A stretch of 64,000 bases of DNA from Bacillus sp. F19 (GTDB lineage Bacteria; Bacillota; Bacilli; Bacillales; Bacillaceae): the NCBI GenBank assembly GCA_023823795.1, contig CP085710.1, positions 4,304,001 to 4,368,000 of the forward strand, given 5' to 3'. The notes under the pieces were generated by a model. It was not told the origin of the DNA. It ran no database searches and was given only the letters and a program-made list of their open reading frames with translations. The translations under genes were made by a program, and so were the position numbers. This document shows, piece by piece, positions 1 through 64,000 of this stretch; the first letter of the stretch is position 1, and each line of letters begins with the position of its first letter.

Positions 1-601
1 TAAAGCCCGCCGTTTCATCCTGAAGACCTTTAGAGACTTTGTACATTTTTCTTCCCAGCGGAAGCAGTATCAGAATGGAGAGAGGAATTAAGGCAAGCAT
101 GATTAACGTCATTTTCCAGTCCAGATAAAGGAGAATGCCGAAGGATCCTATTATGGCAATGATTCCTGTAAAGAAGTTTGTAATATGATCTGTAATTAAA
201 CCTTTTAAAATGGCCGTATCATTTGTCATCCGGCTGATCATTTCACCGGTTTTATGATCGTCGTAAAATCGAACAGGAAGGTGGATATGCTTTTTCCAAA
301 GTCTTTCCCTTAATCGTGCAACGACATGCTGACCGACATGATTGAGCAGGTAAATCGAAACCCCGCTTGTAATGGCCTGTGCTATGAAAGCTGATATCAG
401 CAGAAAAATATGTATACTGCCGAATTTGTCAAAGCTGAAATCATCAATTAAATTCTTCGTGAACAATGGGATGACCAGACCGACAACTGTGGATAAAACG
501 CTGAGCGTACCTGCAATTGCCATTCTTATCTTTGAAGGCTTTGTATTTCGTATCAGCTGAAAGAATACCCGCCAGCTGCTACCTGTCTTTTGTAAAGTCA
601 T
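1..601 (-). CDS. bmrA: multidrug ABC exporter BmrA, N-terminal part (cut by window edge)
   Basis: The reverse strand encodes about 200 residues of an ABC half-transporter membrane domain, running off the left edge before the nucleotide-binding domain. Visible are TM helices and the stretches LRERLWKKHIHLPVRFYD, GEMISRMTNDT and LYLDWKMTLI, which closely follow B. subtilis BmrA (YvcC), a homodimeric drug exporter. The start ATG at 601 has AGGAGA 9 bases upstream. Another half-transporter of the same subfamily cannot be excluded because the ATPase part is missing. Confidence 0.8.
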   Translation of the reverse strand, partial: MTLQKTGSSWRVFFQLIRNTKPSKIRMAIAGTLSVLSTVVGLVIPLFTKNLIDDFSFDKFGSIHIFLLISAFIAQAITSGVSIYLLNHVGQHVVARLRERLWKKHIHLPVRFYDDHKTGEMISRMTNDTAILKGLITDHITNFFTGIIAIIGSFGILLYLDWKMTLIMLALIPLSILILLPLGRKMYKVSKGLQDETAGF

Positions 602-763
602 CTCATTCTGTCTCCTATCCTGCATGCTTGCGTGCTATCCTTTATTATACATTTTCCCTCATAAAAGTTTAAATTTGAAACTTCGTGTACTCTCCGCATG
701 TATTTCCATAAAAAAGGAAATGATAAGGTGCATATCAATATATAGAAAGCAGCAGGAAAAAAG

Positions 764-1543
764 ATGGATAATTATTCAGGCGCCAATCAGTACAGACGGT
801 ATAAAGCTCATTTAAGCATGTTTGGAACGACACAATTTCATTTGAGAAACCCGTACATTATTGCATGGTGGTCTGCAGCCCTTCCGGGATTTGGACATCT
901 GCTCCTGTCAAAATATTCAAGAGGACTGCTTTTATTTGTATGGGAAGTATTTATTAATATGCAATCTCATTTAAACATCGCCATGGTTTACTCTTTTTGC
1001 GGAGAAATTGACAAGGCACGGGATGCACTTGATTACCGCTGGACTCTTCTTTATATTCCTGTTTACATATTTGCAATCTGGGACAGTTACCGGACTACGA
1101 TTGATTCTAATCGTGTTTTTCTGCTTGCTGAACGGGAAAATGCCCCCTTCAATACGTTTTCAATAGGGGCTGTGGAAATCAATTATTTAGATAAAAGAAA
1201 CCCCCGAATGGCCGTCATTTGGTCTTTTCTGATGCCGGGAACAGGGCAGCTTTATATTAACCGCCTCATTACAGGTTTTTTCGCTTTGATATGGACGGTT
1301 GTTTTTGTTTATTATTCTAAGTGCCTGCTTGCCGTTCATTATTTATTTTTGGGGCAAGTACAGCATGCTACAGATATTCTGAATCCTTCATGGCTGATGT
1401 TTGTGCCTTCTGTGTACGGTTTTGCGGCCTATGATGCTTATATAAATACGGTTGAGAATAATAAACTTTTTATTGATGAGCAGAGAAATTTTCTGGTGAA
1501 AAATTATCAGCAATACCGTGTTAAATTTCCAGACAGGGTTTGA
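764..1543 (+). CDS. conserved membrane protein of unknown function
   Basis: A 259-residue protein with two similar halves. Each half has a hydrophobic pair built around a Gly-rich loop (LPGFGHLLLSKYSRGLLLF near residue 40 and MPGTGQLYINRLITGFFAL near residue 157). Each half then carries an aromatic helix and a Y/W-D-S/A-Y motif (IWDSYRTT, AAYDAYINT). This looks like an internal duplication of a two-TM unit, similar in style to TM2/DUF5683-type proteins. AGGAAA precedes the ATG. It is followed directly by the next gene, so the two probably form an operon. I do not recognise a characterised homologue. Confidence 0.6.
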   Translation: MDNYSGANQYRRYKAHLSMFGTTQFHLRNPYIIAWWSAALPGFGHLLLSKYSRGLLLFVWEVFINMQSHLNIAMVYSFCGEIDKARDALDYRWTLLYIPVYIFAIWDSYRTTIDSNRVFLLAERENAPFNTFSIGAVEINYLDKRNPRMAVIWSFLMPGTGQLYINRLITGFFALIWTVVFVYYSKCLLAVHYLFLGQVQHATDILNPSWLMFVPSVYGFAAYDAYINTVENNKLFIDEQRNFLVKNYQQYRVKFPDRV

Positions 1544-1556
1544 GAGGCGATATCTA

Positions 1557-2021
1557 TTGCAAGTTTTTGCTACGTTTGATCACTCCACATATCTAGAACT
1601 GGCCATTTCTCAAATGGAACAAGAAGGAATACCAAAAGAGAGGATACTGGCCGTCTCATTACAAACAACAGACGATTCAATGAAACTAATGGATTCGATT
1701 CATCACTCTGATGGAATCAGTTTGTTTGATACAGGCGCTGCACTCGCGACCGCTTTTGCTGTAATAGGCGTAAGCATTGGGTTCCGTTTAGCGTGGGGGC
1801 CGGTTTATTGGGGCCTGATCGGAGCTTGCAGCGGACTCTTGCTTGGATTTCTTCTCAATTTATTCTATTATCGGGTGATAAAAAAGAAAAAGGTTAAGCT
1901 TCGGTCTAAAATGAAAGAAACAGAAGTAGTTTTAGTGATTGAATGTCATGAGGATTTTTATAGAAGAATCGAACAAGTTCTTTCGGATAACTATGCCATC
2001 GCAATCGGCTCTGTAAAATAA
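1557..2021 (+). CDS. small protein with glycine-rich TM hairpin, unknown function
   Basis: About 154 residues. The cytosolic start resembles general-stress proteins of the YsnF/heat-induced type (FATFDHSTYLELAISQMEQ). A hydrophobic glycine-rich hairpin at residues ~60-105 follows, and then a basic KKKKVKLRSKMK segment. I chose the TTG at 1557 because GAGAGGCGA ends 7-9 bases before it. The GTG at 1518 lies inside the previous gene and has no Shine-Dalgarno (SD). It starts 14 bases after the upstream stop, so it is likely co-transcribed with the preceding membrane protein. Function unknown. Confidence 0.6.
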   Translation: MQVFATFDHSTYLELAISQMEQEGIPKERILAVSLQTTDDSMKLMDSIHHSDGISLFDTGAALATAFAVIGVSIGFRLAWGPVYWGLIGACSGLLLGFLLNLFYYRVIKKKKVKLRSKMKETEVVLVIECHEDFYRRIEQVLSDNYAIAIGSVK

Positions 2022-2066
2022 AAAGCAGTTAGACTGAAGCTTTTCAGTAGCTAACTGCTTTTTTTA
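2022..2066. terminator. bidirectional intrinsic terminator
   Basis: AAGCAGTTAG and CTAACTGCTT form a 10-bp stem flanked by A and T runs. It lies between the convergent ends of the 1557 gene and tcyP and should serve both. Confidence 0.85.
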
Positions 2067-3461
2067 TTAAGCTTCCAGCTCCAATTGTGATGAGCCGCTA
2101 TTATTATACGTATCTGCATCTAATTCTTTTGTCACTTTTCCAGTTAAAACTCCAGCTGTCATGCTTCCGCTGACATTCAATGCCGTACGTCCCATATCAA
2201 TAAGAGGTTCAACTGATATAAGCAGACCTGCCAAAGCAATTGGCATATTCATGGTTGAGAGGACAAGGATTGCGGCAAATGTAGCCCCTCCGCCAACTCC
2301 GGCAACTCCGAATGAACTGATGGCAACCACCGCAATTAATGTAAAGATGAAAGAAGGACTTAAAGGGTCGATGCCGACTGTCGGTGCAATCATAACTGCA
2401 AGCATTGCAGGATAGATGCCTGCGCAGCCATTTTGTCCGATGCTAAGACCGAAAGATCCTGCAAAGTTTGCGATTCCCTCTGGTACACCGAGTTTCTTAG
2501 TTTGTGTGCTGATATTCAAAGGAAGCGTTCCTGCGCTCGTACGTGAAGTAAAAGCAAACGTCAATACAGGAAGTACTTTTCTAACATATATGATTGGGTT
2601 AAGTCCAGCAAGTGTTAACAGCAGCAAGTGAATGATAAACATAATAAGCAGCGCAACGTAAGAAGCTAGGACAAATTTCCCGAGTTTTAAGATGGAATCA
2701 AGATCACTTGAAGCCACTGTTTTTGTCATGATGGCAAGCACGCCGTAAGGAGTAAGTCGAAGAATGAGCGTGACGACCCTCATGATGATGGCGTAAAATG
2801 CATCAACTATGTTTGCAAATAACTCTGCATGCTGCGGTTCTTTCCGTTTAACACCTAAGAATGCCAGACCTAAGATTGCAGCAAAAATTACAACCGCTAT
2901 CGTTGATGTCGGACGTGCTCCAGTAAAATCAAGAAATGGATTTCCAGGCAGCAATTCAAGGATTTTTTGAGGGAATGTCTGATCCTGAATCTCAGTGTAA
3001 GTTGCATCAAGAGCTTCCCCTCTTGCTGTTTCTGCCTCACCCTGCTCAATTTGGACAGCTTCTAAATTAAAGCCAAGAGAAGTGCCAATGCCAATTGCAG
3101 CAGAAATTGCAGTCGTACCAACAAGAATTCCTAAAATAAGAACACTTATTTTACCGATGTTATTTGACAATTTCATCTTCGTAAATGCTGCCAGAATCGA
3201 AATGAAAACAAGCGGCATTACAATCATTTGAAGAAGCTTTACATAGCCGCTTCCAACAATATTAAACCAGTCAATCGATTCAAGCAGTACCTCATTTTCC
3301 GGTCCATAAATAAATTGAAAAGCAAACCCGAGAATAATTCCCAAACCGAGTGCAGAAAATACACGTTTTGAAAACGATACATGTTTTTTCTGCATAAAAA
3401 ATAATAAAAAGATAAGACCAAGCAGCACCGCTATATTAATAATAACTAAAATAGATGACAC
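2067..3461 (-). CDS. tcyP: L-cystine symporter TcyP
   Basis: A dicarboxylate/amino acid:cation symporter family (DAACS) protein of about 464 residues that matches B. subtilis TcyP (YhcL) throughout. Diagnostic stretches are VKLLQMIVMPLVFISI, LTFAFTSRTSAGTLPLNI, IGQNGCAGIYPAMLAVM and LIDMGRTALNVSGSMTAG, the last being the conserved NxxG substrate/ion site. It imports L-cystine driven by a cation gradient. Start GTG at 3461 is preferred because AGGGGGAG sits 5 bases upstream; the ATG at 3479 lies before that SD. It is monocistronic between a terminator and its own promoter. Confidence 0.93.
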   Translation of the reverse strand: MSSILVIINIAVLLGLIFLLFFMQKKHVSFSKRVFSALGLGIILGFAFQFIYGPENEVLLESIDWFNIVGSGYVKLLQMIVMPLVFISILAAFTKMKLSNNIGKISVLILGILVGTTAISAAIGIGTSLGFNLEAVQIEQGEAETARGEALDATYTEIQDQTFPQKILELLPGNPFLDFTGARPTSTIAVVIFAAILGLAFLGVKRKEPQHAELFANIVDAFYAIIMRVVTLILRLTPYGVLAIMTKTVASSDLDSILKLGKFVLASYVALLIMFIIHLLLLTLAGLNPIIYVRKVLPVLTFAFTSRTSAGTLPLNISTQTKKLGVPEGIANFAGSFGLSIGQNGCAGIYPAMLAVMIAPTVGIDPLSPSFIFTLIAVVAISSFGVAGVGGGATFAAILVLSTMNMPIALAGLLISVEPLIDMGRTALNVSGSMTAGVLTGKVTKELDADTYNNSGSSQLELEA

Positions 3462-3499
3462 TTTTTCTCCCCCTAACATTTTCCTTTATTATTTAATAA

Positions 3500-3536
3500 A
3501 ATATAATGCAATTATTCCAATCAGTCAAGTAGGAAT
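3500..3536 (-). promoter_or_regulatory. tcyP sigma-A promoter with possible CymR-type inverted repeat
   Basis: On the minus strand TTGACT (3528-3523) and TATATT (3505-3500) are spaced by exactly 17 bases, about 40 bases upstream of tcyP. An ATTCC-N13-GGAAT inverted repeat (3514-3536) covers the -35 region. In B. subtilis tcyP is repressed by CymR, whose sites contain GGAAT; the assignment here is inference. Confidence 0.55.
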
Positions 3537-3653
3537 TACTGACACAGATGACTTGATTCATCATATGTTGATCCTTCAGGAAATATTCATCAGGGGTTCC
3601 AACTCTCAGGGTTCCCTCATAAATTATTAAATCAGCTTCATATTGGGAGGCGA

Positions 3654-4487
3654 ATGATTGCTGTGATTAAAATACAGAATGCTTATCAAAGCAATAATAT
3701 ATTAAATACATCCATATTAACCGGCGAGCAAAAAGAGATCCTGGATTTAATGGTAAAGTATGAAGAAGTTTATTCCTATGAACATTTTAATCAGCTAAAA
3801 TTCGAATTGGACTTAAGAATTGAAATTGTAAAAGCGGCAACAGCTTTGTATCAAAGCGGCGTAAAGTTCACCACCTTTGCATATTCCCGCTGCAACCCGG
3901 TACTGTGGAATCTGACAAGTCAAGGGGCGATTGTCATAAAGCAGGGAGTTCCGCCGTCCGAAGGGATCAGGGATCTTTATGCAAACGGGAAGCTTTATGG
4001 CTTTGAATGCGCGACCGCCATTGTGGCCGTATTTTACAAAGCGGTGCTTGAGATCATTGAAGAGCGTCATTTCAATCGGCTATTTGCCGGAATGATTCTC
4101 TATGACTGGCATTACGATGATGATCTGGGCGTTTTTACAAGAAGGGGAAACGATTTTTTGCCGGGTGACTGTGTATATTTTAAAAACCCGGATTTTGATC
4201 CTGAAAAGCCTCAGTGGCGCGGAGAAAATGCAATCGATATGGGACATGATCTCTATTACGGTCATGGAATTGGAATTAAAGATGCAGAAGGAATTATCGC
4301 TTCATTGAATAAATATCGGAAAGAGGGAGCCGTTCAGACTGCCTATCTGCTTTCACAGGTTACAAGACTGGATTACAGATATTTATATGTTTACAGGAAG
4401 GCAGGCAGAGAAAACCAGGGAGCTTTCCCGCTAGCTGATGATCAGAAAATCATTTCTAAGATAGGATCGGCTGTTTATCTAAAATAA
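3654..4487 (+). CDS. tgl: protein-glutamine gamma-glutamyltransferase (spore coat transglutaminase)
   Basis: A 277-residue homologue of B. subtilis Tgl, which cross-links spore coat proteins through epsilon-(gamma-glutamyl)lysine bonds. The catalytic cysteine is in YGFECATAIVAVFY (about residue 124). Other family segments are LYDWHYDDDLG, GDCVYFKNPDFDPEKPQWRGEN, YYGHGIGI and AYLLSQVTRLD. It is about 30 residues longer than B. subtilis Tgl because of N- and C-terminal extensions. ATG follows GGGAGGCGA. It stands alone, as expected for a late mother-cell gene. Confidence 0.92.
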   Translation: MIAVIKIQNAYQSNNILNTSILTGEQKEILDLMVKYEEVYSYEHFNQLKFELDLRIEIVKAATALYQSGVKFTTFAYSRCNPVLWNLTSQGAIVIKQGVPPSEGIRDLYANGKLYGFECATAIVAVFYKAVLEIIEERHFNRLFAGMILYDWHYDDDLGVFTRRGNDFLPGDCVYFKNPDFDPEKPQWRGENAIDMGHDLYYGHGIGIKDAEGIIASLNKYRKEGAVQTAYLLSQVTRLDYRYLYVYRKAGRENQGAFPLADDQKIISKIGSAVYLK

Positions 4488-4495
4488 CAGACAAA

Positions 4496-4520
4496 AAGCT
4501 GCCTATTATTTAGGCAGCCC
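4496..4520 (-). terminator. terminator of the 4506 gene
   Basis: GCTGCCTA/TAGGCAGC hairpin followed in the minus direction by TTTTTG; it overlaps the stop codon region. Confidence 0.6.
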
Positions 4521-4766
4521 CAGCTGGTTCTTATCAAAATATTTGCGCTGCAAGTAGTATTGTTCTCGTCCGAGGTATTGATTGACAATCAGCTCCATCT
4601 TGCCAAGGTCATCTCTGGTAACGACCGGATCGAGCTCACTCCACTTTACAACTCTAATAAAATAGTATTCTTTAATGGGAATGAAAACAACGGGTGAATT
4701 CGGCCACTTATCAAACCAAAATTCAATTCTGCCGTGTTTTCTATAAGAATAATGAATGATTTTCAT
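4506..4766 (-). CDS. small protein of unknown function
   Basis: An 86-residue soluble protein rich in aromatic and basic residues (KIIHYSYRKHGRIEFWFDKW near the N-terminus; EQYYLQRKYFDKNQLGLPK at the end). No signal peptide or TM segment. Start ATG follows AGGTGATGGAAA. It lies convergent to tgl and downstream of the kyn operon, in the same direction. I do not recognise a family. Confidence 0.5.
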   Translation of the reverse strand: MKIIHYSYRKHGRIEFWFDKWPNSPVVFIPIKEYYFIRVVKWSELDPVVTRDDLGKMELIVNQYLGREQYYLQRKYFDKNQLGLPK

Positions 4767-4849
4767 TTTCCATCACCTACAAACAGAATACACGTTCCGG
4801 TCCAAAAAGAAAAGAAACAATCGGTTTTCTTTTTTTACCCTGACAAGCC

Positions 4850-5470
4850 TTATTCAAACGTTCTTAAAATCGCTCTCACAGGACTTCCATCTCCATCTAC
4901 AATCGGCAGCGGCAAAGCAATTAACTCATAATCTCCCTGTTCGGCTGCACTTAAATCAAGCCCCTCTAAAATGAAAATTGAATGCTCTAAAAATGAATGA
5001 TGGGCAGGAAGCTCTTTGCTTTTCATAAAATCAACAGAAGGAACATCCACACCTATCAGCTTGACTCCGATTTCTTTCAAGTAAGCAGCTGCATCAGGGT
5101 GAAAATATGAGAACTCTTCCGGAAACCTTAACGGGTCATCCCACGAATCCGTTCGGATCAACAGCCTTTCTGTTTCAGAAAGACCTGCTTTTTTCAGCTC
5201 GTGCGCTGTTATCACTTCAACATCCTGAAGGTGTATCACTTTTGCTTTTCCGCAGTAGATTGATAGATCGAGCTCATGCACTTTTTTCCCCTCTGAATCA
5301 ACATGAAAAGGTGCATCTATATGCGTACCGGTATGGATGCTCATTTCAAGTTTGCCTACATTAACGGATCCGCTTGCTTCTTTTGTCCACATTAATTCAA
5401 AGTCAAATGGCGTATCGCCGGGCCACGTTGGCGTGCTATTTTGAATAGGTCTTGAAATATCAATAATCAT
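4850..5470 (-). CDS. kynB: arylformamidase (kynurenine formamidase) KynB
   Basis: A 206-residue cyclase-family metal-dependent hydrolase that converts N-formylkynurenine to kynurenine. The metal-binding motif MSIHTGTHIDAPFHVD (about residues 43-58) is intact. Further family marks are IDISRPIQNSTPTWPGD at the start and VGVDVPSVD near residue 140. Its ATG overlaps the kynU stop by one base (TAATG), indicating translational coupling. It is the last gene of the kyn operon. Confidence 0.92.
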   Translation of the reverse strand: MIIDISRPIQNSTPTWPGDTPFDFELMWTKEASGSVNVGKLEMSIHTGTHIDAPFHVDSEGKKVHELDLSIYCGKAKVIHLQDVEVITAHELKKAGLSETERLLIRTDSWDDPLRFPEEFSYFHPDAAAYLKEIGVKLIGVDVPSVDFMKSKELPAHHSFLEHSIFILEGLDLSAAEQGDYELIALPLPIVDGDGSPVRAILRTFE

Positions 5471-6735
5471 TATGCGATCACCTCACGCTTATTTTCATAT
5501 TGTTCATATCTTTTTTCCCTCATAATGTCCTTTAGAAACTGTATAGTTTTCCAAATTTCTTCGTATGATGTATACAATGCAACGGGTGCCAGTCTGATAA
5601 TGTTTGGTGAGCGGTAATCCGGGATGACGCCAGCCTGCTTTAATGCTTTGCAAATCCTTGCTGCTTCAGGGTGCACGAGAGCTACGTGGCCCCCGCGCCT
5701 GTCATCTTCAGCAGGGTTGATAATGCGAAAAGCAAATCCTGAAAGCTCAGAATCAATTAAATCCATCATAATTCTTGTCATATTCAGCGACTTTTTGCGG
5801 ATGGCTGAAAGTGTAGCCTCTTTAAAAAGCTGAAGAGACACTGACAGAGGCGCAGTACTGAAAATATGGGGCGTTCCAATTTGATAGGCTCCGGCAGAGG
5901 CCGCAGGAGTAAAGGTGTGCTCCATATCAAATTGAGACTCTTTATTCGATCCAAACCATCCGCTTAAGCCCGGCATTTTCCCCAAGTGCTTTTCATGAAC
6001 AAACAGTCCTGCAGATGCACCGGGTCCTCCGTTTAAATACTTGTAATTGCACCAGTAGGCAAAATCAACTCCCCATTTGTGAAACTCATGCGGCACTGCT
6101 CCTACTGAATGGCACCCGTCAAACCCAATCAAAATCCCGCGTTCGCTTGCGGCTTTCGTCAGCTTTTCTATATTCAAAAGCTGTCCGCTCCGGTAAAGAA
6201 CGGTAGGCAAAACGACTAATGCAATTTCATTTGTCATACAAGCTATGATATCGTCCTCTTCAAGGGTATGGCCATTCCTGCTTTTCGCCTTAACTAAATG
6301 GACATTCGGATCGAGTCCTCTTAATGACAGCTGACTCTGCAGCGCATATATGTCAGATGGAAAGTTCAGGTCATCTGCAAGAATCTTCGTCCGCTCCTTC
6401 TCTGGATGAAAAAAGCTAGCAGCGAGCTGATGCAGATTGACTGTTGTTGATCCGGTCACAACCACCTCATCAGGCTTCGCCCCTATTAAAAATGCAGATT
6501 GCTCGCCAAGCGTTTCTGATAAGTAGTACCAAGGCTTTTCTCCTTGAGTCCAGCCGTCAATCCCAAACTCCTTCCAGGCATCAAGCATGGACATCAGTGC
6601 TGCCTCTGCCCTTTTTGAAGGCAATCCAAGGGAATTTCCATCTAAATAAATCACATCTTTTTTCAGATAAAACTCATTTCGAAAATGGGCAAGCTCATCT
6701 TTCTCATCAAGAGCTGCCGCCTTTTTAAGATCCAT
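5470..6735 (-). CDS. kynU: kynureninase KynU
   Basis: A 421-residue PLP-dependent hydrolase that converts L-kynurenine to anthranilate plus alanine. Visible are [15 protein letters not shown] at the N-terminus, [14 protein letters not shown] and the PLP-lysine region [16 protein letters not shown]. Of two nearby ATGs (6741, 6735) the second has GGGAG at proper spacing. It overlaps the end of the nitronate monooxygenase gene by about 11 bases and the kynB start by one base, so all three are one operon. The tryptophan dioxygenase gene kynA, normally its neighbour, is absent from the window. Confidence 0.93.
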
Positions 6736-7822
6736 TTGCATCCACTCCCTTCCAGCTGGATTTTGTTACAGCGTTCACTTGTCCAATTAATCTGTCCAAA
6801 ATCTCTTTCGCAGACATAGATTCAGTAATCAGTCTTAATCCCTGTCCTGCCCATAATGACATGTTTTCCGCATTGAGCTCTTGTGCAGCATGACTGCGCA
6901 AACTTTTTGTCATTTCATTTTGTACAGGATAAGGTAAAATGCTTTCTTCAAAAGGTTTCATCTTTTGAATAAAGTCATTTTCAATCCCGCGGGCGTATTT
7001 GCCGGAAAACGCTCTTGTCAAAACGGTCTCATCTTCATTGCTGCTTAGTACCTTTGCTTTGTAAGCAGAAGGGGCCCCGCTTTCTGTACATGGAATAAAT
7101 ACACTTCCCAGCTGGACTGCATCTGCACCAAGGATCAGCGCTGCTGCTATTCCTCTTGCATCTGCAATCCCCCCAGCTGCAATAATTGGAAGGTTTAGAG
7201 CGTCTGCAGCTTGAGGTACAAGAGCCATTGTGCCAATACAAGAATCAGCGGATCGTTTAAATGTACCTCGGTGTCCTCCTGCTTCGCTTCCCTGCATGAC
7301 GATAACGTCTGCACCCCGCTCTTCGAACAAAATAGCCTCCTCCACTGTTGTTGCTGTACCAATCACAATCCGGCCTGCCCGTTTAAGCTCCCTGACTGCT
7401 TCTATGGAAGGAAGGCCAAAAGTAAAAGAACAGATCGGCACATCATTATGAAGAACAGCCTCAAGCTGCTTCTCATAATTTGATTGACTCTTTTCATTTG
7501 TGAATGAAATATCTTCCGCCAGCATGTTTAATTTTTCAAGGACACCCTTCATCGTCTGAATATCTTCTTTGCTGATCCCTACTTCTTTCTCAGGGACGAA
7601 AAGATTCACATTAAAGGGTTTGTCTGTTAAACCTTTTATTTCTTTTATTTGTTGATCAAGCTGAACGGACGTTAAATACCCTGCACCGACTGATCCCAAT
7701 GCTCCGGCCTCACTGACCGCGCCGACCAGCTTCGGGACAGTTATTCCTCCTGCCATCGGTGCTTGAACAATTGGGTATTCAATCTTAAGCAGCCTGCTTA
7801 TAGAGGTATGATTCCATGTCAT
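6725..7822 (-). CDS. nitronate monooxygenase family flavoprotein
   Basis: A 365-residue FMN-dependent TIM-barrel protein of the 2-nitropropane dioxygenase/FabK family. Motifs: [17 protein letters not shown] at the N-terminus, [19 protein letters not shown] (active-site His region), [18 protein letters not shown] and [14 protein letters not shown] (FMN phosphate binding). It oxidises nitronates to carbonyl compounds and nitrite. ATG follows GGGAGGAAAACTGT. It is the first gene of the operon and overlaps kynU. Such a gene is not a usual kyn operon member; whether it acts on a kynurenine-pathway compound is unknown. Confidence 0.85.
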
Positions 7823-7991
7823 ACAGTTTTCCTCCCATCTCAGAAGAATGCTGTATATCTTCTTCTACATGGCGGCCTCTGTTCCCTGCCATACTAAAAG
7901 GAATACCCGCATAGAAGCAAATATCGAGTTCATTTTGGCTGATTATGCTAAAATGGTAAAAAATAGATTCAGATAGATTGAGTTGTCTTAG

Positions 7992-8391
7992 TTGGAAGAG
8001 TTATGCCCGCTTTGCAATCCCGAAATGATAGAAGATCAAAAAGCGGTTCTGTCCAATGAACATTGCGTCTTTTTGCAAATGCCGCAAAAAGTGCTGAAAG
8101 GCTCGGGCTTAATCGTTCCAAGAGAGCACAGGCCAACCGTTTTCGATTTATCAGAAGAAGAGTGGCACGCAACTTTCAGCCTGCTAAAAGGAAGTGAAGA
8201 AATGGCTCGATGATGAGGATCAGCCTGATGGCTATACGATTGGATGGAATTCAGGAGAAACAGGCGGACAGCATATTTTTCACGCCCACCTGCATGTTAT
8301 TCCCCGTTTCAAAGACGAGCCTTATGCAGGACGCGGCATTCGCTCCTGGCTGAAGGATATAGACAATATGAGGCCCTCTATCCTAGATTAA
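7992..8391 (+). pseudogene. HIT family hydrolase, split by a one-base frameshift
   Basis: Two overlapping frames together make a normal ~133-residue HIT protein. The first part has the zinc-type CPLCNPEM and LKGSGLIVPREHRPTVFDL; the second has GYTIGWNSGETGGQHIFHAH, including the His-x-His-x-His catalytic triad with LHVIPRFKDEP. The frame changes near 8190, where AAAAGGAAGTG has one G too many for LLKEVKKWL. The start is also weak: TTG at 7992 without a clear SD. Either a decayed gene or a sequencing indel. Confidence 0.75.
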
Positions 8392-8450
8392 GAAATGCCC
8401 TTTTAGGGTAAAAAATAAAAAAGAGAAGAAATAGAAAGGAGTTTTTATCG

Positions 8451-8783
8451 ATGGCTATTGTTTATATAAGCATCGCGCTTGTAGTTTGTGCACTCATTTA
8501 TTTAGGAACCTCTGCTTTTAAAACGTTTAAAAAAGCACAGCCTGCATTGCAGGATCTTCAGGAAACGGCTAACCGCATTCAAAGGCAAACAGAGGGCATA
8601 CAAACTGAAACAACCAAGCTAACTGCCACACAGCAGAAAATCATGTCAGATGTTGAATACAAAAAACAGACAGTCCAGACAACAATTGAGATCGCCAAAG
8701 AAACTCCGGAAACAATTAAAGGCTTTAAAGAGTTTTTGCCGGCAAAAAAAAATGAACGGTTTACTCATAAGGTACGGGGATAA
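8451..8783 (+). CDS. DUF948-type membrane-anchored coiled-coil protein
   Basis: A 110-residue protein with one N-terminal TM helix (residues ~3-20) and a long heptad-like coiled coil (QDLQETANRIQRQTEGIQ, TTKLTATQQKIMSDVEYKK). This is the layout of DUF948/YoxC-YtxG proteins, often linked to general stress. Start ATG follows AAAGGAG. A strong terminator follows at once, so it is a single-gene unit. The function of the family is unknown. Confidence 0.75.
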   Translation: MAIVYISIALVVCALIYLGTSAFKTFKKAQPALQDLQETANRIQRQTEGIQTETTKLTATQQKIMSDVEYKKQTVQTTIEIAKETPETIKGFKEFLPAKKNERFTHKVRG

Positions 8784-8821
8784 AAAGAAGGCGGCTCGTC
8801 TAAATGAGCCGCCTTCTTTTC
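8784..8821 (+). terminator. intrinsic terminator
   Basis: AAGAAGGCGGCTC - TAAAT region - GAGCCGCCTTCTT, a 13-bp GC-rich stem followed by TTTT; serves the DUF948 gene. Confidence 0.9.
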
Positions 8822-8840
8822 TGATTTCGGGGAGCAGCTC

Positions 8841-9712
8841 TCACTGCTTCCTCCACCATGTTTCTCCGATTTTCATGACCTTAAGCAGCTCTTTATCAAG
8901 CGAAAGTCTTTCCCATTCTGAATACAGGCGCCCGAGGGCTTCTGGCCCTGTATCATCTGCCAGCCTGTATGCACCATAATGCATGGGGATAAATGGTCCT
9001 TTCGAATTTAAATCAAGAAACGCCTGAATCGCGTCTTCCGGATTTATGTGGGAAACCTTCATAAACCACTCCGGCTCATACGCTCCAATCGGCATTAGGA
9101 CTGCATCGATATCGTATCTGCTCCAATCTCTTTAAATCCTCTGAAATAACCTGTATCACCAACGAAATATACAGTGTATAGCGTGACAGTATCCTCTATC
9201 ACCCAGCCGCCCCAATGAGAAGAGTTGGTATCCCACAGCGTTCTCCTTGTCCAATGCTGAGCAGGAACAAAGGATAGTTTTGCGCCATTTACTTCAAATG
9301 AATCCCACCAATTTGCTTCTATTACCTGCTTATACCCTCTTCTTTTGAAAGCAGGTTTCAGGCCTTCCGGCACATAATACATCGGATTTCCTTTTAATTG
9401 TTTTATGCTCGAAAAATCAAGGTGGTCATAATGTCCATGCGAGATTAGAACAAAATCGATCTCAGGAAGATCCTGTATTTGAAGTCCGGGCTTTGTAAGC
9501 CGTTTTTGAACGCCCATTCTTTCTGCCCATACCGGATCAGTCAGGATATTCATTCCATTTAGCTGTATCAGAAAAGTAGAATGGCCGATCCAGGTGATGC
9601 TCATGTCTGATCGATTGCTTTTTAATTCAGCTTCAACTGTTTTGTCTGTTCGTTCAATTGATAGAGAAAGATCCTTTTGCTTGCTCCTTCTTTCTTTCAT
9701 CCACTTTCTCAA
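8841..9712 (-). pseudogene. metallo-beta-lactamase fold hydrolase, frameshifted
   Basis: Two consecutive minus-strand frames (9712-9095 and 9095-8841) form one NAPE-PLD-like MBL hydrolase of about 290 residues. The zinc motif HGHYDHLD is in ITDLPEIDF-VLISHGHYDHLDF, with WIGHSTFLIQLNGMNILTDP before it and FVPAQHWTRR and VGDTGY after. The second frame supplies MPIGAYEPEWF and PMHYGAYRLADD (last His ligand). The break lies near 9100-9115, where YDIDAVL changes frame. All metal ligands are present if the frame is restored, so a sequencing indel or very recent decay fits. Confidence 0.8.
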
Positions 9713-9762
9713 ATCGGAAAAGTTCTTCGTATTTTGAACATCGTCAAGATTTTAATACTTTT

Positions 9763-10167
9763 TCACAATGAAGACTGCACCTTTACATAAAAAGTACGTT
9801 CTCTCGGGCCGTCAAACTCACAGAAGTAAATTCCCTGCCACGTGCCGAGAACCAGCTGTCCGTCTGATACGATAACATGCTGCGTGGCGCCTACTGTGCT
9901 CGCTTTCATGTGAGCAGCAGTATTTCCTTCTGCATGCCGGTCTTTCTCATGGTGCCATGGATAGATTTCATCAAAACGTCTGATCATGTCTCTTTTTACG
10001 TCTGGATCAGCATTTTCATTAATTGTAATGCCTGCTGTAGTATGCGGGCAGTAAATAAGGACAGTTCCTTCTTTTATAGAAGCTTCTCTCACCAGTTTTT
10101 CAACACTTGAAGTCACATCTGCCATCTCGTCGCGTGAGTTTGTTTTTATAGTAAACCTTTTCAGCAT
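9763..10167 (-). CDS. yugU: UPF0047 / YjbQ-family protein YugU
   Basis: A 134-residue UPF0047 protein, the counterpart of B. subtilis YugU, which also sits beside yugT. Conserved features are [22 protein letters not shown] split by the family active-site HTT, then [13 protein letters not shown] and [15 protein letters not shown] at the end. E. coli YjbQ has weak thiamine-phosphate synthase activity in vitro; the physiological role is unresolved. ATG follows AAGGAGGACTTGCA. Confidence 0.9.
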
Positions 10168-10285
10168 TGCAAGTCCTCCTTACTTCTTTTGGTTGCATTG
10201 TATCATTAAGCATCCTAATCCGGCACGTTGGAGCTGCTCGCAAGCTTTGATCTGCTCACTTTCAAGGAAATTATCCACTTCATAA

Positions 10286-10320
10286 CAAAACCCCCAAAAG
10301 GCATTCAGCCTTCTTGGGGG
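10286..10320 (-). terminator. yugT terminator
   Basis: CCCCCAAGAAGGCT-GAAT-GCCTTTTGGGGG hairpin followed by TTTTG on the minus strand, 9 bases beyond the yugT stop. Confidence 0.85.
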
Positions 10321-10328
10321 TATGTGGT

Positions 10329-11990
10329 TTAAAGAACGTAAACTCTTGTTTCAAATGGTTTCAATGTAAATGAAGTTGTGTGCTTATGTTCAGCAACTTC
10401 GTAGTTTTGAAGAATCAGCTGTTTTTTAGATAACGGCAGCTTGCTGTACTGGTAAAAAGCCGTTTTGTTGCTGATGTTTGAGATAACCAGTGCTTTTTTG
10501 CCTTCAAAAGTTCTTGTGTAAGCATAGATTTGCTTATCCTCTGGAAGAATCAAATCATAAGATCCATAAACGAAAACCAGATGCTCCTTGCGCAGGTCAA
10601 TCATCTTTTTATAGAAATGATAAACAGAGTTCTCATCTTTTACCTGCTTTTCAACGTTAATTTTTTTATAGTTTTCATTCGCTCCAAACCACGGTGTGCC
10701 AGTAGAGAAGCCTCCATTTTTCTCTTCATTCCATTGCATAGGTGTACGGGAATTATCACGGCCCTTATGCCAGATAATTTCCATGATTTCTTCATGTGAA
10801 CGTCCTTTTGCCGTTTCAATACGGTAAAGGTTTTTCATGGCTACATCATCATAATCATCAATTGACGGGAAATGAACATTTGTCATTCCAAGCTCCTGTC
10901 CCTGATAAATAAATGGAGTTCCCTGCATTAAGAAGTACATGGCTGCTAATGCTTTTGCACTTTCAGTCAAAAATTCCTTATCGTTGCCCCATGTTGATAC
11001 AGAGCGGGCCTGGTCGTGATTTTCAAGAAATAATGCATTCCAGCCGGAACCGTCCAGCCCTTTTTGCCATTTTGTTAATGTTTCTTTTAACTTAATGAGG
11101 TCGACTGTTCCTTCTGTCCCATTATCCCACAATCCGAGGTGCTCGAATTGGAAGATCATGTTGAAGATTCCATTTGTATCGCCAACCCAATCTTCTGCCT
11201 GTTCAAGCTTAACGCCATTCGCTTCACCGACTGTCATGATATCATAACGCGCAAACGTTTGCGCTTTCAGCTCGCTGAGATGCTCCATAATGCCTTCTAC
11301 ATTCATGTGGTAATCAAAAGAGGAAACGAAATCCAGTCCGTTCGGATTAGGGAGGTCAGGGAAGCCGTCTTTTTTGTTAATATGAGAAATTGCATCTACT
11401 CGGAAGCCGTCAATGCCTTTATCAAGCCACCAGTTAATCATGTCGTATACAGCATGTCTCATTTCTTGGTTTTTCCAGTTTAAATCAGGCTGTTTTGTTG
11501 CGAATACATGCATGTAATATTGGTTTGTTGCTTCGTCAACCTCCCAGGCAGAACCGCTGAAAATACTTTCCCAGTTGTTTGGCTCTTTGTCGTTTTTGCC
11601 GTCGCGCCAGATGTACCAGTCACGTTTATCGTTCTCTTTTGAGGAGCGTGATTCGATGAACCAAGGATGCTCATCACTAGTATGATTCACTACCAGATCA
11701 AGGATCAGCTTCATGTCTCTCTTGTGCACTACAGCAAGAAGGTCATCAAAATCCTCCATTGTACCGAAGTCTGCCATAATATCCTGATAATCACTGATGT
11801 CGTACCCATTGTCAGCATTAGGTGATGTGAAAATTGGGCAAATCCAGATCACATCAATGCCGAAATCTTTTAAGTAATCTAATTTAGAAATAATCCCGCG
11901 GATATCGCCTATTCCGTCACCGTTGGAATCCATAAAGCTTCTAGGATATATTTGGTATGCAACCGCTTCTTTCCACCAAATCTTTTTCAA
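10329..11990 (-). CDS. yugT: oligo-1,6-glucosidase / alpha-glucosidase YugT
   Basis: A GH13 enzyme of about 553 residues that hydrolyses alpha-1,6 (and short alpha-1,4) glucosidic bonds. GH13 regions in order: LVVNHTSDEHPWF, GFRVDAISHI (nucleophile Asp, ~200), VGEANGVK (acid/base Glu, ~255) and ENHDQAR (transition-state Asp, ~330). Start: TTG at 11990 has AAAGGAG 8 bases upstream and gives MKKIWWKEAVAYQIYP. The GTG at 11999 lies in that SD. Synteny with yugU and yugS matches B. subtilis. A cre-like site lies upstream. Confidence 0.93.
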   Translation of the reverse strand: MKKIWWKEAVAYQIYPRSFMDSNGDGIGDIRGIISKLDYLKDFGIDVIWICPIFTSPNADNGYDISDYQDIMADFGTMEDFDDLLAVVHKRDMKLILDLVVNHTSDEHPWFIESRSSKENDKRDWYIWRDGKNDKEPNNWESIFSGSAWEVDEATNQYYMHVFATKQPDLNWKNQEMRHAVYDMINWWLDKGIDGFRVDAISHINKKDGFPDLPNPNGLDFVSSFDYHMNVEGIMEHLSELKAQTFARYDIMTVGEANGVKLEQAEDWVGDTNGIFNMIFQFEHLGLWDNGTEGTVDLIKLKETLTKWQKGLDGSGWNALFLENHDQARSVSTWGNDKEFLTESAKALAAMYFLMQGTPFIYQGQELGMTNVHFPSIDDYDDVAMKNLYRIETAKGRSHEEIMEIIWHKGRDNSRTPMQWNEEKNGGFSTGTPWFGANENYKKINVEKQVKDENSVYHFYKKMIDLRKEHLVFVYGSYDLILPEDKQIYAYTRTFEGKKALVISNISNKTAFYQYSKLPLSKKQLILQNYEVAEHKHTTSFTLKPFETRVYVL

Positions 11991-12065
11991 CTTAAACACT
12001 CCTTTATATCAACCTTAACGTCAAGTAAGACGAATGAAAAATAGGTATAAAATGTTAAAAAGCAA

Positions 12066-12080
12066 AGTATTCGCTTACAT
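12066..12080 (-). promoter_or_regulatory. cre-like site upstream of yugT
   Basis: ATGTAAGCGAATACT on the minus strand fits the CcpA cre consensus (TGWNANCGNTNWCA) with two mismatches, 76 bases upstream of yugT. Carbon catabolite repression of a glucosidase gene would be expected; inference only. Confidence 0.35.
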
Positions 12081-12245
12081 TTATTAAAAGTTGTCATTAC
12101 TAAAAAATATTATACTCTAATTATGTTAAAGATTGAACAATTTCCTTCGAATTCTTTCTAATTGTATTTATAGAAAAAAGAAGCAGATACATGCGATAGA
12201 TACCTTCTTTTTAAACCATTTTGATATGTTGGAACTAAGTTCAGC

Positions 12246-12341
12246 TTATTTCTTCTTCGGCCAGTCTTTTCCTTCTGCTAATCTTGAAATCATCATGCTG
12301 CTGACATTATCACCGGCTGCATTGAGCATTAATTGTGCGTT
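12246..12341 (-). pseudogene. 3' remnant of a transporter-like gene
   Basis: One minus-strand frame reads AQLMLNAAGDNVSSMMISRL then AEGKDWPKKK and stops at 12246. The NxxGD pattern recalls the C-terminal substrate/ion site of DAACS-family symporters (compare RTALNVSGS in tcyP), but the preceding Arg-Thr is not preserved and no upstream part remains. I read it as a gene fragment between yugT and yugS. The rest of 12000-12400 contains nothing else I can support. Confidence 0.35.
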
Positions 12342-12409
12342 TTTTTCAAAAAAATCGGACATGTTTTGTCAGTCATCTGCCATCTTTTTATTCCGAAAAA
12401 AACAGGCAA

Positions 12410-13723
12410 TCATTCACGATTACCTGCTGAAGTTTCCATCTTCTTTTTAGCTTCAAGCGTTCTGATATGATGCCCTTCCATATCGGTTACGGTAAACTCG
12501 TAGCCGTCAGACATGATTTTCTCTCCTTTTTTCACATCGATTTTCTCTGTGAGCACCCAGCCCCCGATTGTGTCGACATCTTCAGAATCAATCTCGAGCT
12601 GAAGGAGATCATTTACTTCTTCAATAAGTGCTTTGCCGTCAAAAATGTAGTGATAATCGCTTTTCTTTTGAACATTAGGCAATTCGTCCACATCAAACTC
12701 ATCGAGGATTTCTCCGACAATTTCTTCAAGAATGTCCTCTACTGTTACAAGCCCGGCTGTACCGCCATATTCATCTACCAGGATTGCCATATGGATTCGG
12801 TCTTTCTGCATTCTCAGCAATAAATCCTGAATGGGAATCGTTTCGATCACCTTGATTACGGGACGTATATAATTTTTAATCAGCACGCCATCTTTTGACA
12901 TGTAAAGGGCATTTAAAATTTCTTTAATATTGATTAGACCAACAATGTTATCTTTATCTTCATGTTCGAGCGGATATCTTGTATATCTTTCGCTTCTCAT
13001 GATCTCTAGATTCTCCTCGAAAGAATCTTCAAGGGATACCGTAATCATCTCTGTTCTTGGAACCATAATTTCTTTGGCAATTCTGTTGTCAAACTCAAAA
13101 ATCTTATTGACGTATTTATATTCTAATTGATTGATTTCCCCGCTTTTTAAGCTTTCAGACAGAATAATCCGCAGCTCTTCTTCTGTATGGGCCACTTCAT
13201 GCTCGGATGCTGCATGCAGACCGAAGAGCCTGACAATAAATAACGCAGAACCATTCAGCGTTTTTATAAAAGGATACATGATTTTGTAGAAGAAAATGAG
13301 CGGACGGGACAGAGTCATTGTCACCCGCTCGGCTTTTTGAATGGCAAGCGTTTTTGGAGCAAGCTCTCCAATAACTACATGCAAGTAAGTAATGGCAATA
13401 AAAGCTAGCACAAATGATAAAATGCCGGAAAGAGACGGGTTTATTCCCCATGAATCAAATAGCGGATGAAGCAGATCTTCAATTGTCGGCTCTCCAAGCC
13501 AGCCCAGTCCAAGAGCTGTAATCGTAATTCCCAGCTGGCAGGCAGATAAATATTCATCAAGACTGCCAGTCACTTTTTTTGCAGCAATGGCATTTTTATT
13601 TCCTTCTCCGACAAGCTGATCAATTCTGGAACTTCTCACCTTTACTATGGCAAATTCTGCAGCGACAAAAAAACCGGTTGCAGCAATTAACAGGGCTACC
13701 AATATCAAATTTGTAGCAATCAA
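12410..13723 (-). CDS. yugS: CNNM/CorC-family membrane protein YugS
   Basis: A 437-residue protein with an N-terminal DUF21 (CNNM) membrane domain of about four helices (residues ~1-190), two CBS domains (~210-330; [33 protein letters not shown]) and a C-terminal CorC/HlyC domain ([17 protein letters not shown]). The family is implicated in Mg2+ or other cation export. Start TTG at 13723; the leader has an unusual hairpin placed between a strong SD and the start (see next entry). Downstream gene order yugS-yugT-yugU runs in one direction. Confidence 0.92.
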
Positions 13724-13760
13724 AAGTTCCCTTATCCGTTAGCGGATAAGGTCACCTCCC
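13721..13760 (-). promoter_or_regulatory. yugS leader: SD - perfect hairpin - TTG start
   Basis: On the minus strand GGGAGGTGA (13760-13752) is followed directly by CCTTATCCG-CTAA-CGGATAAGG (9-bp perfect stem), then GAACTT and the TTG start. If the hairpin folds, it loops out and leaves 9 bases between GGGAGG and the start, which is optimal; unfolded, the SD is about 31 bases away. The 3' arm also offers AAGGG as an alternative SD. Confidence 0.6.
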
Positions 13761-13841
13761 TTCTATGGTGAAATCCATCTCGCTGAAATCTTCATATATA
13801 CTTTCTATTCTTTACTAAATAGATGGCTTTTACCATCTCAC

Positions 13842-14617
13842 TTATTTCCATATTCGCCTCAAACGAAGAAATTCTTGAAAATAGCCCCATACAGATACTG
13901 GTGACATTAAGATTTGATACGTTAAGACAAATAAGAATAAGCCGGCTGTATTTTTTCTGACTCTTAAATCAAGCTCCCTGAACACTTTTTTCTGGTAAGA
14001 GTAAATGCTGAAATAGCTGATTAAGGTAATCGGGAGAACAAATAGGGTCATCGGGCCGACGATCCAAAAATAACCAAAAAATGCGAGAATAAGTCCCGGA
14101 ATCCAAAAAACTGTGTATGTAAAATCAAGGTATGGCATGATAAAGTTTATGCCCGTCAGAAATTTGGAGAACAGAACCGGCTGATGCCAAGGCTTCATTT
14201 CCTTTAAAGCTTCTATCATTCCCCTGTTCTGATAACCGTATCATCTGTTGAACCATTATCAACCACAATCACATGAATATCGCCTTCATAATCCTGTTTA
14301 GCGATGTAGTGAATCGTGGTCCCAATATTTCTTTCCTCATTTCTTGCAGCAATAATGACCGTAACCGGCACATCCGGGCTGAGGATCTTAAGCCTCGGCT
14401 GTCTGTCAATCCACAGACTGCATACCAAAAATGCATTTAAATATCCCGGAATATACGCAATCCCGGCGATAATAAGAATGGCAAGAGGAAGCCAGGTGAT
14501 TTCTGCAAGTTCCCTGACCCACGGCAAAGAAATCAGAATCGAGGCGCTCATCCAAAGGATTGCGGCTGTCTGACTGATCCAAAACTTCTTTTTTACAGAT
14601 ACATATCTTTTTTTCAT
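13842..14617 (-). pseudogene. family 2 glycosyltransferase with its middle deleted
   Basis: The 5' part (14617-14216) encodes TM helices and the beginning of a GT2 domain: VPVTVIIAARNEERNIGTTI and HVIVVDNGSTDDT. The 3' part (14219-13842) encodes the usual C-terminal end after QRxRW: RGMIEALKEMKPW and then four TM helices (YLDFTYTVFWIPGLILAFFG). The intervening acceptor-site region with DxD and the QxxRW motif is missing and the frame shifts at the junction near 14220. Comparison with full-length family members suggests several hundred bases were lost. Not functional as a transferase. Confidence 0.82.
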
Positions 14618-14782
14618 AAGTTATCAACCTCAGGTCATGCCTATTTCTTTTATCTTTTACAAAAGAAAAAATAACATGCCAGAAGACAAACTTCAGAACT
14701 TTCACCGATTGCCGAAAAAATAGAGCAAGATTGCACATACTACAGAGGAATACGTTTTGAACGGACATAAGGAAGTGAAACG

Positions 14783-15025
14783 ATGAAATTGACTAAAGAT
14801 GAAAAAAACGCACTCAGCGATGCAATTGATAAAATGAATGAAGGTCTTGATCTCTTTATCCAATTCTACAATGACGCAGAAGAGGATAAGCCTATAATCG
14901 AATTCAATGAGAAAACAATGTCTGCCATTGATAAAGCTATAGGTGTCTATGGAAAAGAGGCTGTCACAGATAAAATCAATTCCATTATCAGAGAGGTTCT
15001 TTCATTTCTTCCAAAAGATAAATAA
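14783..15025 (+). CDS. small acidic protein upstream of yugO, unknown
   Basis: 80 residues, predicted helical and soluble, with no Cys and many Asp/Glu/Lys (LTKDEKNALSDAIDKMNEGL). ATG follows AAGGAAGTGAAACG. The yugO GTG begins 12 bases after its stop, so the two are probably one transcription unit. No family recognised. Confidence 0.65.
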   Translation: MKLTKDEKNALSDAIDKMNEGLDLFIQFYNDAEEDKPIIEFNEKTMSAIDKAIGVYGKEAVTDKINSIIREVLSFLPKDK

Positions 15026-15037
15026 GAGGTGAGTTTG

Positions 15038-16030
15038 GTGAAGTCTAATAAATTACTGATTGATTGGCTGAAATGGCCCGTGTATTTCAGAATTGTTTTG
15101 ATCGTTATGCTGATTGTGCTTCTTTTCGGTCAGATTATTTCTCTTATTGAACCTGAAGTTTTTCCAACCGTGTTTGATGGAATCTGGTGGGCGCTTGTCA
15201 CCGTATCCACCGTAGGCTTCGGAGACTATGTGCCTAAAACCGTAGCGGGGCGCTCTGTTGGAATGGTGCTCATTTTAATCGGAGCAGGATTTATCACAAC
15301 TTATTTCGCAACATTGTCAGCGGCAGCTTTTCAAAAACAGCATTCTTATCTAAAAGGAGATACAGCTTATAAACATGGCAATCATATTGTGATTATCGGA
15401 TGGAATGAGAAAACGAACGAACTGATTGAGACTTTCCAGAAAATAAAGCCATACAAAAACATTGTACTAATTGATGATACGCTTGAGGAATCTCCTCTTA
15501 TTGAAAATCTTCATTTTATTAAAGGCAACCCGACAATAGACCGGACACTCGTGAGAGCGAATATCGAACATGCAGATGCAGCCATCATTACAGCCAATCA
15601 GCATAAAAATGAATCGGATGCAGATATGAACTCCATTCTCATTTTACTTGCTTTGAAAGGGATAAATCCTGATTTATATACAGTCATCGAGCTCGTAACG
15701 GGAATGCATGTGAATAACGCAAAGCGTGCCGGGGCAGATGAAATTATTAAATCGTATCAGCTGTCAAGTCATTTAATGATGAACAGCTACTTAGCAAAAT
15801 ACGGCTTATCGAGTGTGTACTCTGAACTGAATGCTGCAAAAGGAAACTATTTTAAAATCGAACCGATTCCACAAGAATTAATTGGAGAAACTTTTCATGC
15901 GGCAAGCCACGCACTGCTTGAAAAAGAGCTGCTGTTAATCGGCATCAAAAAAGGAGATAAGACGAAGTTGAACCCGCCTATCTCCCATATCCTGCAACAG
16001 GATGATCTTCTCATTCTGATTACCCATTAA
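15038..16030 (+). CDS. yugO: potassium channel YugO
   Basis: About 330 residues: two TM helices around a K+ selectivity filter (STVGFGDYVP, ~residue 65), then an RCK/TrkA-N domain with a Rossmann start (HIVIIGWNEKTNELIETF) and a TrkA-C-like end. B. subtilis YugO carries K+ efflux used for electrical signalling in biofilms. GTG at 15038 is chosen because AAGAGGTGA is 8 bases before it; the GTG at 15029 lies inside the SD. Its last 4 bases overlap the convergent yugN. Confidence 0.9.
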   Translation: MKSNKLLIDWLKWPVYFRIVLIVMLIVLLFGQIISLIEPEVFPTVFDGIWWALVTVSTVGFGDYVPKTVAGRSVGMVLILIGAGFITTYFATLSAAAFQKQHSYLKGDTAYKHGNHIVIIGWNEKTNELIETFQKIKPYKNIVLIDDTLEESPLIENLHFIKGNPTIDRTLVRANIEHADAAIITANQHKNESDADMNSILILLALKGINPDLYTVIELVTGMHVNNAKRAGADEIIKSYQLSSHLMMNSYLAKYGLSSVYSELNAAKGNYFKIEPIPQELIGETFHAASHALLEKELLLIGIKKGDKTKLNPPISHILQQDDLLILITH

Positions 16031-16431
16031 TCCAGCAATACCGCTTCAAGTTCTTTCACTAAATCCTTGCCAATATCGACATACTTTTCAGGGAACTCGG
16101 CATCCTTATCCTGAGGCTCCTGAAATTGATCAAATGAAGCTTTCACATTTCCGATATGAACATGATCATCAAGTCCGATTTTGTATTTATGTGAAAGCAG
16201 GTATGGATTTGTCAGCTTAACCGTTGTGTTTTGCGAGTCAAGCTGACCATCCACCGCTGTAAATGGCACACGAAGAAACTGATAGCCTTCTTCATCATCA
16301 ATTTTGTAATCAAACGAACCATGATCATACTCCCAGCCTCCGCCGATTGCATAGCCAAGCGGCTTTAGCTGCTGTTCAAGATGGTAAAGCTTAAACGACT
16401 TTCCTTCAAGCTTTGACGGAATTTCAATCAT
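16027..16431 (-). CDS. yugN: YugN-like family protein
   Basis: A 134-residue soluble protein of the YugN-like family, known only in Bacillaceae. Characteristic segments: IPSKLEGKSFKLYHLEQQL at the N-terminus, GYAIGGGWEYDHGSFDYKI and QFLRVPFTAVDGQLD. Position beside yugO is as in B. subtilis. ATG follows AGGAGGTCGAAATT. Function unknown. Confidence 0.88.
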   Translation of the reverse strand: MIEIPSKLEGKSFKLYHLEQQLKPLGYAIGGGWEYDHGSFDYKIDDEEGYQFLRVPFTAVDGQLDSQNTTVKLTNPYLLSHKYKIGLDDHVHIGNVKASFDQFQEPQDKDAEFPEKYVDIGKDLVKELEAVLLD

Positions 16432-16547
16432 AATTTCGACCTCCTTTTTTATTATGATTTACAACGTGGAGAGATTTTATAAAAAAAGCACAACGTATTG
16501 CGTTATAAAGCTTTATTAGAAATTCAAGGGAAAAATTAAAAGTTAAT

Positions 16548-16682
16548 TTGTTTTCAATAGAGTTTCCTAAGTCTATAAAAGAAGATAAAAAAAAGATTGA
16601 AGAATTAGTTGCAGAATTAGTAAGAGAAGGGAAATCAATAAGAGAATGTGTTCAGCACTCTTTAAATAATCTCCATATTTAG
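16548..16682 (+). other. possible small ORF or gene remnant
   Basis: A TTG-initiated 44-codon frame reads LFSIEFPKSIKEDKKKIEEL with VAELVREGKSIRECVQHSL and ends NNLHI. Its composition looks coding (charged amphipathic helices) but there is no SD, so a fragment is as likely as a gene. A plus-strand terminator follows at 16719. The rest of 16432-16909 holds nothing I can support. Confidence 0.3.
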
Positions 16683-16718
16683 CTGAATAGCAAAGTACTC
16701 TTCCAGGAAACGCAAGAA

Positions 16719-16764
16719 AGCCGGGGAAAGGTTTCAATCTCCCCGGCTCCTGTTTTATTTTTTT
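16719..16764 (+). terminator. intrinsic terminator
   Basis: AGCCGGGGA ... TCCCCGGCT stem followed by CCTGTTTTATTTTTTTC. It follows the small ORF/remnant at 16548 on the plus strand. Confidence 0.75.
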
Positions 16765-16909
16765 CAAACATGTATCATTTTTATCAGCCTTTTACTGCTT
16801 GTTCTGGCAAGCGCCCGATTGTTTAAGAACGAAAGTATGAAATTGATATGAATATTTCTCAACAATACTCAATTACTGCACTCTTAGCCTGAAGATAGGA
16901 TATCTTATC

Positions 16910-17377
16910 TCACCCGAGATTATCCGAAAACTGTTCTTCTGAAATTACTCGTAACCCGTTTCTTTTTAGTAAAGCAGTTGTGACTCCATTTCCAACAATT
17001 TTCTTACCTATAAATTCACCATTGTAAATCATTGAACTTCCACAGGATGGGCTGTCCTCTTTAAGAACAACAATTGTTGCATTAACCTCTTTTGCTTTAT
17101 TAAAAGTTACATAAGCTCCTTTTATGTACTGTTCAGTTACGTCTCTTCCTGATTTCTCGACTACTTTGGCATTCCCATCCAGTACATCTTCCCCGTTGCC
17201 GCCTATTATCTCCGCAGGTTCTCTTGGTGTTGAAAAACCGCCAAGCAATTCGGGACAAACGGTTATTGCTTTATTTTCTTCTATTAGTTTACTTATCTTG
17301 TTATCTAGACTATGCGTACCATTATACCTTACCTCTAAACCTGCTAAACAAGAACTCACTAATATCATTTCTTTCAT
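16910..17377 (-). CDS. DUF523 domain protein
   Basis: A 155-residue DUF523 protein. Conserved cysteines lie in ILVSSCLAGLEVRYNG, TVCPELLGGFSTPREPAEI and LKEDSPSCGSSMIYNG. The three Cys clusters suggest metal or Fe-S binding, but the function is not established. ATG follows TTTGAGGGGATATG. Codon use is more AT-rich than the flanking syntenic genes; it belongs to the accessory block between yugN and pgi. Confidence 0.85.
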   Translation of the reverse strand: MKEMILVSSCLAGLEVRYNGTHSLDNKISKLIEENKAITVCPELLGGFSTPREPAEIIGGNGEDVLDGNAKVVEKSGRDVTEQYIKGAYVTFNKAKEVNATIVVLKEDSPSCGSSMIYNGEFIGKKIVGNGVTTALLKRNGLRVISEEQFSDNLG

Positions 17378-17493
17378 ATCCCCTCAAACTAATAGGACCT
17401 TCTTGTACAACAAAATGGTTCCAATTGTTCAATAAAACAGCATTATTTATGAAGTTATGCCAACCGTCAATTTAACAATTGATTGATTTACTA

Positions 17494-17838
17494 TTAACTT
17501 TCGCTCCCTTTTATATCGTTAATTGCCTTTTCAAAACAAATATTGACTGTCCTTTTGTTTGAACGAGTTCGATGCATTGTATTAGCAGGTACAGTAAATA
17601 TTTCACCTGGATATAATGAAACTGTTTCATTGTTTTCTAAGTCTATGAAAAGTTCACCTTCTAATACATAAAATAACTCGTCGCAATCCTCGTGTTTATG
17701 CCAGTGAAATTCTCCATTTATCACAGCTATTCTAAGAGCGTGGTCATTTACTTCACTTACAATAAAATTTGTGTAGTCCTTTTGGTCTTTTATTAATTCA
17801 TTTAAGTTCATAACCTCTAATTGACCTTTTTTCATCAT
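17494..17838 (-). CDS. cupin domain protein
   Basis: A 114-residue single-domain cupin. Motif 1 is GEFHWHKHEDCDELFYVLEG (two His, one Glu) and motif 2 is PGEIFTVPANTMHRT (His), so a mononuclear metal site should be intact. ATG at 17838 lies 7 bases after GGAGAGG; upstream in-frame codons lack an SD. Such small cupins vary widely in function and no substrate can be assigned. AT-rich accessory gene. Confidence 0.8.
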   Translation of the reverse strand: MMKKGQLEVMNLNELIKDQKDYTNFIVSEVNDHALRIAVINGEFHWHKHEDCDELFYVLEGELFIDLENNETVSLYPGEIFTVPANTMHRTRSNKRTVNICFEKAINDIKGSES

Positions 17839-18011
17839 TCTCATACCTCTCCAATCTATTCTTTTTTTATTGACTAAATTCAGGCCATAGATCGAAAAAA
17901 CCTTTATCTTTGTCAACTAAACGCGTCCGTTTCTTTAATATGACAATTTCCATTTTAAAGAAACTGCATAAGAAAAAATAGCCAAAGTATTTGATAACTT
18001 CTTCAGCCTAT

Positions 18012-18482
18012 TTAGTCCCAGATTCGAACTCTGGGTATGCCTGCAGATCTTAGATAATCTAATAACTGACCAGTGTGGACAGATTCATGATAGGCCACAC
18101 GCAGTAGCATATCTCCCAGACTTCTTATGTATCCAGATTCGGATCTGTCAATTTTTATGGTATCTAAATCTTCTTCAGAAAACGATTTAACTGTATCTAT
18201 GAACTGTTTTCTATACAGGTCTGCAAACTCTAATTCTGCTTCTACTGATGTATAGGGAAGGTTTTCAAAGGGAGAATCAAAAGTAGAGAGGCTCCCTCTG
18301 TTTTTAATTGCCAAGTGATAGTAATGTTCACTTTCTAATACATGTCTAATCATTTCAAAACAAGTCATAGCTTTATCATCTGGTTTCCAATTAAGTTTTT
18401 CTGCGGGAATAGAAGTCCAAACCTTTATGCTTCTTCTTCTAACTTCATTAAAATTTAAGATAATCAAATCAATTGAGTTCAT
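18012..18482 (-). CDS. DinB family protein
   Basis: A 156-residue DinB/DUF664-type four-helix protein with the metal-site His residues in EMIRHVLESEHYYH (~residue 45) and RVAYHESVHTGQLLDYLR (~residue 130). The superfamily includes bacillithiol-dependent transferases, but the specific role is unknown. ATG follows AAAGGAGGAAATT. AT-rich accessory gene. Confidence 0.85.
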   Translation of the reverse strand: MNSIDLIILNFNEVRRRSIKVWTSIPAEKLNWKPDDKAMTCFEMIRHVLESEHYYHLAIKNRGSLSTFDSPFENLPYTSVEAELEFADLYRKQFIDTVKSFSEEDLDTIKIDRSESGYIRSLGDMLLRVAYHESVHTGQLLDYLRSAGIPRVRIWD

Positions 18483-18558
18483 AATTTCCTCCTTTGAAAA
18501 GTATGTCTTAATTATACACGAATGAACGTTCGATATAGAATATTAATGATGAACAATT

Positions 18559-18924
18559 ATGAAAAATATGAAGAATATGAAGAATATGAAGAATATAAAG
18601 ACAAGTTTGAGGAGTATTAAAAACAAGTACGAGAAGTCTAAGAAAAAAGATTCAGTTTCTTTCGCGGAATATGGATTACTAGTGCAAATCCTTGCCAAAC
18701 TCCCGGCACAAGTAGAGTTTCAAGAAAAGATTAGGACACAAGGATGGCTGCCGGAAACATTTATCCCATGTTACAAAATCTATGGAAGCCAAATCAATAA
18801 AAAAATTCCCGGAGTATATGGCCGACTCAAACACATTTTAGCAAGGAATGTGGTCAGTCGCCCTTTTTATACCCCGAGAACTATGCAATTACCTTATAAA
18901 ATACCACTTAGGAAGGTCGCGTAA
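18559..18924 (+). CDS. orphan ORF with 9-bp tandem repeat at its start
   Basis: A 121-codon frame whose first residues come from four copies of ATGAAGAAT (MKNMKNMKNMKN). The body (FAEYGLLVQILAKLPAQVEF, GWLPETFIPCYKIYG) looks moderately coding. No clear SD. From 18547 another frame over the same repeat gives a 27-residue YEEYEEYEEY peptide. It is convergent with pgi, ending 5 bases before the pgi stop. I recognise no homologue; it may be spurious. Confidence 0.3.
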   Translation: MKNMKNMKNMKNIKTSLRSIKNKYEKSKKKDSVSFAEYGLLVQILAKLPAQVEFQEKIRTQGWLPETFIPCYKIYGSQINKKIPGVYGRLKHILARNVVSRPFYTPRTMQLPYKIPLRKVA

Positions 18925-18928
18925 ACCC

Positions 18929-20281
18929 TTATTCCTCTAAGCGTTTCTCAAGCTTCGCTTTCACTTCTTCAAAACCTGGTTTCCCGAGTAAAGCAAACAT
19001 ATTCACTTTATAAGCTTCAACACCAGGCTGGTCAAATGGGTTGACGCCCAGCAGGTATCCGCTCATTGCACATGCTTTTTCGAAGAAATAAACAAGGTAT
19101 CCGAATGTGTACTCGTTCATTTCCGGAAGATTCACGATTAAGTTCGGAACGCCACCGTCTGTATGAGCAAGCATTGTGCCCTGGAATGCTTTTTTATTAA
19201 CGAAATCAACTGTTTCACCAGCTAAGTAGTTTAAGCCGTCCAAATCATTTTCTTCTGCTTCAATCGTTAATTCATGACGAGGCTTCTCTACGTTCAGCAC
19301 GGTTTCAAATAAATCGCGGCGGCCTTCTTGAACGTATTGTCCCATTGAATGAAGATCCGTTGAGAAGTTTGCTGAAGCAGGGAAAATGCCTTTTTGATCT
19401 TTTCCTTCACTTTCGCCAAACAGCTGTTTCCACCACTCTGAAAAGTATTGAAGACCCGGCTCATAGTTAATCAGCATTTCAATCGTTTTACCGCGGTTAT
19501 ATAAAGCATTTCGAACAGCAGCATATTGGTATGCAGCATTATCTTCCAGCTCAGAAACTGCAAAATCTTCCATTGCGGCTGCCGCGCCTTTCATCATTTC
19601 CTCGATGTCAGCTCCTGCAGCAGCAATTGGCAATAAGCCAACAGCTGTTAAAACTGAGTAACGTCCGCCGACATCATCTGGAATAATGAATGATTTGTAG
19701 CCTTCTTCAGTTGCGAGTGTTTTTAATGCACCGCGGGCTTTGTCTGTTGTTGCGTAAATACGGGATTTAGCTTCAGCTTTTCCGTATTTTTCTTCGAGCA
19801 GCTTGCGGAAAATACGGAATGCAAGCGCAGGCTCAGTTGTTGTGCCTGATTTGGAAATAACATTGATAGAGAAATCTTTCCCATCAAGCAGATCCATTAA
19901 ATCCTTCATATAGGTTGAGCTGATATTGTTGCCCACAAAAATAATCTGAGGCGTTTTGCGCTGTTCTTTAGAAAGAGCATTGTAGAAAGAATGATTCAGC
20001 ATTTCAAGAGCAGCACGCGCCCCAAGGTATGAACCCCCGATTCCGACTACTAAAAGAACATCTGAATCAGATTTAATTTTTTCTGCACTTTTTTGAATGC
20101 GTGCAAATTCTTCTTTATCATACTCAGACGGAAGATCAACCCATCCTAAATAGTCACTTCCCGCACCTGTTTTTTCATGAATTGAATGATGCGCCACTTT
20201 AACGAAATCGCGCAAATATGTAAGTTCGTGTTCACCAAAAAATGACAACGCTTTAGAATAATCAAACCGAACATGTGTCAT
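18929..20281 (-). CDS. pgi: glucose-6-phosphate isomerase
   Basis: A 450-residue bacillus-type phosphoglucose isomerase interconverting glucose-6-P and fructose-6-P. Seen: [17 protein letters not shown] (sugar-phosphate site), [20 protein letters not shown], and the family signature region [20 protein letters not shown] with [15 protein letters not shown] following. The active-site Glu, His and Lys regions are intact. ATG follows GGAGGAACTGCA. Location beside yugJ matches B. subtilis. Confidence 0.96.
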
Positions 20282-20383
20282 TGCAGTTCCTCCATCGCAT
20301 ATAAAAATTTTTATCCTCTTTCACTTTAACGAAACTGAGATAGTAAATCAAGCGAGCCTCCGGATGAAAACGCGTTCATTCCA

Positions 20384-20420
20384 AAAATAAATAAAACACC
20401 CTGCCGAAACAGAGTGTTCT
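20384..20420 (-). terminator. yugJ terminator
   Basis: ACACTCTG-TTTCGG-CAGGGTGT stem followed by TTTATTTATTTTT on the minus strand. Confidence 0.75.
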
Positions 20421-20424
20421 TCTA

Positions 20425-21588
20425 TTATAGAGATGCTTTTAAAATCGCAAGAACGTCTTCTTTATTCAGCTTTTTAAAGTTGCCGAATTCTCCGTTAGAC
20501 ATTGCTTTATCGGCAATCAGGTCAATCTTCTCGTTTGTGATGCCGTAATCAGCCAAGCGGCTTGGTGCGCCTAAGCTGCTCCAGAATTCACTTAGCTTAT
20601 CGATGCCTTCGAATGCGATGTCACGATCTGATTTCCCTTCAGGATCAACATTGAATACTCGTACAGCAACTTGTTTGAAGCGGTCAACGTTCTCATCCAG
20701 CGTATGTCTCATCCAGTTAGGGAATAGGATTGCGAGACCTCCTGCATGCGGAATATCATACACAGCTGATACAGCATGCTCAATGTTATGAGTCGCCCAA
20801 TCGCCGCGGTAACCCATTTGCAGAGATCCGTTTAATGCAATTGTGCCTGAATATAGGATGGTTTCGCGAAGCTCATAATTTTCTAAGTCATTCATCAGCT
20901 TAGGAGCTGTTTCAATTACTGTCTTTAAAGTAGCTTCACAGAAACGGTCCTGCAGAGGTGTGTTTTTCGTATGGTGGAAATATTGTTCAAACACATGCGA
21001 CATCATGTCAACCATTCCATATACGGTTTGGTCCTTTGGAACTGTAAATGTGTTAACAGGATCTAAAATAGAGAATTTCGGGAATGTAAGAGGGCTTCCC
21101 CATCCGTATTTCTCTTGTGTTTCCCAGTTAGTGATAACAGAACCTGCATTCATTTCAGATCCAGTTGCAGCTAATGTCAAAACTGTTCCAAACGGAAGAG
21201 CTTCTGTCGGCATATGTTTTTTGGTAACGATATCCCAAGCATCTCCGTCATACTTTGCCCCTGCAGCGATGGCCTTTGTACAGTCAATGACACTTCCTCC
21301 GCCTACAGCTAAAAGGAAGTCAATATTTTCACTTTTAGAAAGATTTACGCCGCGCTTTACAGTCGATAACCTTGGATTTGGCTCAACCCCTGCAAGCTCG
21401 AACACATTAGCTCCAATTTCCTCAAGCTGTGCAAGAACTTTATCATATAAACCATTACGCTTAATGCTTCCGCCACCGTAAACAAGGAGAACATTTTTGC
21501 CGTATTTAGTCACTTCAGTTTTTAGCTGTTCAAGCTGATCTTTACCAAAAATTAATTTAGCAGGATTATGGTATGTAAAATTTTCCAC
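20425..21588 (-). CDS. yugJ: iron-dependent (NADH-type) alcohol/butanol dehydrogenase YugJ/YugK
   Basis: A 387-residue group III iron-containing alcohol dehydrogenase. NAD site: [17 protein letters not shown] and [19 protein letters not shown]; metal site: [14 protein letters not shown] and [19 protein letters not shown] (His ligands). B. subtilis has two adjacent paralogues, yugJ and yugK; only one is present here. GTG at 21588 is chosen because GAGGCG lies 6 bases upstream and the length then equals that of YugJ. Confidence 0.9.
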
Positions 21589-21746
21589 AATTATCGCCTC
21601 TTTACTTTTTATAAAATAAGTATGGCCTTTTTTCGATTGTTTTTGCAAGAAATGCGCTCGGCAAACTCTTTTTTGCCTTGATGAATAATTCTGCTGATTT
21701 CTTCACACTCTATGAGTGCATTCTCATATCTGAAGGAGGTAACAGC

Positions 21747-21980
21747 ATGAGCGCATTACAACGCATTGCACTTGTACTTACTATTATCGGAGCGATAAAC
21801 TGGGGTTTAATCGGCTTCTTCCAATTTGATCTAGTAGCTGCTATTTTCGGCGGCCAAGACGCTGCATTATCAAGAATTATCTACGGACTAGTTGGAATTG
21901 CCGGCCTTATCAACCTTGCAATTCTGTTCAAGCCGGCAGCTGAAATTGCTCGCGACGAGCCAAAACCAGAAGCACGATAA
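21747..21980 (+). CDS. yuzA: DUF378 membrane protein YuzA
   Basis: A 77-residue DUF378 protein with two TM helices (ALVLTIIGAINWGLIGFF and IIYGLVGIAGLINLAILF) and a charged tail. ATG at 21747 follows AAGGAGGTAACAGC; longer frames upstream lack an SD. Same neighbours (yugJ, yugI) as in B. subtilis. Function unknown. Confidence 0.9.
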   Translation: MSALQRIALVLTIIGAINWGLIGFFQFDLVAAIFGGQDAALSRIIYGLVGIAGLINLAILFKPAAEIARDEPKPEAR

Positions 21981-21994
21981 ATGATAAGTGCAGT

Positions 21995-22027
21995 CACCGA
22001 ATGCCATCATTCGGTGCTTTTTTTGTT
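21995..22027 (+). terminator. yuzA terminator
   Basis: CACCGAATG-CCAT-CATTCGGTG stem followed by CTTTTTTTG. Confidence 0.88.
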
Positions 22028-22051
22028 TTTCAGAAATTTATTATCGCTGAT

Positions 22052-22165
22052 ATTAAACTTTATTTAGCCGAATTCTGCTTTTTTATAGCTGAAACTCGGA
22101 ATCATTTAGCCGAAAAAGCAATTTATTTAGCGAAAGACAAAAGCCTATTTAGCCTCTCGGGTTAA
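22052..22165. repeat. degenerate ATTTAGCC-type short repeats
   Basis: Four imperfect direct copies of ATTTAGC(C)GAA or ATTTAGCCT occur about 30 bases apart (around 22065, 22098, 22121, 22150) in the non-coding stretch between yuzA and yugI. No ORF or hairpin accounts for them. Confidence 0.4.
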
Positions 22166-22241
22166 TGCCTAAAATTGTTTTTATTAGCTGCAGCTAATAG
22201 TTTCCAGCCAATTTTTTTTCGCAGACAATCATTTTTTACAC

Positions 22242-22275
22242 AAAAAAAGAATCCATCCGCAACGGATGCATTCTT
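22242..22275 (-). terminator. yugI terminator
   Basis: GAATGCATCCG-TTG-CGGATGGATTC stem followed by TTTTTTTGTG on the minus strand. Confidence 0.85.
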
Positions 22276-22291
22276 TTAAATAAGGCCGGAT

Positions 22292-22690
22292 TTATTTATT
22301 TGTTTGTTTAGATTGCTCGATCCACTCTTCTAATTTTTCTTTAAGAGTGTTGAAACCTTGTGGAGTTTCGTTAGAATAAGCAGGAGTTGCTTTCACTGTA
22401 GCTTGGCGCTTTTTAGGCTTTTTAGGAGCTTCAGTTTGTGCTGGAGCTTCTTGAGTTGCACGAATTGAAAGGCTGATTTTGCCAGCTTGCTCGTCAACTG
22501 AAAGAACTTTCACTTGAACTTCGTCGCCTACTTTTAATTGTTCGTTGATATCTTTAACAAAACCGTGTGCGATTTCAGAAATGTGAACTAAACCTTGTGT
22601 TGATTCATCTAATGCTACAAACGCTCCGTAGCGTTGGATTCCTGTTACTTTTCCTGTGTGAACAGAACCTGTTTCGTATTTTGTGCTCAT
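22292..22690 (-). CDS. yugI: S1 RNA-binding general stress protein 13 (YugI)
   Basis: A 132-residue protein: one S1 RNA-binding domain (residues ~5-75; GSVHTGKVTGIQRYGAFVAL, QGLVHISEIAHGFVKDI) and a low-complexity tail with basic KKPKKR. B. subtilis YugI (GSP13) is ribosome-associated and stress-induced. ATG follows AGGAGTGTTACC. Confidence 0.93.
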   Translation of the reverse strand: MSTKYETGSVHTGKVTGIQRYGAFVALDESTQGLVHISEIAHGFVKDINEQLKVGDEVQVKVLSVDEQAGKISLSIRATQEAPAQTEAPKKPKKRQATVKATPAYSNETPQGFNTLKEKLEEWIEQSKQTNK

Positions 22691-22800
22691 GGTAACACTC
22701 CTATATAAGTTGTATTTTTCTCGTTTAATATACGCAATTTAAAACTATATCATATATCCCCATTTTTTTCAATGAGGTTTTTTAATTTATGTAAAGCATT

Positions 22801-23340
22801 TCAGCTCTCAGAAGATAGAAATTTCTTCATCTCCATCAGCCAGCAATCCCGGTAAGCGCCATCAAAAAAAAGGTGTTTCGGCAGCAATTTCACGTTAGTA
22901 AAACCGCACTTTTCATAGCAAATGGCACGCTCGTTTGTCGTCAAAGAATCCATGACAAGTCCTAGTCGATCCCATCAGAAAGCAGGCAGGATGCATCGCC
23001 TAATCAGCTTTTGCCCGATTCCCCTTTTTCAAAAATCTGGCTCTCCTATAAACTGATCCATTCCAATAACAGATCCCTCTGGGTATCCGTAAATACACCG
23101 CTCTTTATGAGTTATTTCATACTAAATTGGAGATTGCCAATCGGGGTATGATCATAGGCTATGATACATCTTACGGTTTCGTTATTCCGGTCGTAAAATT
23201 TCTTTTCAACCATTTCCAAAGAGAACGATTTGTCCTTTCCCTCATAAACTAAAGGCCCCTTTTGTCAAATAACTGCTATCCTTTCTCTCAAATTTTCGAA
23301 GCAAGCCTATCAGTTTGAACCAGCATTTGAACTCTTCCTT
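22801..23340 (-). pseudogene. AAC(6')-type GNAT acetyltransferase, multiply frameshifted
   Basis: Reading the minus strand across frames gives, in order, KDKSFSLEMVEKKFYDRNNE, CIIAYDHTPIGNLQFSMK, QFIGEPDFWKKGIGQKLIRR and VMDSLTTNERAICYEKCGF, ending KLLPKHLFFDGAYRDCWLME. This is the order and wording of aminoglycoside 6'-N-acetyltransferase-like GNAT proteins. At least two frameshifts and an in-frame stop are present and no start is intact, so the gene is dead. Confidence 0.75.
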
Positions 23341-23349
23341 TCCTATTAG

Positions 23350-23377
23350 AAAAACCGGGCTGCAAGAGCGCCCGGCT
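23350..23377 (-). terminator. terminator of the sigma/anti-sigma operon
   Basis: GCCGGGC-GCTCTTGCA-GCCCGG followed by TTTTT on the minus strand, about 100 bases after the anti-sigma gene. Confidence 0.7.
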
Positions 23378-23474
23378 GAATCATGAAAATGTCTTATCCG
23401 TCTAAATTGATCTTTTGTAAACCTGTTTTCAATATTTATCCACCGATTTTCACCTAATTAAGGATTTATCTACT

Positions 23475-25109
23475 TTACGGGTAAACAACCTTCGATGAAT
23501 AATTTTGAGGATCTATTCTAATTTCAAAGCTGTCCGCAGAACCATCCTCATAAAAGAATTCTAATTTCACATTATTTTCATTATATTTTTCACCAAGTTT
23601 ATACAGCTTATTTGAAAGAGCTTGATACTCCGCTGCTTTATTTTGTATATCACGTTCAAATTCCTCTTTAGACGGAGTTCCATCTCCCTTATAAAGAAGA
23701 TCATAAGCTGTATCTGCATCTTTCTTGACGATTGTATACATGTATAGACGGATGATATCGGCAGGCTGGAGTTCATTTAGTGCCTCTCCATTTCCATTCT
23801 TATATGAAAGATATGCATTGTAAATTCTGTTTGATAAAGGAAACAAATTGATTTCTCTTCCTCCATAAAACGAAACAGACGGCCTTAAGCTTTCTGGAAC
23901 TGTTACCTCATATTCCAGAAACTCCTCTACCGTATTAAACGTAAAATTCTTCTCTTCTAAATAATTGTAGAACTCTGTTACGACAGCCGCCGTTTGACTA
24001 TTTGGATCCTTTTCCATTACATATTCCAATGCCGACTTCCATTCTTCCTTTAAACGATTCTCTTCATCGATTGCTTGCGAATTCGTAAGTCCTTTTAAGA
24101 GTAAGAACAGCCAAAATTCATACCGCTCTTTCAGCTTTTCACTATATTTAAAATTAGGATTTTTATTTATAAAGTCTTCTAATGCAAGTGTCCGATCCGC
24201 AAGCTCCTGAGGTGAAACACTGACTGCACCGTCTTCTGTCACCTGAGCCTGATTTTCAACTTCAAAATACTTCTTCATCTGCGGGCTTGGCTTTAGTTCA
24301 GTTTCCAATAAAGCCAGATCAGGCTGAAAATTAATCATCCCTTCACCTTCATGATAAAAACGATAGCCGCTGTCTCTAATTTCTTTCACTATAGGACCTG
24401 CTTCAGGGTCGTCAGTGCCAGTACGATTCAATTCATCTGCAAAAGCAAACACATCTGTATATTGTAAGTTCTGTGATACAGACTGCCACTTTTCAAAGTA
24501 ATATTCATTCATCACACGCTGTTTTTCAAGCAAACTGATAATTTCTTCATCTTTAATTTGCTTTCCTTCTTCAGCTTTTGCACGCAAGTTGGCAAGCTGT
24601 TCACTTGGAACAGAGACATTTTGCTCAACTGTCTGCTTCACCGTATTGCAGTAATTTTCAAGCTCCTGCTTTGATTTATAGGTTTCTCGTTTTTCAAAAT
24701 CAGCAACAGCTTTCTTGGCGTCTTGTATAAAAGCATATTGTTCCGCATCAGCTATGCTTATAGCTTTATCAAATGCAATTAATTGGTCTTCATACAGCTG
24801 TCTGACTTCTTTATGCCTTGCTTCAATTTCTTCAGCTGAAGGCGGCACAACTGCTGCCGGAGGCTGATCGCCAGTTCCGCCATTTCCCCGCTCCTTTTGC
24901 ATTAAAAGCTGGGTACCCAGCAGTCCCGCTATGATTAAGACGCCAATGAAGCTTGCGGCATATAGGGTTTGAGCCGAGAAAAAGCTCCGTTTCTTTTTCT
25001 CTTCCTTTTTAATTCGTTCCATTATTTTATCGGAAGAAGTTTGCAAAGGCAGCTGCTGATAGGATTGTTTTAAGTTCGATAATTTTTGCTCAAAGATTTG
25101 ATCATCCAT
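23475..25109 (-). CDS. membrane-anchored anti-sigma-like sensor protein
   Basis: About 545 residues: an N-terminal cytosolic part (~65 residues, MDDQIFEQKLSNLKQSYQQL), one TM helix (AASFIGVLIIAGLLGTQLLM) and a large extracytoplasmic region of ~440 residues rich in helices (VRQLYEDQLIAFDKAI). The ATG at 25109 overlaps the sigma gene stop by 8 bases and has GAAGGTGA upstream. One TM, out-facing sensor and coupling to an ECF sigma factor indicate an anti-sigma factor. The extracytoplasmic domain matches no family I can name. Confidence 0.75.
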   Translation of the reverse strand: MDDQIFEQKLSNLKQSYQQLPLQTSSDKIMERIKKEEKKKRSFFSAQTLYAASFIGVLIIAGLLGTQLLMQKERGNGGTGDQPPAAVVPPSAEEIEARHKEVRQLYEDQLIAFDKAISIADAEQYAFIQDAKKAVADFEKRETYKSKQELENYCNTVKQTVEQNVSVPSEQLANLRAKAEEGKQIKDEEIISLLEKQRVMNEYYFEKWQSVSQNLQYTDVFAFADELNRTGTDDPEAGPIVKEIRDSGYRFYHEGEGMINFQPDLALLETELKPSPQMKKYFEVENQAQVTEDGAVSVSPQELADRTLALEDFINKNPNFKYSEKLKERYEFWLFLLLKGLTNSQAIDEENRLKEEWKSALEYVMEKDPNSQTAAVVTEFYNYLEEKNFTFNTVEEFLEYEVTVPESLRPSVSFYGGREINLFPLSNRIYNAYLSYKNGNGEALNELQPADIIRLYMYTIVKKDADTAYDLLYKGDGTPSKEEFERDIQNKAAEYQALSNKLYKLGEKYNENNVKLEFFYEDGSADSFEIRIDPQNYSSKVVYP

Positions 25110-25659
25110 GAGTTTCACCTTCTTTCTTCTCGTGCTCTTCCAATATCTTCTTAAGCATTGTTTTTCCTCGTAATATTCTTGTTTTAACAGCAGATAACGT
25201 AATCGACATAATTTCAGCAATCTCTTCATATTTCAGTTCATGAAAATAATAAAGCACAATTGGAACTCTATATTTTTCATCAAGCTTTTGAAGACAAAGA
25301 TGAAGGGCCCTGTCTTCTTCATTTTGAAGAACATGAGCTTCTACCTCCGGATAATCATTGGCAGGCTCGTTTTGAATTTTAAAGACCTTTTGCATATTTG
25401 ACATTCGTTTTCTTGCAGCATCACGCGTGACATTGAGGGTTATTTTATAAAGCCAGGTTGAAAATTTCGCTTTTGAAAATTGATCAAGAAAACGGTACAC
25501 GCGTATAAATACTTCCTGTGTAATATCATCTATATCATCACGCCGGTTCCCCAGCTGATAAGCAAACTTTTCAACAACTGGAGTGTATTTCTTAACAAGA
25601 TCCTGAAACGCATTCATATTGCCTTTTTTTGCTTTTATAACTAACTCATCATCGTTCAT
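25102..25659 (-). CDS. ECF-type RNA polymerase sigma factor
   Basis: About 185 residues. Region 2: LVKKYTPVVEKFAYQLGNR and DDITQEVFIRVYRFLDQF; region 4: LDEKYRVPIVLYYFHELKY and EEIAEIMSITLSAVKTRI. The ATG at 25659 has AAGGAGG 7 bases upstream. It is translationally coupled to the membrane anti-sigma gene. An ECF-like promoter lies directly upstream, implying autoregulation. It resembles the SigM/SigV/SigX group but I cannot assign it to one of them. Confidence 0.88.
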   Translation of the reverse strand: MNDDELVIKAKKGNMNAFQDLVKKYTPVVEKFAYQLGNRRDDIDDITQEVFIRVYRFLDQFSKAKFSTWLYKITLNVTRDAARKRMSNMQKVFKIQNEPANDYPEVEAHVLQNEEDRALHLCLQKLDEKYRVPIVLYYFHELKYEEIAEIMSITLSAVKTRILRGKTMLKKILEEHEKKEGETHG

Positions 25660-25686
25660 GTTCTGCCCTCCTTCTGACATCTATGA

Positions 25687-25713
25687 AACGTTGGCAAAAG
25701 ATCATTTGTTTCA
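25687..25713 (-). promoter_or_regulatory. candidate autoregulatory ECF promoter
   Basis: On the minus strand TGAAAC (25713-25708) is followed after 17 bases by CGTT (25690-25687), about 28 bases before the sigma-factor ATG. This matches the TGAAAC-N16/17-CGT pattern of Bacillus ECF promoters. Confidence 0.55.
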
Positions 25714-25770
25714 TAAAATATCTTCAGAATTTAGAAGAGAAAAAATGTAAAAAAGAGGTTTAGTCCTCAA

Positions 25771-25859
25771 AAAAAGGGGAATACTATTAGCGTATAAGCT
25801 TTCTAGTATTCCCCCCTTTTGTTTATTGGACAAAACCAAAACGGTTTTGTCCATTTTTT
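25771..25859. terminator. two tandem hairpins downstream of alaT
   Basis: Hairpin 1 (25775-25816) GGGGAATACTA/TAGTATTCCCC is followed on the minus strand by TTTTTTT and should terminate alaRT. Hairpin 2 (25828-25852) GGACAAAACC-AAAAC-GGTTTTGTCC is followed on the plus strand by ATTTTTT, although no plus-strand gene ends here. Confidence 0.7.
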
Positions 25860-25872
25860 ATGTTTAAAATTC

Positions 25873-27039
25873 CTATTGGAAATTTTTCATAAACATAGAA
25901 ATTCTTCTTAATGCCTCTTGCAGCTGTTCTAAGGAAGATGCATACGAGCATCTGATAAAACCCTCTCCGCTCTCGCCAAAAACATGGCCAGGTACAACAG
26001 CTACCTTTTGTTCGAGCAAAAGACGCTCAGCAAATTCTTCTGAACTGAGTCCGGTATTCGCAATTGAAGGAAATGCGTAAAAAGCTCCTCCCGGCAGATG
26101 GCACGGCAGCCCAATTTCATTAAGGGAGTCAACAAAATAATTTCTTCTTTGCCTATAGCTTTTTTTCATCTGTTCAACATCCTGCAGACCATTTTTCAGC
26201 GCTTCGATTGCTCCGAACTGGGCCATCGTTGGAGCACACATCATAGAGTACTGATGAATTTTCAGCATGGCTTTAGAGAGAGCTGCCGGAGCTGCAATAA
26301 ATCCAAGGCGCCATCCAGTCATCGCAAAGCCTTTTGAAAAGCCTGAGATTAAAATGGTACGTTCCTGCATGCCCTTTAAGCTCGGAAAACTTGTATAGGC
26401 CTCATCATATGTAAGTTCTGCATAAATCTCATCGGCTAAAATAATTAAATCGTGTTTTTCAGCCATTTCAGCGATTTGTTCGAGCTCCTTTTTATTTAAC
26501 ACAGCTCCTGTTGGATTGCTTGGCGAGCACAGCAGCAATGCCTTTGTCCTGTCTGTAATCGCCGCTTCTATGTGTTCAGGAAGAAGCTTAAATTGATCTT
26601 CTGCCTTTGTATGCAGAGGCACAGGCACCCCTCCTGCAAGCGATACTAAAGGTCCATAAGAAACAAAGCACGGCTCTGGTATCAATACTTCGTCTAAAGG
26701 ATCGGTGATTGCCCTTAATGCAATATCCAAAGCCTGACTAGCCCCTACAGTTACAATAACCTCGTCCTCATAGCGATAAGAAACATTGAATTTCTTTTGC
26801 AAATACCTCACAATCTCCACTCTCAGCTCTGCAAGACCTGCATTCGCTGTATAGGAGGTAAAGCCCTGCTCGAGCGATAAGATGCATGCTTCCCTGACAT
26901 TCCATGAAGTGACAAAATCCGGTTCTCCGACTCCAAGCGAAATAACACCTTCCATGCCAGCCGCAAGATCAAAGAACTTGCGGATGCCGGAAGGCTTTAA
27001 TTGTGAAACGGTTTTAGATAAATACTCCTCTTGTGTCAT
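25873..27039 (-). CDS. alaT: alanine aminotransferase AlaT
   Basis: A 388-residue class I/II PLP aminotransferase. N-terminal VISLGVGEPDFVTSW, LLLCSPSNPTGAVLNKKEL, and the PLP lysine in ILISGFSKGFAMTGWRLGF (~residue 233). B. subtilis AlaT (YugH) makes alanine from pyruvate and glutamate. The ATG overlaps the alaR stop by 4 bases, so alaRT is an operon as in B. subtilis. Confidence 0.93.
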   Translation of the reverse strand: MTQEEYLSKTVSQLKPSGIRKFFDLAAGMEGVISLGVGEPDFVTSWNVREACILSLEQGFTSYTANAGLAELRVEIVRYLQKKFNVSYRYEDEVIVTVGASQALDIALRAITDPLDEVLIPEPCFVSYGPLVSLAGGVPVPLHTKAEDQFKLLPEHIEAAITDRTKALLLCSPSNPTGAVLNKKELEQIAEMAEKHDLIILADEIYAELTYDEAYTSFPSLKGMQERTILISGFSKGFAMTGWRLGFIAAPAALSKAMLKIHQYSMMCAPTMAQFGAIEALKNGLQDVEQMKKSYRQRRNYFVDSLNEIGLPCHLPGGAFYAFPSIANTGLSSEEFAERLLLEQKVAVVPGHVFGESGEGFIRCSYASSLEQLQEALRRISMFMKNFQ

Positions 27040-27536
27040 GGAGACACCACAATTCGTCTGTCTTCATCATCCTGCTCGTAAATTTTGCCGTCATGCTTAT
27101 ATTTTTTCAAAATAAAATGAGTCGTTGTTGACAGCACAGAATCAAGAGTAGAAAGCTTATCTGAAACAAAATGGGCAACCTCTGACATCGACCTGCCTTC
27201 AATCACAACCGATAAGTCGTAAGCCCCTGACATGAGGTACACCGACTTTACCTCTTTAAATCTGTATATTCGTTCAGCAATCGCATCAAAACCTGTTCCT
27301 CTTTTTGGAGCGACCTTTACGTCGATCATGGCTGTTACGCCTTCATGACCATCTACTTTGCGCCAGTTGACAGTTGTCGAATAATCAATAATGACCTTCA
27401 ATTCTTCAAGGCGTTTAATCGTTTCAATCGTTTCTTCCTCTGACAGCTGCACCATTTTGGCAATTGCAAGAGGAGTTAGTCTGCTGTTTTCCTCTAAAAG
27501 CTCAAGTATTTCCGTTTCCTTTTGAGAAAGCTTCAT
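27036..27536 (-). CDS. alaR: Lrp/AsnC family regulator AlaR
   Basis: A 166-residue Lrp/AsnC protein: winged HTH (residues ~5-60; NSRLTPLAIAKMVQLSEEE) and a RAM ligand-binding domain (VYLMSGAYDLSVVIEGRSM). In B. subtilis AlaR activates alaRT in response to alanine. ATG follows AAGGAGGACGACGAA. Confidence 0.92.
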   Translation of the reverse strand: MKLSQKETEILELLEENSRLTPLAIAKMVQLSEEETIETIKRLEELKVIIDYSTTVNWRKVDGHEGVTAMIDVKVAPKRGTGFDAIAERIYRFKEVKSVYLMSGAYDLSVVIEGRSMSEVAHFVSDKLSTLDSVLSTTTHFILKKYKHDGKIYEQDDEDRRIVVSP

Positions 27537-27753
27537 TTCGTCGTCCTCCTTCTATCCATTAAGAATGTTCTGATAATTATAGCATGAACAGGAGAAAACA
27601 GACATGGGGGTTTCCCGTTTTTTTTCCTCAAATTACGGGTAGATTTTACATGAGTTATTTCTGGATTCAAGGTTAAAATAGTAGAAACTTTTGCGGCAAA
27701 AATGCTGTTAACCGTCAGCTTTTGTCAAAATATACGAATTCATATCATATGAA

Positions 27754-27880
27754 GAAAAGCGCAAGCGCTTGTTTAGCTCAGTCATGGCAGATAAGAATCG
27801 GGCAGGAAAGTCCGGGTTTGACTTTTTGCCGGATTTGTTCAGGCCGGGAGTTGGGCAATTTCGCTCGCCATCAATGCGCA
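27754..27880. repeat. solitary copy of the 122-bp hairpin repeat
   Basis: A diverged relative of the 29127-29698 units. It starts GAAAAGCGCAAGCGCTTGTT, has TCCGGGTTTGACTTTTTGCC at the centre and ends in GGCCGGGAGTTGGG, most like unit 4 of the array. It fills the 397-base gap between alaR and yugF; nothing else is visible there. Confidence 0.65.
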
Positions 27881-27933
27881 AAATGTTATATTTTCTTATC
27901 TCTTTAAGAAAATCAGAATAAGTGCTGGAGTGA

Positions 27934-28767
27934 ATGATTATGGTGACTTTTGAAAATAAACAGGAATTCAAGATGAAGATACAGGGCATTCATGTTCATT
28001 ACGAGCTCTATGAGAACCCTGGAAAACCTACAATGGTATTGATCCACGGCTTTCTTTCTTCCACATTCAGCTACCGGCGGCTGATCCCGTATTTAAGAAC
28101 TGAGTATCGTATTATTGCGGTTGACCTGCCTCCTTTTGGGCAGTCGGAAAAGTCCATTGCATTTGTTTACTCATACCGCAATATGGCTAAAGTCGTCATT
28201 GAGCTTTTAAAAAACCTTCAAGTGGATGACGCCATTCTTGTTGGACATTCGATGGGCGGACAAATTTCCTTGTACGCTTTAAAAGAAATGCCTGAAATGT
28301 TCAGAAAGGTTGTCCTTCTTTGCAGTTCAGGATATATGAAAAGATCTCATCCCTCCCTTATATTCGGTTCATATGTGCCTTATTTCTATCTTTGCATCAA
28401 ACATATTATGAGCCGGCAGGGAGTAAGGAAAAACCTTTGCAATGTCGTTTATGACCATTCATTGATTGATCAGGAAATGATGGATGGCTATATTCAGCCG
28501 TTTTATGATGACCGGATTTTTATGGCTTTATCTCGCATGATTCGTGACCGTGAAGGTGATTTATCTGCAGATGATTTAAAAAAAATTGAAACACCGAGCC
28601 TGCTTATTTGGGGACAGGAAGATAAAGTCGTTCCCGTGCAGATCGGTGAACGCATGAATAAAGATCTTCCAAATTCTCATTTCTTTTCGTTAAAAAATAC
28701 AGGACATCTAGTTCCAGAAGAGCGTCCTGATTTCGTTTCCGAACGAATTTTCGAATTTTGCGTGTAA
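27934..28767 (+). CDS. yugF: alpha/beta hydrolase YugF
   Basis: A 277-residue alpha/beta hydrolase. Oxyanion region VLIHGFLSSTFSYRRLIPYL, nucleophile elbow GHSMGG (Ser ~107), acid in LLIWGQEDKVVP and base His in KNTGHLVPEERP. Substrate unknown. ATG at 27934 or 27940; GGAG lies 3 or 9 bases before these. Monocistronic between alaR and yugE as in B. subtilis. Confidence 0.9.
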   Translation: MIMVTFENKQEFKMKIQGIHVHYELYENPGKPTMVLIHGFLSSTFSYRRLIPYLRTEYRIIAVDLPPFGQSEKSIAFVYSYRNMAKVVIELLKNLQVDDAILVGHSMGGQISLYALKEMPEMFRKVVLLCSSGYMKRSHPSLIFGSYVPYFYLCIKHIMSRQGVRKNLCNVVYDHSLIDQEMMDGYIQPFYDDRIFMALSRMIRDREGDLSADDLKKIETPSLLIWGQEDKVVPVQIGERMNKDLPNSHFFSLKNTGHLVPEERPDFVSERIFEFCV

Positions 28768-28789
28768 CATGCAAAAAGTGAAAACAAAA

Positions 28790-28838
28790 AATGCAGCTGA
28801 GAACGGCCGTTTACCGTTCACAAGCTGCATTATTTTTT
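28790..28838. terminator. bidirectional terminator between yugF and yugE
   Basis: AATGCAGCTGAGAACGG / CCGTTCACAAGCTGCATT stem (imperfect) with ATTTTTTAT after it on the plus strand and TTTTTTG on the minus strand. It includes the yugE stop codon. Confidence 0.7.
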
Positions 28839-29071
28839 ATAAGAAGCAATTCAATAGCTATTTTTTCACATTCTTTTAATGGAATAATTTCTTCAAAGGA
28901 GAATTCATAAATAGACTGAATTTTTCTGGACAAAGCGGAAGGCGCTTCTGAAACATGAACAGCCTGCAAAACATCGAATACTTCTGTTTCGTAAGCTTCC
29001 GCACCGTAATGTAACGGATCCCACTTATATAAAATTTCGAGCATCTGCTCATTAGCTTCTTTCATTTCCAC
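28811..29071 (-). CDS. yugE: DUF1871 protein YugE
   Basis: An 86-residue DUF1871 protein, same length as B. subtilis YugE. The family core ILYKWDPLHYGAEAYETEVF and IYEFSFEEIIPL is present. GTG start at 29071 with GGATGGTGA 6 bases upstream. Function unknown. Confidence 0.88.
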   Translation of the reverse strand: MEMKEANEQMLEILYKWDPLHYGAEAYETEVFDVLQAVHVSEAPSALSRKIQSIYEFSFEEIIPLKECEKIAIELLLIKNNAACER

Positions 29072-29126
29072 TTAATATCACCATCCATTTCATTTGCATA
29101 GCTATTTTATCATAGATATTATAAAA

Positions 29127-29698
29127 GAAAAGCGGAACCTCCCGTTTAGCGCAGGCAGACAGATAAGGAATCGCCAGAAAAGGCGCTTTTTGCCTTTACT
29201 GGCGATTCCGTTCTGGCCGAGGAGTTGGGAGATGGAGCTGGACACCACGAAAAGCGGAACCTCCCGTTTAGCGCAGGCAGACAGATAAGGAATCGCCAGA
29301 AAAGGCGCTTTTTGCCTTCTGGCGATTCCGTTCTGGCCGAGGAGTTGGGAGGTGGAGCTGGACACCACGAAAAGCGGAACCTCCCGTTTAGCTCCGACAG
29401 ACAGATAAGGAATCGCTAGTAAAGGCGCTTTTTGCCTTTACTGGCGATTCCGTTCTGGCCGAGGAGTTGGGAGGTGGAGCTGGACACCACGAAAAGCGAA
29501 ACCGACTGTTTAGACTCGGGCAGACAGATAACAATTCACCCGAAAAGTCCGGGATTGACTTTCCTGAGGGAATTTGTTCTGGCCGAGGGGTTAAGAGGTG
29601 AAGCTTGGCACCACGAAAAGCGGAACCGGCTGAACAGACCCCGGAAGAATTCATGAAATTGTTACGGCAAGGGGTTAGGAGGCGGAGCCAGTCACCGG
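29127..29698. repeat. tandem array of ~122-bp hairpin repeats (4 full + 1 partial)
   Basis: Units begin with GAAAAGCGGAACC and end with CACCACG: 29127-29248, 29249-29368, 29369-29490, 29491-29614 and a partial unit 29615-29698. Units 1-3 are nearly identical; 4 and 5 are diverged. Each of units 1-3 has a central hairpin GGAATCGCCAG ... CTGGCGATTCC around AAAGGCGCTTTTTGCC, and a 3' part GTTCTGGCCGAGGAGTTGGG. Open frames on both strands are by-products of the repetition. The layout fits the mobile, structured intergenic elements common in Bacillus. Confidence 0.88.
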
Positions 29699-29750
29699 AA
29701 AGCAGAACAGCCTTTATAGTGCACACAAACAGGAAAGAAGGAGTGTTTAA

Positions 29751-30917
29751 ATGAATCCTTTTGATCAAACAACTGACAGATACAATACTCAATCAGTAAA
29801 GTGGGATTATACGGAGGAAATTTTCGGTAGTAAAGATGTTCTGCCTATGTGGGTGGCGGATATGGATTTCATGGCCCCTCAAAAAGTAGTTGCGGCTCTT
29901 GCAGAGCGGGCATCCCATGGGATTTTCGGCTATACATCTGCAGGGTTCGGGGCAAAAAAAGCCGTGCAGACGTGGATGAAAAAACGCCACAACTGGGACA
30001 TTACACAAGAATCGATTGTTTTCAGTTCAGGTGTTGTGACAGCTTTAAGCATGGCCATTCAGTCACTGACAGAGCCTGGTGACAGCGTCCTCGTTCAGTC
30101 TCCCGTTTACCATCCTTTTTTTGATATAACCGAAAAAAACCATCGCACCATCGTTAATAATCAATTAAGACTTGTGAAGGGTCACTATGAAATTGATTTT
30201 ACAGATCTTGAAGAAAAGCTTTCAGATCCTGATGTTAAGCTCATGCTGCTTTGCAGCCCCCACAATCCTGGAGGCAGAGTCTGGTCTTTAGATGAATTGA
30301 AAAAGATTGGCGAGTTATGTGCCGCCCATCATGTAATCGTGGTATCAGATGAAATCCACTCGGATTTAATGTTATTTGGGCATGAGCACGTGCCTTTTGC
30401 CTCCATTTCGGGGGAGCTTGCCAACCTTTCCATCACATGCATGTCACCAAGCAAAACGTTCAATCTTGCAGGTCTGCAATCTTCTGCGATTATCATTCCA
30501 AATAAAGATCTTCGGACGAAATATGAGGATTTTCAAAAAAGACAGGGCTTTTTCACATTAAATACATTCGGCATCACAGGCATGGAAGCTGCTTATACTT
30601 ATGGCGATCCTTGGCTAGAAGAGTTAAAAACATACATAGAAGGAAACGTAAATACGGTCACTTCCTTTATCGCTGAAAAAATGCCTGCGTTAAAAGTGAT
30701 TCAGCCAGATTCCACTTACCTCGTTTGGATTGACTGCAGAAGCCTCTCAAAAACAGACGCTGAATTGAAGGAATTACTGCTTGAAAAAGGAAGACTTGCT
30801 CTTGAAGAAGGCACAAAATACGGTCCGGGCGGCGAAGGTTTTGTCCGAATGAATATTGGCTGTCCACGTTCAGTTGTACTTGAGGGGTTAAAACGTCTTG
30901 AAAAAGCATTTTCTTAA
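29751..30917 (+). CDS. patB: MalY/PatB-type PLP C-S lyase
   Basis: A 388-residue fold-type I PLP enzyme (cystathionine beta-lyase/PatB). Seen: VLPMWVADMDFMAPQKVVAA, LLCSPHNPGGRVWS, DEIHSDLMLFGHEHVPFAS and the PLP lysine in MSPSKTFNLAGLQSSA (~residue 234). B. subtilis PatB acts as a C-S lyase and aminotransferase. ATG follows AAGAAGGAGTGTTTAA. It lies next to kinB as in B. subtilis. Confidence 0.92.
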   Translation: MNPFDQTTDRYNTQSVKWDYTEEIFGSKDVLPMWVADMDFMAPQKVVAALAERASHGIFGYTSAGFGAKKAVQTWMKKRHNWDITQESIVFSSGVVTALSMAIQSLTEPGDSVLVQSPVYHPFFDITEKNHRTIVNNQLRLVKGHYEIDFTDLEEKLSDPDVKLMLLCSPHNPGGRVWSLDELKKIGELCAAHHVIVVSDEIHSDLMLFGHEHVPFASISGELANLSITCMSPSKTFNLAGLQSSAIIIPNKDLRTKYEDFQKRQGFFTLNTFGITGMEAAYTYGDPWLEELKTYIEGNVNTVTSFIAEKMPALKVIQPDSTYLVWIDCRSLSKTDAELKELLLEKGRLALEEGTKYGPGGEGFVRMNIGCPRSVVLEGLKRLEKAFS

Positions 30918-30921
30918 ATTG

Positions 30922-30953
30922 CAAAAGCCATAACTGAGATTATGGCTTTTTGT
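30922..30953 (+). terminator. patB terminator
   Basis: AAAAGCCATAA-CTGAGA-TTATGGCTTTTT hairpin with T run. Confidence 0.88.
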
Positions 30954-31074
30954 ATGTTAGAAAATCCTATTTGTAAATGATAATCAGAAAAACGGAGAAC
31001 CTTGTTTTTTCTCAAGATAAGCATGTTCTTCAGGGATTGTTTCAAAAGGTCAGATATTTCACCACTTCGTCTTT

Positions 31075-31409
31075 ACTTGTCTTTCAAGAATACTTGGCAT
31101 GCAGGCGATCCGGTTTAATTATGAGCGTCATTTCGATTCATATCCCCTGTTTATTTTTTTATAAATGAAGTCCGCAATCCATTAACGGCAGTGAGGGGTT
31201 TTATTCAATTGATGGGTCAGGAACTACAGGAGAACAAACATAAAAATAAGGACTATTTCGAATTAGTATTATCAGAGCTTGATCAAGCTCAGGATATAAT
31301 TACGAATTACATCATCCATCACCACGGCGGTCCTATACGCTATCAGAGTGCAGTTGGCGAAGGAACAACTGTCACAGTTTCTCTGCCAATTCAATCAGAT
31401 GCTCAATAG
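31075..31409 (+). pseudogene. kinB: kinB remnant with internal deletions
   Basis: Three pieces of sporulation kinase KinB are joined. First comes a membrane-domain fragment, GMQAIRFNYERHFDSYPLF. Next is the phosphoacceptor region EVRNPLTAVRGFIQLM with SELDQAQDIITNY. Last is the C-terminal HHHGG with IRYQSAVGEGTTVTVSLP (compare IIEHHHGTISFNSS in B. subtilis KinB). The phosphoacceptor His is Asn (AAT before GAAGTC), there is a stop between the first two pieces, and most of the membrane and ATP-binding domains are gone. Position between patB and kapB confirms identity. It cannot be a functional kinase. Confidence 0.88.
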
Positions 31410-31493
31410 TTCGAATGTTTCTTTTGTTTACTTAATAAACTGACCATAGAGACGTGAAGTGTCCAGACGAAAAGAACATGAGGAGGGGTTTTA

Positions 31494-31823
31494 CTGAAGA
31501 ACCGATTCATGCTGATTTTTCTGCTGACCTTATGCCTATTAACCGCAGCCTTCTTTATCCCGAAGCAAATAGGGAACGGCGCACAAGCTATACCGAATGA
31601 AGAAATGCAGCAAGAAGCTGCCCTTGCGATTGACACGATTCAAACACTTCACTTTAACTCCTTTCAGCGTGCACTTTCCCTGAACGAGGAAGTGCTGAGC
31701 ATCAAAGAGCAAAAAGGCTCTAATCAGAAATGCTATGAAACGACTGTCCAGTTTTATACCTTTTTCGGACTGCCTCTCTCAAAAGTAAAAGCAGACTGTA
31801 ATCAAATCGCGGAAATAAAGTAA
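31494..31823 (+). CDS. small exported protein of unknown function
   Basis: 109 residues with a signal-peptide-like start: MKNRFMLIFLLTLCLLTAAF, then a mature region with two Cys near the C-terminus (KCYETTVQFYTF, KVKADCNQIAEIK), perhaps a disulfide. Start: CTG at 31494 has GAGGAGGGG at 5-8 bases and supplies the basic n-region; the ATG at 31509 has no SD and would remove it. Function unknown; not part of the B. subtilis kinB region. Confidence 0.65.
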   Translation: MKNRFMLIFLLTLCLLTAAFFIPKQIGNGAQAIPNEEMQQEAALAIDTIQTLHFNSFQRALSLNEEVLSIKEQKGSNQKCYETTVQFYTFFGLPLSKVKADCNQIAEIK

Positions 31824-31850
31824 AAACGGCCTGAAGGGCCGTTTTTACTT
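31822..31850. terminator. bidirectional terminator
   Basis: AAAACGGCC-TGAA-GGGCCGTTTTT between the 31494 gene and the convergent SOD-like gene. Confidence 0.85.
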
Positions 31851-31859
31851 GTTAAGTGA

Positions 31860-32432
31860 TCACTGTTTTTCTTCTGCAGGCTTTACTTCCTTCTTATCAG
31901 GACGCTTTCCTTCTTTTTCAGTAATTTCACCGCATGCGATGCGTTTGCCTGAATCACCGGATGGCTGAGTCATTCCATCGTCTTTTAGTTCAGTAATAAT
32001 GAGCGTTGTACCCTCTCTCATTAATAAAGAGTTTTTTGCATCTTTTTTCAGCGTCACAGCCGGTGCTGCAATTTCCGCCTCAACATGCCCATCTTCATCC
32101 GCAATCAGGTTTTGCAGATCACCTGCGTGAGATCCTTCTGGATGCAGCAGGCCGTGCTGCTTTTCATCTGGATTAAAATGATTGCCTGCACTTTTAAACT
32201 CCGGCGCCTCGCACTTTGCATTCTCATGAATATGAAAACCATGCTCTCCAGGAGGAAGCCCCTCTAAAACCAATTCCAATTTTACGCCTTTTGCCTGTTC
32301 GGAGAATTTCACTGTTCCAAGAGAATCTCCGCTTTCATTAAACATTTCTACATTTAATTTTGTCGGTGCCTCTTCCATGCACCCGCTTAGGAATGAAAGG
32401 AATATGACAGCCGGAACAATACGTTTTTTCAT
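31860..32432 (-). CDS. sodC: Cu/Zn superoxide dismutase-like lipoprotein (SodC/YojM type)
   Basis: 190 residues with lipobox SFLSGC (Cys 18) and a Cu/Zn-SOD fold. Ligand motifs: GFHIHENAKC (two Cu His), SAGNHFNPDEKQHGLLHP and EGSHAGDLQN (bridging His, Zn His and Asp), RIACGEI (disulfide Cys). The fourth Cu ligand is missing: the usual LxIHE reads LIITELKDD, His to Thr. B. subtilis YojM likewise lacks Cu ligands. A Lys/Glu-rich tail follows. ATG preceded by GGAGGAAACA. Confidence 0.85.
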   Translation of the reverse strand: MKKRIVPAVIFLSFLSGCMEEAPTKLNVEMFNESGDSLGTVKFSEQAKGVKLELVLEGLPPGEHGFHIHENAKCEAPEFKSAGNHFNPDEKQHGLLHPEGSHAGDLQNLIADEDGHVEAEIAAPAVTLKKDAKNSLLMREGTTLIITELKDDGMTQPSGDSGKRIACGEITEKEGKRPDKKEVKPAEEKQ

Positions 32433-32634
32433 TGTTTCCTCCAGAAATATGTACTTCTTACCATTTTTTGCATAGTGTGTGTTTTTTATTCTGGAAAATC
32501 AAGAAAAGCTTAAAAGCCCGCCTTGTTCAGAACCATTCTAAGCGAGGATCTGCAGCTAGACATAGATGCAAGGGACTATTTGAAATCTGATCCTATAAAA
32601 AATACCAACCCCGAAATTGGAATTGGCTTTCATC

Positions 32635-32838
32635 TTACAATTTATTTCTATGAGCGGCTTTAAGGTTTTTTTCAAATTCCTCTGCTTTCAGTTCTTCTTT
32701 TTTCGAGATTTTCTTAATAAACATGAACGCTGCTGCAGCGGCCACGAAACAGATGAACATGGTAATCCCGGCTGGAAGGTACTCAGACTTGTCTTCAGGA
32801 AAATAGAGAAACAGACCTATTATGAAAGCGTTTAACAA
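32635..32838 (-). CDS. small two-TM membrane protein
   Basis: 67 residues: TM1 (LLNAFIIGLFLYF), short outside loop PEDKSEYLPAG, TM2 (ITMFICFVAAAAAFMFI) and a charged cytosolic tail. TTG at 32838 has AAGGAG 8 bases upstream; the GTG at 32847 overlaps that SD. No family recognised. The gap 32433-32634 shows only a faint resemblance to the start of the 122-bp repeat near 32500. Confidence 0.6.
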   Translation of the reverse strand: MLNAFIIGLFLYFPEDKSEYLPAGITMFICFVAAAAAFMFIKKISKKEELKAEEFEKNLKAAHRNKL

Positions 32839-32993
32839 AACGATCACTCCTTACCTTTATCCACTTAACTATAACAAGTTTCAGCCCCAAGCTCCACAAT
32901 AATTCTTGAACTGATGTCTATAAACACTCTATTATTAAAATAACTTCAAAAATAAATGGGGATTTGCACCATTTAAAAACAGGGGGCATAAAA

Positions 32994-33377
32994 ATGAGAG
33001 AAGAACTTATTATTGGGGAAATCGTGACAGGCATCTATAAAACCGGAAAATATATCGGAGAAATCACAAATGTACGGCCAAAGCATTATTTGGTAAAAGT
33101 AAAAGCCGTTATAAAACATCCGCTTCAGGGGGACCTGCATATGCCAAAGGAAGCAGAGGTTCCTCTCTTTCATGAACGCAGAGCCCTTGCAGAGCATGAG
33201 CAAACCAATATTCCAAAGAGCATGGTCCGTAAATATGAAGGAAGCATCCCGTCTTACCATGAATCTCTTAGCACAGCTGTTGCCGAACTTGAGAACGATC
33301 TTAAAGAAGATGCAAGGCCATGGGCAAAAATGTCACTTGAGAAAATCCAGCTGTTAAAGGCCGATTACTTTAAATAA
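32994..33377 (+). CDS. kapB: kinase-associated protein KapB
   Basis: 127 residues, the length of B. subtilis KapB. The SH3-like N-terminal half is IIGEIVTGIYKTGKYIGEIT and a helical C-terminus follows (VAELENDLKEDARPWAKMSL). In B. subtilis KapB is needed for KinB to signal in the sporulation phosphorelay. ATG at 32994 follows AGGGGGCATAAA. Its partner gene kinB is only a remnant here. Confidence 0.9.
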   Translation: MREELIIGEIVTGIYKTGKYIGEITNVRPKHYLVKVKAVIKHPLQGDLHMPKEAEVPLFHERRALAEHEQTNIPKSMVRKYEGSIPSYHESLSTAVAELENDLKEDARPWAKMSLEKIQLLKADYFK

Positions 33378-33379
33378 TC

Positions 33380-33414
33380 AATAAGCCAAATCACGTGTAA
33401 GGTGATTTGGCTCA
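33380..33414. terminator. bidirectional terminator between kapB and kapD
   Basis: AGCCAAATCACG-TGTAA-GGTGATTTGGCT hairpin between the convergent genes. Confidence 0.75.
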
Positions 33415-34035
33415 TGTTGCAAATTTGTTCATGACTTTTGAAAAATCAATCCGGTCTCCGATTGTCGTTGGCGTTGGTTTTTGCAAATATCGTTTGTCAT
33501 TTTCGACAAGATTATAAATATTGTAGGTGGTCAGTGCATCATCTAATGCGCAATGATGCCTGCCTGTTCCTTTTTTCCCATACTCTTCAACAGCTTTCCA
33601 TAAACCCGTCTGATTTCTGTCTCCAAAAAACTTCTTGTACTCCATTGATAAATCTCTGAATTTGCCGGTGAAAGGGAAATCAGCATTATTCTTCTGGCAA
33701 TTTTGCCTGAGTACTTTCATGTCCATATTCCCCCACGTCACAACGGTTGTCTTCGGATAGTCTGCAAACTCCTTTAAGATCGTGATCAATTCCTGAAAGG
33801 AAATACCTGAGTTAACCTGTGCCTGAGAAATGTGCAGAAATGATTTGCAGCGATTTGATAAAAAGGGAAACTGAACTGGCCTTACATAAGAGGAAAATTG
33901 TTTATGTGCGGTTTGATTGATGATGGAGACGATTCCTACTTCGATTATTTCAGGATAAAATCCGCGCGGGTTGGCTTTTCCTTCTGGCATGGTGAATTCA
34001 AAATCAATAAAAATTAATTGATGGTGATCAGCCAT
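33412..34035 (-). CDS. kapD: KapD, DEDDh 3'-5' exonuclease family protein
   Basis: 207 residues with exonuclease motifs: IFIDFEFTMPEGK (Asp, Glu of Exo I), VVTWGNMDMKVLRQ (Exo II Asp) and GRHHCALDDALTTYNIY (Exo III His and Asp). B. subtilis KapD inhibits the KinB pathway to sporulation. ATG follows GAAAGGAGGGGTCGT. Catalytic residues are intact even though kinB is decayed. Confidence 0.92.
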   Translation of the reverse strand: MADHHQLIFIDFEFTMPEGKANPRGFYPEIIEVGIVSIINQTAHKQFSSYVRPVQFPFLSNRCKSFLHISQAQVNSGISFQELITILKEFADYPKTTVVTWGNMDMKVLRQNCQKNNADFPFTGKFRDLSMEYKKFFGDRNQTGLWKAVEEYGKKGTGRHHCALDDALTTYNIYNLVENDKRYLQKPTPTTIGDRIDFSKVMNKFAT

Positions 34036-34214
34036 ACGACCCCTCCTTTCAACTTATTTTATTAGACAAAAAAGAAATTTCCTTTTTATTACTATTATAT
34101 CACCGAAAAGTAAAATATAGCTTTATTTTTCTAAAAATAATGAATATTGCTCAGAAATTATTTCTAAAAACGAAATGATTGATTTATAATATTAAGTGAC
34201 CCGAAATAAAGTGA

Positions 34215-34320
34215 AACTTCACTCAGTGGAGTTTTTGGTTTTCCACTGAGTGTTGGTTGACGGCCCGCAGGATGTGGGCCACTCAGTCGTTGCCACAGGA
34301 CGTGGCGTTCTTAGACTGTG
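34215..34320 (-). ncRNA. Bacillaceae-1-like structured RNA
   Basis: Three hairpins. On the minus strand: GCCAC-GTCCT-GTGGC (34306-34292), GGCCCAC-ATCCT-GCGGGCC (34280-34262) and CACTCAGTGGA/TCCACTGAGTG (34252-34220, 11-bp perfect stem). Two adjacent hairpins with terminal loops RUCCU are the stated hallmark of the Rfam Bacillaceae-1 motif. On the plus strand the same loops read AGGAY, so the strand is not certain. It occupies the gap between kapD and yuxJ; the remainder of 34036-34453 has no other feature I can support. Confidence 0.6.
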
Positions 34321-34453
34321 TTCTGATTTTTCGGGCTTTTACGGGCAGTTGTCCTTTGATCCCTTCATAGGTATGGGTATATCTTTTATCTCGGACTTAC
34401 TGCCTGTTAATCTGCGGTAAAAATCCGGACTTTTATCTAAAGAAGGTGTTTAT

Positions 34454-35662
34454 ATTTCTATTCAAAAACGAAATTTCCTAATCATGTGGACGGCTAACTT
34501 TTTTGTTGCAGCAAGTGCGACAATGATTATGCCCTTTTTGTCTTTATACTTAAGCACATTTGGCGATTTCTCAGATGACTATGTGCGCAAATGGGCTGGC
34601 TATGTATTTGGCATCTCTTTTTTGATGGCTTTTCTTGTTTCTCCTCTATGGGGAAGATTTGGAGATAAGTATGGCTATAAGAAGATTTTGCTGATTACAG
34701 GCTCCGGCATTGCAACAAGCATTCTTTTAATGGGTTTTGTAAAATCTGTTCATGAGTTATTTTTGCTGCGGCTGGTGATGGGTGCTGTTACTGGATTTAT
34801 CCCGACTTCTCTCGCTTTAATTTCAGCACAGACGAAAAAGGAGGCTGCAGGACGCACACTCGGAACCCTTCAGATGGGGACGGTATCAGGAGGCTTATTC
34901 GGACCGATTATTGGAGGTCTTCTCGCTGACCAGTTTGGTTTTACGTACACGTTTTTCATTACCTCAGGCGTTATTTACATATCTGTCCTTCTTGTTGCTT
35001 TTGGGATTAAAGAAGCACCGCTAGGATTAAAAGAGGAAAAAAAGAAATCGTACACAAGAAAACAAGTCTTGCAGCATATTTTTAAATCTCCTCTCCTCTT
35101 AACCATTATGTTCTTAACCCTCCTTGTCCAAATTGGCAATTTCAGCATACAGCCGCTGCTCGCTCTTTATGTGAGCGAACTTCACGGTCCGGCCAATCTG
35201 GCATTTTTCTCAGGACTCGCTTTTTCCGCCACTGGCGCCGGCAATTTAATCGCTTCAAGGAGATGGGGTTCTCTTGGTGATCGGATTGGACATGAAAAAG
35301 TGCTGATTGGATTATTGGTTGCCTCTGTCTTCTGTTTTATTCCGCAGGCGCTTGTACAGAATTTATGGCAGCTGATGATTTTCCGCTTTTTGTTTGGCAT
35401 GGCAATTGGCGGCATCATTCCCTGCATTACGGCATTTATCCGCCAGACAGCACCTGTAGCTATGCAGGGTGAGGTCCTTGGCTACAATGTCAGCTTTAAG
35501 TTTCTCGGCAATGTCGTCGGACCTGTTCTTGGCGGAATCATTGCAGGCAGCTTTGGAATCTCTGCTGTTTTTTATGTAACAGCCGGATTGTTTCTGTGCA
35601 GTGCGATTTTATTATGGAAAAGCCTGCGCAGTGAACAAAAAGCCCTGGCAAAAGCGAGCTGA
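34454..35662 (+). CDS. yuxJ: MFS multidrug efflux transporter YuxJ
   Basis: About 402 residues with 12 predicted TM helices. Motif A: GRFGDKYGYKKILLITG; second-half copy GSLGDRIGHEKVLIG; LQMGTVSGGLFGPIIGG is motif C-like. The first ATG (34484) has no SD and falls inside TM1. GAAGGTG lies 5 bases before an in-frame ATT (34454), giving MSIQKRNFLIMWTANFF with the basic residues expected before TM1; no ATG, GTG or TTG exists in that stretch. Hence a probable ATT start. Position matches B. subtilis yuxJ. Confidence 0.85.
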   Translation: MSIQKRNFLIMWTANFFVAASATMIMPFLSLYLSTFGDFSDDYVRKWAGYVFGISFLMAFLVSPLWGRFGDKYGYKKILLITGSGIATSILLMGFVKSVHELFLLRLVMGAVTGFIPTSLALISAQTKKEAAGRTLGTLQMGTVSGGLFGPIIGGLLADQFGFTYTFFITSGVIYISVLLVAFGIKEAPLGLKEEKKKSYTRKQVLQHIFKSPLLLTIMFLTLLVQIGNFSIQPLLALYVSELHGPANLAFFSGLAFSATGAGNLIASRRWGSLGDRIGHEKVLIGLLVASVFCFIPQALVQNLWQLMIFRFLFGMAIGGIIPCITAFIRQTAPVAMQGEVLGYNVSFKFLGNVVGPVLGGIIAGSFGISAVFYVTAGLFLCSAILLWKSLRSEQKALAKAS

Positions 35663-35695
35663 AAACGCGCTATCCAAACTGGAGCGCGTTTTTTC
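35663..35695 (+). terminator. yuxJ terminator
   Basis: AAACGCGCT ... AGCGCGTTTTTT hairpin. Confidence 0.85.
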
Positions 35696-35786
35696 CTCCG
35701 CGCCCTTTCAGGAAATATCTTCTATCTTATTTCAGCAGATGGTACTATAAGGTGTACATTATTAACCTATAAAGCGAGTGACAGCA

Positions 35787-37649
35787 TTGCGTTCAATAAT
35801 CGGCTGGATATGCCTGTTTATCATGGCCCCCGTTCTTATTTTTTTATTTTTGATCTCTTGGGATGAAGTTAAAAATGTGAAAGCTGTATCAACGGTTTTA
35901 GATGAAAAAATTCCTTTAAAAGAAATTCCTCTGACACAAAATAGTTTTATCGTTGATCAAAACGGGACCCTCGTCTCTGAGGTCGTCACAAATCAAGAAA
36001 ACCGGAGCTTCGTCCCTTTTGATAAGATTCCTGAAGCTGTTAAAACCATTTTCATTGTTTCAGAGGATCAGAAATTCTATGAACATATGGGATTTGATCC
36101 TGCCGGGATGGCGAGAGCGGTAATGATTAATGCCAAAAACCAATCCATCGAACAAGGCGGAAGCACGATCACCCAGCAGCTTGCCCGCAATGTCTTTTTA
36201 TCTCACGAGAAAACCTATAATCGGAAGCTGAGTGAACTCCTGTATTCTTATCACATAGAGAGAACCTTTTCAAAAGAAGAAATTCTCGAGGGTTATTTAA
36301 ACGCCGTCTATTTTCATAACGGGGTTTACGGGGTTCAAATGGCAAGCAATTATTATTTTAGCAAGCCAATCGACAAGCTGACGCTGGCTCAAATTGCTTT
36401 TATCAGTGCTATTCCGAATAATCCGACCTTATATGATCCAATCCAGCATTTTGAAAATACAAAAAAAAGACAGCAGCTGCTGCTTAATAATCTATTAGAC
36501 GATAAATATATTACTCAAGAACAATACGACTCTGCTTCAGCAGAAAAGATCAGATTAAATCTGCATCATCGGACAGACCGCTACCCTGACTACGTCACCT
36601 ATGTACATGATGAACTAAAACGCCTTATTGCTGAAAATGAAGGCTACACAAAAAGAAAATCAGATGCAGACGGGGGTGAAAAAGCCTTCCTTGAGGAAGA
36701 GCTTAAAAACAGAGTGCATGAAGTAGTGAAAAAAGGCGTGATCATTCATACGGCTCTTGATCCAGCCCTGCAGGCTAACGTTGCCGATGCTTTTAATAAT
36801 CACCTAAGTGATTCTTCTGTTCAAGGAGCGAGCGTGGTAATTGATCATCATGCTCATCAAATAAAAGCCTTATATGGCGGCCATGATTTTCAAAAATTCG
36901 ATTTCAACCGCGCTTACCAGGCATATCGCCAGCCAGGGTCAGCCATAAAACCATTGCTCGATTATGTTCCGTATATAGATGTGAAAAATGCTTCCGTATC
37001 GTCCCTTATAAGCGCAAGACCTTTTTGTAAGAAAGACTATTGCCCCCAAAATTATGATGAGAAAACTTACGGAAATGTGACGCTTGAAACGGCTTTTAAA
37101 AAATCATACAACACACCTGCAGTCAGAATGCTTGATGAAGTTGGCATTGAAAAAGGATATTCTTATTTAAAGCCGTTCGGTTTCCGTTCGGTAACGGATG
37201 CCGATTACGTGCTTCCTTCAGCAATCGGCGGCTTCACCCATGGATTTTCACCTTTAGAACTTACGCAAGCCTATTCGGCTTTTGCAAATGATGGCGTCTT
37301 CCATAAAAGCCATGCCATTATCAAAATAACGGATTTACAAGGGAACGCTTTATACAAATGGCAGGAAAAACCGGTACGAGTGTGGAAAAGCACAACTAAT
37401 AATGAAATGAGAAAGCTCTTATCGGCTGTTACAGCAAGCGGTACCGGAACAAAAGCCAATCATTCCGCTCCCTATATAGGCGGCAAAACAGGTACGACTA
37501 ATGACTATAAAGATCTATGGTTTGTCGGTTTAACTGATCGCTATACTGCCGGCGTGTGGATTGGCAAAGACAAATCAGTCAGCATAGAGAATTTAGCCAA
37601 ATCCGCCCCGCAGCAGCTTATATGGAGGGATATCACAAAAAATCGGTAG
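35787..37649 (+). CDS. pbpD: class A penicillin-binding protein 4
   Basis: About 620 residues: N-terminal TM anchor, glycosyltransferase domain (VSEDQKFYEHMGFDPAGMAR, GGSTITQQLARNVFL) and transpeptidase domain with SxxK in GSAIKPLL, SYN in SYNTPAVR and KTG in GGKTGTTNDYKDLWFVG. It polymerises and cross-links peptidoglycan. TTG at 35787 is preferred (GAGTGA 5 bases upstream); GTG at 35778 is the alternative. Synteny with yuxJ and yuxK as in B. subtilis. Confidence 0.92.
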   Translation: MRSIIGWICLFIMAPVLIFLFLISWDEVKNVKAVSTVLDEKIPLKEIPLTQNSFIVDQNGTLVSEVVTNQENRSFVPFDKIPEAVKTIFIVSEDQKFYEHMGFDPAGMARAVMINAKNQSIEQGGSTITQQLARNVFLSHEKTYNRKLSELLYSYHIERTFSKEEILEGYLNAVYFHNGVYGVQMASNYYFSKPIDKLTLAQIAFISAIPNNPTLYDPIQHFENTKKRQQLLLNNLLDDKYITQEQYDSASAEKIRLNLHHRTDRYPDYVTYVHDELKRLIAENEGYTKRKSDADGGEKAFLEEELKNRVHEVVKKGVIIHTALDPALQANVADAFNNHLSDSSVQGASVVIDHHAHQIKALYGGHDFQKFDFNRAYQAYRQPGSAIKPLLDYVPYIDVKNASVSSLISARPFCKKDYCPQNYDEKTYGNVTLETAFKKSYNTPAVRMLDEVGIEKGYSYLKPFGFRSVTDADYVLPSAIGGFTHGFSPLELTQAYSAFANDGVFHKSHAIIKITDLQGNALYKWQEKPVRVWKSTTNNEMRKLLSAVTASGTGTKANHSAPYIGGKTGTTNDYKDLWFVGLTDRYTAGVWIGKDKSVSIENLAKSAPQQLIWRDITKNR

Positions 37650-37704
37650 TTTTAGATTGTTTATTCGTGGAAAAGTAACGATATAGCTTGTATTTGAGGG
37701 TGAA

Positions 37705-38106
37705 ATGATGTCAAAGGGAAAAATTTTATTATTTGATGGTGTGTGCAATTTCTGTGATGGAACCGTGCAATTTGTGTTAAAGCACGATAAAAAGGCTGTT
37801 TTTAAGTTTGCCTCCCTTCAGTCTGATGCGGGAAAGCAAATTCTTGCTCATCACAACCTTCCTCTTTCGGATTTTGACAGCTTTGTTTATATAGATGGTG
37901 ACAGGGTTTACCTCAAATCTACCGCTGCTCTGCACGTATTAAAGGAGATTGGCGGTTTATTCCGGCTAACCTTTTTATTTATAGTCATCCCAAGGCCTAT
38001 CAGGGATTATGTTTATAGCCTTCTTGCCAATAATAGATACAAATGGTTTGGAAAGAAGGAATCGTGTACACTCCCTACTCCTGAAACAAGAGAAAGATTT
38101 TTATAG
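37705..38106 (+). CDS. yuxK: DCC-family thiol-disulfide oxidoreductase-like protein YuxK
   Basis: A 133-residue DUF393 protein with the defining N-terminal motif LLFDGVCNFCDGTVQFVL (DGVCxxC, Cys near residues 13 and 16) and a LYLKSTAALHVL-like second conserved block. Redox role is predicted from the family, substrates unknown. ATG follows TTGAGGGTGAA. Confidence 0.9.
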   Translation: MMSKGKILLFDGVCNFCDGTVQFVLKHDKKAVFKFASLQSDAGKQILAHHNLPLSDFDSFVYIDGDRVYLKSTAALHVLKEIGGLFRLTFLFIVIPRPIRDYVYSLLANNRYKWFGKKESCTLPTPETRERFL

Positions 38107-38139
38107 GAAAAGCCCCTCGCAATAGCCGAGGGGCTTCTT
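38107..38139. terminator. bidirectional terminator between yuxK and yufK
   Basis: AAGCCCCTCG-CAATAG-CCGAGGGGCTT hairpin with T run on the plus side and A run on the other. Confidence 0.88.
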
Positions 38140-38697
38140 CTATACAGGCAAACTCGCCATCACGCTGTTGTACAATCTCATGCAAATATAAAGGAGGCCG
38201 AACAAAAAGATAGACCAGAACAGCACATGAAACAAAACAAGTCCAATTAACGAGAACGATGTTAAGAAAAAGCTGAACTGATAAACAACAAATATGAAAT
38301 AACACAGTGTAGCCAGCAGAAAGACAGCGAAAATTCCGATTCCATATTGGAAGAGCAGCAGAGAAAGAGCAGCTGCAATTAAATAGAACGCTGATCCAAG
38401 CCTGATTTTCTTCAGGCTTTCGCCGTTCACATCCTTTGAAAAAAACAGCAGAGAAAGCTCTGTTACTGTGTCTGCAATAAGCTTTAGAGCGGAAAAAATC
38501 ATAAAATAAATAAGAGCAAAAACAATAAACAAGGCTAATTTGATTCCATTCTCCGAAAAGAATTCAAGCATTCCCCCGTAAACACCAAGCCTCTTAAGCA
38601 CCTTTAAAACCATCATGACAGTAGATATGGAAAAAGATGTGCTGAACAGCAGAATGGAAATCAGGGGGAAGTAACTTGTAAAATATGTATTTTTCAT
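38140..38697 (-). CDS. yufK: YufK/DUF5366 family membrane protein
   Basis: 185 residues with about five TM helices (FPLISILLFSTSFSISTVMM, LALFIVFALIYFMIF, LIAAALSLLLFQYGIGIFAV). Length and location between yuxK and mrp match B. subtilis YufK. Unknown function. The ATG is followed by a hydrophobic N-terminus without a cleavable signal. Confidence 0.85.
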   Translation of the reverse strand: MKNTYFTSYFPLISILLFSTSFSISTVMMVLKVLKRLGVYGGMLEFFSENGIKLALFIVFALIYFMIFSALKLIADTVTELSLLFFSKDVNGESLKKIRLGSAFYLIAAALSLLLFQYGIGIFAVFLLATLCYFIFVVYQFSFFLTSFSLIGLVLFHVLFWSIFLFGLLYICMRLYNSVMASLPV

Positions 38698-38780
38698 TCC
38701 ATAAATCTCCTAATCTGACTTAATACTCATTCATTATGACCGAGTGCTATCAGGGTTACAAGAATTATTTTCCACATACA

Positions 38781-38813
38781 AAACAGAACGTCATATGATT
38801 GACGTTCTGTTTT
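38781..38813. terminator. intrinsic terminator
   Basis: AAACAGAACGTCA-TATGAT-TGACGTTCTGTTT symmetrical hairpin; serves the 38812 gene on the minus strand. Confidence 0.75.
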
Positions 38814-39045
38814 ACTTATTCACATTCACAATCCGAATGTATTCTCTCGGCTTAAATTTCTCAAGCATCCTTTTATCCCTATTTGACAAGTAGAACGGTT
38901 CTTCTGTTTCAGTCATTTCCGTTTTGCTCTTATTGTAGAAAACCGGATCAATGTAAGAGCGTTTTGTTTTTTCATTTGCAGCCCATGCACTGCTGAACAT
39001 GACAGTGAAAATAAAAGATGCAGTGATGATCTTCTTTTTATTCAC
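38812..39045 (-). CDS. small secreted protein of unknown function
   Basis: 77 residues with a signal peptide (MNKKKIITASFIFTVMFSS then AWA-A as likely cleavage site) and a charged mature part of ~53 residues (RDKRMLEKFKPREYIRIV). GTG at 39045 follows GAGGTGATCCAA; the codon for the earlier ATG at 39054 lies within the SD. No family recognised. It is divergent from mrpA. Confidence 0.65.
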   Translation of the reverse strand: MNKKKIITASFIFTVMFSSAWAANEKTKRSYIDPVFYNKSKTEMTETEEPFYLSNRDKRMLEKFKPREYIRIVNVNK

Positions 39046-39243
39046 TTGGATCACCTCATTACCAGCATGCGCATTTAAATAAACAAATATACAGGTCTTA
39101 AGTGAAAAAATCTGTTGTTTTTTGGCTGATTTTTGATTCTTTCTACTTATTTAATAGAACAAATAAAGGAGGTCAATAATACTTGTGTAAGGAATGCATG
39201 AACGAAATTTTTACGTTATAATTAATTTTAAATTCAATATAGG

Positions 39244-39276
39244 GTCTTATGACCGTGAAATTTCATCATAAGGAGG
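39244..39276 (+). promoter_or_regulatory. mrp operon leader hairpin next to the SD
   Basis: CTTATGA-CCG-TGAAATTTCA-TCATAAG forms a 7-bp stem whose 3' arm runs into the AAGGAGG SD of mrpA (ATG 39284). A TATAAT lies upstream at about 39217. The hairpin could modulate mrpA initiation; inference. Confidence 0.35.
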
Positions 39277-39283
39277 ATCAAAA

Positions 39284-41674
39284 ATGACGTTATTGCATGC
39301 GGCTATCATCTCACCATTTCTACTGGCCATTCTGATACCTTTCCTTTATAAATATTTCAGAAGCGTACATACTGGATGGTTTGTTCTCATTTTGCCGATT
39401 GTATTGTTTGTTTATTTTCTTGGGTTTATCGGCGAGACCGTTCAATCAACTGTCAATTGGATACCATCGCTCGGCATTAATTTTACAGTCTATGTGGACG
39501 GGCTTAGTCTGCTTTTTGCTTTGCTGATTACAGGTATAGGATCGCTCGTCGTACTGTATTCGATTTATTATCTCTCAAAAGAAAAAGAAAAATTAAATCA
39601 TTTTTATGTTTATCTGCTTATGTTTATGGGAGCTATGCTTGGCGTTGTTCTTTCGGATAATGTCATTGTGCTCTACACTTTCTGGGAATTTACGAGCCTT
39701 TCATCTTTCTTATTAATCGGCTATTGGTACCACAGAGAAAAATCAAGATACGGTGCATTAAAGTCGATGATGATCACGGTTTTTGGCGGACTTTCGATGC
39801 TCGGGGGTTTTGTCCTGCTCTATTTAATGACAGGAACGTTCAGCATCCGCGAAATGATTGAAGCTGTTCCGGGCATTATGACCCACCAGCTGTTTATTCC
39901 GGCTCTTGTTCTTGTTCTGCTGGGGGCTTTTACGAAATCAGCCCAATTTCCATTTTATATCTGGCTTCCGGATGCGATGGAGGCACCAACGCCTGTCAGT
40001 GCGTATCTTCACTCAGCAACAATGGTAAAAGCTGGCATCTATCTTGTTGCAAGATTCAGTCCTGTATTTGCGATGACGGCTGAATGGTTTTGGCTTGTCA
40101 GCATCTTCGGACTCATTACATTGTTCTGGGGCTCAATAAATGCAGTGAAGCAAACCGACTTAAAAGCCATTCTCGCTTTCTCAACGGTGAGTCAGCTTGG
40201 ATTAATCATGTCTTTGCTCGGACTCGGCTCAGCCGCTCTTCATTACGATTCACTTGATGATAATTTTTATACCATTGCCACTGTTGCAGCTATTTTCCAT
40301 TTAATCAATCATGCAACATTTAAAGGCAGTCTTTTCATGGTAGCTGGAATAGTTGATCACGAAACCGGCACACGTGATATCCGAAAACTCGGCGGTTTGA
40401 TGAGCTTTATGCCGATTACGTTCACAATCGCTGTGATTGGCGCTTTCTCCATGGCCGGTTTGCCGCCTTTCAACGGATTTTTAAGTAAAGAAATGTTCTT
40501 TACCGGAATGATCAATGTAACAAAAATGGATATTTTCAACATGGAAACATGGAGCTTATTGTTCCCTGTTCTCGCGTGGATTGCTAGTATCTTTACATTC
40601 TTATACAGCATGGTGCTTGTATTTAAAACTTTTACAGGTCCTGTTCAATTGGAGAAGCTTGAACGAAAACCGCATGAAGCACCGCTCGGCATGCTGATTT
40701 CTCCTATTATTCTAGGTTCACTTGTTGTGATTTTCGGATTTTTCCCGAATCTGCTGTCTTATACACTAATTGAGCCTGCAGTAGAATCGATCATGCCGTC
40801 GCTGCTTCCTGCAGGCAAAAATTTTGAAGTCCATATCACCTTCTGGCATGGTTTCACACCTGAATTAATGATGACTATCGGAGTGATCGCACTAGGTGCA
40901 ATCGGATACTTGACACTTGGAAAATGGAGAAAAGTATATGATCTGTTCCCGAAAAAACTTGCTCTCAATAAATTCTATGATGCTTCTCTAAGCGGCATGG
41001 AACGTCATTCAAACACGTTTACACGCTTTTACATGACAGGGTTCATCAGAGATTATCTTGCCTATATTTTTGTTTTCCTGATTGTGATAACAGGCGGAAC
41101 CATGGTCATCAAAGGAGGATTTTCATTCACTTTGGATGGTACAGCTGAGATTGGCATTTATGAGGCTGTTCTTGCTTTTGCCATGGTGCTTGGAACGTTC
41201 ACGATTTTATTTTCAAAATCCAGATTGACCGCTATTATTGCACTCGGATCAGTCGGCTACAGTTTAGCCCTGTTCTTTGTCCTGTTTCGCGCACCAGACC
41301 TTGCTCTTACCCAGCTTGTAATTGAAACGGTATCGGTGGCGCTGTTTTTGCTCTGCTTCTACTTCCTGCCTTCTTTTAAGAAAAGAGAAAAGAAGCTCAG
41401 CTTCCGATTGGTCAATTTCCTCATTTCATTTGGAGTAGGCCTTGTTGTCACATTAGTCGCTATTTCGGCAAACAGCAATCGTGTCAGCGAAACAATTTCA
41501 TCTTTCTTTATTGAAAACAGCTATACAGAAGCCGGCGGAAAAAATATGGTCAACGTCATACTGGTAGATTTCCGCGGTTTTGATACTTTGTTTGAGATTA
41601 CTGTTCTTACCATAGCTGCACTTGGTATTTACGCCATGGTCAAACTTCGGATGGCAAAGGGGGAGGAAGGATGA
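39284..41674 (+). CDS. mrpA: Na+/H+ antiporter subunit A (MrpA)
   Basis: A 796-residue NuoL/MrpA-type subunit with some 20 TM helices. Family marks: VLYTFWEFTSLSSFLLIGYW, FPFYIWLPDAMEAPTPVSAY, LHSATMVKAGIYL, FSTVSQLGLIMSLLGLG and a C-terminal MrpB-like part (FRAPDLALTQLVIETVSVAL). Part of the heteromeric Mrp complex for Na+ resistance and alkali pH homeostasis. ATG follows AAGGAGGATCAAAA. Overlaps mrpB by 4 bases; first gene of seven. Confidence 0.96.
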   Translation: MTLLHAAIISPFLLAILIPFLYKYFRSVHTGWFVLILPIVLFVYFLGFIGETVQSTVNWIPSLGINFTVYVDGLSLLFALLITGIGSLVVLYSIYYLSKEKEKLNHFYVYLLMFMGAMLGVVLSDNVIVLYTFWEFTSLSSFLLIGYWYHREKSRYGALKSMMITVFGGLSMLGGFVLLYLMTGTFSIREMIEAVPGIMTHQLFIPALVLVLLGAFTKSAQFPFYIWLPDAMEAPTPVSAYLHSATMVKAGIYLVARFSPVFAMTAEWFWLVSIFGLITLFWGSINAVKQTDLKAILAFSTVSQLGLIMSLLGLGSAALHYDSLDDNFYTIATVAAIFHLINHATFKGSLFMVAGIVDHETGTRDIRKLGGLMSFMPITFTIAVIGAFSMAGLPPFNGFLSKEMFFTGMINVTKMDIFNMETWSLLFPVLAWIASIFTFLYSMVLVFKTFTGPVQLEKLERKPHEAPLGMLISPIILGSLVVIFGFFPNLLSYTLIEPAVESIMPSLLPAGKNFEVHITFWHGFTPELMMTIGVIALGAIGYLTLGKWRKVYDLFPKKLALNKFYDASLSGMERHSNTFTRFYMTGFIRDYLAYIFVFLIVITGGTMVIKGGFSFTLDGTAEIGIYEAVLAFAMVLGTFTILFSKSRLTAIIALGSVGYSLALFFVLFRAPDLALTQLVIETVSVALFLLCFYFLPSFKKREKKLSFRLVNFLISFGVGLVVTLVAISANSNRVSETISSFFIENSYTEAGGKNMVNVILVDFRGFDTLFEITVLTIAALGIYAMVKLRMAKGEEG

Positions 41675-42108
41675 AAAAAACACATATCAAAACAAACGAT
41701 GTGATTCTGCAGACGGTTACTAAAGTTGTGTTCTTCATTATCATCATTTTCTCGATTTACCTCTTTTTCGCCGGGCACTACACACCTGGCGGCGGATTTA
41801 TTGGAGGATTAATGACTTCCTCCGCGATTGTGCTGCTTCTGCTTGCTTATGATGTAAAAACAGTGATCAATATTCTTCCTGTCAATTACATTAATCTTGC
41901 TGCAGCAGGACTGCTGATTGCTGTATTAACGGGTGTCGGCTCTTTCTTTTTCGGCGTTCCGTTTTTATCCCATACGTTCGGTCACGTTGATCTGCCGATT
42001 CTCGGAGATACGGAGTTTGCAACAGCAGTCTTGTTTGATCTTGGTGTATATCTGGTTGTTATCGGTGTAACTCTGACCATTATTCAGACGATTGGAGAGA
42101 CGGAATAA
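41671..42108 (+). CDS. mrpB: Na+/H+ antiporter subunit B (MrpB)
   Basis: 145 residues, four TM helices. Contains the family stretch FFAGHYTPGGGFIGGLMTSS and IVLLLLAYDVKTV. ATG overlaps the mrpA stop (ATGA) and follows GGGAGGAAGG. Its stop overlaps the mrpC start (TAATG), so translation is coupled. Confidence 0.94.
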   Translation: MKKTHIKTNDVILQTVTKVVFFIIIIFSIYLFFAGHYTPGGGFIGGLMTSSAIVLLLLAYDVKTVINILPVNYINLAAAGLLIAVLTGVGSFFFGVPFLSHTFGHVDLPILGDTEFATAVLFDLGVYLVVIGVTLTIIQTIGETE

Positions 42109-42449
42109 TGGAGATTTTAATGGCAATCGTTTCTGGTTTATTGTTTATGGCTGCAACTTATTTAATGCTTTCAAAAAGCTTGCTTCGCATTATTATCGGT
42201 ACAGGCTTGCTCAGTCATGGCGCCCATCTTCTAATCCTTACTATGGGAGGCCTGAAAAAAGGCGCTGCGCCTTTGCTTGGCGAAGAAGCTTCATCATATG
42301 TCGATCCTCTGCCGCAGGCTTTGATTTTAACGGCAATTGTTATCAGCTTTGGTGTTACATCCTTCTTGCTTGTTTTAGCTTACAGAGCGTATCAGGAACT
42401 CGGGAGTGATGATATGGATCAGTTAAGGGGAAATGATCATAATGAATAA
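42108..42449 (+). CDS. mrpC: Na+/H+ antiporter subunit C (MrpC)
   Basis: 113 residues, NuoK-like with three TM helices: ATYLMLSKSLLRIIIGTGLL, SHGAHLLILTMGG and LTAIVISFGVTSFLLVLAYR. One-base overlap with mrpB, 8-base overlap with mrpD. Confidence 0.94.
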   Translation: MEILMAIVSGLLFMAATYLMLSKSLLRIIIGTGLLSHGAHLLILTMGGLKKGAAPLLGEEASSYVDPLPQALILTAIVISFGVTSFLLVLAYRAYQELGSDDMDQLRGNDHNE

Positions 42450-43923
42450 TATCGTGATGCTGCCTCTCATTGTTCCATTATTGGCAGGTATTCTTTTAAT
42501 CTTTTTCAATAAGTATATAACCATCCAAAAATGGATGAGCGTCATTGCATCTTTAATAGCAGTTATCATCTCTTTTCTGCTCGTTTTGAATGTCAGAGAA
42601 AATGGTATTCTCACAGTGGAAATCGGAAGCTGGGCGCCTCCATACGGGATTGTATTCGTTGCAGATATGTTTTCCAGTCTGCTCGTTTTAACAACCAGCA
42701 TCATCGGACTGACTTCTATTCTGTTTGCCTTCCATTCAATCGGGGATGAAAGAGAGCGTTTTTACTTTTATCCGGCTGTTCAGTTCCTGCTGACTGGTGT
42801 AACAGGCGCTTTTTTAACTGGCGATATCTTTAACCTGTTTGTCTTTTTTGAAGTGATGCTTATGAGCTCGTATGTACTGATTGTCCTTGGCGGAACAAAA
42901 CCGCAGCTGAGGGAATCTATTAAATATATTATAGTGAATATTTTTTCCTCAGCTTTATTCGTCATCACCGTTGCTTACTTATATGCAGTAACCGGCACAC
43001 TGAATATGGCAGATTTGAGTCAGATAATCAGTGAAAACGGACAAACAGGGATATTGACTGTTATTGCGATTTTATTTTTAGTTGTTTTCGGCATGAAAGG
43101 TGCAATCTTTCCGCTTTACTTTTGGATGCCGGGATCTTATCAGGCGCCTCCAGCTGTGGTAACAGCTTTATTTGGAGCTTTGTTAACAAAGGTCGGCGTA
43201 TATTCCATTACCCGGGTATATACACTCATTTTCATTCATGACACGGGCTATACGCATCAGATTTTAGCATGGCTCTCTGTTCTGACCATTCTGTTCGGAG
43301 TGATTGGAGCAGTTGCATATTGGGATATAGAAAAGATTGTGATTTATAATATCATTGTCGCAGTAGGCGTCATTTTGTTTGGAGTTGCGGTCTTTAATTC
43401 ACCTGGGATTGAAGGGGCCATTTACTACTTGATCCACGATATGATCATCAAAGGCGCCCTCTTTATGCTTACAGGTGCCATGATTGTGATTACAGGAACA
43501 AGTGATTTACGGAAAATGGGCGGACTGCTGAAAAATCATCCTCTCCTGGCGTGGATGTTCTTTATCGCCGCCATTGCCCTTGCCGGTATTCCTCCATTAA
43601 GCGGTTTTGTCGGCAAGCTTAAAATTGTCCAGGGCGGATTTGAAGCCGGAGAATATGTCTTTGCTTTATTTGTACTGCTATCAAGCTTGCTTGTTCTCTA
43701 CTCCATTATGAAAATTTTCATCAATGGATTCTGGGGTGAAGTCAAGCTTGCGAAAGAACAGGAGAAAGGCTCGACAAAAGGTCTTCTCTTTCCAATCGCT
43801 GTCCTGATTGCTCTATCGATTGCTTTTGGGGTTGGAACGGAAGCAGTTGCACCATATATCACTCAAGCTGCTGAAACGCTGCTTGATCCATCAATCTATA
43901 TTCAAGCCGTGCTGAAGGAGTAG
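42442..43923 (+). CDS. mrpD: Na+/H+ antiporter subunit D (MrpD)
   Basis: About 493 residues, NuoN/MrpD-like with ~14 TM helices. Conserved proton-path segments: FFEVMLMSSYVLIVLGG, FPLYFWMPGSYQAPPAVVTA and IYYLIHDMIIKGALFMLTGA. ATG at 42442 (MNNIVMLPL) is preferred over 42433 because the AAGGGGAA SD is then at a workable distance and the N-terminus matches other MrpD proteins. Confidence 0.95.
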   Translation: MNNIVMLPLIVPLLAGILLIFFNKYITIQKWMSVIASLIAVIISFLLVLNVRENGILTVEIGSWAPPYGIVFVADMFSSLLVLTTSIIGLTSILFAFHSIGDERERFYFYPAVQFLLTGVTGAFLTGDIFNLFVFFEVMLMSSYVLIVLGGTKPQLRESIKYIIVNIFSSALFVITVAYLYAVTGTLNMADLSQIISENGQTGILTVIAILFLVVFGMKGAIFPLYFWMPGSYQAPPAVVTALFGALLTKVGVYSITRVYTLIFIHDTGYTHQILAWLSVLTILFGVIGAVAYWDIEKIVIYNIIVAVGVILFGVAVFNSPGIEGAIYYLIHDMIIKGALFMLTGAMIVITGTSDLRKMGGLLKNHPLLAWMFFIAAIALAGIPPLSGFVGKLKIVQGGFEAGEYVFALFVLLSSLLVLYSIMKIFINGFWGEVKLAKEQEKGSTKGLLFPIAVLIALSIAFGVGTEAVAPYITQAAETLLDPSIYIQAVLKE

Positions 43924-43928
43924 ATGTT

Positions 43929-44405
43929 ATGGCCTTTCAAATTTCACTTAATTTCTCTATTGCATTTACATGGATGTTCTTAAAGGGCGAATACTCCGTC
44001 CAGGACTTTTTTAACGGCTACTTCTTCGGACTGCTGATGATATTTGCCCTTCGCCGATTTTTCCATCACCGGTTCTATCTATGGAATATTGTCGCGGTTT
44101 TAAAGCTTCTTTATATTTTCAACCGAGAACTGATTATGTCTAATCTTGCGGTATTAAAAGTGGTGCTTTCACCTAAAATGACAGCTCGTCCCGGGATTTT
44201 CAAGCTTGAAACAGAGCTGAAAAAAGATTGGGAAATTACCATTCTGGCAAATTTAATTACCTTGACGCCCGGGACTCTTGTCGTTGAGATCTCAGATGAT
44301 AACCGCTTTTTGTATATCCATGCGATGGACTTAGAAGACGCAGAAGAAGCAAGAAAAGATATTAAAAACACGTTTGAGAAAGCCATTCAGGAGGTGAGCC
44401 GCTAA
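43929..44405 (+). CDS. mrpE: Na+/H+ antiporter subunit E (MrpE)
   Basis: 158 residues: two N-terminal TM helices and a cytosolic MrpE domain (ANLITLTPGTLVVEISDD, LYIHAMDLED). AAGGAG lies 8 bases before the ATG. Overlaps mrpF by one base. Confidence 0.94.
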   Translation: MAFQISLNFSIAFTWMFLKGEYSVQDFFNGYFFGLLMIFALRRFFHHRFYLWNIVAVLKLLYIFNRELIMSNLAVLKVVLSPKMTARPGIFKLETELKKDWEITILANLITLTPGTLVVEISDDNRFLYIHAMDLEDAEEARKDIKNTFEKAIQEVSR

Positions 44406-44689
44406 TGCTCGACCTGGTATTAAGAATCTCGCTTCTCATCATAGCTATTTCAACAGTTTTATACTTGTACAGGCTGATCAAAGGGCCATCGATTCCTGAC
44501 CGGGTTATTGCACTTGATGCCATTGGAATTAACCTGATTGGTATTACGGCCATCATTTCAGTTATGCTCCGAACCAATGCTTTCCTTGAGGTCATTCTGC
44601 TGCTTGGAATCCTGACATTCATTGGAACAGTTGCCTTTGCAAAGTTCCTTGAGAAGGGAGAGATTATCGAAAATGATCGTAATCGCTAA
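44405..44689 (+). CDS. mrpF: Na+/H+ antiporter subunit F (MrpF)
   Basis: 94 residues, three TM helices, with the family core [20 protein letters not shown] and [25 protein letters not shown] coupling to mrpE; it overlaps mrpG by 17 bases. Confidence 0.94.
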
Positions 44690-45032
44690 TATCATTATTG
44701 GGTATTTCATTCTTCAGGGGGCACTGCTGAGTCTGATAGCAGCCTTTGGAGTTGTCCGCCTGCCTGATGCCTATACGCGCAATCATGCCGCTTCCAAGAG
44801 TGCGACGCTTGGCGTCATCAGCATCCTGCTTGGTGTATTCTTCTATTTTTGGCTGATTGAAGGCCATTTAAATGCACGAATCATACTGGGGATTGTTTTT
44901 GTTTTTATGACAGCACCAGTTTCCGGACACCTTATTATGAGGGCTGCCTATAACACGAAAGTGCCGCTTTGGGAAAAAAGTGTTCAGGACGATTTAGAAT
45001 CAGATCGGAAAAAAGAAAGTGTAAAAGGATGA
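44673..45032 (+). CDS. mrpG: Na+/H+ antiporter subunit G (MrpG)
   Basis: 119 residues, three TM helices with [20 protein letters not shown] and [23 protein letters not shown] at 44673 has GGGAGAG upstream; the longer frame from 44622 has no SD. Last gene of the operon; a terminator starts within its stop region. Confidence 0.94.
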
Positions 45033-45053
45033 GAACTGTCTCATCCTTTTTTA
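45022..45053 (+). terminator. mrp operon terminator
   Basis: AAAGGATGAG-AACTGT-CTCATCCTTTTTT; the 5' arm overlaps the mrpG end. Confidence 0.88.
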
Positions 45054-45069
45054 AAGGAGAAGAAGTAAA

Positions 45070-45726
45070 ATGAGCTGCGCTATTAAGCTAAGAGACGTTT
45101 TTTTACAGCACGCAGATCAGGAAAAAGCTAGTGCGATGGAGAAGTATATGCGCGATCAATTTCGCTTTTTCGGAATAAAATCACCTGAAAGAAAAGAAAT
45201 TACGAAACAATTTCTTAAACAGCACGGACGGCCTGATCACTTAAAAACCACGATTTTGGAGCTTTGGACGTTTGAAGAAAGAGAACTATTATATGCTGCG
45301 ATCGATATTCTTCTGCTTGAAAAAAAGAAGCTTGGGCCGCTGGACATAGAATGGATGAAACACTTGATCATTACAAACCCCTGGTGGGATACAGTGGATC
45401 TTATTGCAACAAACATAATCGGTCACCTCGTTATAAAGAATCCCGAATTGCGGGAAACACACCTCGATCAATGGGCTGACTCGGACAATTTCTGGCTTCA
45501 AAGAACGGCCATCCTGCATCAATTAAAATATAAGCAAAAAACAGATGAAGCTTGGCTTTACAATGTCATTCTAAAGCACTCAGCATCAACCGAATTTTTC
45601 ATTCAAAAGGCTATTGGCTGGTCATTGCGGGAATACTCGAAAACAAATCCTGATTCCGTGAGAACATTTATTGCAGGGAATGAATTGCCTTCTTTAAGCA
45701 GACGTGAAGGAACTAAGTATCTGTAA
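45070..45726 (+). CDS. AlkD-like DNA alkylation repair family protein
   Basis: A 218-residue all-helical HEAT-like-repeat protein of the AlkD family of 3-methyladenine/7-methylguanine glycosylases. Visible: FFGIKSPERKEITKQFLKQH, NPWWDTVDLIATNIIG, SDNFWLQRTAILHQLKYK and KAIGWSLREYSKTNP (late Trp/Arg-bearing repeat). ATG follows AAAGGAGAAGAAGTAAA. Separated from mrpG by a terminator; not part of the B. subtilis order here. Confidence 0.88.
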   Translation: MSCAIKLRDVFLQHADQEKASAMEKYMRDQFRFFGIKSPERKEITKQFLKQHGRPDHLKTTILELWTFEERELLYAAIDILLLEKKKLGPLDIEWMKHLIITNPWWDTVDLIATNIIGHLVIKNPELRETHLDQWADSDNFWLQRTAILHQLKYKQKTDEAWLYNVILKHSASTEFFIQKAIGWSLREYSKTNPDSVRTFIAGNELPSLSRREGTKYL

Positions 45727-45928
45727 TCATCTATTGTCTGCAGACATTCATACCTGCTTTAAACTGAGGATGATTTGATTAATGGGTTCCGATTTAGAGA
45801 AGAATATCAGTAAATTCAGCTGAAATTGGAGGCAGTATTTGGTATTACAGTGAAAAATGTTAAAGGTAAATCACAAGAAAACGATTTTTATGAACTCTGA
45901 CCGACTTTGTAAAATGGTGAAATTTCGG

Positions 45929-46375
45929 TACTCATTGAGTGCGTTTGATTCCCGAAAACATGCCTATCCCTGGTTTTGAGAACTCATAGAGTGCTGTTGA
46001 GGACCTAAAAACGGACTCTCCTTGGTTTTGAGTACTCATAAGTACGTTTGATTCCCCGAACAATGACTTCACTTGGTTTTGAGTACTCATAGCGTGCCGT
46101 TGTTTCCCCAAAAACAGACTTCTCCTTGGTTTTGAGTACTCATAGAGTGCCGTTGAGTACCCAAAAACGGACTTCTCCTTGGTTTTGAGTACTCATAGCG
46201 TGCCTTTGTTTCCCAAAAAATGGACTTCTCCTTGGTTTTGAGTACTCATAGAGTGCCGTTGAGTACCTAGAAACGGACTTCCACTTGGTCTTGAGTACTC
46301 ATAGAGTGCCTTTGAGTACCCAGAAGCGGACTTCTCCTTGGTTTTGAGTACTCATAGAGTGCGGTTGTTTCCTAA
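45929..46375. repeat. nine 53-bp direct tandem repeats
   Basis: The motif GAGTACTCATAGAGTGCCGT recurs with TACTCAT at 45929, 45981, 46033, 46084, 46137, 46190, 46243, 46296 and 46349. Each unit ends with ...AAAAACGGACTTCTCC and TTGGTTTT. The last five periods are exactly 53. The first two or three copies are diverged, the later ones 85-95% alike. Units contain the palindrome GAGTACTC. No ORF spans the array and units abut without variable spacers. Confidence 0.9.
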
Positions 46376-46491
46376 TCATTTTTTAAAAGAAGTTAAAATA
46401 ACAACAAAAAAACGGATACAACTTGCGGTGCAGTTTAGTACCCGTTTTCTTCTATATTTTGCTGTCAAAAACCGTATACATTACATTATGA

Positions 46492-47052
46492 TTAAATGCT
46501 CTGTTTTTTCTTGTATTCTTCTTTTAAAATCGAGCATACCGCTGCATCACAAAATACCCCTTTTTCATATGCAGCCTGTCTTAAGACACCTTCATATATA
46601 AATCCTGCTTTTTCGAGGCACAGCTTTGAAGCCGTATTGTCCGGATCATAATAAGCTTCAATGCGATTTAAGCCCATTTGGGCAAAACCAAACTCCAAAA
46701 TGGGTGATAAAACCTCGGTCATTACCCTTTTTCTCCAATGAGAGCGATTCAATTCAAAGCCTATTTCTGCTTTAAAATGCTCTTTTGCCCAGCTGTGATA
46801 GCCGCAGCTGCCTATAATTTTATTTGTTTCACTATCAGCAATTCCCCATCTGTATCCTTCATTTTTATCGAACCTTTCAGCCCAGCGGTTAATCACATGA
46901 ACAGCCTGATCTATTTCAGTAAAGCTTTCAAGATCGTAGTACCTTGTGACTTCATCGTCTGAAAAATAAGCAAACACCTCATTAGCATCGCTCTCATTTA
47001 TTTTCCTTAAAACAAAACGTTCTGTATAGAGGACCGGAAAATCTGTTTTCAT
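46492..47052 (-). CDS. GNAT acetyltransferase (RimJ/RimL type)
   Basis: 186 residues: TERFVLRKINESDANEVFAY at the start, IGFELNRSHWRKRVMTEVLS and EAYYDPDNTASKLCLEKAGF (acetyl-CoA site and beta-bulge). Typical of N-terminal ribosomal-protein or small-molecule acetyltransferases, substrate unknown. It lies between the 53-bp repeat array and yuxO. Confidence 0.87.
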   Translation of the reverse strand: MKTDFPVLYTERFVLRKINESDANEVFAYFSDDEVTRYYDLESFTEIDQAVHVINRWAERFDKNEGYRWGIADSETNKIIGSCGYHSWAKEHFKAEIGFELNRSHWRKRVMTEVLSPILEFGFAQMGLNRIEAYYDPDNTASKLCLEKAGFIYEGVLRQAAYEKGVFCDAAVCSILKEEYKKKQSI

Positions 47053-47079
47053 TGTTATTTTCCCCTTTTTCTCATAGAA

Positions 47080-47108
47080 AACAAGCCCTCATAAACATCA
47101 GGGCATGC
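47080..47108 (-). terminator. yuxO terminator
   Basis: GCCCTGA-TGTTTA-TGAGGGC followed by TTGTTTTC on the minus strand. Confidence 0.65.
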
Positions 47109-47120
47109 AGTCGATCTGAA

Positions 47121-47510
47121 TTATTTTTTCTGTAAAATTGCCATCGTGCATCTTGAAATGCAGATCAGGCTTTCTCTTTCATCGACAATTTTAATCTCCC
47201 AAACCATTGTTGTTTTGCCGCGGTGCATAGGGATGGCGTGAGCAGTGACGGTGCCGTCCTGCTTTCCTCTTATGTGATTTGCATTAATCTCAAGTCCAAC
47301 GCACATCTCTGTTTCCTGGTTGATTAAATGATAGGCACCTATGCTTGCAACTGTTTCTGCAAGCGCTACAGAAGCCCCGCCATGCAAAATGCCAAAAGGC
47401 TGTCTCGTACGCTCATCCACAGGCATTGTAGCGACGACACCATCATTTGTGATGCTTTTCACCTCAATACCAAGTGAGTTCAGCAGCGTATTTTCAACAT
47501 TGTATTCCAT
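47121..47510 (-). CDS. yuxO: hotdog-fold thioesterase YuxO
   Basis: A 129-residue PaaI/MenI-type thioesterase: QPFGILHGGASVALAETVAS (catalytic Glu and HGG) and VGLEINANHIRGKQDGTVTA. Family members hydrolyse 1,4-dihydroxy-2-naphthoyl-CoA or phenylacetyl-type CoA esters. Located upstream of comA as in B. subtilis, but with three extra genes in between. ATG follows AGGAGGAAATATA. Confidence 0.9.
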   Translation of the reverse strand: MEYNVENTLLNSLGIEVKSITNDGVVATMPVDERTRQPFGILHGGASVALAETVASIGAYHLINQETEMCVGLEINANHIRGKQDGTVTAHAIPMHRGKTTMVWEIKIVDERESLICISRCTMAILQKK

Positions 47511-47522
47511 TATATTTCCTCC

Positions 47523-48596
47523 TTATTGCGGGCTTAGTTTCTTCACCAGCATCTGATCATCATCTTTGCGCGGATTTCCTCTGCCATCGCGATTATTCGT
47601 TACTGTATACAAATTGTCATCTTCAATCATAACATCGCGCATCCTGCCCCATCCTTCCAGGTAAGTCGCAACCTCTCCTGTATGGACTTCAAATCGTTTT
47701 ACTGCATTTCCGGATAATGTCGCCACATACAAGATTCCTTTCTTATAGGCAAGGCCAGATGGCGCCCAAGTCTCTTCCCCGGTTTGATAGAGCGGTGTTT
47801 CCATGCCTTCCTGCTGCTCGTCCCCTTCTATTACTGGCCAGCCATAATTTTTCCCCGGCTGAATCCAGTTAATTTCATCGTGAGCAGACTGGCCGTGCTC
47901 TGTGCTGAACAGTGAATTTTTCTCGTCCCATGCAAGTCCTTGAGGATTACGGTGCCCATAAGAGTATACATAGGAATTTGGAAACGGATTGTCATCCGGC
48001 ACCGATCCGTCAAGTTCAAGTCTTAGGATTTTTCCTGCCAGAGAATTTTTATCTTGTGCAAGCTCAGGACCCATAGCATCGCCTGCTGTTGCATAAAGCT
48101 TGCCGTCAGGGCCAATTTTGAGTCGCCCTCCGTTATGGAAACGCGCACCTGGAATATCTTCTAGTACAGTCTTTACTTCCTCCCAATGGTCTGCATTTTC
48201 CTTTAGAACAACGATTCGGTTTTTTATTTTGTTTTCATCTTTATATGTATGGCAGGCAAAGGCTTGCTTGCTCTCTCCAAAATCAGGGGAAAGCTCAAAG
48301 CCAAGAAATCCGCCCTCACCTTCTAGATGCAGCTTCTTTTTCAATTTCACTTTTTGAGTCACCTTTTCATCAGACACCTGGTTCCATTTCACAATTTGCC
48401 CAGTTCGTTCACTCAGATAAAAAACATCATCACTCTTTGCTATGGACCATGGAACATCCATATCCTTTAGAATGCTTTCTGTATCCTGCCGCTCAGACTG
48501 GCCGCTCACTTCTTTGTCTTCCTGCTCTTCATTCTGAACGGACTGACATCCCGCAATGACCAAACTGCTGAAAATAATAACCCATAACCGCTTCAG
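47523..48596 (-). CDS. PQQ-dependent sugar dehydrogenase-like lipoprotein
   Basis: About 357 residues: lipobox LVIAGC and a six-bladed beta-propeller of the glucose/sorbosone dehydrogenase family. Seen: ERTGQIVKWNQ, FHNGGRLKIGPDGKLYATAG, YSYGHRNPQGLAWD, TEHGQSAHDEINW and GKNYGWPVIEGDEQ. Expected to oxidise aldoses at the outer membrane face with PQQ. AAGAGGTG sits 6 bases before a CTG at 48596 giving MKRLWVIIFSS; the GTG at 48605 lies inside that SD. Stop is 12 bases before the yuxO start, so co-transcription is likely. Confidence 0.85.
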   Translation of the reverse strand: MKRLWVIIFSSLVIAGCQSVQNEEQEDKEVSGQSERQDTESILKDMDVPWSIAKSDDVFYLSERTGQIVKWNQVSDEKVTQKVKLKKKLHLEGEGGFLGFELSPDFGESKQAFACHTYKDENKIKNRIVVLKENADHWEEVKTVLEDIPGARFHNGGRLKIGPDGKLYATAGDAMGPELAQDKNSLAGKILRLELDGSVPDDNPFPNSYVYSYGHRNPQGLAWDEKNSLFSTEHGQSAHDEINWIQPGKNYGWPVIEGDEQQEGMETPLYQTGEETWAPSGLAYKKGILYVATLSGNAVKRFEVHTGEVATYLEGWGRMRDVMIEDDNLYTVTNNRDGRGNPRKDDDQMLVKKLSPQ

Positions 48597-48673
48597 AAAA
48601 AACACCTCTTATTCCCATTTTCTATAAGTTTAACGAATAATAAGAAATGATTCACGAATTTATACTTCCATTT

Positions 48674-48754
48674 TTATTTTCGAAGGGCGTATACAGCAAA
48701 GAAAAAGTAAACGATCAATAATATAAGAGCAGGTAATACCGCGATCATGTCCAT
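48674..48754 (-). CDS. 26-residue single-TM miniprotein
   Basis: A short frame, MDMIAVLPALILLIVYFFFA then VYALRK, is one hydrophobic helix ending in Arg-Lys. GGGAGG lies 5 bases before the ATG at 48754 (another ATG at 48757). Good SD and helix make it a plausible membrane miniprotein. Function unknown. Confidence 0.5.
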   Translation of the reverse strand: MDMIAVLPALILLIVYFFFAVYALRK

Positions 48755-48869
48755 CATAACCTCCCGGTAAGAAAGCGTTTTTCAACACTTGAATCTGTAA
48801 TTAGATTCCATCTTAGCGCAGGTTTATGATGGCGATATTGAGAGAAAGTTAAATTTTGTAAACTTATGC

Positions 48870-49556
48870 TTACTGATACGTAAACAAAACAGTCAGTTCT
48901 GCAACAATTTCAATTTTCCTTGCAAAAACAGGGGTCTGTCCTGAAGGTTGTGCACCTAGACTTAATTCTTTAGACAATGGGAAAAATCCTCTAGGTTCTT
49001 CGGTTATTTTTACAGGCTTGCGCTGCAGATTGAGCTGATAGGAACGGGCAATTGCCGCTGCCTTATCCAAAGCTTGTTTTGCAGCAAGGTTCAGTGCCTC
49101 ATTAACCCACCTTTCTGGGTTGGAAAGCGAGAATTGTACAGAATCTGCCCGGTTGGCTCCATTAGAAAAGGCTGTATCATAAATCAAACCAATCTCATCT
49201 AAATTTTGAGTTGTGATGGATATAGTATTGGTCACTTCATATCCTTTTAAGACTGGATCCGTACCCGCACTATAATCATATTGAGGAAAAACGGTGTAGG
49301 AAATGGTTTCAATTTGCTGTTCTCCTATTCCAATTGACTGCAGGGCTCGAATAAGCTGATTGACGCGTCTTTTATTTTCCTGCTGAGCCGCAGTTACATC
49401 CTTGTTCACAGTAACTACTGCAAGCTGAAGAACGGCCGTGTCTGGTTTTGCTTCCACTCTTCCCGTCCCGCGAACAGATATCATGTTTATTGATTTTGGT
49501 TCTCTCACGCTTGTTCTGTAAGCCGATTCAAAAGGCTGCCCATACATCGGAAACAT
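48870..49556 (-). CDS. SIMPL domain (DUF541) protein
   Basis: 228 residues with the SIMPL/DUF541 fold: ISVRGTGRVEAKPDTAVLQL, YTVFPQYDYSAGTDPVLKGY and ALNLAAKQALDKAAAIARSY. No signal peptide. ATG at 49556 has AGGAG 8 bases upstream. Family function is poorly defined (periplasmic/oxidative-stress links in other bacteria). Located between yuxO and comA, an insertion relative to B. subtilis. Confidence 0.85.
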   Translation of the reverse strand: MFPMYGQPFESAYRTSVREPKSINMISVRGTGRVEAKPDTAVLQLAVVTVNKDVTAAQQENKRRVNQLIRALQSIGIGEQQIETISYTVFPQYDYSAGTDPVLKGYEVTNTISITTQNLDEIGLIYDTAFSNGANRADSVQFSLSNPERWVNEALNLAAKQALDKAAAIARSYQLNLQRKPVKITEEPRGFFPLSKELSLGAQPSGQTPVFARKIEIVAELTVLFTYQ

Positions 49557-49612
49557 AAGCCTCACTCCTCTCAGAATCTAACACTCTTTTCCATCTATAT
49601 GCCTGAGCAATT

Positions 49613-49647
49613 AAAAAAAGTGCGCAAGAATGGTTCTTGCACACTAA
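49613..49647 (-). terminator. comA terminator
   Basis: GTGTGCAAGAA-CCA-TTCTTGCGCAC followed by TTTTTTT on the minus strand; overlaps the comA stop. Confidence 0.88.
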
Positions 49648-50285
49648 TCAATAATTCCTTCTGATTTTGAAATTAACACAGCTTCTGTTCTTGAACCGAC
49701 ATTTAATTTATTAAAAATAGAGGTTAAACTATATTCAATTGACCGCTTGCTTAAATGAAGCTGATCGGCAATCTCCTGATTCGTCAGGCCTCTTTCAACC
49801 TCTTGAAGAATAGCTTTCTCACGATCATTCAATGCTTCTGTATCATTTGATGCGGAACTGCTTTTCATTTTTTGCTGAAGAATGAGAGATTTGAAGTAGG
49901 AATACGGTACAACAATGTCACCTGAGAGAGCATGCCGAATGGAAGAAAGAATCTTTTCCTTTGTCTCTGTTTTGCTGATCGCCCCGTGAATCCCAAGGCG
50001 AATAGCCTCTTCAAAATAATCTTCTACATCGTAGCCTGTATATAGAATAATCTTGCAATCCTCGGAATGCTTGATAATTTCTGTGGAAAGCTCCATTCCA
50101 TTAATATCTCCAAGATTCATATCCATCAGGACAACATCGTATTCATGAAAGCTGATATGCTTAATAACATCAATTGAATAGGGGGGATTTAAGCAGGATA
50201 CCCTCACATCAGACTCTGTTTCTAATATCGCTTTTGTTCCCTCACGTACTGCTGGATGATCATCCACAACTAAAATATGTATCAT
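49644..50285 (-). CDS. comA: competence response regulator ComA
   Basis: 213 residues: receiver domain (HILVVDDHPAVREGTKAILE, VVLMDMNLGDINGMELS with phospho-Asp ~56, YTGYDVEDYFEEAIRLG) and LuxR/NarL HTH (VERGLTNQEIADQLHLSKRS, TSIFNKLNVGSRTEAVL). In B. subtilis phospho-ComA activates srf, degQ and rap genes. Same strand as comP, 80 bases downstream. Confidence 0.95.
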   Translation of the reverse strand: MIHILVVDDHPAVREGTKAILETESDVRVSCLNPPYSIDVIKHISFHEYDVVLMDMNLGDINGMELSTEIIKHSEDCKIILYTGYDVEDYFEEAIRLGIHGAISKTETKEKILSSIRHALSGDIVVPYSYFKSLILQQKMKSSSASNDTEALNDREKAILQEVERGLTNQEIADQLHLSKRSIEYSLTSIFNKLNVGSRTEAVLISKSEGIID

Positions 50286-50329
50286 GTAATCAACCTCTCT
50301 GCTCCAAGCATTTACTCTCTATTTTATAA

Positions 50330-50363
50330 AAAAGACCTGGCAAATGCCAAGCCTGAACTATTC
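50330..50363 (-). terminator. terminator-like hairpin between comP and comA
   Basis: AGGCTTGGC-ATTT-GCCAGGTCT (9 pairs, two G-T) followed by TTTTTTATAAA on the minus strand, directly after the comP stop. It may reduce read-through into comA. Confidence 0.6.
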
Positions 50364-50365
50364 TA

Positions 50366-52663
50366 TCAGATTTCTACAACCACTTTAAAGCCATTTCCCT
50401 TTGAAGTCTCAATATGAAGGGAGCCGTTTTGTGCTTTTACCCTCTCCTTTATTCCAGATAGACCCATGCTTTGATTATTGGAATACAGTTCACTTTGATC
50501 AAAACCAATGCCGTCATCCTCATAATGAAGAACAATTTTATCCTTTATGCAAACAAGCATAATCAGAACATTGAGTGCATTGGAGTGCTTACCGGCATTT
50601 GTTAAAAGCTCCTGAACGATCCGGTACAAATTCAGCTGTGTATCAATATCAATCGCTTTAGTGAAGTTTCCTGTATTTAATCTCACATCAAAGGCTGCGG
50701 ACTCATTATATTGAGCTGCAAGCTTCTGCAGGGCTTTTACTAGCCCAAGATCATATAAAAGCTGCGGACGAAGCTCCTGGCACGTTTCCCGCGTAGTCTT
50801 GATGATATTGGTCATCGAGCTGTTCATTTCCTTCAGCTGATCCCTGAAAACAGTCGGAGCCATTTCAAGCTCAGCTAGAGCAAGCTCGCTTTGCCGCTTT
50901 AAAGAAATTAAATCCTGCAAAACAGAATCATGCAAATCCTTTGCCAGGTTAGAACGCTGTTTTTCCTCTATTGAAAATAATACTTTCGTAAGCCATGCCG
51001 GATTGCTGCCTTCGCTCTTAATCTTCTGTAAATGATTCATCAGTTCTTCTATCTTAAGGAAGTTCTCAAGGGATATATTCGTATAGAAAGAAAGTGTCTT
51101 TAACCAGGAAATTTCATCGCGATTCAGCATTGGAGTATTAAGCATAGACAAACAAACCATGACATAACTTCTGTCATCTGTTTCGCCTACATTAATCACA
51201 AACCCGCGATCCACTTCGATAATCTTTCCGATCTCTTGGGTTGCCTTCTTAATCTCTTTTTCATATGAAAGATAATCTGTATTCTTCATATTAATCTCGA
51301 CTGATATGATGTTCCCGCTCTTATCCACTTCCACATAATTCGCCCTGCTGACAAGCAATACATCTGTAATCACTTGTTTCAGCTCATTTATTACATGATG
51401 AAGCTTGCTTGCCTTTCGAATACTTTGCGTATATTTAAAAATACTGTCCTGGTAATTGTATTTTTCGGAAAAACGTTTGAAGCGAAAACGGAAGTCGAGA
51501 ATTTCCTTAATATAAAAGACTACAAGCATTGTAATATAGATGAAGATTGATAGTTTAATTGGATAGAACGTCGGATTATTTTCTTTAACTAAGATAGTAA
51601 TGGCAACTAATCCCAATGTCGGCAGTACGGCCAAAAGTGAATAATAACGGACCCTTCCCAGGATAAATTCAATGTCATAAATTTTCGTAGCCATAAATTG
51701 GTATACTAAGGAAAATGGGACCAGTAATAAAAATACTGCAAGAACAGTCGGTGGGAATATATACTTATTAAGAAATATAAACGGCAAAATATATAAAAAT
51801 ACAAATGGAGAAAATGCAATGATATTAGTGATAATTAATACCTTTACTAGATATTTTTGATCAGAATATTTTACTTTTCTTAAACCATAAAGCTTCAAAA
51901 CAAATGTTAGGATTATTAAGATAAAAAATGTAATGAGATTAAGACTTTTTGTTATATAGTACGAAAAGTACATAAAGTCTAAAATAGATTCAACTAGAAT
52001 GTTTACAACAACAGCAATATATCCAGCAATAATGAATTTTCTTGAAAACAGCTTTTTACCTAATTCGAGGAAATATTTATAAATGAAGTTTAAATATAGA
52101 ACAGGAACCAGCAGAAAAAGGGAAAGATTTATATACCTGCTGAATAAATCTCCCCTAGATGAACCACTTGCACTAAAATAAGCCATCGCTATAGTAAGTA
52201 AAAACAAATTCAATAAATAGGCTGATTTAAGGTTTAAATCTTTATTTCTCTTAAACACAAAATAACTGCAGAAAAGACAGAGTACATATAACGTTAACGG
52301 AATTATTAACATAAAAAGACTTTGATTATTAATAATTGTATCTGAAACTTTATATGATATTTCCTTTCCATCTCTCAATATAGTCATATGATCTACTTGC
52401 TCTAAAACACCATAATTAGTAGAAGGGAAATGCTTTATTGCATCCTTATTGTTAACTTTTAAGACAATGTCCCCTGGCTGTAGGTTAGCTTTTATGGCCC
52501 ATGTATTCGGCTCAACCGCTGTAACCACCACTCCATCTGCCTCGTTAGTTCTTACTGTTGCTCCTAAGTATGGAAATTTCACATTTATATATGCAAAATA
52601 AAAAGTGAGGATAAAGCTAATCAATACTATTAATAAGTAAGCTTTGTTCAGGTTGAATTTCAT
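50366..52663 (-). CDS. comP: competence sensor histidine kinase ComP
   Basis: About 765 residues. An N-terminal TM is followed by a PDZ-like extracytoplasmic domain (AVEPNTWAIKANLQPGDIVL, ~residues 35-110), then about eight TM helices to ~residue 390, a linker and the HisKA_3 and HATPase_c domains (LAKDLHDSVLQDLISLKRQS, LLTNAGKHSNALN, YEDDGIGFD). It senses the ComX pheromone. ATG at 52663 is preferred: AGGTGA lies 5 bases upstream. The TM part is more AT-rich than the kinase part, as is usual in this fast-evolving region. Confidence 0.94.
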   Translation of the reverse strand: MKFNLNKAYLLIVLISFILTFYFAYINVKFPYLGATVRTNEADGVVVTAVEPNTWAIKANLQPGDIVLKVNNKDAIKHFPSTNYGVLEQVDHMTILRDGKEISYKVSDTIINNQSLFMLIIPLTLYVLCLFCSYFVFKRNKDLNLKSAYLLNLFLLTIAMAYFSASGSSRGDLFSRYINLSLFLLVPVLYLNFIYKYFLELGKKLFSRKFIIAGYIAVVVNILVESILDFMYFSYYITKSLNLITFFILIILTFVLKLYGLRKVKYSDQKYLVKVLIITNIIAFSPFVFLYILPFIFLNKYIFPPTVLAVFLLLVPFSLVYQFMATKIYDIEFILGRVRYYSLLAVLPTLGLVAITILVKENNPTFYPIKLSIFIYITMLVVFYIKEILDFRFRFKRFSEKYNYQDSIFKYTQSIRKASKLHHVINELKQVITDVLLVSRANYVEVDKSGNIISVEINMKNTDYLSYEKEIKKATQEIGKIIEVDRGFVINVGETDDRSYVMVCLSMLNTPMLNRDEISWLKTLSFYTNISLENFLKIEELMNHLQKIKSEGSNPAWLTKVLFSIEEKQRSNLAKDLHDSVLQDLISLKRQSELALAELEMAPTVFRDQLKEMNSSMTNIIKTTRETCQELRPQLLYDLGLVKALQKLAAQYNESAAFDVRLNTGNFTKAIDIDTQLNLYRIVQELLTNAGKHSNALNVLIMLVCIKDKIVLHYEDDGIGFDQSELYSNNQSMGLSGIKERVKAQNGSLHIETSKGNGFKVVVEI

Positions 52664-52701
52664 CTTTTTCACCTATTTATTGAATTAAGACTATAAAAAT
52701 A

Positions 52702-52863
52702 TTACCACCAGTACATATTCGTCGTTCTAGCTGTACTCAACAGTCCTTCTACTAATCCTAACACTTCATCCACATTTTTCACACCCAGTAAACTTGCTTC
52801 ACCGTTAGCTACTTTTTCAATTATTTCCGGGTTTTCTACTAAAAAGTTTACGATTTCCTGCAT
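52702..52863 (-). CDS. comX: ComX competence pheromone precursor
   Basis: A 53-residue frame between comQ and comP. It reads MQEIVNFLVENPEIIEKVAN, continues GEASLLGVKNVDEVLGL with VEGLLSTA, and ends RTTNMYWW. The N-terminal MQEIVNFL and L-x-G-V layout match ComX precursors (B. subtilis MQDLINYFL...). ComX is cleaved near the C-terminus and a tryptophan is isoprenylated by ComQ. The two C-terminal Trp are the candidates here. SD AGGAGA precedes the ATG by 8 bases. Confidence 0.9.
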   Translation of the reverse strand: MQEIVNFLVENPEIIEKVANGEASLLGVKNVDEVLGLVEGLLSTARTTNMYWW

Positions 52864-52879
52864 GACTTAATCTCTCCTT

Positions 52880-53815
52880 TTATTTTCCAGCTGAATTTAT
52901 GATCAAATGAGACTTTAGAAGCTCAATTTGATTTTGAGGTAAGGGTAATTCTGCAATCATGGTTGAAGCCTTTTGAATCGCGATTTGCTTCATCACATTC
53001 AGGTAATGCACAACCCCAGATTGTAACAATTTCGATTTAAATGCATCAATACTCCCGTAGTGTTCAATAAATGTTTCACTGCTGGAGATAAAATCCGCAA
53101 GCTCCTTTGCATGCTCGTTAAACCCTCTTTTTAAAAAGAGGACAGGCAGCGATTTTTTCTGTGCAGATAGATCATTTTTATGTTCATGAAATAAATCACG
53201 GTAATCGTTCCCAATTTGAGCAGCAAGTCCTATTTGATAGGAGTAATGTTCAACGCATGTAAATTCTTCTCCTGCAGCAAGCATGGCGCCTGTGACTGAT
53301 GCCAAAGCAATCAGTGAACCTGATTTTTTTTCAATCATAGAGATGCACTCTTCTTCAGTTGCGATGTCATTTAGAAGATCTGTGTGCTGACCTTCCATTG
53401 CCTGCAGGGCAAACCGCTGGAACGTGCTGATGATCTTCCATTTATGTACGCTTGATAATTCATGAAGCATTTGCAGACTGATTGTATACATAGCAGTGGC
53501 GGCATTCAGTGAGAGAGATGGGTTTATTTTCATCCATGGCTCTTCATAGTTATCTAGGTCTTCAAGATCATCTAAGATGTCGAATGATAGCGCAAGCAGT
53601 TCAACTGCAGCTGACAGATGAATGATTTCCTCTTCTTCTCCGCCAAAAGACGTGTAATGCAAATGTGTCAATTGACCGAATGGAAAGGTTTTTTTCGTTT
53701 CTGAGAACGACAGGATAAGCTGCAATAACTCTTTGTTCGTTATATATGAAGAAACTGCATCTTTCAGACTGCAAATCATATCTTCATAGTCCAAATGTAA
53801 TCTAATTGCAATCAC
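52880..53815 (-). CDS. comQ: ComQ isoprenyl transferase for ComX
   Basis: About 311 residues, polyprenyl-synthase fold. First Asp-rich motif DILDDLEDLDNYEEPWMKI (~residue 75), second IGNDYRDLFHEH (~residue 197), and EAMQG-like AMEGQHTDLLND. It processes and prenylates ComX. The start is unclear: GTG at 53815 lies inside the SD GAAGGGGTGA, an in-frame ATT at 53806 is at ideal spacing, and TTG 53794 is far. It ends 16 bases before comX. Confidence 0.93.
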   Translation of the reverse strand: MIAIRLHLDYEDMICSLKDAVSSYITNKELLQLILSFSETKKTFPFGQLTHLHYTSFGGEEEEIIHLSAAVELLALSFDILDDLEDLDNYEEPWMKINPSLSLNAATAMYTISLQMLHELSSVHKWKIISTFQRFALQAMEGQHTDLLNDIATEEECISMIEKKSGSLIALASVTGAMLAAGEEFTCVEHYSYQIGLAAQIGNDYRDLFHEHKNDLSAQKKSLPVLFLKRGFNEHAKELADFISSSETFIEHYGSIDAFKSKLLQSGVVHYLNVMKQIAIQKASTMIAELPLPQNQIELLKSHLIINSAGK

Positions 53816-53918
53816 CCCTTCGAAATTATATTACAATATTCACGACCAATATAGTAGATATAAAACAATGTTTTTACATAAATATAAAATATTTAACATA
53901 TTTTTGAAAAAACAGGCA

Positions 53919-53951
53919 TAAAAAAAGACTTGGCTCGAAAGGCCAAGTCTT
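53919..53951 (-). terminator. degQ terminator
   Basis: AAGACTTGGC-CTTTCGA-GCCAAGTCTTTTTTT; overlaps the degQ stop. Confidence 0.88.
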
Positions 53952-54090
53952 ATGACACGTTTATAAAGGAGTATTTATCATACTTATCAATGCTTTTATT
54001 AATTGATCTCAGTGACTGTTTCGTTTCCTGAATTTCTTTCTCAAGACGTTTCAATAATTGAGTTATTTCTTCAATGTTGTGCTTTTTCAT
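53950..54090 (-). CDS. degQ: degradation enzyme regulator DegQ
   Basis: 46 residues, exactly the length of B. subtilis DegQ: EEITQLLKRLEKEIQETKQS then LRSINKSIDKYDKYSFINVS (compare LRNINKSIDQLDKFSY). DegQ stimulates phosphotransfer from DegS to DegU and so raises protease and other exoenzyme production. ATG follows AGAGGAGTGTGGAAACG. It precedes comQ as in B. subtilis. Confidence 0.92.
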   Translation of the reverse strand: MKKHNIEEITQLLKRLEKEIQETKQSLRSINKSIDKYDKYSFINVS

Positions 54091-54170
54091 CGTTTCCACA
54101 CTCCTCTGTAAAAGATCAAATTATGCATGGTGAACGAAACACTTGTTTTGATCTTCCCTACTTCAAATTT

Positions 54171-54233
54171 TATAGGATGCAGAAAGTATTTACACCGAAA
54201 ATAATGCGAAATAATCAATGCGTGATACCGCAA
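54171..54233 (-). promoter_or_regulatory. degQ promoter with ComA-box-like site
   Basis: On the minus strand TTGCGG-TATC-ACGCAT (54233-54218) matches the ComA box TTGCGG-N4-CCGCAA in 10 of 12 defined positions. A TATAAA -10-like element lies about 43 bases downstream with a poor -35, as in ComA-activated promoters. The degQ start is 128 bases from the box. Confidence 0.55.
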
Positions 54234-54302
54234 ACGGAGCAATAGTCCATTGTATCTGTTTTTATATGGACAGAATATAATACCATCTTCATAATTTTAA
54301 AC

Positions 54303-54330
54303 AGAAAAAAAGCCCCAGATACAGGGACTT
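54303..54330 (-). terminator. terminator of the 54332 gene
   Basis: AGTCCCTG-TAT-CTGGGGCT followed by TTTTTTTC on the minus strand. Confidence 0.6.
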
Positions 54331-54331
54331 G

Positions 54332-54559
54332 TCACTTTGCAGCAATAATTGTGTTCAAATAAATGGACTGTGCTTCTTCCATCGCAATTTTCGTCAGTTC
54401 ATCTCTCTTTTCAATCGGTCCGCTAAACTCTAAGGTGTAATCCAGAATTCCCTGTTCTGACAGTAAACACTCCATTTTAACCTTACATTCGCCATCTGCA
54501 ACCGAAAATACCGCAACCGTTTTATCATCCAGCACATATATGGATGGCCTTACGCGCAT
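54332..54559 (-). CDS. small protein of unknown function
   Basis: 75 residues: MRVRPSIYVLDDKTVAVFSV, a Cys-bearing KVKMECLLSEQGILDYT and a helical C-terminus. ATG at 54559 with GGGGGAGG about 11 bases upstream; the frame extends further 5' but that part overlaps the divergent gene and has no SD. No family recognised. Confidence 0.55.
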   Translation of the reverse strand: MRVRPSIYVLDDKTVAVFSVADGECKVKMECLLSEQGILDYTLEFSGPIEKRDELTKIAMEEAQSIYLNTIIAAK

Positions 54560-54715
54560 AGAGAGCTGAACCTCCCCCGAAAAAAGTAGTTTAACAATTA
54601 TCCAAATTCGACATAAGCAGCAGTATTCCTGCATCTTTTTCCTTTTATAGAAAAAAGCACGGACAAGAAACCTAACATATATATAAGGAGCAAGTTCACT
54701 CGGAGGTGAATTACT

Positions 54716-55099
54716 TTGCGGATGCAAAGGCAACAATGGTTAAGGCCGTTTTATTTCAACCCTTATTATCCAGCTCATTTCCCTTGTGATCACTATATAA
54801 GGAGACCTCTGCCGGAAGTTGATTCAAGTCAATTTGTTCATTCCTTATCACAAATGGATGGACTGCTAACTGATGCTAAAAAATTGACCACTTACCTCTC
54901 AACTTCAAAAGAACAGGCAAAAAAGATTCTGGCTGCCGCTCAGGCGTCCAACAGCGTCTTGGTAAAAAAACTTTTGCGCGCTTCCGGCATTACAAATGAG
55001 TTAGAAACTGAGTTTAATCCTGACGGTGTCAGACTCATCCTTTCTTATAAAAATCCTGACTTGAATTGCTGCCGGTTAATATTGGTGCTGAGATGGTAA
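54716..55099 (+). CDS. yuzC: YuzC-like protein
   Basis: 127 residues with an aromatic/proline-rich N-terminus (QQWLRPFYFNPYYPAHFP) and a helical middle (QMDGLLTDAKKLTTYLSTSK). Length, composition and place next to degQ fit B. subtilis yuzC, of unknown function. TTG start at 54716 follows CGGAGGTGA by 6 bases. Identification rests mainly on synteny. Confidence 0.65.
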   Translation: MRMQRQQWLRPFYFNPYYPAHFPCDHYIRRPLPEVDSSQFVHSLSQMDGLLTDAKKLTTYLSTSKEQAKKILAAAQASNSVLVKKLLRASGITNELETEFNPDGVRLILSYKNPDLNCCRLILVLRW

Positions 55100-55100
55100 A

Positions 55101-55135
55101 AAAAGGATGACGAGTATCGTCATCCTCCTGTTTTA
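55101..55135 (+). terminator. yuzC terminator
   Basis: GGATGACGA-GTA-TCGTCATCC followed by TCCTGTTTT. Confidence 0.8.
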
Positions 55136-55195
55136 AATCTTTTCACTAGCTCCTGAAGCTGTTTAGTAGCTCTTAACTTGAAGCTTTTTGAACAT
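55120..55195 (-). pseudogene. possible frameshifted 24-residue peptide gene
   Basis: GGGGGAAATAAAA precedes ATGTTCAAAAAGC. As written it gives only MFKKLQVKSY. With one A fewer in the five-A run it reads MFKSFKLRATKQLQELVKRF and ends KTGG before the terminator hairpin. Whether this is a true small gene is uncertain. Confidence 0.3.
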
Positions 55196-55283
55196 TTTTA
55201 TTTCCCCCACTAGTTTCTGTGTATAGGGGTTATATCGTCAAATCAGCTCTAAATATTAGGCTGCAAAGAAAAAAGAAAGTCGG

Positions 55284-55892
55284 TTAGGCCTCTGGTAGAT
55301 GCTGGATCATGATAGACACAGCTTCTGTTAAATCCTGCTGAGAAAAACTTGGTACGTTCCCTATTTCCAGACCCAGCTCATGTGATGCAGGAAGGTGAAT
55401 AAATCCCGCCGGAATGTCCCGATCTGCTTTTTTAAAATAGTGCAAAGTCTGATACATAATGTAATTGCACAAGTAGGTTCCGGCAGTGTTGGATATTTCT
55501 GCAGGCAGCCCTTTTTCCTGCATCACATTTACAAATGTTCGGATAGGCAGTGTGCTGAAATAGGCATCTGGTCCATTGGACTGTATCCATTCATCCTGTT
55601 TAATAATTCCCTCATTATCTTTTTCGCCATCAGCACAATTAATGGCCACTCTTTCAGGAGTAATTTTGTATCTGCCTGCTGCAAGCCCAAGCAGCAATAC
55701 GGCGTCAGGCTTTTCCTCCTCAATATGAGCATGGCATTGCTCCCATGTTTTTGAAAATTGAACAGGGAGTACTTTTCCGCAGACTTCAAATTGACCAATC
55801 GATTGTCCATGCAAATGCTTCACAATTTCAGCTGTTGGGTTAATTGTATAATGCAAAAACGGTTCAAATCCTGTTAACAATGCCTTTTTCAT
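55284..55892 (-). CDS. pcp: pyrrolidone-carboxylate peptidase
   Basis: 202 residues of peptidase family C15, which removes N-terminal pyroglutamate. Catalytic triad regions: ITPERVAINCADGEK (Glu ~78-80), NTAGTYLCNYIMY (Cys ~140) and GFIHLPASHEL (His ~164). N-terminal KALLTGFEPFLHYTINPT. ATG follows AAGGAGAGAAAAGA. Confidence 0.93.
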   Translation of the reverse strand: MKKALLTGFEPFLHYTINPTAEIVKHLHGQSIGQFEVCGKVLPVQFSKTWEQCHAHIEEEKPDAVLLLGLAAGRYKITPERVAINCADGEKDNEGIIKQDEWIQSNGPDAYFSTLPIRTFVNVMQEKGLPAEISNTAGTYLCNYIMYQTLHYFKKADRDIPAGFIHLPASHELGLEIGNVPSFSQQDLTEAVSIMIQHLPEA

Positions 55893-55989
55893 TCTTTTCT
55901 CTCCTTATTTAGTCTCTCGAATGAAATTATTATATCAGAAAATTCAGTTTATAGAATGATCCATATTAAAAATGCTGCCCGAATAAATA

Positions 55990-56032
55990 AAAAAGCAAAT
56001 GCGGATTATGGCCCGCATTTGCTTTTCATGAA
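55990..56032. terminator. intrinsic terminator
   Basis: AAAAGCAAATGCGG-ATTATGG-CCCGCATTTGCTTTT, 14-bp stem; ends the ywnB-like gene on the minus strand. Confidence 0.88.
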
Positions 56033-56036
56033 AAGA

Positions 56037-56669
56037 TTATTTAGACACTACTGTAAAACGCTCATTCTTGTGTTTCGGATTTTCGATTTCATCAACAACA
56101 GCAATGGCATAATCTGCATAGCTGATATAACTTTCACCATGTGAATTCGTTAATAAATGGTCTTTCCCTGAATGGTATGTGCCTGTTTTTGAACCCTGCG
56201 GATCAAAGTTTGCAGAAGGACTGATATATGTCCATTTTACACTTTCTTCTTTTTGAAGTTCATCCAGATTGATTCCCATATTTTTAGCAGTAGGGAAATA
56301 GGCTGCTGGAAAATTCGGATCATCCATTACCCGTGTTGTTCTTTCTTCATCTAAATATAAACTACCAGCTCCTCCAACAACAACTAATTTCGTATTAGTG
56401 TTGTTTTCCAAGGCCTGAATGAGCACTCTTCCGGCATCAACATGAAGATGTTCTTTTCCTGGAGCAGCATTAAACGCGTTAACCGCCACATCAAAAGGTT
56501 TTAAATCATTGGATGCAAGGTCAAAAAGATCTTTTTCGATTACTTGAACATTTGTGTTTACTTTTGAAGCATCCCTGACGACAGCTGTTACCTCATGGCC
56601 TCTTTCTAAGGCTTCTTCCATGATAAGGCTGCCTGCTTTCCCAGCGGCTCCAATGATTGCAATTTTCAT
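56037..56669 (-). CDS. NAD(P)-binding oxidoreductase, YwnB-like
   Basis: 210 residues, atypical SDR/NmrA-like: IAIIGAAGKAGSLIMEEALE (dinucleotide loop), VVVGGAGSLYLDEERTTRVM and WTYISPSANFDPQGSKTG. Resembles B. subtilis YwnB, which is regulated by the Rrf2 protein YwnA. It is the third gene of a minus-strand series rrf2-dsbA-ywnB, each preceded by a GTTACA element. Probable redox or quinone-related function. Confidence 0.85.
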   Translation of the reverse strand: MKIAIIGAAGKAGSLIMEEALERGHEVTAVVRDASKVNTNVQVIEKDLFDLASNDLKPFDVAVNAFNAAPGKEHLHVDAGRVLIQALENNTNTKLVVVGGAGSLYLDEERTTRVMDDPNFPAAYFPTAKNMGINLDELQKEESVKWTYISPSANFDPQGSKTGTYHSGKDHLLTNSHGESYISYADYAIAVVDEIENPKHKNERFTVVSK

Positions 56670-56732
56670 TATAAATCCCTCCGAATTTTATTTGATTTGT
56701 TTTGAAAAATCCTAATTTCCCAAATTAATCTG

Positions 56733-56738
56733 GTTACA
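56733..56738. promoter_or_regulatory. GTTACA half-site upstream of the ywnB-like gene
   Basis: GGTTACAAA about 64 bases before the ATG matches one arm of the inverted repeats at 57531 and 58032; the other arm is degraded. Confidence 0.35.
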
Positions 56739-56837
56739 AAATAAAGACAGGTTTGCAATTAATAAAATTTCACATTCCCCCGGCTGTTCATGTGGTTCTC
56801 CAAATCTTATTTGTTAAATGTGTAAATTAAAATTGCC

Positions 56838-57488
56838 TTAGCAATTGCCATTAAGATCACACTGCAAACCATCTATGGCAAGTAAGTGCTTTTTATCTAA
56901 TTCCTTATCGATGACTTGTGCCAGCCTTTCTTTGCTTGCCAATCCCTGAATCACTTCGTCCCCAATAATAAATGTAGGAACGGCTGTAATCCGAGCTTCT
57001 TCATAAGCATGTCTCAAAGCTTCCTGATGAACCTCTCGATATTTGCGGCTTACTAGAGCGTCTCTGAAGTCTTCCTTAGGCAGGTCAACTTCACCAGCTA
57101 ATTTTGTTAATACTTCTACATCTTCAATGTCTTGCTCTTCCTGGAAAAATGCAGTGAATACTCTATGGTGAAATTCATTTCCTTTTCCGTGATCCTTTGC
57201 AAACAGGCATCCCTCAAAAGCTAAATGTGTATATGGATGGGGAGAAAGGCGCGGCAAACGCATCTCAACGCCAAGCTGCTTTGAAGCAGGCAAAATAAAG
57301 GAGTCCCAGGAACCTAATTTATCTGCTTCTTTCCAAGGATCAATTTTTGGAGCAGGACTTGGACGCAGTTCAAAAGGCATCCATTCTACCTCCACATCCT
57401 TTTCCTTAATCATTTCATCCAGAGGTCCCTTCCCTAAAAAACAAAACGGACAAATAAAGTCTGAATAAGCTTTAATTTTTAAAGTCAC
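56838..57488 (-). CDS. DsbA-family oxidoreductase (FrnE/YwbO-like)
   Basis: 216 residues: thioredoxin-fold start IKAYSDFICPFCFLGKGPLD with CPFC active site (~residues 14-17), helical insertion, cis-Pro in ITAVPTFIIGDEVIQGL. FrnE-type proteins act in oxidative-stress tolerance. No signal peptide, so cytosolic. Middle gene of the Rrf2-associated set. Confidence 0.88.
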   Translation of the reverse strand: MTLKIKAYSDFICPFCFLGKGPLDEMIKEKDVEVEWMPFELRPSPAPKIDPWKEADKLGSWDSFILPASKQLGVEMRLPRLSPHPYTHLAFEGCLFAKDHGKGNEFHHRVFTAFFQEEQDIEDVEVLTKLAGEVDLPKEDFRDALVSRKYREVHQEALRHAYEEARITAVPTFIIGDEVIQGLASKERLAQVIDKELDKKHLLAIDGLQCDLNGNC

Positions 57489-57530
57489 GGCTTAATTCCT
57501 CGCTTTTTTAAATTTTTAGTTGTAACTTAA

Positions 57531-57549
57531 CTGGTTACAACACAGGTGA
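57531..57549. promoter_or_regulatory. inverted repeat TGTAAC-N7-GTTACA upstream of dsbA-like gene
   Basis: Perfect 6-7-6 palindrome about 43 bases before the DsbA-like ATG. The same architecture stands before the rrf2 gene, so it is the likely Rrf2 operator. Confidence 0.6.
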
Positions 57550-57572
57550 AAAATTAAGCATTCTGAAGAATG

Positions 57573-58016
57573 CTATACTTTATTTTCACTTTGTATCTGA
57601 TCTTGCAGTGTTGTAAACAGCTGATCCATCGTGATGCTTTCTAATACTTGTTCCATAGCTTCCTGTGCTTGAACCAGAATAAGCTCCAGCACGCTCTGAA
57701 TATTTGCACCTATTGGGCAATCTGGATTTGGCTTTTCATGAAAATGAAACAGCTTATCTTCTTCAACTACTTGAACTGCACGATAAACCTCGAGTAATGT
57801 GATGTCATGCAATTCTTTCAGCAAATAAGCTCCACCGGCTCCGCGCCGTACTTCCACAAGTCCTGCCTTTTTCAGATAGGACAATATTTTTCTTATGATC
57901 ACTGGGTTCGTGTTCACACTGCCAGCCATAAATTCAGAAGTACAATCAGAAGGCGGATTTTGCTTTATTAGAGATAAAATATGAACAGCAATCGTAAATC
58001 GGCTGCTTATTTTAAT
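57573..58016 (-). CDS. Rrf2 family transcriptional regulator
   Basis: About 147 residues: N-terminal winged HTH (ISSRFTIAVHILSLI, SVNTNPVIIRKILSYLKKAG, VRRGAGGAYLLKELHDI) and helical dimer region. One Cys (NPDCPIGA ~105) could sense thiol stress; the three-Cys Fe-S pattern is absent. GGAGGTGA precedes an in-frame ATT (58016) by 5 bases, giving the family's normal MKISSRFT start; ATG, GTG or TTG are not available at proper spacing. Closest in type to YwnA/CymR-like members. Confidence 0.87.
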   Translation of the reverse strand: MKISSRFTIAVHILSLIKQNPPSDCTSEFMAGSVNTNPVIIRKILSYLKKAGLVEVRRGAGGAYLLKELHDITLLEVYRAVQVVEEDKLFHFHEKPNPDCPIGANIQSVLELILVQAQEAMEQVLESITMDQLFTTLQDQIQSENKV

Positions 58017-58031
58017 CTTAATCACCTCCGA

Positions 58032-58050
58032 TGTAATCATTATAGTTACA
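58032..58050. promoter_or_regulatory. inverted repeat TGTAAT-N7-GTTACA before rrf2
   Basis: Same 6-7-6 layout as at 57531, placed immediately upstream of the rrf2 SD; indicates autoregulation. Confidence 0.55.
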
Positions 58051-58129
58051 ACGAAAATGAATGTCAACAGTTAGTGATTATTTAATGTAAATGTTCGGCT
58101 GCTTTCCATTTTATTTCTGACTCTTAACT

Positions 58130-58162
58130 AAAAAACCTCTGCCCATAAGCGGAGGTTTCCAA
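58130..58162 (-). terminator. terminator of the aldo/keto reductase gene
   Basis: GAAACCTCCGC-TTATG-GGCAGAGGTTTTTT on the minus strand. Confidence 0.8.
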
Positions 58163-58163
58163 A

Positions 58164-59066
58164 TTATGCGACTTCTTGTCCCATAGCAGCCTGCAGGATA
58201 TCAAACCATTGGTCGCGTGTTAATGTTAAATCAAGTGAGCAGATAGCGGACTCAATGCGGCTCATTTTACCTGAACCGACAATCGGCATAATGTTTGCGG
58301 GATGACTGATCAGCCATGCATAAAGGACTTCATCAATCCCTTTTGCACCGATTTCGAGAGCAATTCTCTCAAGTATATCACGCAGATTCTTAGCTCTCTC
58401 GTCATCAGCAGAGAAAATAGAACCTCCAGCAAGCGGAGACCATGCCATCGGCGCTATTCTCTCTTCTTGGCATAAATCAAGCGTGCCATCTTTGAAGTTC
58501 TCAAGATTGTAGGCAGAAAGCTCAATCTGATTCGTAATTAGCGGGGAATCCAAGTATGATTGAAGCATTTTAAACTGTGAGCGTTTAAAATTCGACACAC
58601 CAAAATAGCGGACTTTGCCTTCATTTTTAAGTTGTGCAAACGCCTCTGCAACTTGTGCTGGATCCATATACGGATCCGGACGGTGTATAAGCAGAACATC
58701 TATGTAATCTGTCTGAAAGTTTTCAAGGGACTTATTGACGGAAGCCAAAATATGCTCTTTGCTTGTATCATATGATTTTATTCTGTGTTCAGGGCGATTG
58801 TCTGAGACAAGTTTAATGCCGCATTTCGTAACAATCTCCATTTGCTTTCTGAGCTCTCGCTTCAGTGCAAGTGCATCTCCAAATCTTTTTTCGCATGTGT
58901 AATTTCCGTAAATATCTGCGTGATCAAAAGTTGTAATGCCAGCTTCTAAGCAATCCTCTATTAATTTAAGCACTTCTTCATTTGACATATTCCAGTCAGA
59001 AAGACGCCATAATCCATGAATGATTCTTGAAAATGATAGATCTTCAGTAAGTTGTATTCTCTGCAT
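58164..59066 (-). CDS. aldo/keto reductase
   Basis: 300 residues, AKR (TIM barrel, NADPH). Catalytic tetrad regions: TTFDHADIYGNYTCEKRFG (Asp, Tyr), IVTKCGI (Lys) and DVLLIHRPDPYM (His). YdhF-type family. IVGSGKMSRIESA is the cofactor-phosphate site. ATG follows AAAGGAGAACGATT. Substrate unknown; single gene. Confidence 0.9.
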   Translation of the reverse strand: MQRIQLTEDLSFSRIIHGLWRLSDWNMSNEEVLKLIEDCLEAGITTFDHADIYGNYTCEKRFGDALALKRELRKQMEIVTKCGIKLVSDNRPEHRIKSYDTSKEHILASVNKSLENFQTDYIDVLLIHRPDPYMDPAQVAEAFAQLKNEGKVRYFGVSNFKRSQFKMLQSYLDSPLITNQIELSAYNLENFKDGTLDLCQEERIAPMAWSPLAGGSIFSADDERAKNLRDILERIALEIGAKGIDEVLYAWLISHPANIMPIVGSGKMSRIESAICSLDLTLTRDQWFDILQAAMGQEVA

Positions 59067-59132
59067 AATCGTTCTCCTTTCCTTATCATTCTATACTGAA
59101 TGCGCTCAGGTTTCATTATGTAAACTTGTGTT

Positions 59133-60404
59133 TTACAGCTTTAAGTATTTTTCTACAACATAGAAAAGTGTTTTTTCATTTTTCGTAACATAGGCTATTT
59201 CAGCTATTTTTTTCATCACCTCTTTTACGATAGAGGAATCTCCAACAAGGACAGAATGATTCAGGATCTCATAATAGAACTTCAGAGCTTCTTCCTGATG
59301 ATTTTTCCGATGATGCAAATCTCCGATTAAATGCAGAAATTTAAATTTAAAATCGCTGAAATCACTTAGATAAACTTCCAGGAACGTTTCATAGAGTCTT
59401 AGTACTTCATCATCCTGTCCTGCTTCATAATAGGTAACGGCCAGCTCATACAGCGTATTTAATATTCCTTTTACATCATCTTCTTGTTTGTAAATTTCAT
59501 GTGCAGATTGAAGATAGGACATCGCGCTGTCAGCATCCAATAAATATCTGCTGAGAATACCTAAATTTGTATATGTGCCCGCCAAATTAAGCTGATCGTC
59601 TGTGCCTTCGAAAAACAGCAAAGCTTTTGCGTAGGCCGCACTCGCGTTTTCATACTCCTTCATTCGTCTGTAGCACAAGCCAAGCACCATGTATACAACA
59701 CCTGTTTGATAGTAAATGGATGTTTTGCTGCTGATAGCCAGTGCCTGTTTCAAAAAGCGGATCGCAGAATAAAATTCTCCTTTTTTTGCATGTGCAAGAC
59801 CAAGGTTATTCAGTAAAGATATTTTTTCTACACCTGAAGCCTTGAAGGCAATTGAGTCGTCATAAGCCTCATTTAAATAAGAAAATGCTTTTGATAACTG
59901 ATCCTGGTTAATGAGCAAGGCCGTCAAATAATTGCTGGTTCTGAGTCTCTCTTCACAATATTGCAGGATGCAGAATAATTCGTAGCTTTTTTCATAAGCT
60001 GCAATGGCCTCTTCAATTTGAAGCTTTACCCGCTGAAGAATCCTTCCCTGGCAAAAATAATAGAGAGCAAGATCATTTTGGTTCAATGATTCAAGATTCT
60101 TTTCTAAGTCGTTTAAATGCTCAACTGCATTTGCAAAGTCATCATTGATCACTGCATATTCCAAACTGGATAGAGCTTTTTTTATATCAAAAGACAGAAG
60201 TGATTTATCCTCTTCTTCGAAAAAATCGTGAATATCACATTTCAGTCTTTCGCTGAATTTCAACAGCAGTTTATAAGAAGGCTGGACCATTCCTTTTTCA
60301 AGCTGGCTGATGTAGCTGCGGTTCACAATTCCTATTGCCAGCTCGCTCTGAGTCAATTTTTGTTTTTTCCTCAGCTGTCTTAATTTCATTCCAACGGTAT
60401 TCAT
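59133..60404 (-). CDS. NprR-like HTH-TPR (RRNPP family) regulator
   Basis: 423 residues: XRE-type HTH (residues ~7-60; LRQLRKKQKLTQSELAIGIV, SYISQLEKGMVQPSY) followed by about seven to nine TPR-like repeats (LLNNLGLAHAKKGEFYSAIR, YTNLGILSRYLLDADSAMSY). Architecture and length equal those of the peptide-responsive regulator NprR; the PlcR/Rap group is related. Beside it are a divergent small exported peptide gene and an extracellular protease gene, the usual target of NprR. ATG follows CAGGAGGCGCCGT. Confidence 0.88.
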   Translation of the reverse strand: MNTVGMKLRQLRKKQKLTQSELAIGIVNRSYISQLEKGMVQPSYKLLLKFSERLKCDIHDFFEEEDKSLLSFDIKKALSSLEYAVINDDFANAVEHLNDLEKNLESLNQNDLALYYFCQGRILQRVKLQIEEAIAAYEKSYELFCILQYCEERLRTSNYLTALLINQDQLSKAFSYLNEAYDDSIAFKASGVEKISLLNNLGLAHAKKGEFYSAIRFLKQALAISSKTSIYYQTGVVYMVLGLCYRRMKEYENASAAYAKALLFFEGTDDQLNLAGTYTNLGILSRYLLDADSAMSYLQSAHEIYKQEDDVKGILNTLYELAVTYYEAGQDDEVLRLYETFLEVYLSDFSDFKFKFLHLIGDLHHRKNHQEEALKFYYEILNHSVLVGDSSIVKEVMKKIAEIAYVTKNEKTLFYVVEKYLKL

Positions 60405-60425
60405 ACGGCGCCTCCTGATAAAAAT

Positions 60426-60518
60426 TTGAATATGTATTGATAATAAATTGAATAATTGTATATATTTGAATTGTCAGATAATTATAACAAATTGTTACTT
60501 ATTCTATAAATGTTAAAA
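60426..60518. promoter_or_regulatory. divergent control region with three TTGAAT repeats and a sigma-A promoter
   Basis: TTGAAT occurs at 60426, 60448 and 60466 in an AT-rich stretch, candidate regulator-binding repeats. For the plus strand TTGTTA (60491) - 16 bases - TAAAAT fits a sigma-A promoter ahead of the 60544 peptide gene. Confidence 0.5.
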
Positions 60519-60543
60519 TAAAAGAACTAATGGAGGCTATGAG

Positions 60544-60684
60544 ATGAAAAAATTCAGAAAACATCTTTTATTACTTGCATTTGGTACGGCAATCCTCTTA
60601 ACTGGATGCTCTAAAGCTGAGCAAAATGTCCACACTGCTGACGAAGAATGGCCAAGAATTATTAAAGCCAACCAATATAGTTAA
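60544..60684 (+). CDS. 46-residue exported peptide, candidate signalling pre-peptide
   Basis: A short frame: MKKFRKHLLLLAFGTAILL, TGC, then a mature part SKAEQNVHTADEEWPRIIKA ending NQYS. It has a signal peptide and a lipobox-like LLTGC. Small lipoprotein-type precursors are known sources of peptide pheromones. GGAGG lies 7 bases before ATG and a sigma-A promoter is upstream. It is divergent from the NprR-like regulator and convergent with the subtilisin gene. It could instead be a tiny lipoprotein. Confidence 0.65.
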   Translation: MKKFRKHLLLLAFGTAILLTGCSKAEQNVHTADEEWPRIIKANQYS

Positions 60685-60779
60685 CAGCTGCTTAAATGAA
60701 GATACATTGCTTCACTCTATCTATCTATTAAAACATATTTTCATAGAATTTAACCAAATATAGATGACGAAATCGTAAA

Positions 60780-60818
60780 AGAGCTTTCCCGATTCAGATG
60801 GGGAAGCTCTTTTTATAT
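60780..60818. terminator. bidirectional terminator between peptide gene and subtilisin
   Basis: AAAGAGCTTTCCCG-ATTCAGAT-GGGGAAGCTCTTTTTA; T runs on both sides. Confidence 0.75.
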
Positions 60819-60826
60819 TTCTCTTA

Positions 60827-62081
60827 TTATTGAACTCTTGCAAATCCAAAGCCTGATGCGTGGTCATCGCCTGTTGCTGCACCAATGCCGCCTTTAATAT
60901 CATACAGCTTTGCACGGCGCTGCAGCTCTGCACGAACTTGAACATTGCTTTGGCCTTTATTGGAAGACCAGATTTTCGCAGCAAGCCCAGATACGTGAGG
61001 AGTCGCCATAGAAGTACCGCTGATCGTGCTGTAACTGCTGTTGATCCAAGTTGATTCAATAGCAGCACCAGGAGCAGAGACTTCAATATCACGCTCTCCA
61101 ATAATAAAATCTCCATCTGTTGCCGAGTTTCCGCGTGAAGAGAAGTTTGCAACACGGTATGTTCCATTTTGCTGAACATTTTCAAGAGCCGCAACTGCCA
61201 CCGCATTTACTAGAGCGCCAGGATATCCAATCGTATTATTGCCTGATCCTGAGTTTCCGGCTGCTGCGATAACCAATGCACCTTTGCCATAAGCATAGTT
61301 TACTGCACTTGCAATTAAACTATCTTTACTGCTTGATCCAAGAGACATTGAGATGATGACTTGAGAACCAGTACGTGTTCCTTCATCTGCAGCATGTCTG
61401 ATAGCAGCTGCAATGTCATCTGAGTAGCCAGAACCGCTGTCTGTCAGTACTTTGTATGCCCAAAGCTCAGATTGAGGTGCCACACCGTATATTCCCTGTC
61501 CATCAGAACCGCCATTTGCAAGTGCCGTTCCTGCAACATGTGTTCCATGTCCATTGCGGTCTGTGCAGGAATTATTTGTATAAGTAGTCCCAACTGTAAA
61601 ATCTTTGCACTGTTCGGCATTTTGCGACAAATCAATATGGCTTGTCTGAACTCCGGTATCAAGAACAGCAATTTTAATGCCGTCTCCTCCACTAGTTGAT
61701 GTCAGCGAGCTGTTATTATAAATGGCTTTAATTCCCCATGGGGTTCTTTTGCTTGGAAGGGCCATTGTCTGAATCGGCTTTCCGGCAGCTACTTTAAAAG
61801 TCGGAACTTTTTCAACCTTGATTTTGCTGTTCTTCTGAAGTGCTTCTAATTGTTTCTGTGTAACGGTTGTTGTAAATCCATCCTTGCCAAAATCGCGTCG
61901 TACCTGATGACTCTTTTTTATTTTACCCTTTTCTGCATCAGTTCCCTTGATTACTGCACGAATTGATTCCTGTTTCACATCTGTTTTTACCTGTTCATTT
62001 GCAAAAGCGGCTGTCCCAAACATTGAAAGACTCATTGATAAACTTAATACTGCAGCTCCAAAACGCTTTACCGATTTTCAT
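60827..62081 (-). pseudogene. subtilisin-like serine protease with frameshift in the signal peptide
   Basis: Pre-pro-S8 peptidase: signal peptide RFGAAVLSLSMSLSMFGTAA, I9-like propeptide (~75 residues), catalytic domain with Asp in IKIAVLDTGVQTSHIDLS, His in NGHGTHVAGTALANGG, Asn in IAAAGNSGSG and Ser in SGTSMATPHVSGLAAKIW. The mature enzyme frame is intact to its stop. The ATG at 62081 (after GGGGAAAAGAA) is one base out of frame: ATGAAAATCGG needs one A fewer to give MKSVKRFG. The only in-frame ATG (62035) has no SD or basic n-region. Either inactive, phase-variable, or a sequencing error. Confidence 0.82.
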
Positions 62082-62137
62082 TTCTTTTCCCCTCTCAAAA
62101 TGTTAGTGTTTTATAACTTTTACTCCTAAGCGAATTA

Positions 62138-62166
62138 AATATATAACACATTAACCGTTATCTCAA
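62138..62166 (-). promoter_or_regulatory. subtilisin sigma-A promoter
   Basis: Minus strand TTGAGA (62166-62161) - 17 bases - TATATT (62143-62138), about 55 bases before the subtilisin start. A small palindrome ACAAC-TTC-GTTGT lies upstream at 62183-62195. Nothing else is visible in 62196-62283. Confidence 0.6.
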
Positions 62167-62283
62167 TAATCTAAATTTACTAACAACTTCGTTGTAAAGC
62201 TATGCTAATTGATGCTAGTTTTTAATCCATGTCCCACTAATAGCCCGCTATTTCTTAAAAAATGATTTTAAAAAAAGCTGTAA

Positions 62284-62314
62284 AATAAAAAAACCACCTT
62301 CGTGAGGTGGTTCA
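62284..62314 (-). terminator. intrinsic terminator
   Basis: AACCACCT-CACGA-AGGTGGTT followed by TTTTTATTTTA on the minus strand. No minus-strand gene is visible between it and yueI, whose end lies ~290 bases away. Confidence 0.65.
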
Positions 62315-62486
62315 TGAATCCTATTCGCATCTGCAATATTCGACTTCTGCTTGATATTTCACTTGTATAATTCATATATGAAAATACCGGTGAGAGATTA
62401 ATCGACAATTTAAGACAAAGGATTCATTGATTAATAACGGTATCCAGAGATATATTAATCTTAAGACAGAAATTGCGGGGTATGTG

Positions 62487-62585
62487 ATGAGGGAAGATCA
62501 AGCATTTGCAAAAGGCTGTTTTTACGGGGTTATCCTATCGGTTCCAATTTGGATTCTGATTTTTTATATCATATATAAATTATAA
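62487..62585 (+). CDS. 32-residue single-TM miniprotein
   Basis: Frame starts MREDQAFAKG, followed by a TM helix CFYGVILSVPIWILIFYIIY and KL. GCGGGG stands 6-9 bases before the ATG. The FAKG...ILSVPxW pattern recurs in the 63077-63190 miniprotein, which supports both as real genes. It is convergent with yueI. Function unknown. Confidence 0.6.
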   Translation: MREDQAFAKGCFYGVILSVPIWILIFYIIYKL

Positions 62586-62607
62586 AAAAACACAGGCTCT
62601 CCTGTGT

Positions 62608-62997
62608 TTATTTAAAAGTCTGTTCAAATATTTTATCTTTTACATAAATTTCTTTATGATCAATCGCATGATCAGATGCAACGATTAATCCTATTTTTGT
62701 GTCGTTTTGATCGCTTACAATGGTAAATGGGATTTTCTCTTTATTTGCAGCCTTGATATATTTAGACAGGGCTCCATATTCTATTTTTCCATTTAAAAAG
62801 AGTGCTTTGTTCTTTCTTGTTTCCAATGCGGCAAGGACTTCATTGTATATTTTATTTTGTCTCACTTGTCCAACGGTAAGAGCCACACATATTCTTTCTC
62901 TCAATGAGCCCAGGTAGACATGTCTCTCCTCCGGCTTCGTTTCAAACGCTCCATATATTCCCTGCTTGATATATAAATCGATCTGATCGTTTGACAT
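62608..62997 (-). CDS. yueI: YueI family protein (DUF1694)
   Basis: 129 residues; the N-terminal LYIKQGIYGAFETKPEERHV and YLGSLRERICVALTVGQV match B. subtilis YueI closely. Soluble, function unknown. In B. subtilis yueI lies downstream of the degQ-yuzC region as here. ATG follows AAGGAGAATGACATC. Confidence 0.9.
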   Translation of the reverse strand: MSNDQIDLYIKQGIYGAFETKPEERHVYLGSLRERICVALTVGQVRQNKIYNEVLAALETRKNKALFLNGKIEYGALSKYIKAANKEKIPFTIVSDQNDTKIGLIVASDHAIDHKEIYVKDKIFEQTFK

Positions 62998-63076
62998 GAT
63001 GTCATTCTCCTTGTCTATAGTCCATTATAGGATTAGTCTATCAGAGCAGGAAGCTAACATGAAATGATACGATTGA

Positions 63077-63190
63077 TTACCATTTAGAATAAGTTAAAAT
63101 GATTTTCATCCATCCGAAAAAGGATACCCACAATGGAACACTAAGAATGGTTGCCCAGATCATTCCTTTGAAAAAGTTAGCATCTTTCAT
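63077..63190 (-). CDS. 37-residue single-TM miniprotein, relative of the 62487 gene
   Basis: Frame reads MKDANFFKGMIWATILSVPL then WVSFFGWMKIILTYSKW. GGAGGGAG lies 8 bases before the ATG. Shares F-x-KG and ILSVP(I/L)W with the 62487 miniprotein on the other side of yueI. One TM helix, basic C-terminus. Function unknown. Confidence 0.6.
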   Translation of the reverse strand: MKDANFFKGMIWATILSVPLWVSFFGWMKIILTYSKW

Positions 63191-63263
63191 GAGCAGCTCT
63201 CCCTCCGAATCTTCCTTTGTATGCATTTTACCCTTCTCTTTATTTTCTATAACTGCGGAAAAA

Positions 63264-63277
63264 AGTAAACGCTTACA
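63264..63277 (+). promoter_or_regulatory. cre-like site
   Basis: AGTAAACGCTTACA, palindromic about CG, resembles a CcpA cre box with one mismatch. It lies between the miniprotein gene and the hpaB remnant. Apart from it, 63191-63500 contains no feature I can support. Confidence 0.35.
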
Positions 63278-63500
63278 TTAAATTTAATTCTTTTCTTTTT
63301 TATGATATCCTCTATAACCGTTCATTATTTTTCTGCATTCCCTTAGGGGGGCTTTTCTTGTCAAGTTTCACCTGTACTTCTTCGGCAGCATATAGTGTTT
63401 AAATCAAAGGCTGTTTTCTCACATCCCTTTCTGCCTGTTTACAAAACAGGCTTAACCGTTCTTAGAAAAGAGCCAGAAATAGACCGCTAGGAGGAAAAGA

Positions 63501-63790
63501 ATGCCGGCCATTTCAGGGTGAAATCAAAGCTGTACCCTCACTACATCAGTCTTCTGCAGCAGATCGGGGCAGGCGGTTTATGGTTTTGCCATCAGAGGAG
63601 GATTTCACTTCCCCTATCGGCAGGCACGTTGAGCAGTATCTGCAGGGAGCTTCATTTGATGCAAAAGCAAAAACAAAGCTGTTTCGATTAGTATGGGAGC
63701 TGACTATGAGCTCTTTCGGCACGAGAAAAATACCTGGAAAGAGTCAAAGACTTTTTAGATCAAACGAAAGAAAGACCTCAGGAATGAGAT
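63501..63790 (+). pseudogene. hpaB (4-hydroxyphenylacetate 3-hydroxylase) remnant with internal deletion
   Basis: An intact AGGAGG-ATG start encodes only MPAISG before a stop. Further pieces of the C-terminal part follow in shifting frames: KLYPHYISLLQQIGAGGLW, LPSEEDFTSPIGRHVEQYL, SFDAKAKTKLFRLVWELTMS, SFGTR and REKYLERVKDFLDQTK. These match the C-terminal helical domain of HpaB-type FADH2-dependent monooxygenases. Roughly the central 350 codons are missing. Confidence 0.75.
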
Positions 63791-63804
63791 CTTTCTTTTT
63801 TTCT
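63766..63804. terminator. intrinsic terminator
   Basis: AAGAAAGACCTCA-GGAA-TGAGATCTTTCTTTTTTT hairpin; overlaps the 3' ends of the hpaB remnant and of the molybdopterin gene. Confidence 0.6.
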
Positions 63805-64000
63805 AACGCCAACTCTTCCTGAAAAAAATGTTGCGCCCCCGCCCATATCTGACAGCCGGTCTGGCGTAAGCGAATTCACGAGCTGTTTTTTTCCAGGTTC
63901 ATCTGACCATAATCCTTGGCTAACGACTACACCCGGCAATACGTTCTCTCCAACTGAAACTGTCAGCTCACATTCACCCCGAGCGTTCCAAATGACAGCC
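63778..64000 (-). CDS. molybdopterin-dependent oxidoreductase, C-terminal end (cut by window edge)
   Basis: The last ~73 residues of a DMSO-reductase-family enzyme: AVIWNARGECELTVSVGENV, LPGVVVSQGLWSDEP, QLVNSLTPDRLSDMGGGATF and FSGRVGV. This is the molydopterin-dinucleotide-binding domain with the family NxLTxDxxxDxGGG end. YoaE-type formate dehydrogenase-like proteins end this way. Only the C-terminus is in the window, so the substrate cannot be inferred. Confidence 0.82.
   Translation of the reverse strand, partial: AVIWNARGECELTVSVGENVLPGVVVSQGLWSDEPGKKQLVNSLTPDRLSDMGGGATFFSGRVGVRKKERSHS

Follow-up and report, generated by a model that had tools for sequence, protein, structure and literature searches.

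A divergently encoded HTH-TPR receptor and Trp-Pro peptide precursor as a candidate RRNPP-type quorum-sensing pair in Bacillales

We analysed a 64,000-nt stretch of DNA from Bacillus sp. F19 (hereafter the window), in which two divergent genes very probably form an RRNPP-type quorum-sensing pair, composed of an exported peptide, with a pheromone built on a Trp-Pro core, and an intracellular receptor (Table 1). The pairing of the regulator with the small peptide gene had been proposed in the first-pass annotation. Three observations strongly support it: the two genes are co-conserved in the eight genomes of the GTDB genus, one block of the peptide is frozen, and relatives of the receptor show an independent Trp-Pro signature.

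Table 1. Features of the receptor-precursor locus in the window
Feature	Coordinates	Strand	Basis
HTH-TPR receptor/regulator, 423 aa	59133..60404	-	Pfam HTH_3 and TPR; predicted structure; 8/8 genus genomes
Shared divergent promoter region, strongly conserved	60405..60543	.	alignment of 8 gaps, 136-141 nt
Promoter-like site of the receptor gene, TTTATA-18-TATAAT	60481..60510	-	consensus scan, 10/12 with TG; suggestive
Palindrome TAACAAATTGTTA, candidate operator	60485..60497	.	arms intact in 6/8 genomes
Promoter-like site of the peptide gene, TTGTTA-16-TAAAAT	60492..60519	+	consensus scan, 9/12 with TG; suggestive
Predicted pheromone precursor, 46 aa, Sec-like signal and lipobox LLTGC	60544..60684	+	8/8 genus genomes
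Codons 31-41, TADEEWPRIIK, predicted signal region with W-P core	60634..60666	+	pN/pS 0.02; D-x-x-W-P type core in relatives
Terminator-like hairpin between peptide and protease genes	60777..60813	+	15 pairs, then T-rich tail
S8 protease ORF, convergent neighbour, 5' frame broken	60827..62035	-	Pfam Peptidase_S8 E 1.9e-51; compared with 7 relatives

The regulator gene starts with ATG, and its product has Pfam matches to HTH_3 and to TPR repeats (including TPR_12), in agreement with its initial description; the Rgg model was absent among these matches. The AlphaFold2 model of the receptor (mean pLDDT 90.0) has NprR and RapI among its structural matches, with 16 and 18% identity, respectively, in VIA-align structural alignments. 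The profile of the receptor family matched NprR with 72 bits and PlcR with 71 bits, the PlcR alignment extending over HTH and TPR (profile 2-274). Thus, the earlier qualification 'NprR-like' holds for architecture and fold, but not for sequence identity or for the orientation of the precursor gene, which is divergent. Two conserved residues, N200 and N280, would fit the predicted binding of a peptide in the TPR groove, which is suggestive.

The receptor is found in all eight genomes of the genus, at 74-96% identity in the other seven, and among the 73 further genomes of the family, 3 yielded a match at E<=1e-12, with 24% identity and a PlcR-like length of 294 residues. Among named records, the closest receptors are those of Metabacillus idriensis DSM 19097, at 92%, and of a record titled Peribacillus frigoritolerans F-D2, at 90%. 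The latter title (L011) is probably a misnomer; the record matches G005, a member of the window's genus according to GTDB.

The small divergent gene is preceded by GGAGG and codes for MKKFRKHLLLLAFGTAILLTGCSKAEQNVHTADEEWPRIIKANQYS, with the signal, the LLTGC motif and the KANQYS C-terminus that had been noted at first. It accompanies the receptor gene in all eight genus genomes, always with 46 codons and a gap of 136-141 nt, and the peptides are 63-93% identical. The precursors harbour KK, a hydrophobic stretch and a frozen core, export being predicted from sequence alone. Over the 28 pairs of eight genomes, pN/pS was 0.02 for residues 31-41, 0.45 for residues 1-30 and 0.52 for residues 42-46; in the block TADEEWPRI[IV]K, synonymous sites change and protein changes are almost absent.

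The small gene might alternatively encode an ordinary small lipoprotein or an exported effector merely controlled by the regulator, without signalling. Six of the eight genus peptides have a lipobox (LLTGC, or LLSGC/MLTGC), and weak matches to small-lipoprotein models were found below the cut-off. However, two genomes (G003 and G007) lack Cys22 of the lipobox, whereas the internal core is invariant, and the receptor relatives described below include ORFs of 26-28 residues ending at DP[VI]WP, as well as precursors in which the core occurs up to five times, both unfit for a lipoprotein, so that this reading is improbable. The frozen core and the replacement of Cys22 rather point to an internal peptide around ADEEWPRIIK as the selected product, and neither to a lipoprotein nor to the KANQYS tail. 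Two emphases of the first-pass annotation are hence abandoned, as the C-terminal tail is not conserved, its last 6-10 residues very probably not being the signal, and the lipobox is not essential. Enterococcal pheromones are cut from lipoprotein signal sequences; a signal of that kind was ruled out here, given that Cys22 and the residues preceding it vary in G003 and G007 and the core does not.

The gap between the two genes, 139 nt in the window, contains the string TTGTATATATTT.AATTGTCAG..AATTATAACAAA.TGTT, conserved in the alignment of eight gaps and including the 13-bp palindrome TAACAAATTGTTA. Such a palindromic element was held by 11/2000 mononucleotide shuffles of the gap. Both divergent promoter-like sites overlap it; as the scan of the gap returned 11 sites versus an average of 4.8 in shuffles, these sites are suggestive only. 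The palindrome was uninformative on targets when used to look for a regulon: allowing two mismatches, its pattern had 2 matches within the window, both at one place, versus 2.7 expected. The three TTGAAT repeats highlighted initially are present between the genes (60426, 60448 and 60466), and three copies were reached in 0/2000 mononucleotide shuffles of the gap. Nevertheless, they are not conserved, the full set being found only in the window genome among the eight aligned gaps, which rules them out as operator.

In RRNPP systems, an oligopeptide permease takes up the mature peptide, which binds the groove of the TPR domain and changes the activity of the receptor. In the mechanism that we propose, the 46-residue precursor would leave the cell by the Sec route and be trimmed outside; an oligopeptide permease would re-import the resulting short peptide around ADEEWPRIIK, with D-E-E-W-P as its core, and the concave groove of the receptor TPR domain would bind it. 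The regulator would act on the shared divergent promoter region, probably via the TAACA-N3-TGTTA palindrome, and would thereby regulate both its own expression and that of the peptide gene, most likely in a positive feedback. The window genome (5.6 Mb) encodes seven SBP_bac_5 proteins.

An S8 protease gene next door had also been reported. The ORF is present, but its 5' frame is broken: in the window, the frame is unconnected to an upstream start codon, and an in-frame upstream start exists in 7/7 genus relatives. The interruption (60827-62081, minus strand) lies in the part that links the upstream start region to the signal peptide; intact copies exist, and the break represents either a natural mutation or a sequence error. 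One could envisage an NprR-type system, in which the C-terminal KANQYS part would be the signal and the protease the target, given the NprR-like length and fold of the HTH-TPR receptor and the presence of the S8 gene beside the pair in all eight genus genomes. This is very unlikely, as residues 42-46 vary and residues 31-41 are frozen, the protease gene is convergent and lies beyond the terminator, and none of the 17 distinct neighbour proteins scanned beside other family members (a set that we selected) is an S8 protease. Furthermore, an aldo/keto reductase gene is equally near in 8/8 genus genomes, and thus the synteny of the protease says little. The idea that the system controls its neighbouring protease is therefore unsupported, and the protease is only possibly a target or a trimmer of the precursor.

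The interpretation of a peptide-receptor pair finds an echo across the order, with a receptor relative in 33/397 genomes at E<=1e-14, and in 31/397 at E<=1e-60 using the profile. Many relatives have a short divergent ORF whose product begins with a hydrophobic, charged segment and contains a W-P core. These cores include GDDTWPRTK (L051), SDEVWPRQT (L053) and ADPVWPGG (L066), and the ORFs of L056 and L058 end with MDPVWP and MDPIWP, respectively, directly followed by the stop codon. At L060, a single 105-residue precursor contains five DEIWP repeats, and those of L104, L113, L114 and L117 contain 5, 3, 5 and 3 DP[VI]WPD repeats, respectively. PW forms are found at L061 (SDALPW), L062 (DDILPWIIK), L065 (DEILPWSIK) and L111 (EEIKPW, not counted by the pattern [DE]x(0-2)WP that we tested).

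A core-bearing ORF is present in 21/31 upstream windows, versus 1/237 small ORFs elsewhere in the same loci, as determined with one ORF caller. Since this set, which comprises seven loci of the window's own genus and identical loci (L051/L052 and L056/L071), had partly served to define the motif, we tested the motif on 13 loci found later. The pattern [DE]x(0-2)WP occurs upstream in 7/13 of them, versus 0/25 background ORFs and 0/1300 dinucleotide shuffles; four positives (L104, L113, L114 and L117) belong to one receptor clade and are thus not independent, the other three being L106, L107 and L112.

Altogether, a WP or PW precursor accompanies 29 of the 46 receptors placed in a tree, 8 of them within the genus and 21 elsewhere; these 29 come from 9 GTDB family codes, named plasmids not counted. 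For the other 17, none was found. Relaxed translations gave no WP precursor around L049, L050, L054, L055, L057, L059, L063 and L064, and no precursor was found at L100, L101, L103, L105 and L108-L110. The concern that the small gene might be absent beside orthologous regulators is dispelled within the genus (present in 8/8). L115 has a degenerate precursor copy with an internal stop. The survey left out L002, L013, L074-L076, L082 and L083, the last two being second receptors of G371. In that genome (contig 17), L051 and L052, ~83 kb apart, have the same receptor and precursor, each then followed by a second, different receptor of the family, which reflects either a duplicated stretch or an assembly repeat. 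The receptor had no match in a phage collection at E 1e-5. An IMG/VR contig classed as viral (UViG_2609460177_000004; L073) encodes a 30%-identical receptor, with no recognisable WP or PW precursor-like ORF nearby.

The peptide type follows receptor phylogeny. The tree of 46 receptors was built with a quick method and has several long branches, with 11/45 inner branches under 80. It omits L052, which duplicates the L051 locus, L067/L102, which resemble L109, L068, located where L105 is, L099 and L116, equivalent to L066 and L063, respectively, and L118-L120 (Priestia plasmids retrieved later). The DEEWPR, DDTWPR and DEVWPR precursors belong to the window's receptor clade, and the four PW forms are grouped in one clade together with two precursor-less receptors. 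DP[VI]WP, the older state by parsimony, is found in two clades, and the change from WP to PW is placed once on the tree. The two DEIWP receptors pair, but two long branches meet there, and this grouping is therefore less sure. For a subset of 17 receptors, with one to a few representing each group, four peptide types, defined after seeing the sequences, require 3 changes, which is the minimum possible, versus 6-9 in 500 label shuffles; the peptides were not used in building the tree. With 25 receptors, the types also require 3 changes.

We consider it rather probable that these receptors represent a Bacillales-wide RRNPP subfamily (9 GTDB families seen) with a Trp-Pro pheromone code, D-[PE]-x-W-P, or x-P-W in one receptor clade, with lineage-own variants, a signal present up to five times in some precursors, and repeated recruitment beside biosynthetic clusters, including plasmid-borne arsinothricin-type genes in Priestia. 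If so, distant species could eavesdrop on one another through the conserved W-P anchor.

The receptor matched eight plasmid records, including seven of Priestia. In all seven Priestia plasmids, one to three genes of the DPVWP type (DPAWP in one copy) diverge from the receptor gene; they precede on the same strand a gene labelled 'RCCLKC-tail radical SAM' and are omitted from the incomplete PLSDB gene table. The radical SAM gene of G431 (L056) matches the ArsL model of arsinothricin biosynthesis with 699 bits (cut-off 450). On the Priestia plasmids (L069-L072 and L118-L120) and at L056, the receptor gene and 1-3 tandem DPVWP-type genes adjoin an arsinothricin-type arsenic cluster (ArsL-type radical SAM, aquaporin, ArsR and ATP-grasp), suggesting that an organoarsenical antibiotic may be under population-dependent control there. 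The Trp-Pro core would predict short inducer peptides for neighbouring clusters, including these arsinothricin-type genes. That the small ORF is instead a leader peptide controlling a downstream gene by ribosome stalling at its W-P end, as TnaC does, is extremely unlikely in spite of the DPVWP-stop ends of several relatives and of the Priestia plasmid ORF upstream of a same-strand radical-SAM gene, because in the window a terminator and a convergent gene come next, the core is internal there and repeated 3-5 times in some precursors, and a hydrophobic, charged N-terminus is common to the precursors.

Other neighbourhoods of the putative signalling family are diverse. L065 adjoins YcaO and TfuA genes, possibly a thioamide-type RiPP cluster; beside its LPW-type precursor there is also a small ThiS/MoaD-like ORF (by eye). 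L061 adjoins two KAS-III genes and a short-chain dehydrogenase gene. Without a WP precursor, L049 diverges from permease genes, including one that matches oligopeptide/nickel permease models below cut-offs, L063 and L064 are divergent from ABC permease-like genes (by eye), and L057 and L059 from transporter-like genes (by eye). The receptors of L049, L063 and L064 are possibly listeners to foreign peptides. L021-L023 and L121 (Alkalihalophilus pseudofirmus OF4 plasmid) have PlcR-sized receptors and divergent exported ORFs ending with FYEDLPDQH or LDLPYIHT, which we take to resemble PapR; the ORF ending with LDLPYIHT adjoins a YcaO (TOMM) cluster.

Like known RRNPP systems, the window encodes a TPR receptor, here with an N-terminal HTH domain (Pfam, AlphaFold2 and VIA-align), adjacent in 8/8 genus genomes to the gene of a short precursor whose export is predicted from its residues. 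NprR is alike in HTH-TPR length and fold, but with 16% identity only. The nprX gene is downstream of nprR on the same strand, whereas the precursor gene here is divergent in all eight genomes; the NprX signal is of the SKPDIVG type, in contrast with the DEEWP core, and no SKPDIVG-like stretch is found in the eight genus peptides. NprR also has a second, Spo0F-directed function. Passages of PMC9765709 describe broad NprR profiles that span 21 genera and might include this receptor.

PlcR-PapR is similar in the alignment over HTH and TPR (71 bits) and in precursor size, but PlcR has about 290 residues versus 423 here. The papR gene lies downstream of plcR. The PapR signal is given as ADLPFEF in PMC6568020. 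None of the eight genus peptides has a DLPFEF-like end. Rap proteins are devoid of an HTH domain; compared with Rap-Phr systems, including those with multi-pheromone precursors, the receptor here has an HTH domain and 18% identity to RapI, and the signal core is different. Rgg-SHP systems are defined by the Rgg-type C-terminal domain and a PptAB-exported hydrophobic peptide, their precursor gene can be divergent from that of the receptor, and ComS signals are Trp-rich. The likeness to Rgg-SHP and ComR-ComS thus lies in the divergent precursor and the Trp in the signal, respectively, but here TPR models are matched and no Rgg model, and the precursor, of greater length, has a Sec-like signal.

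In open-licence full texts, literal core strings gave matches without a quorum-sensing title; in searches of the open-licence literature for arsinothricin with quorum sensing and for Trp-Pro with RRNPP, the words arsinothricin and Trp-Pro, respectively, were absent among the matches listed. RRNPP_detector yielded 21 candidate new RRNPP subfamilies, likewise with a TPR receptor of 250-500 residues beside a secreted precursor of 10-100 residues, according to passages of PMC10075063, the main text of which mentions neither the WP core nor Metabacillus. The receptors may already be present, unnamed, in its supplementary clusters or as part of broad 'NprR' sets. Parts of PMC9765709, PMC10075063 and PMC11343458 describe precursors with repeats, receptors with several precursor genes and a minority of SPII precursors. 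RRNPP precursors are usually too divergent for comparison between subfamilies, as stated in a passage of PMC9765709. Here, one short core is traceable across receptor clades, including a single change from WP to PW, which makes pheromone-receptor coevolution testable by peptide swaps.
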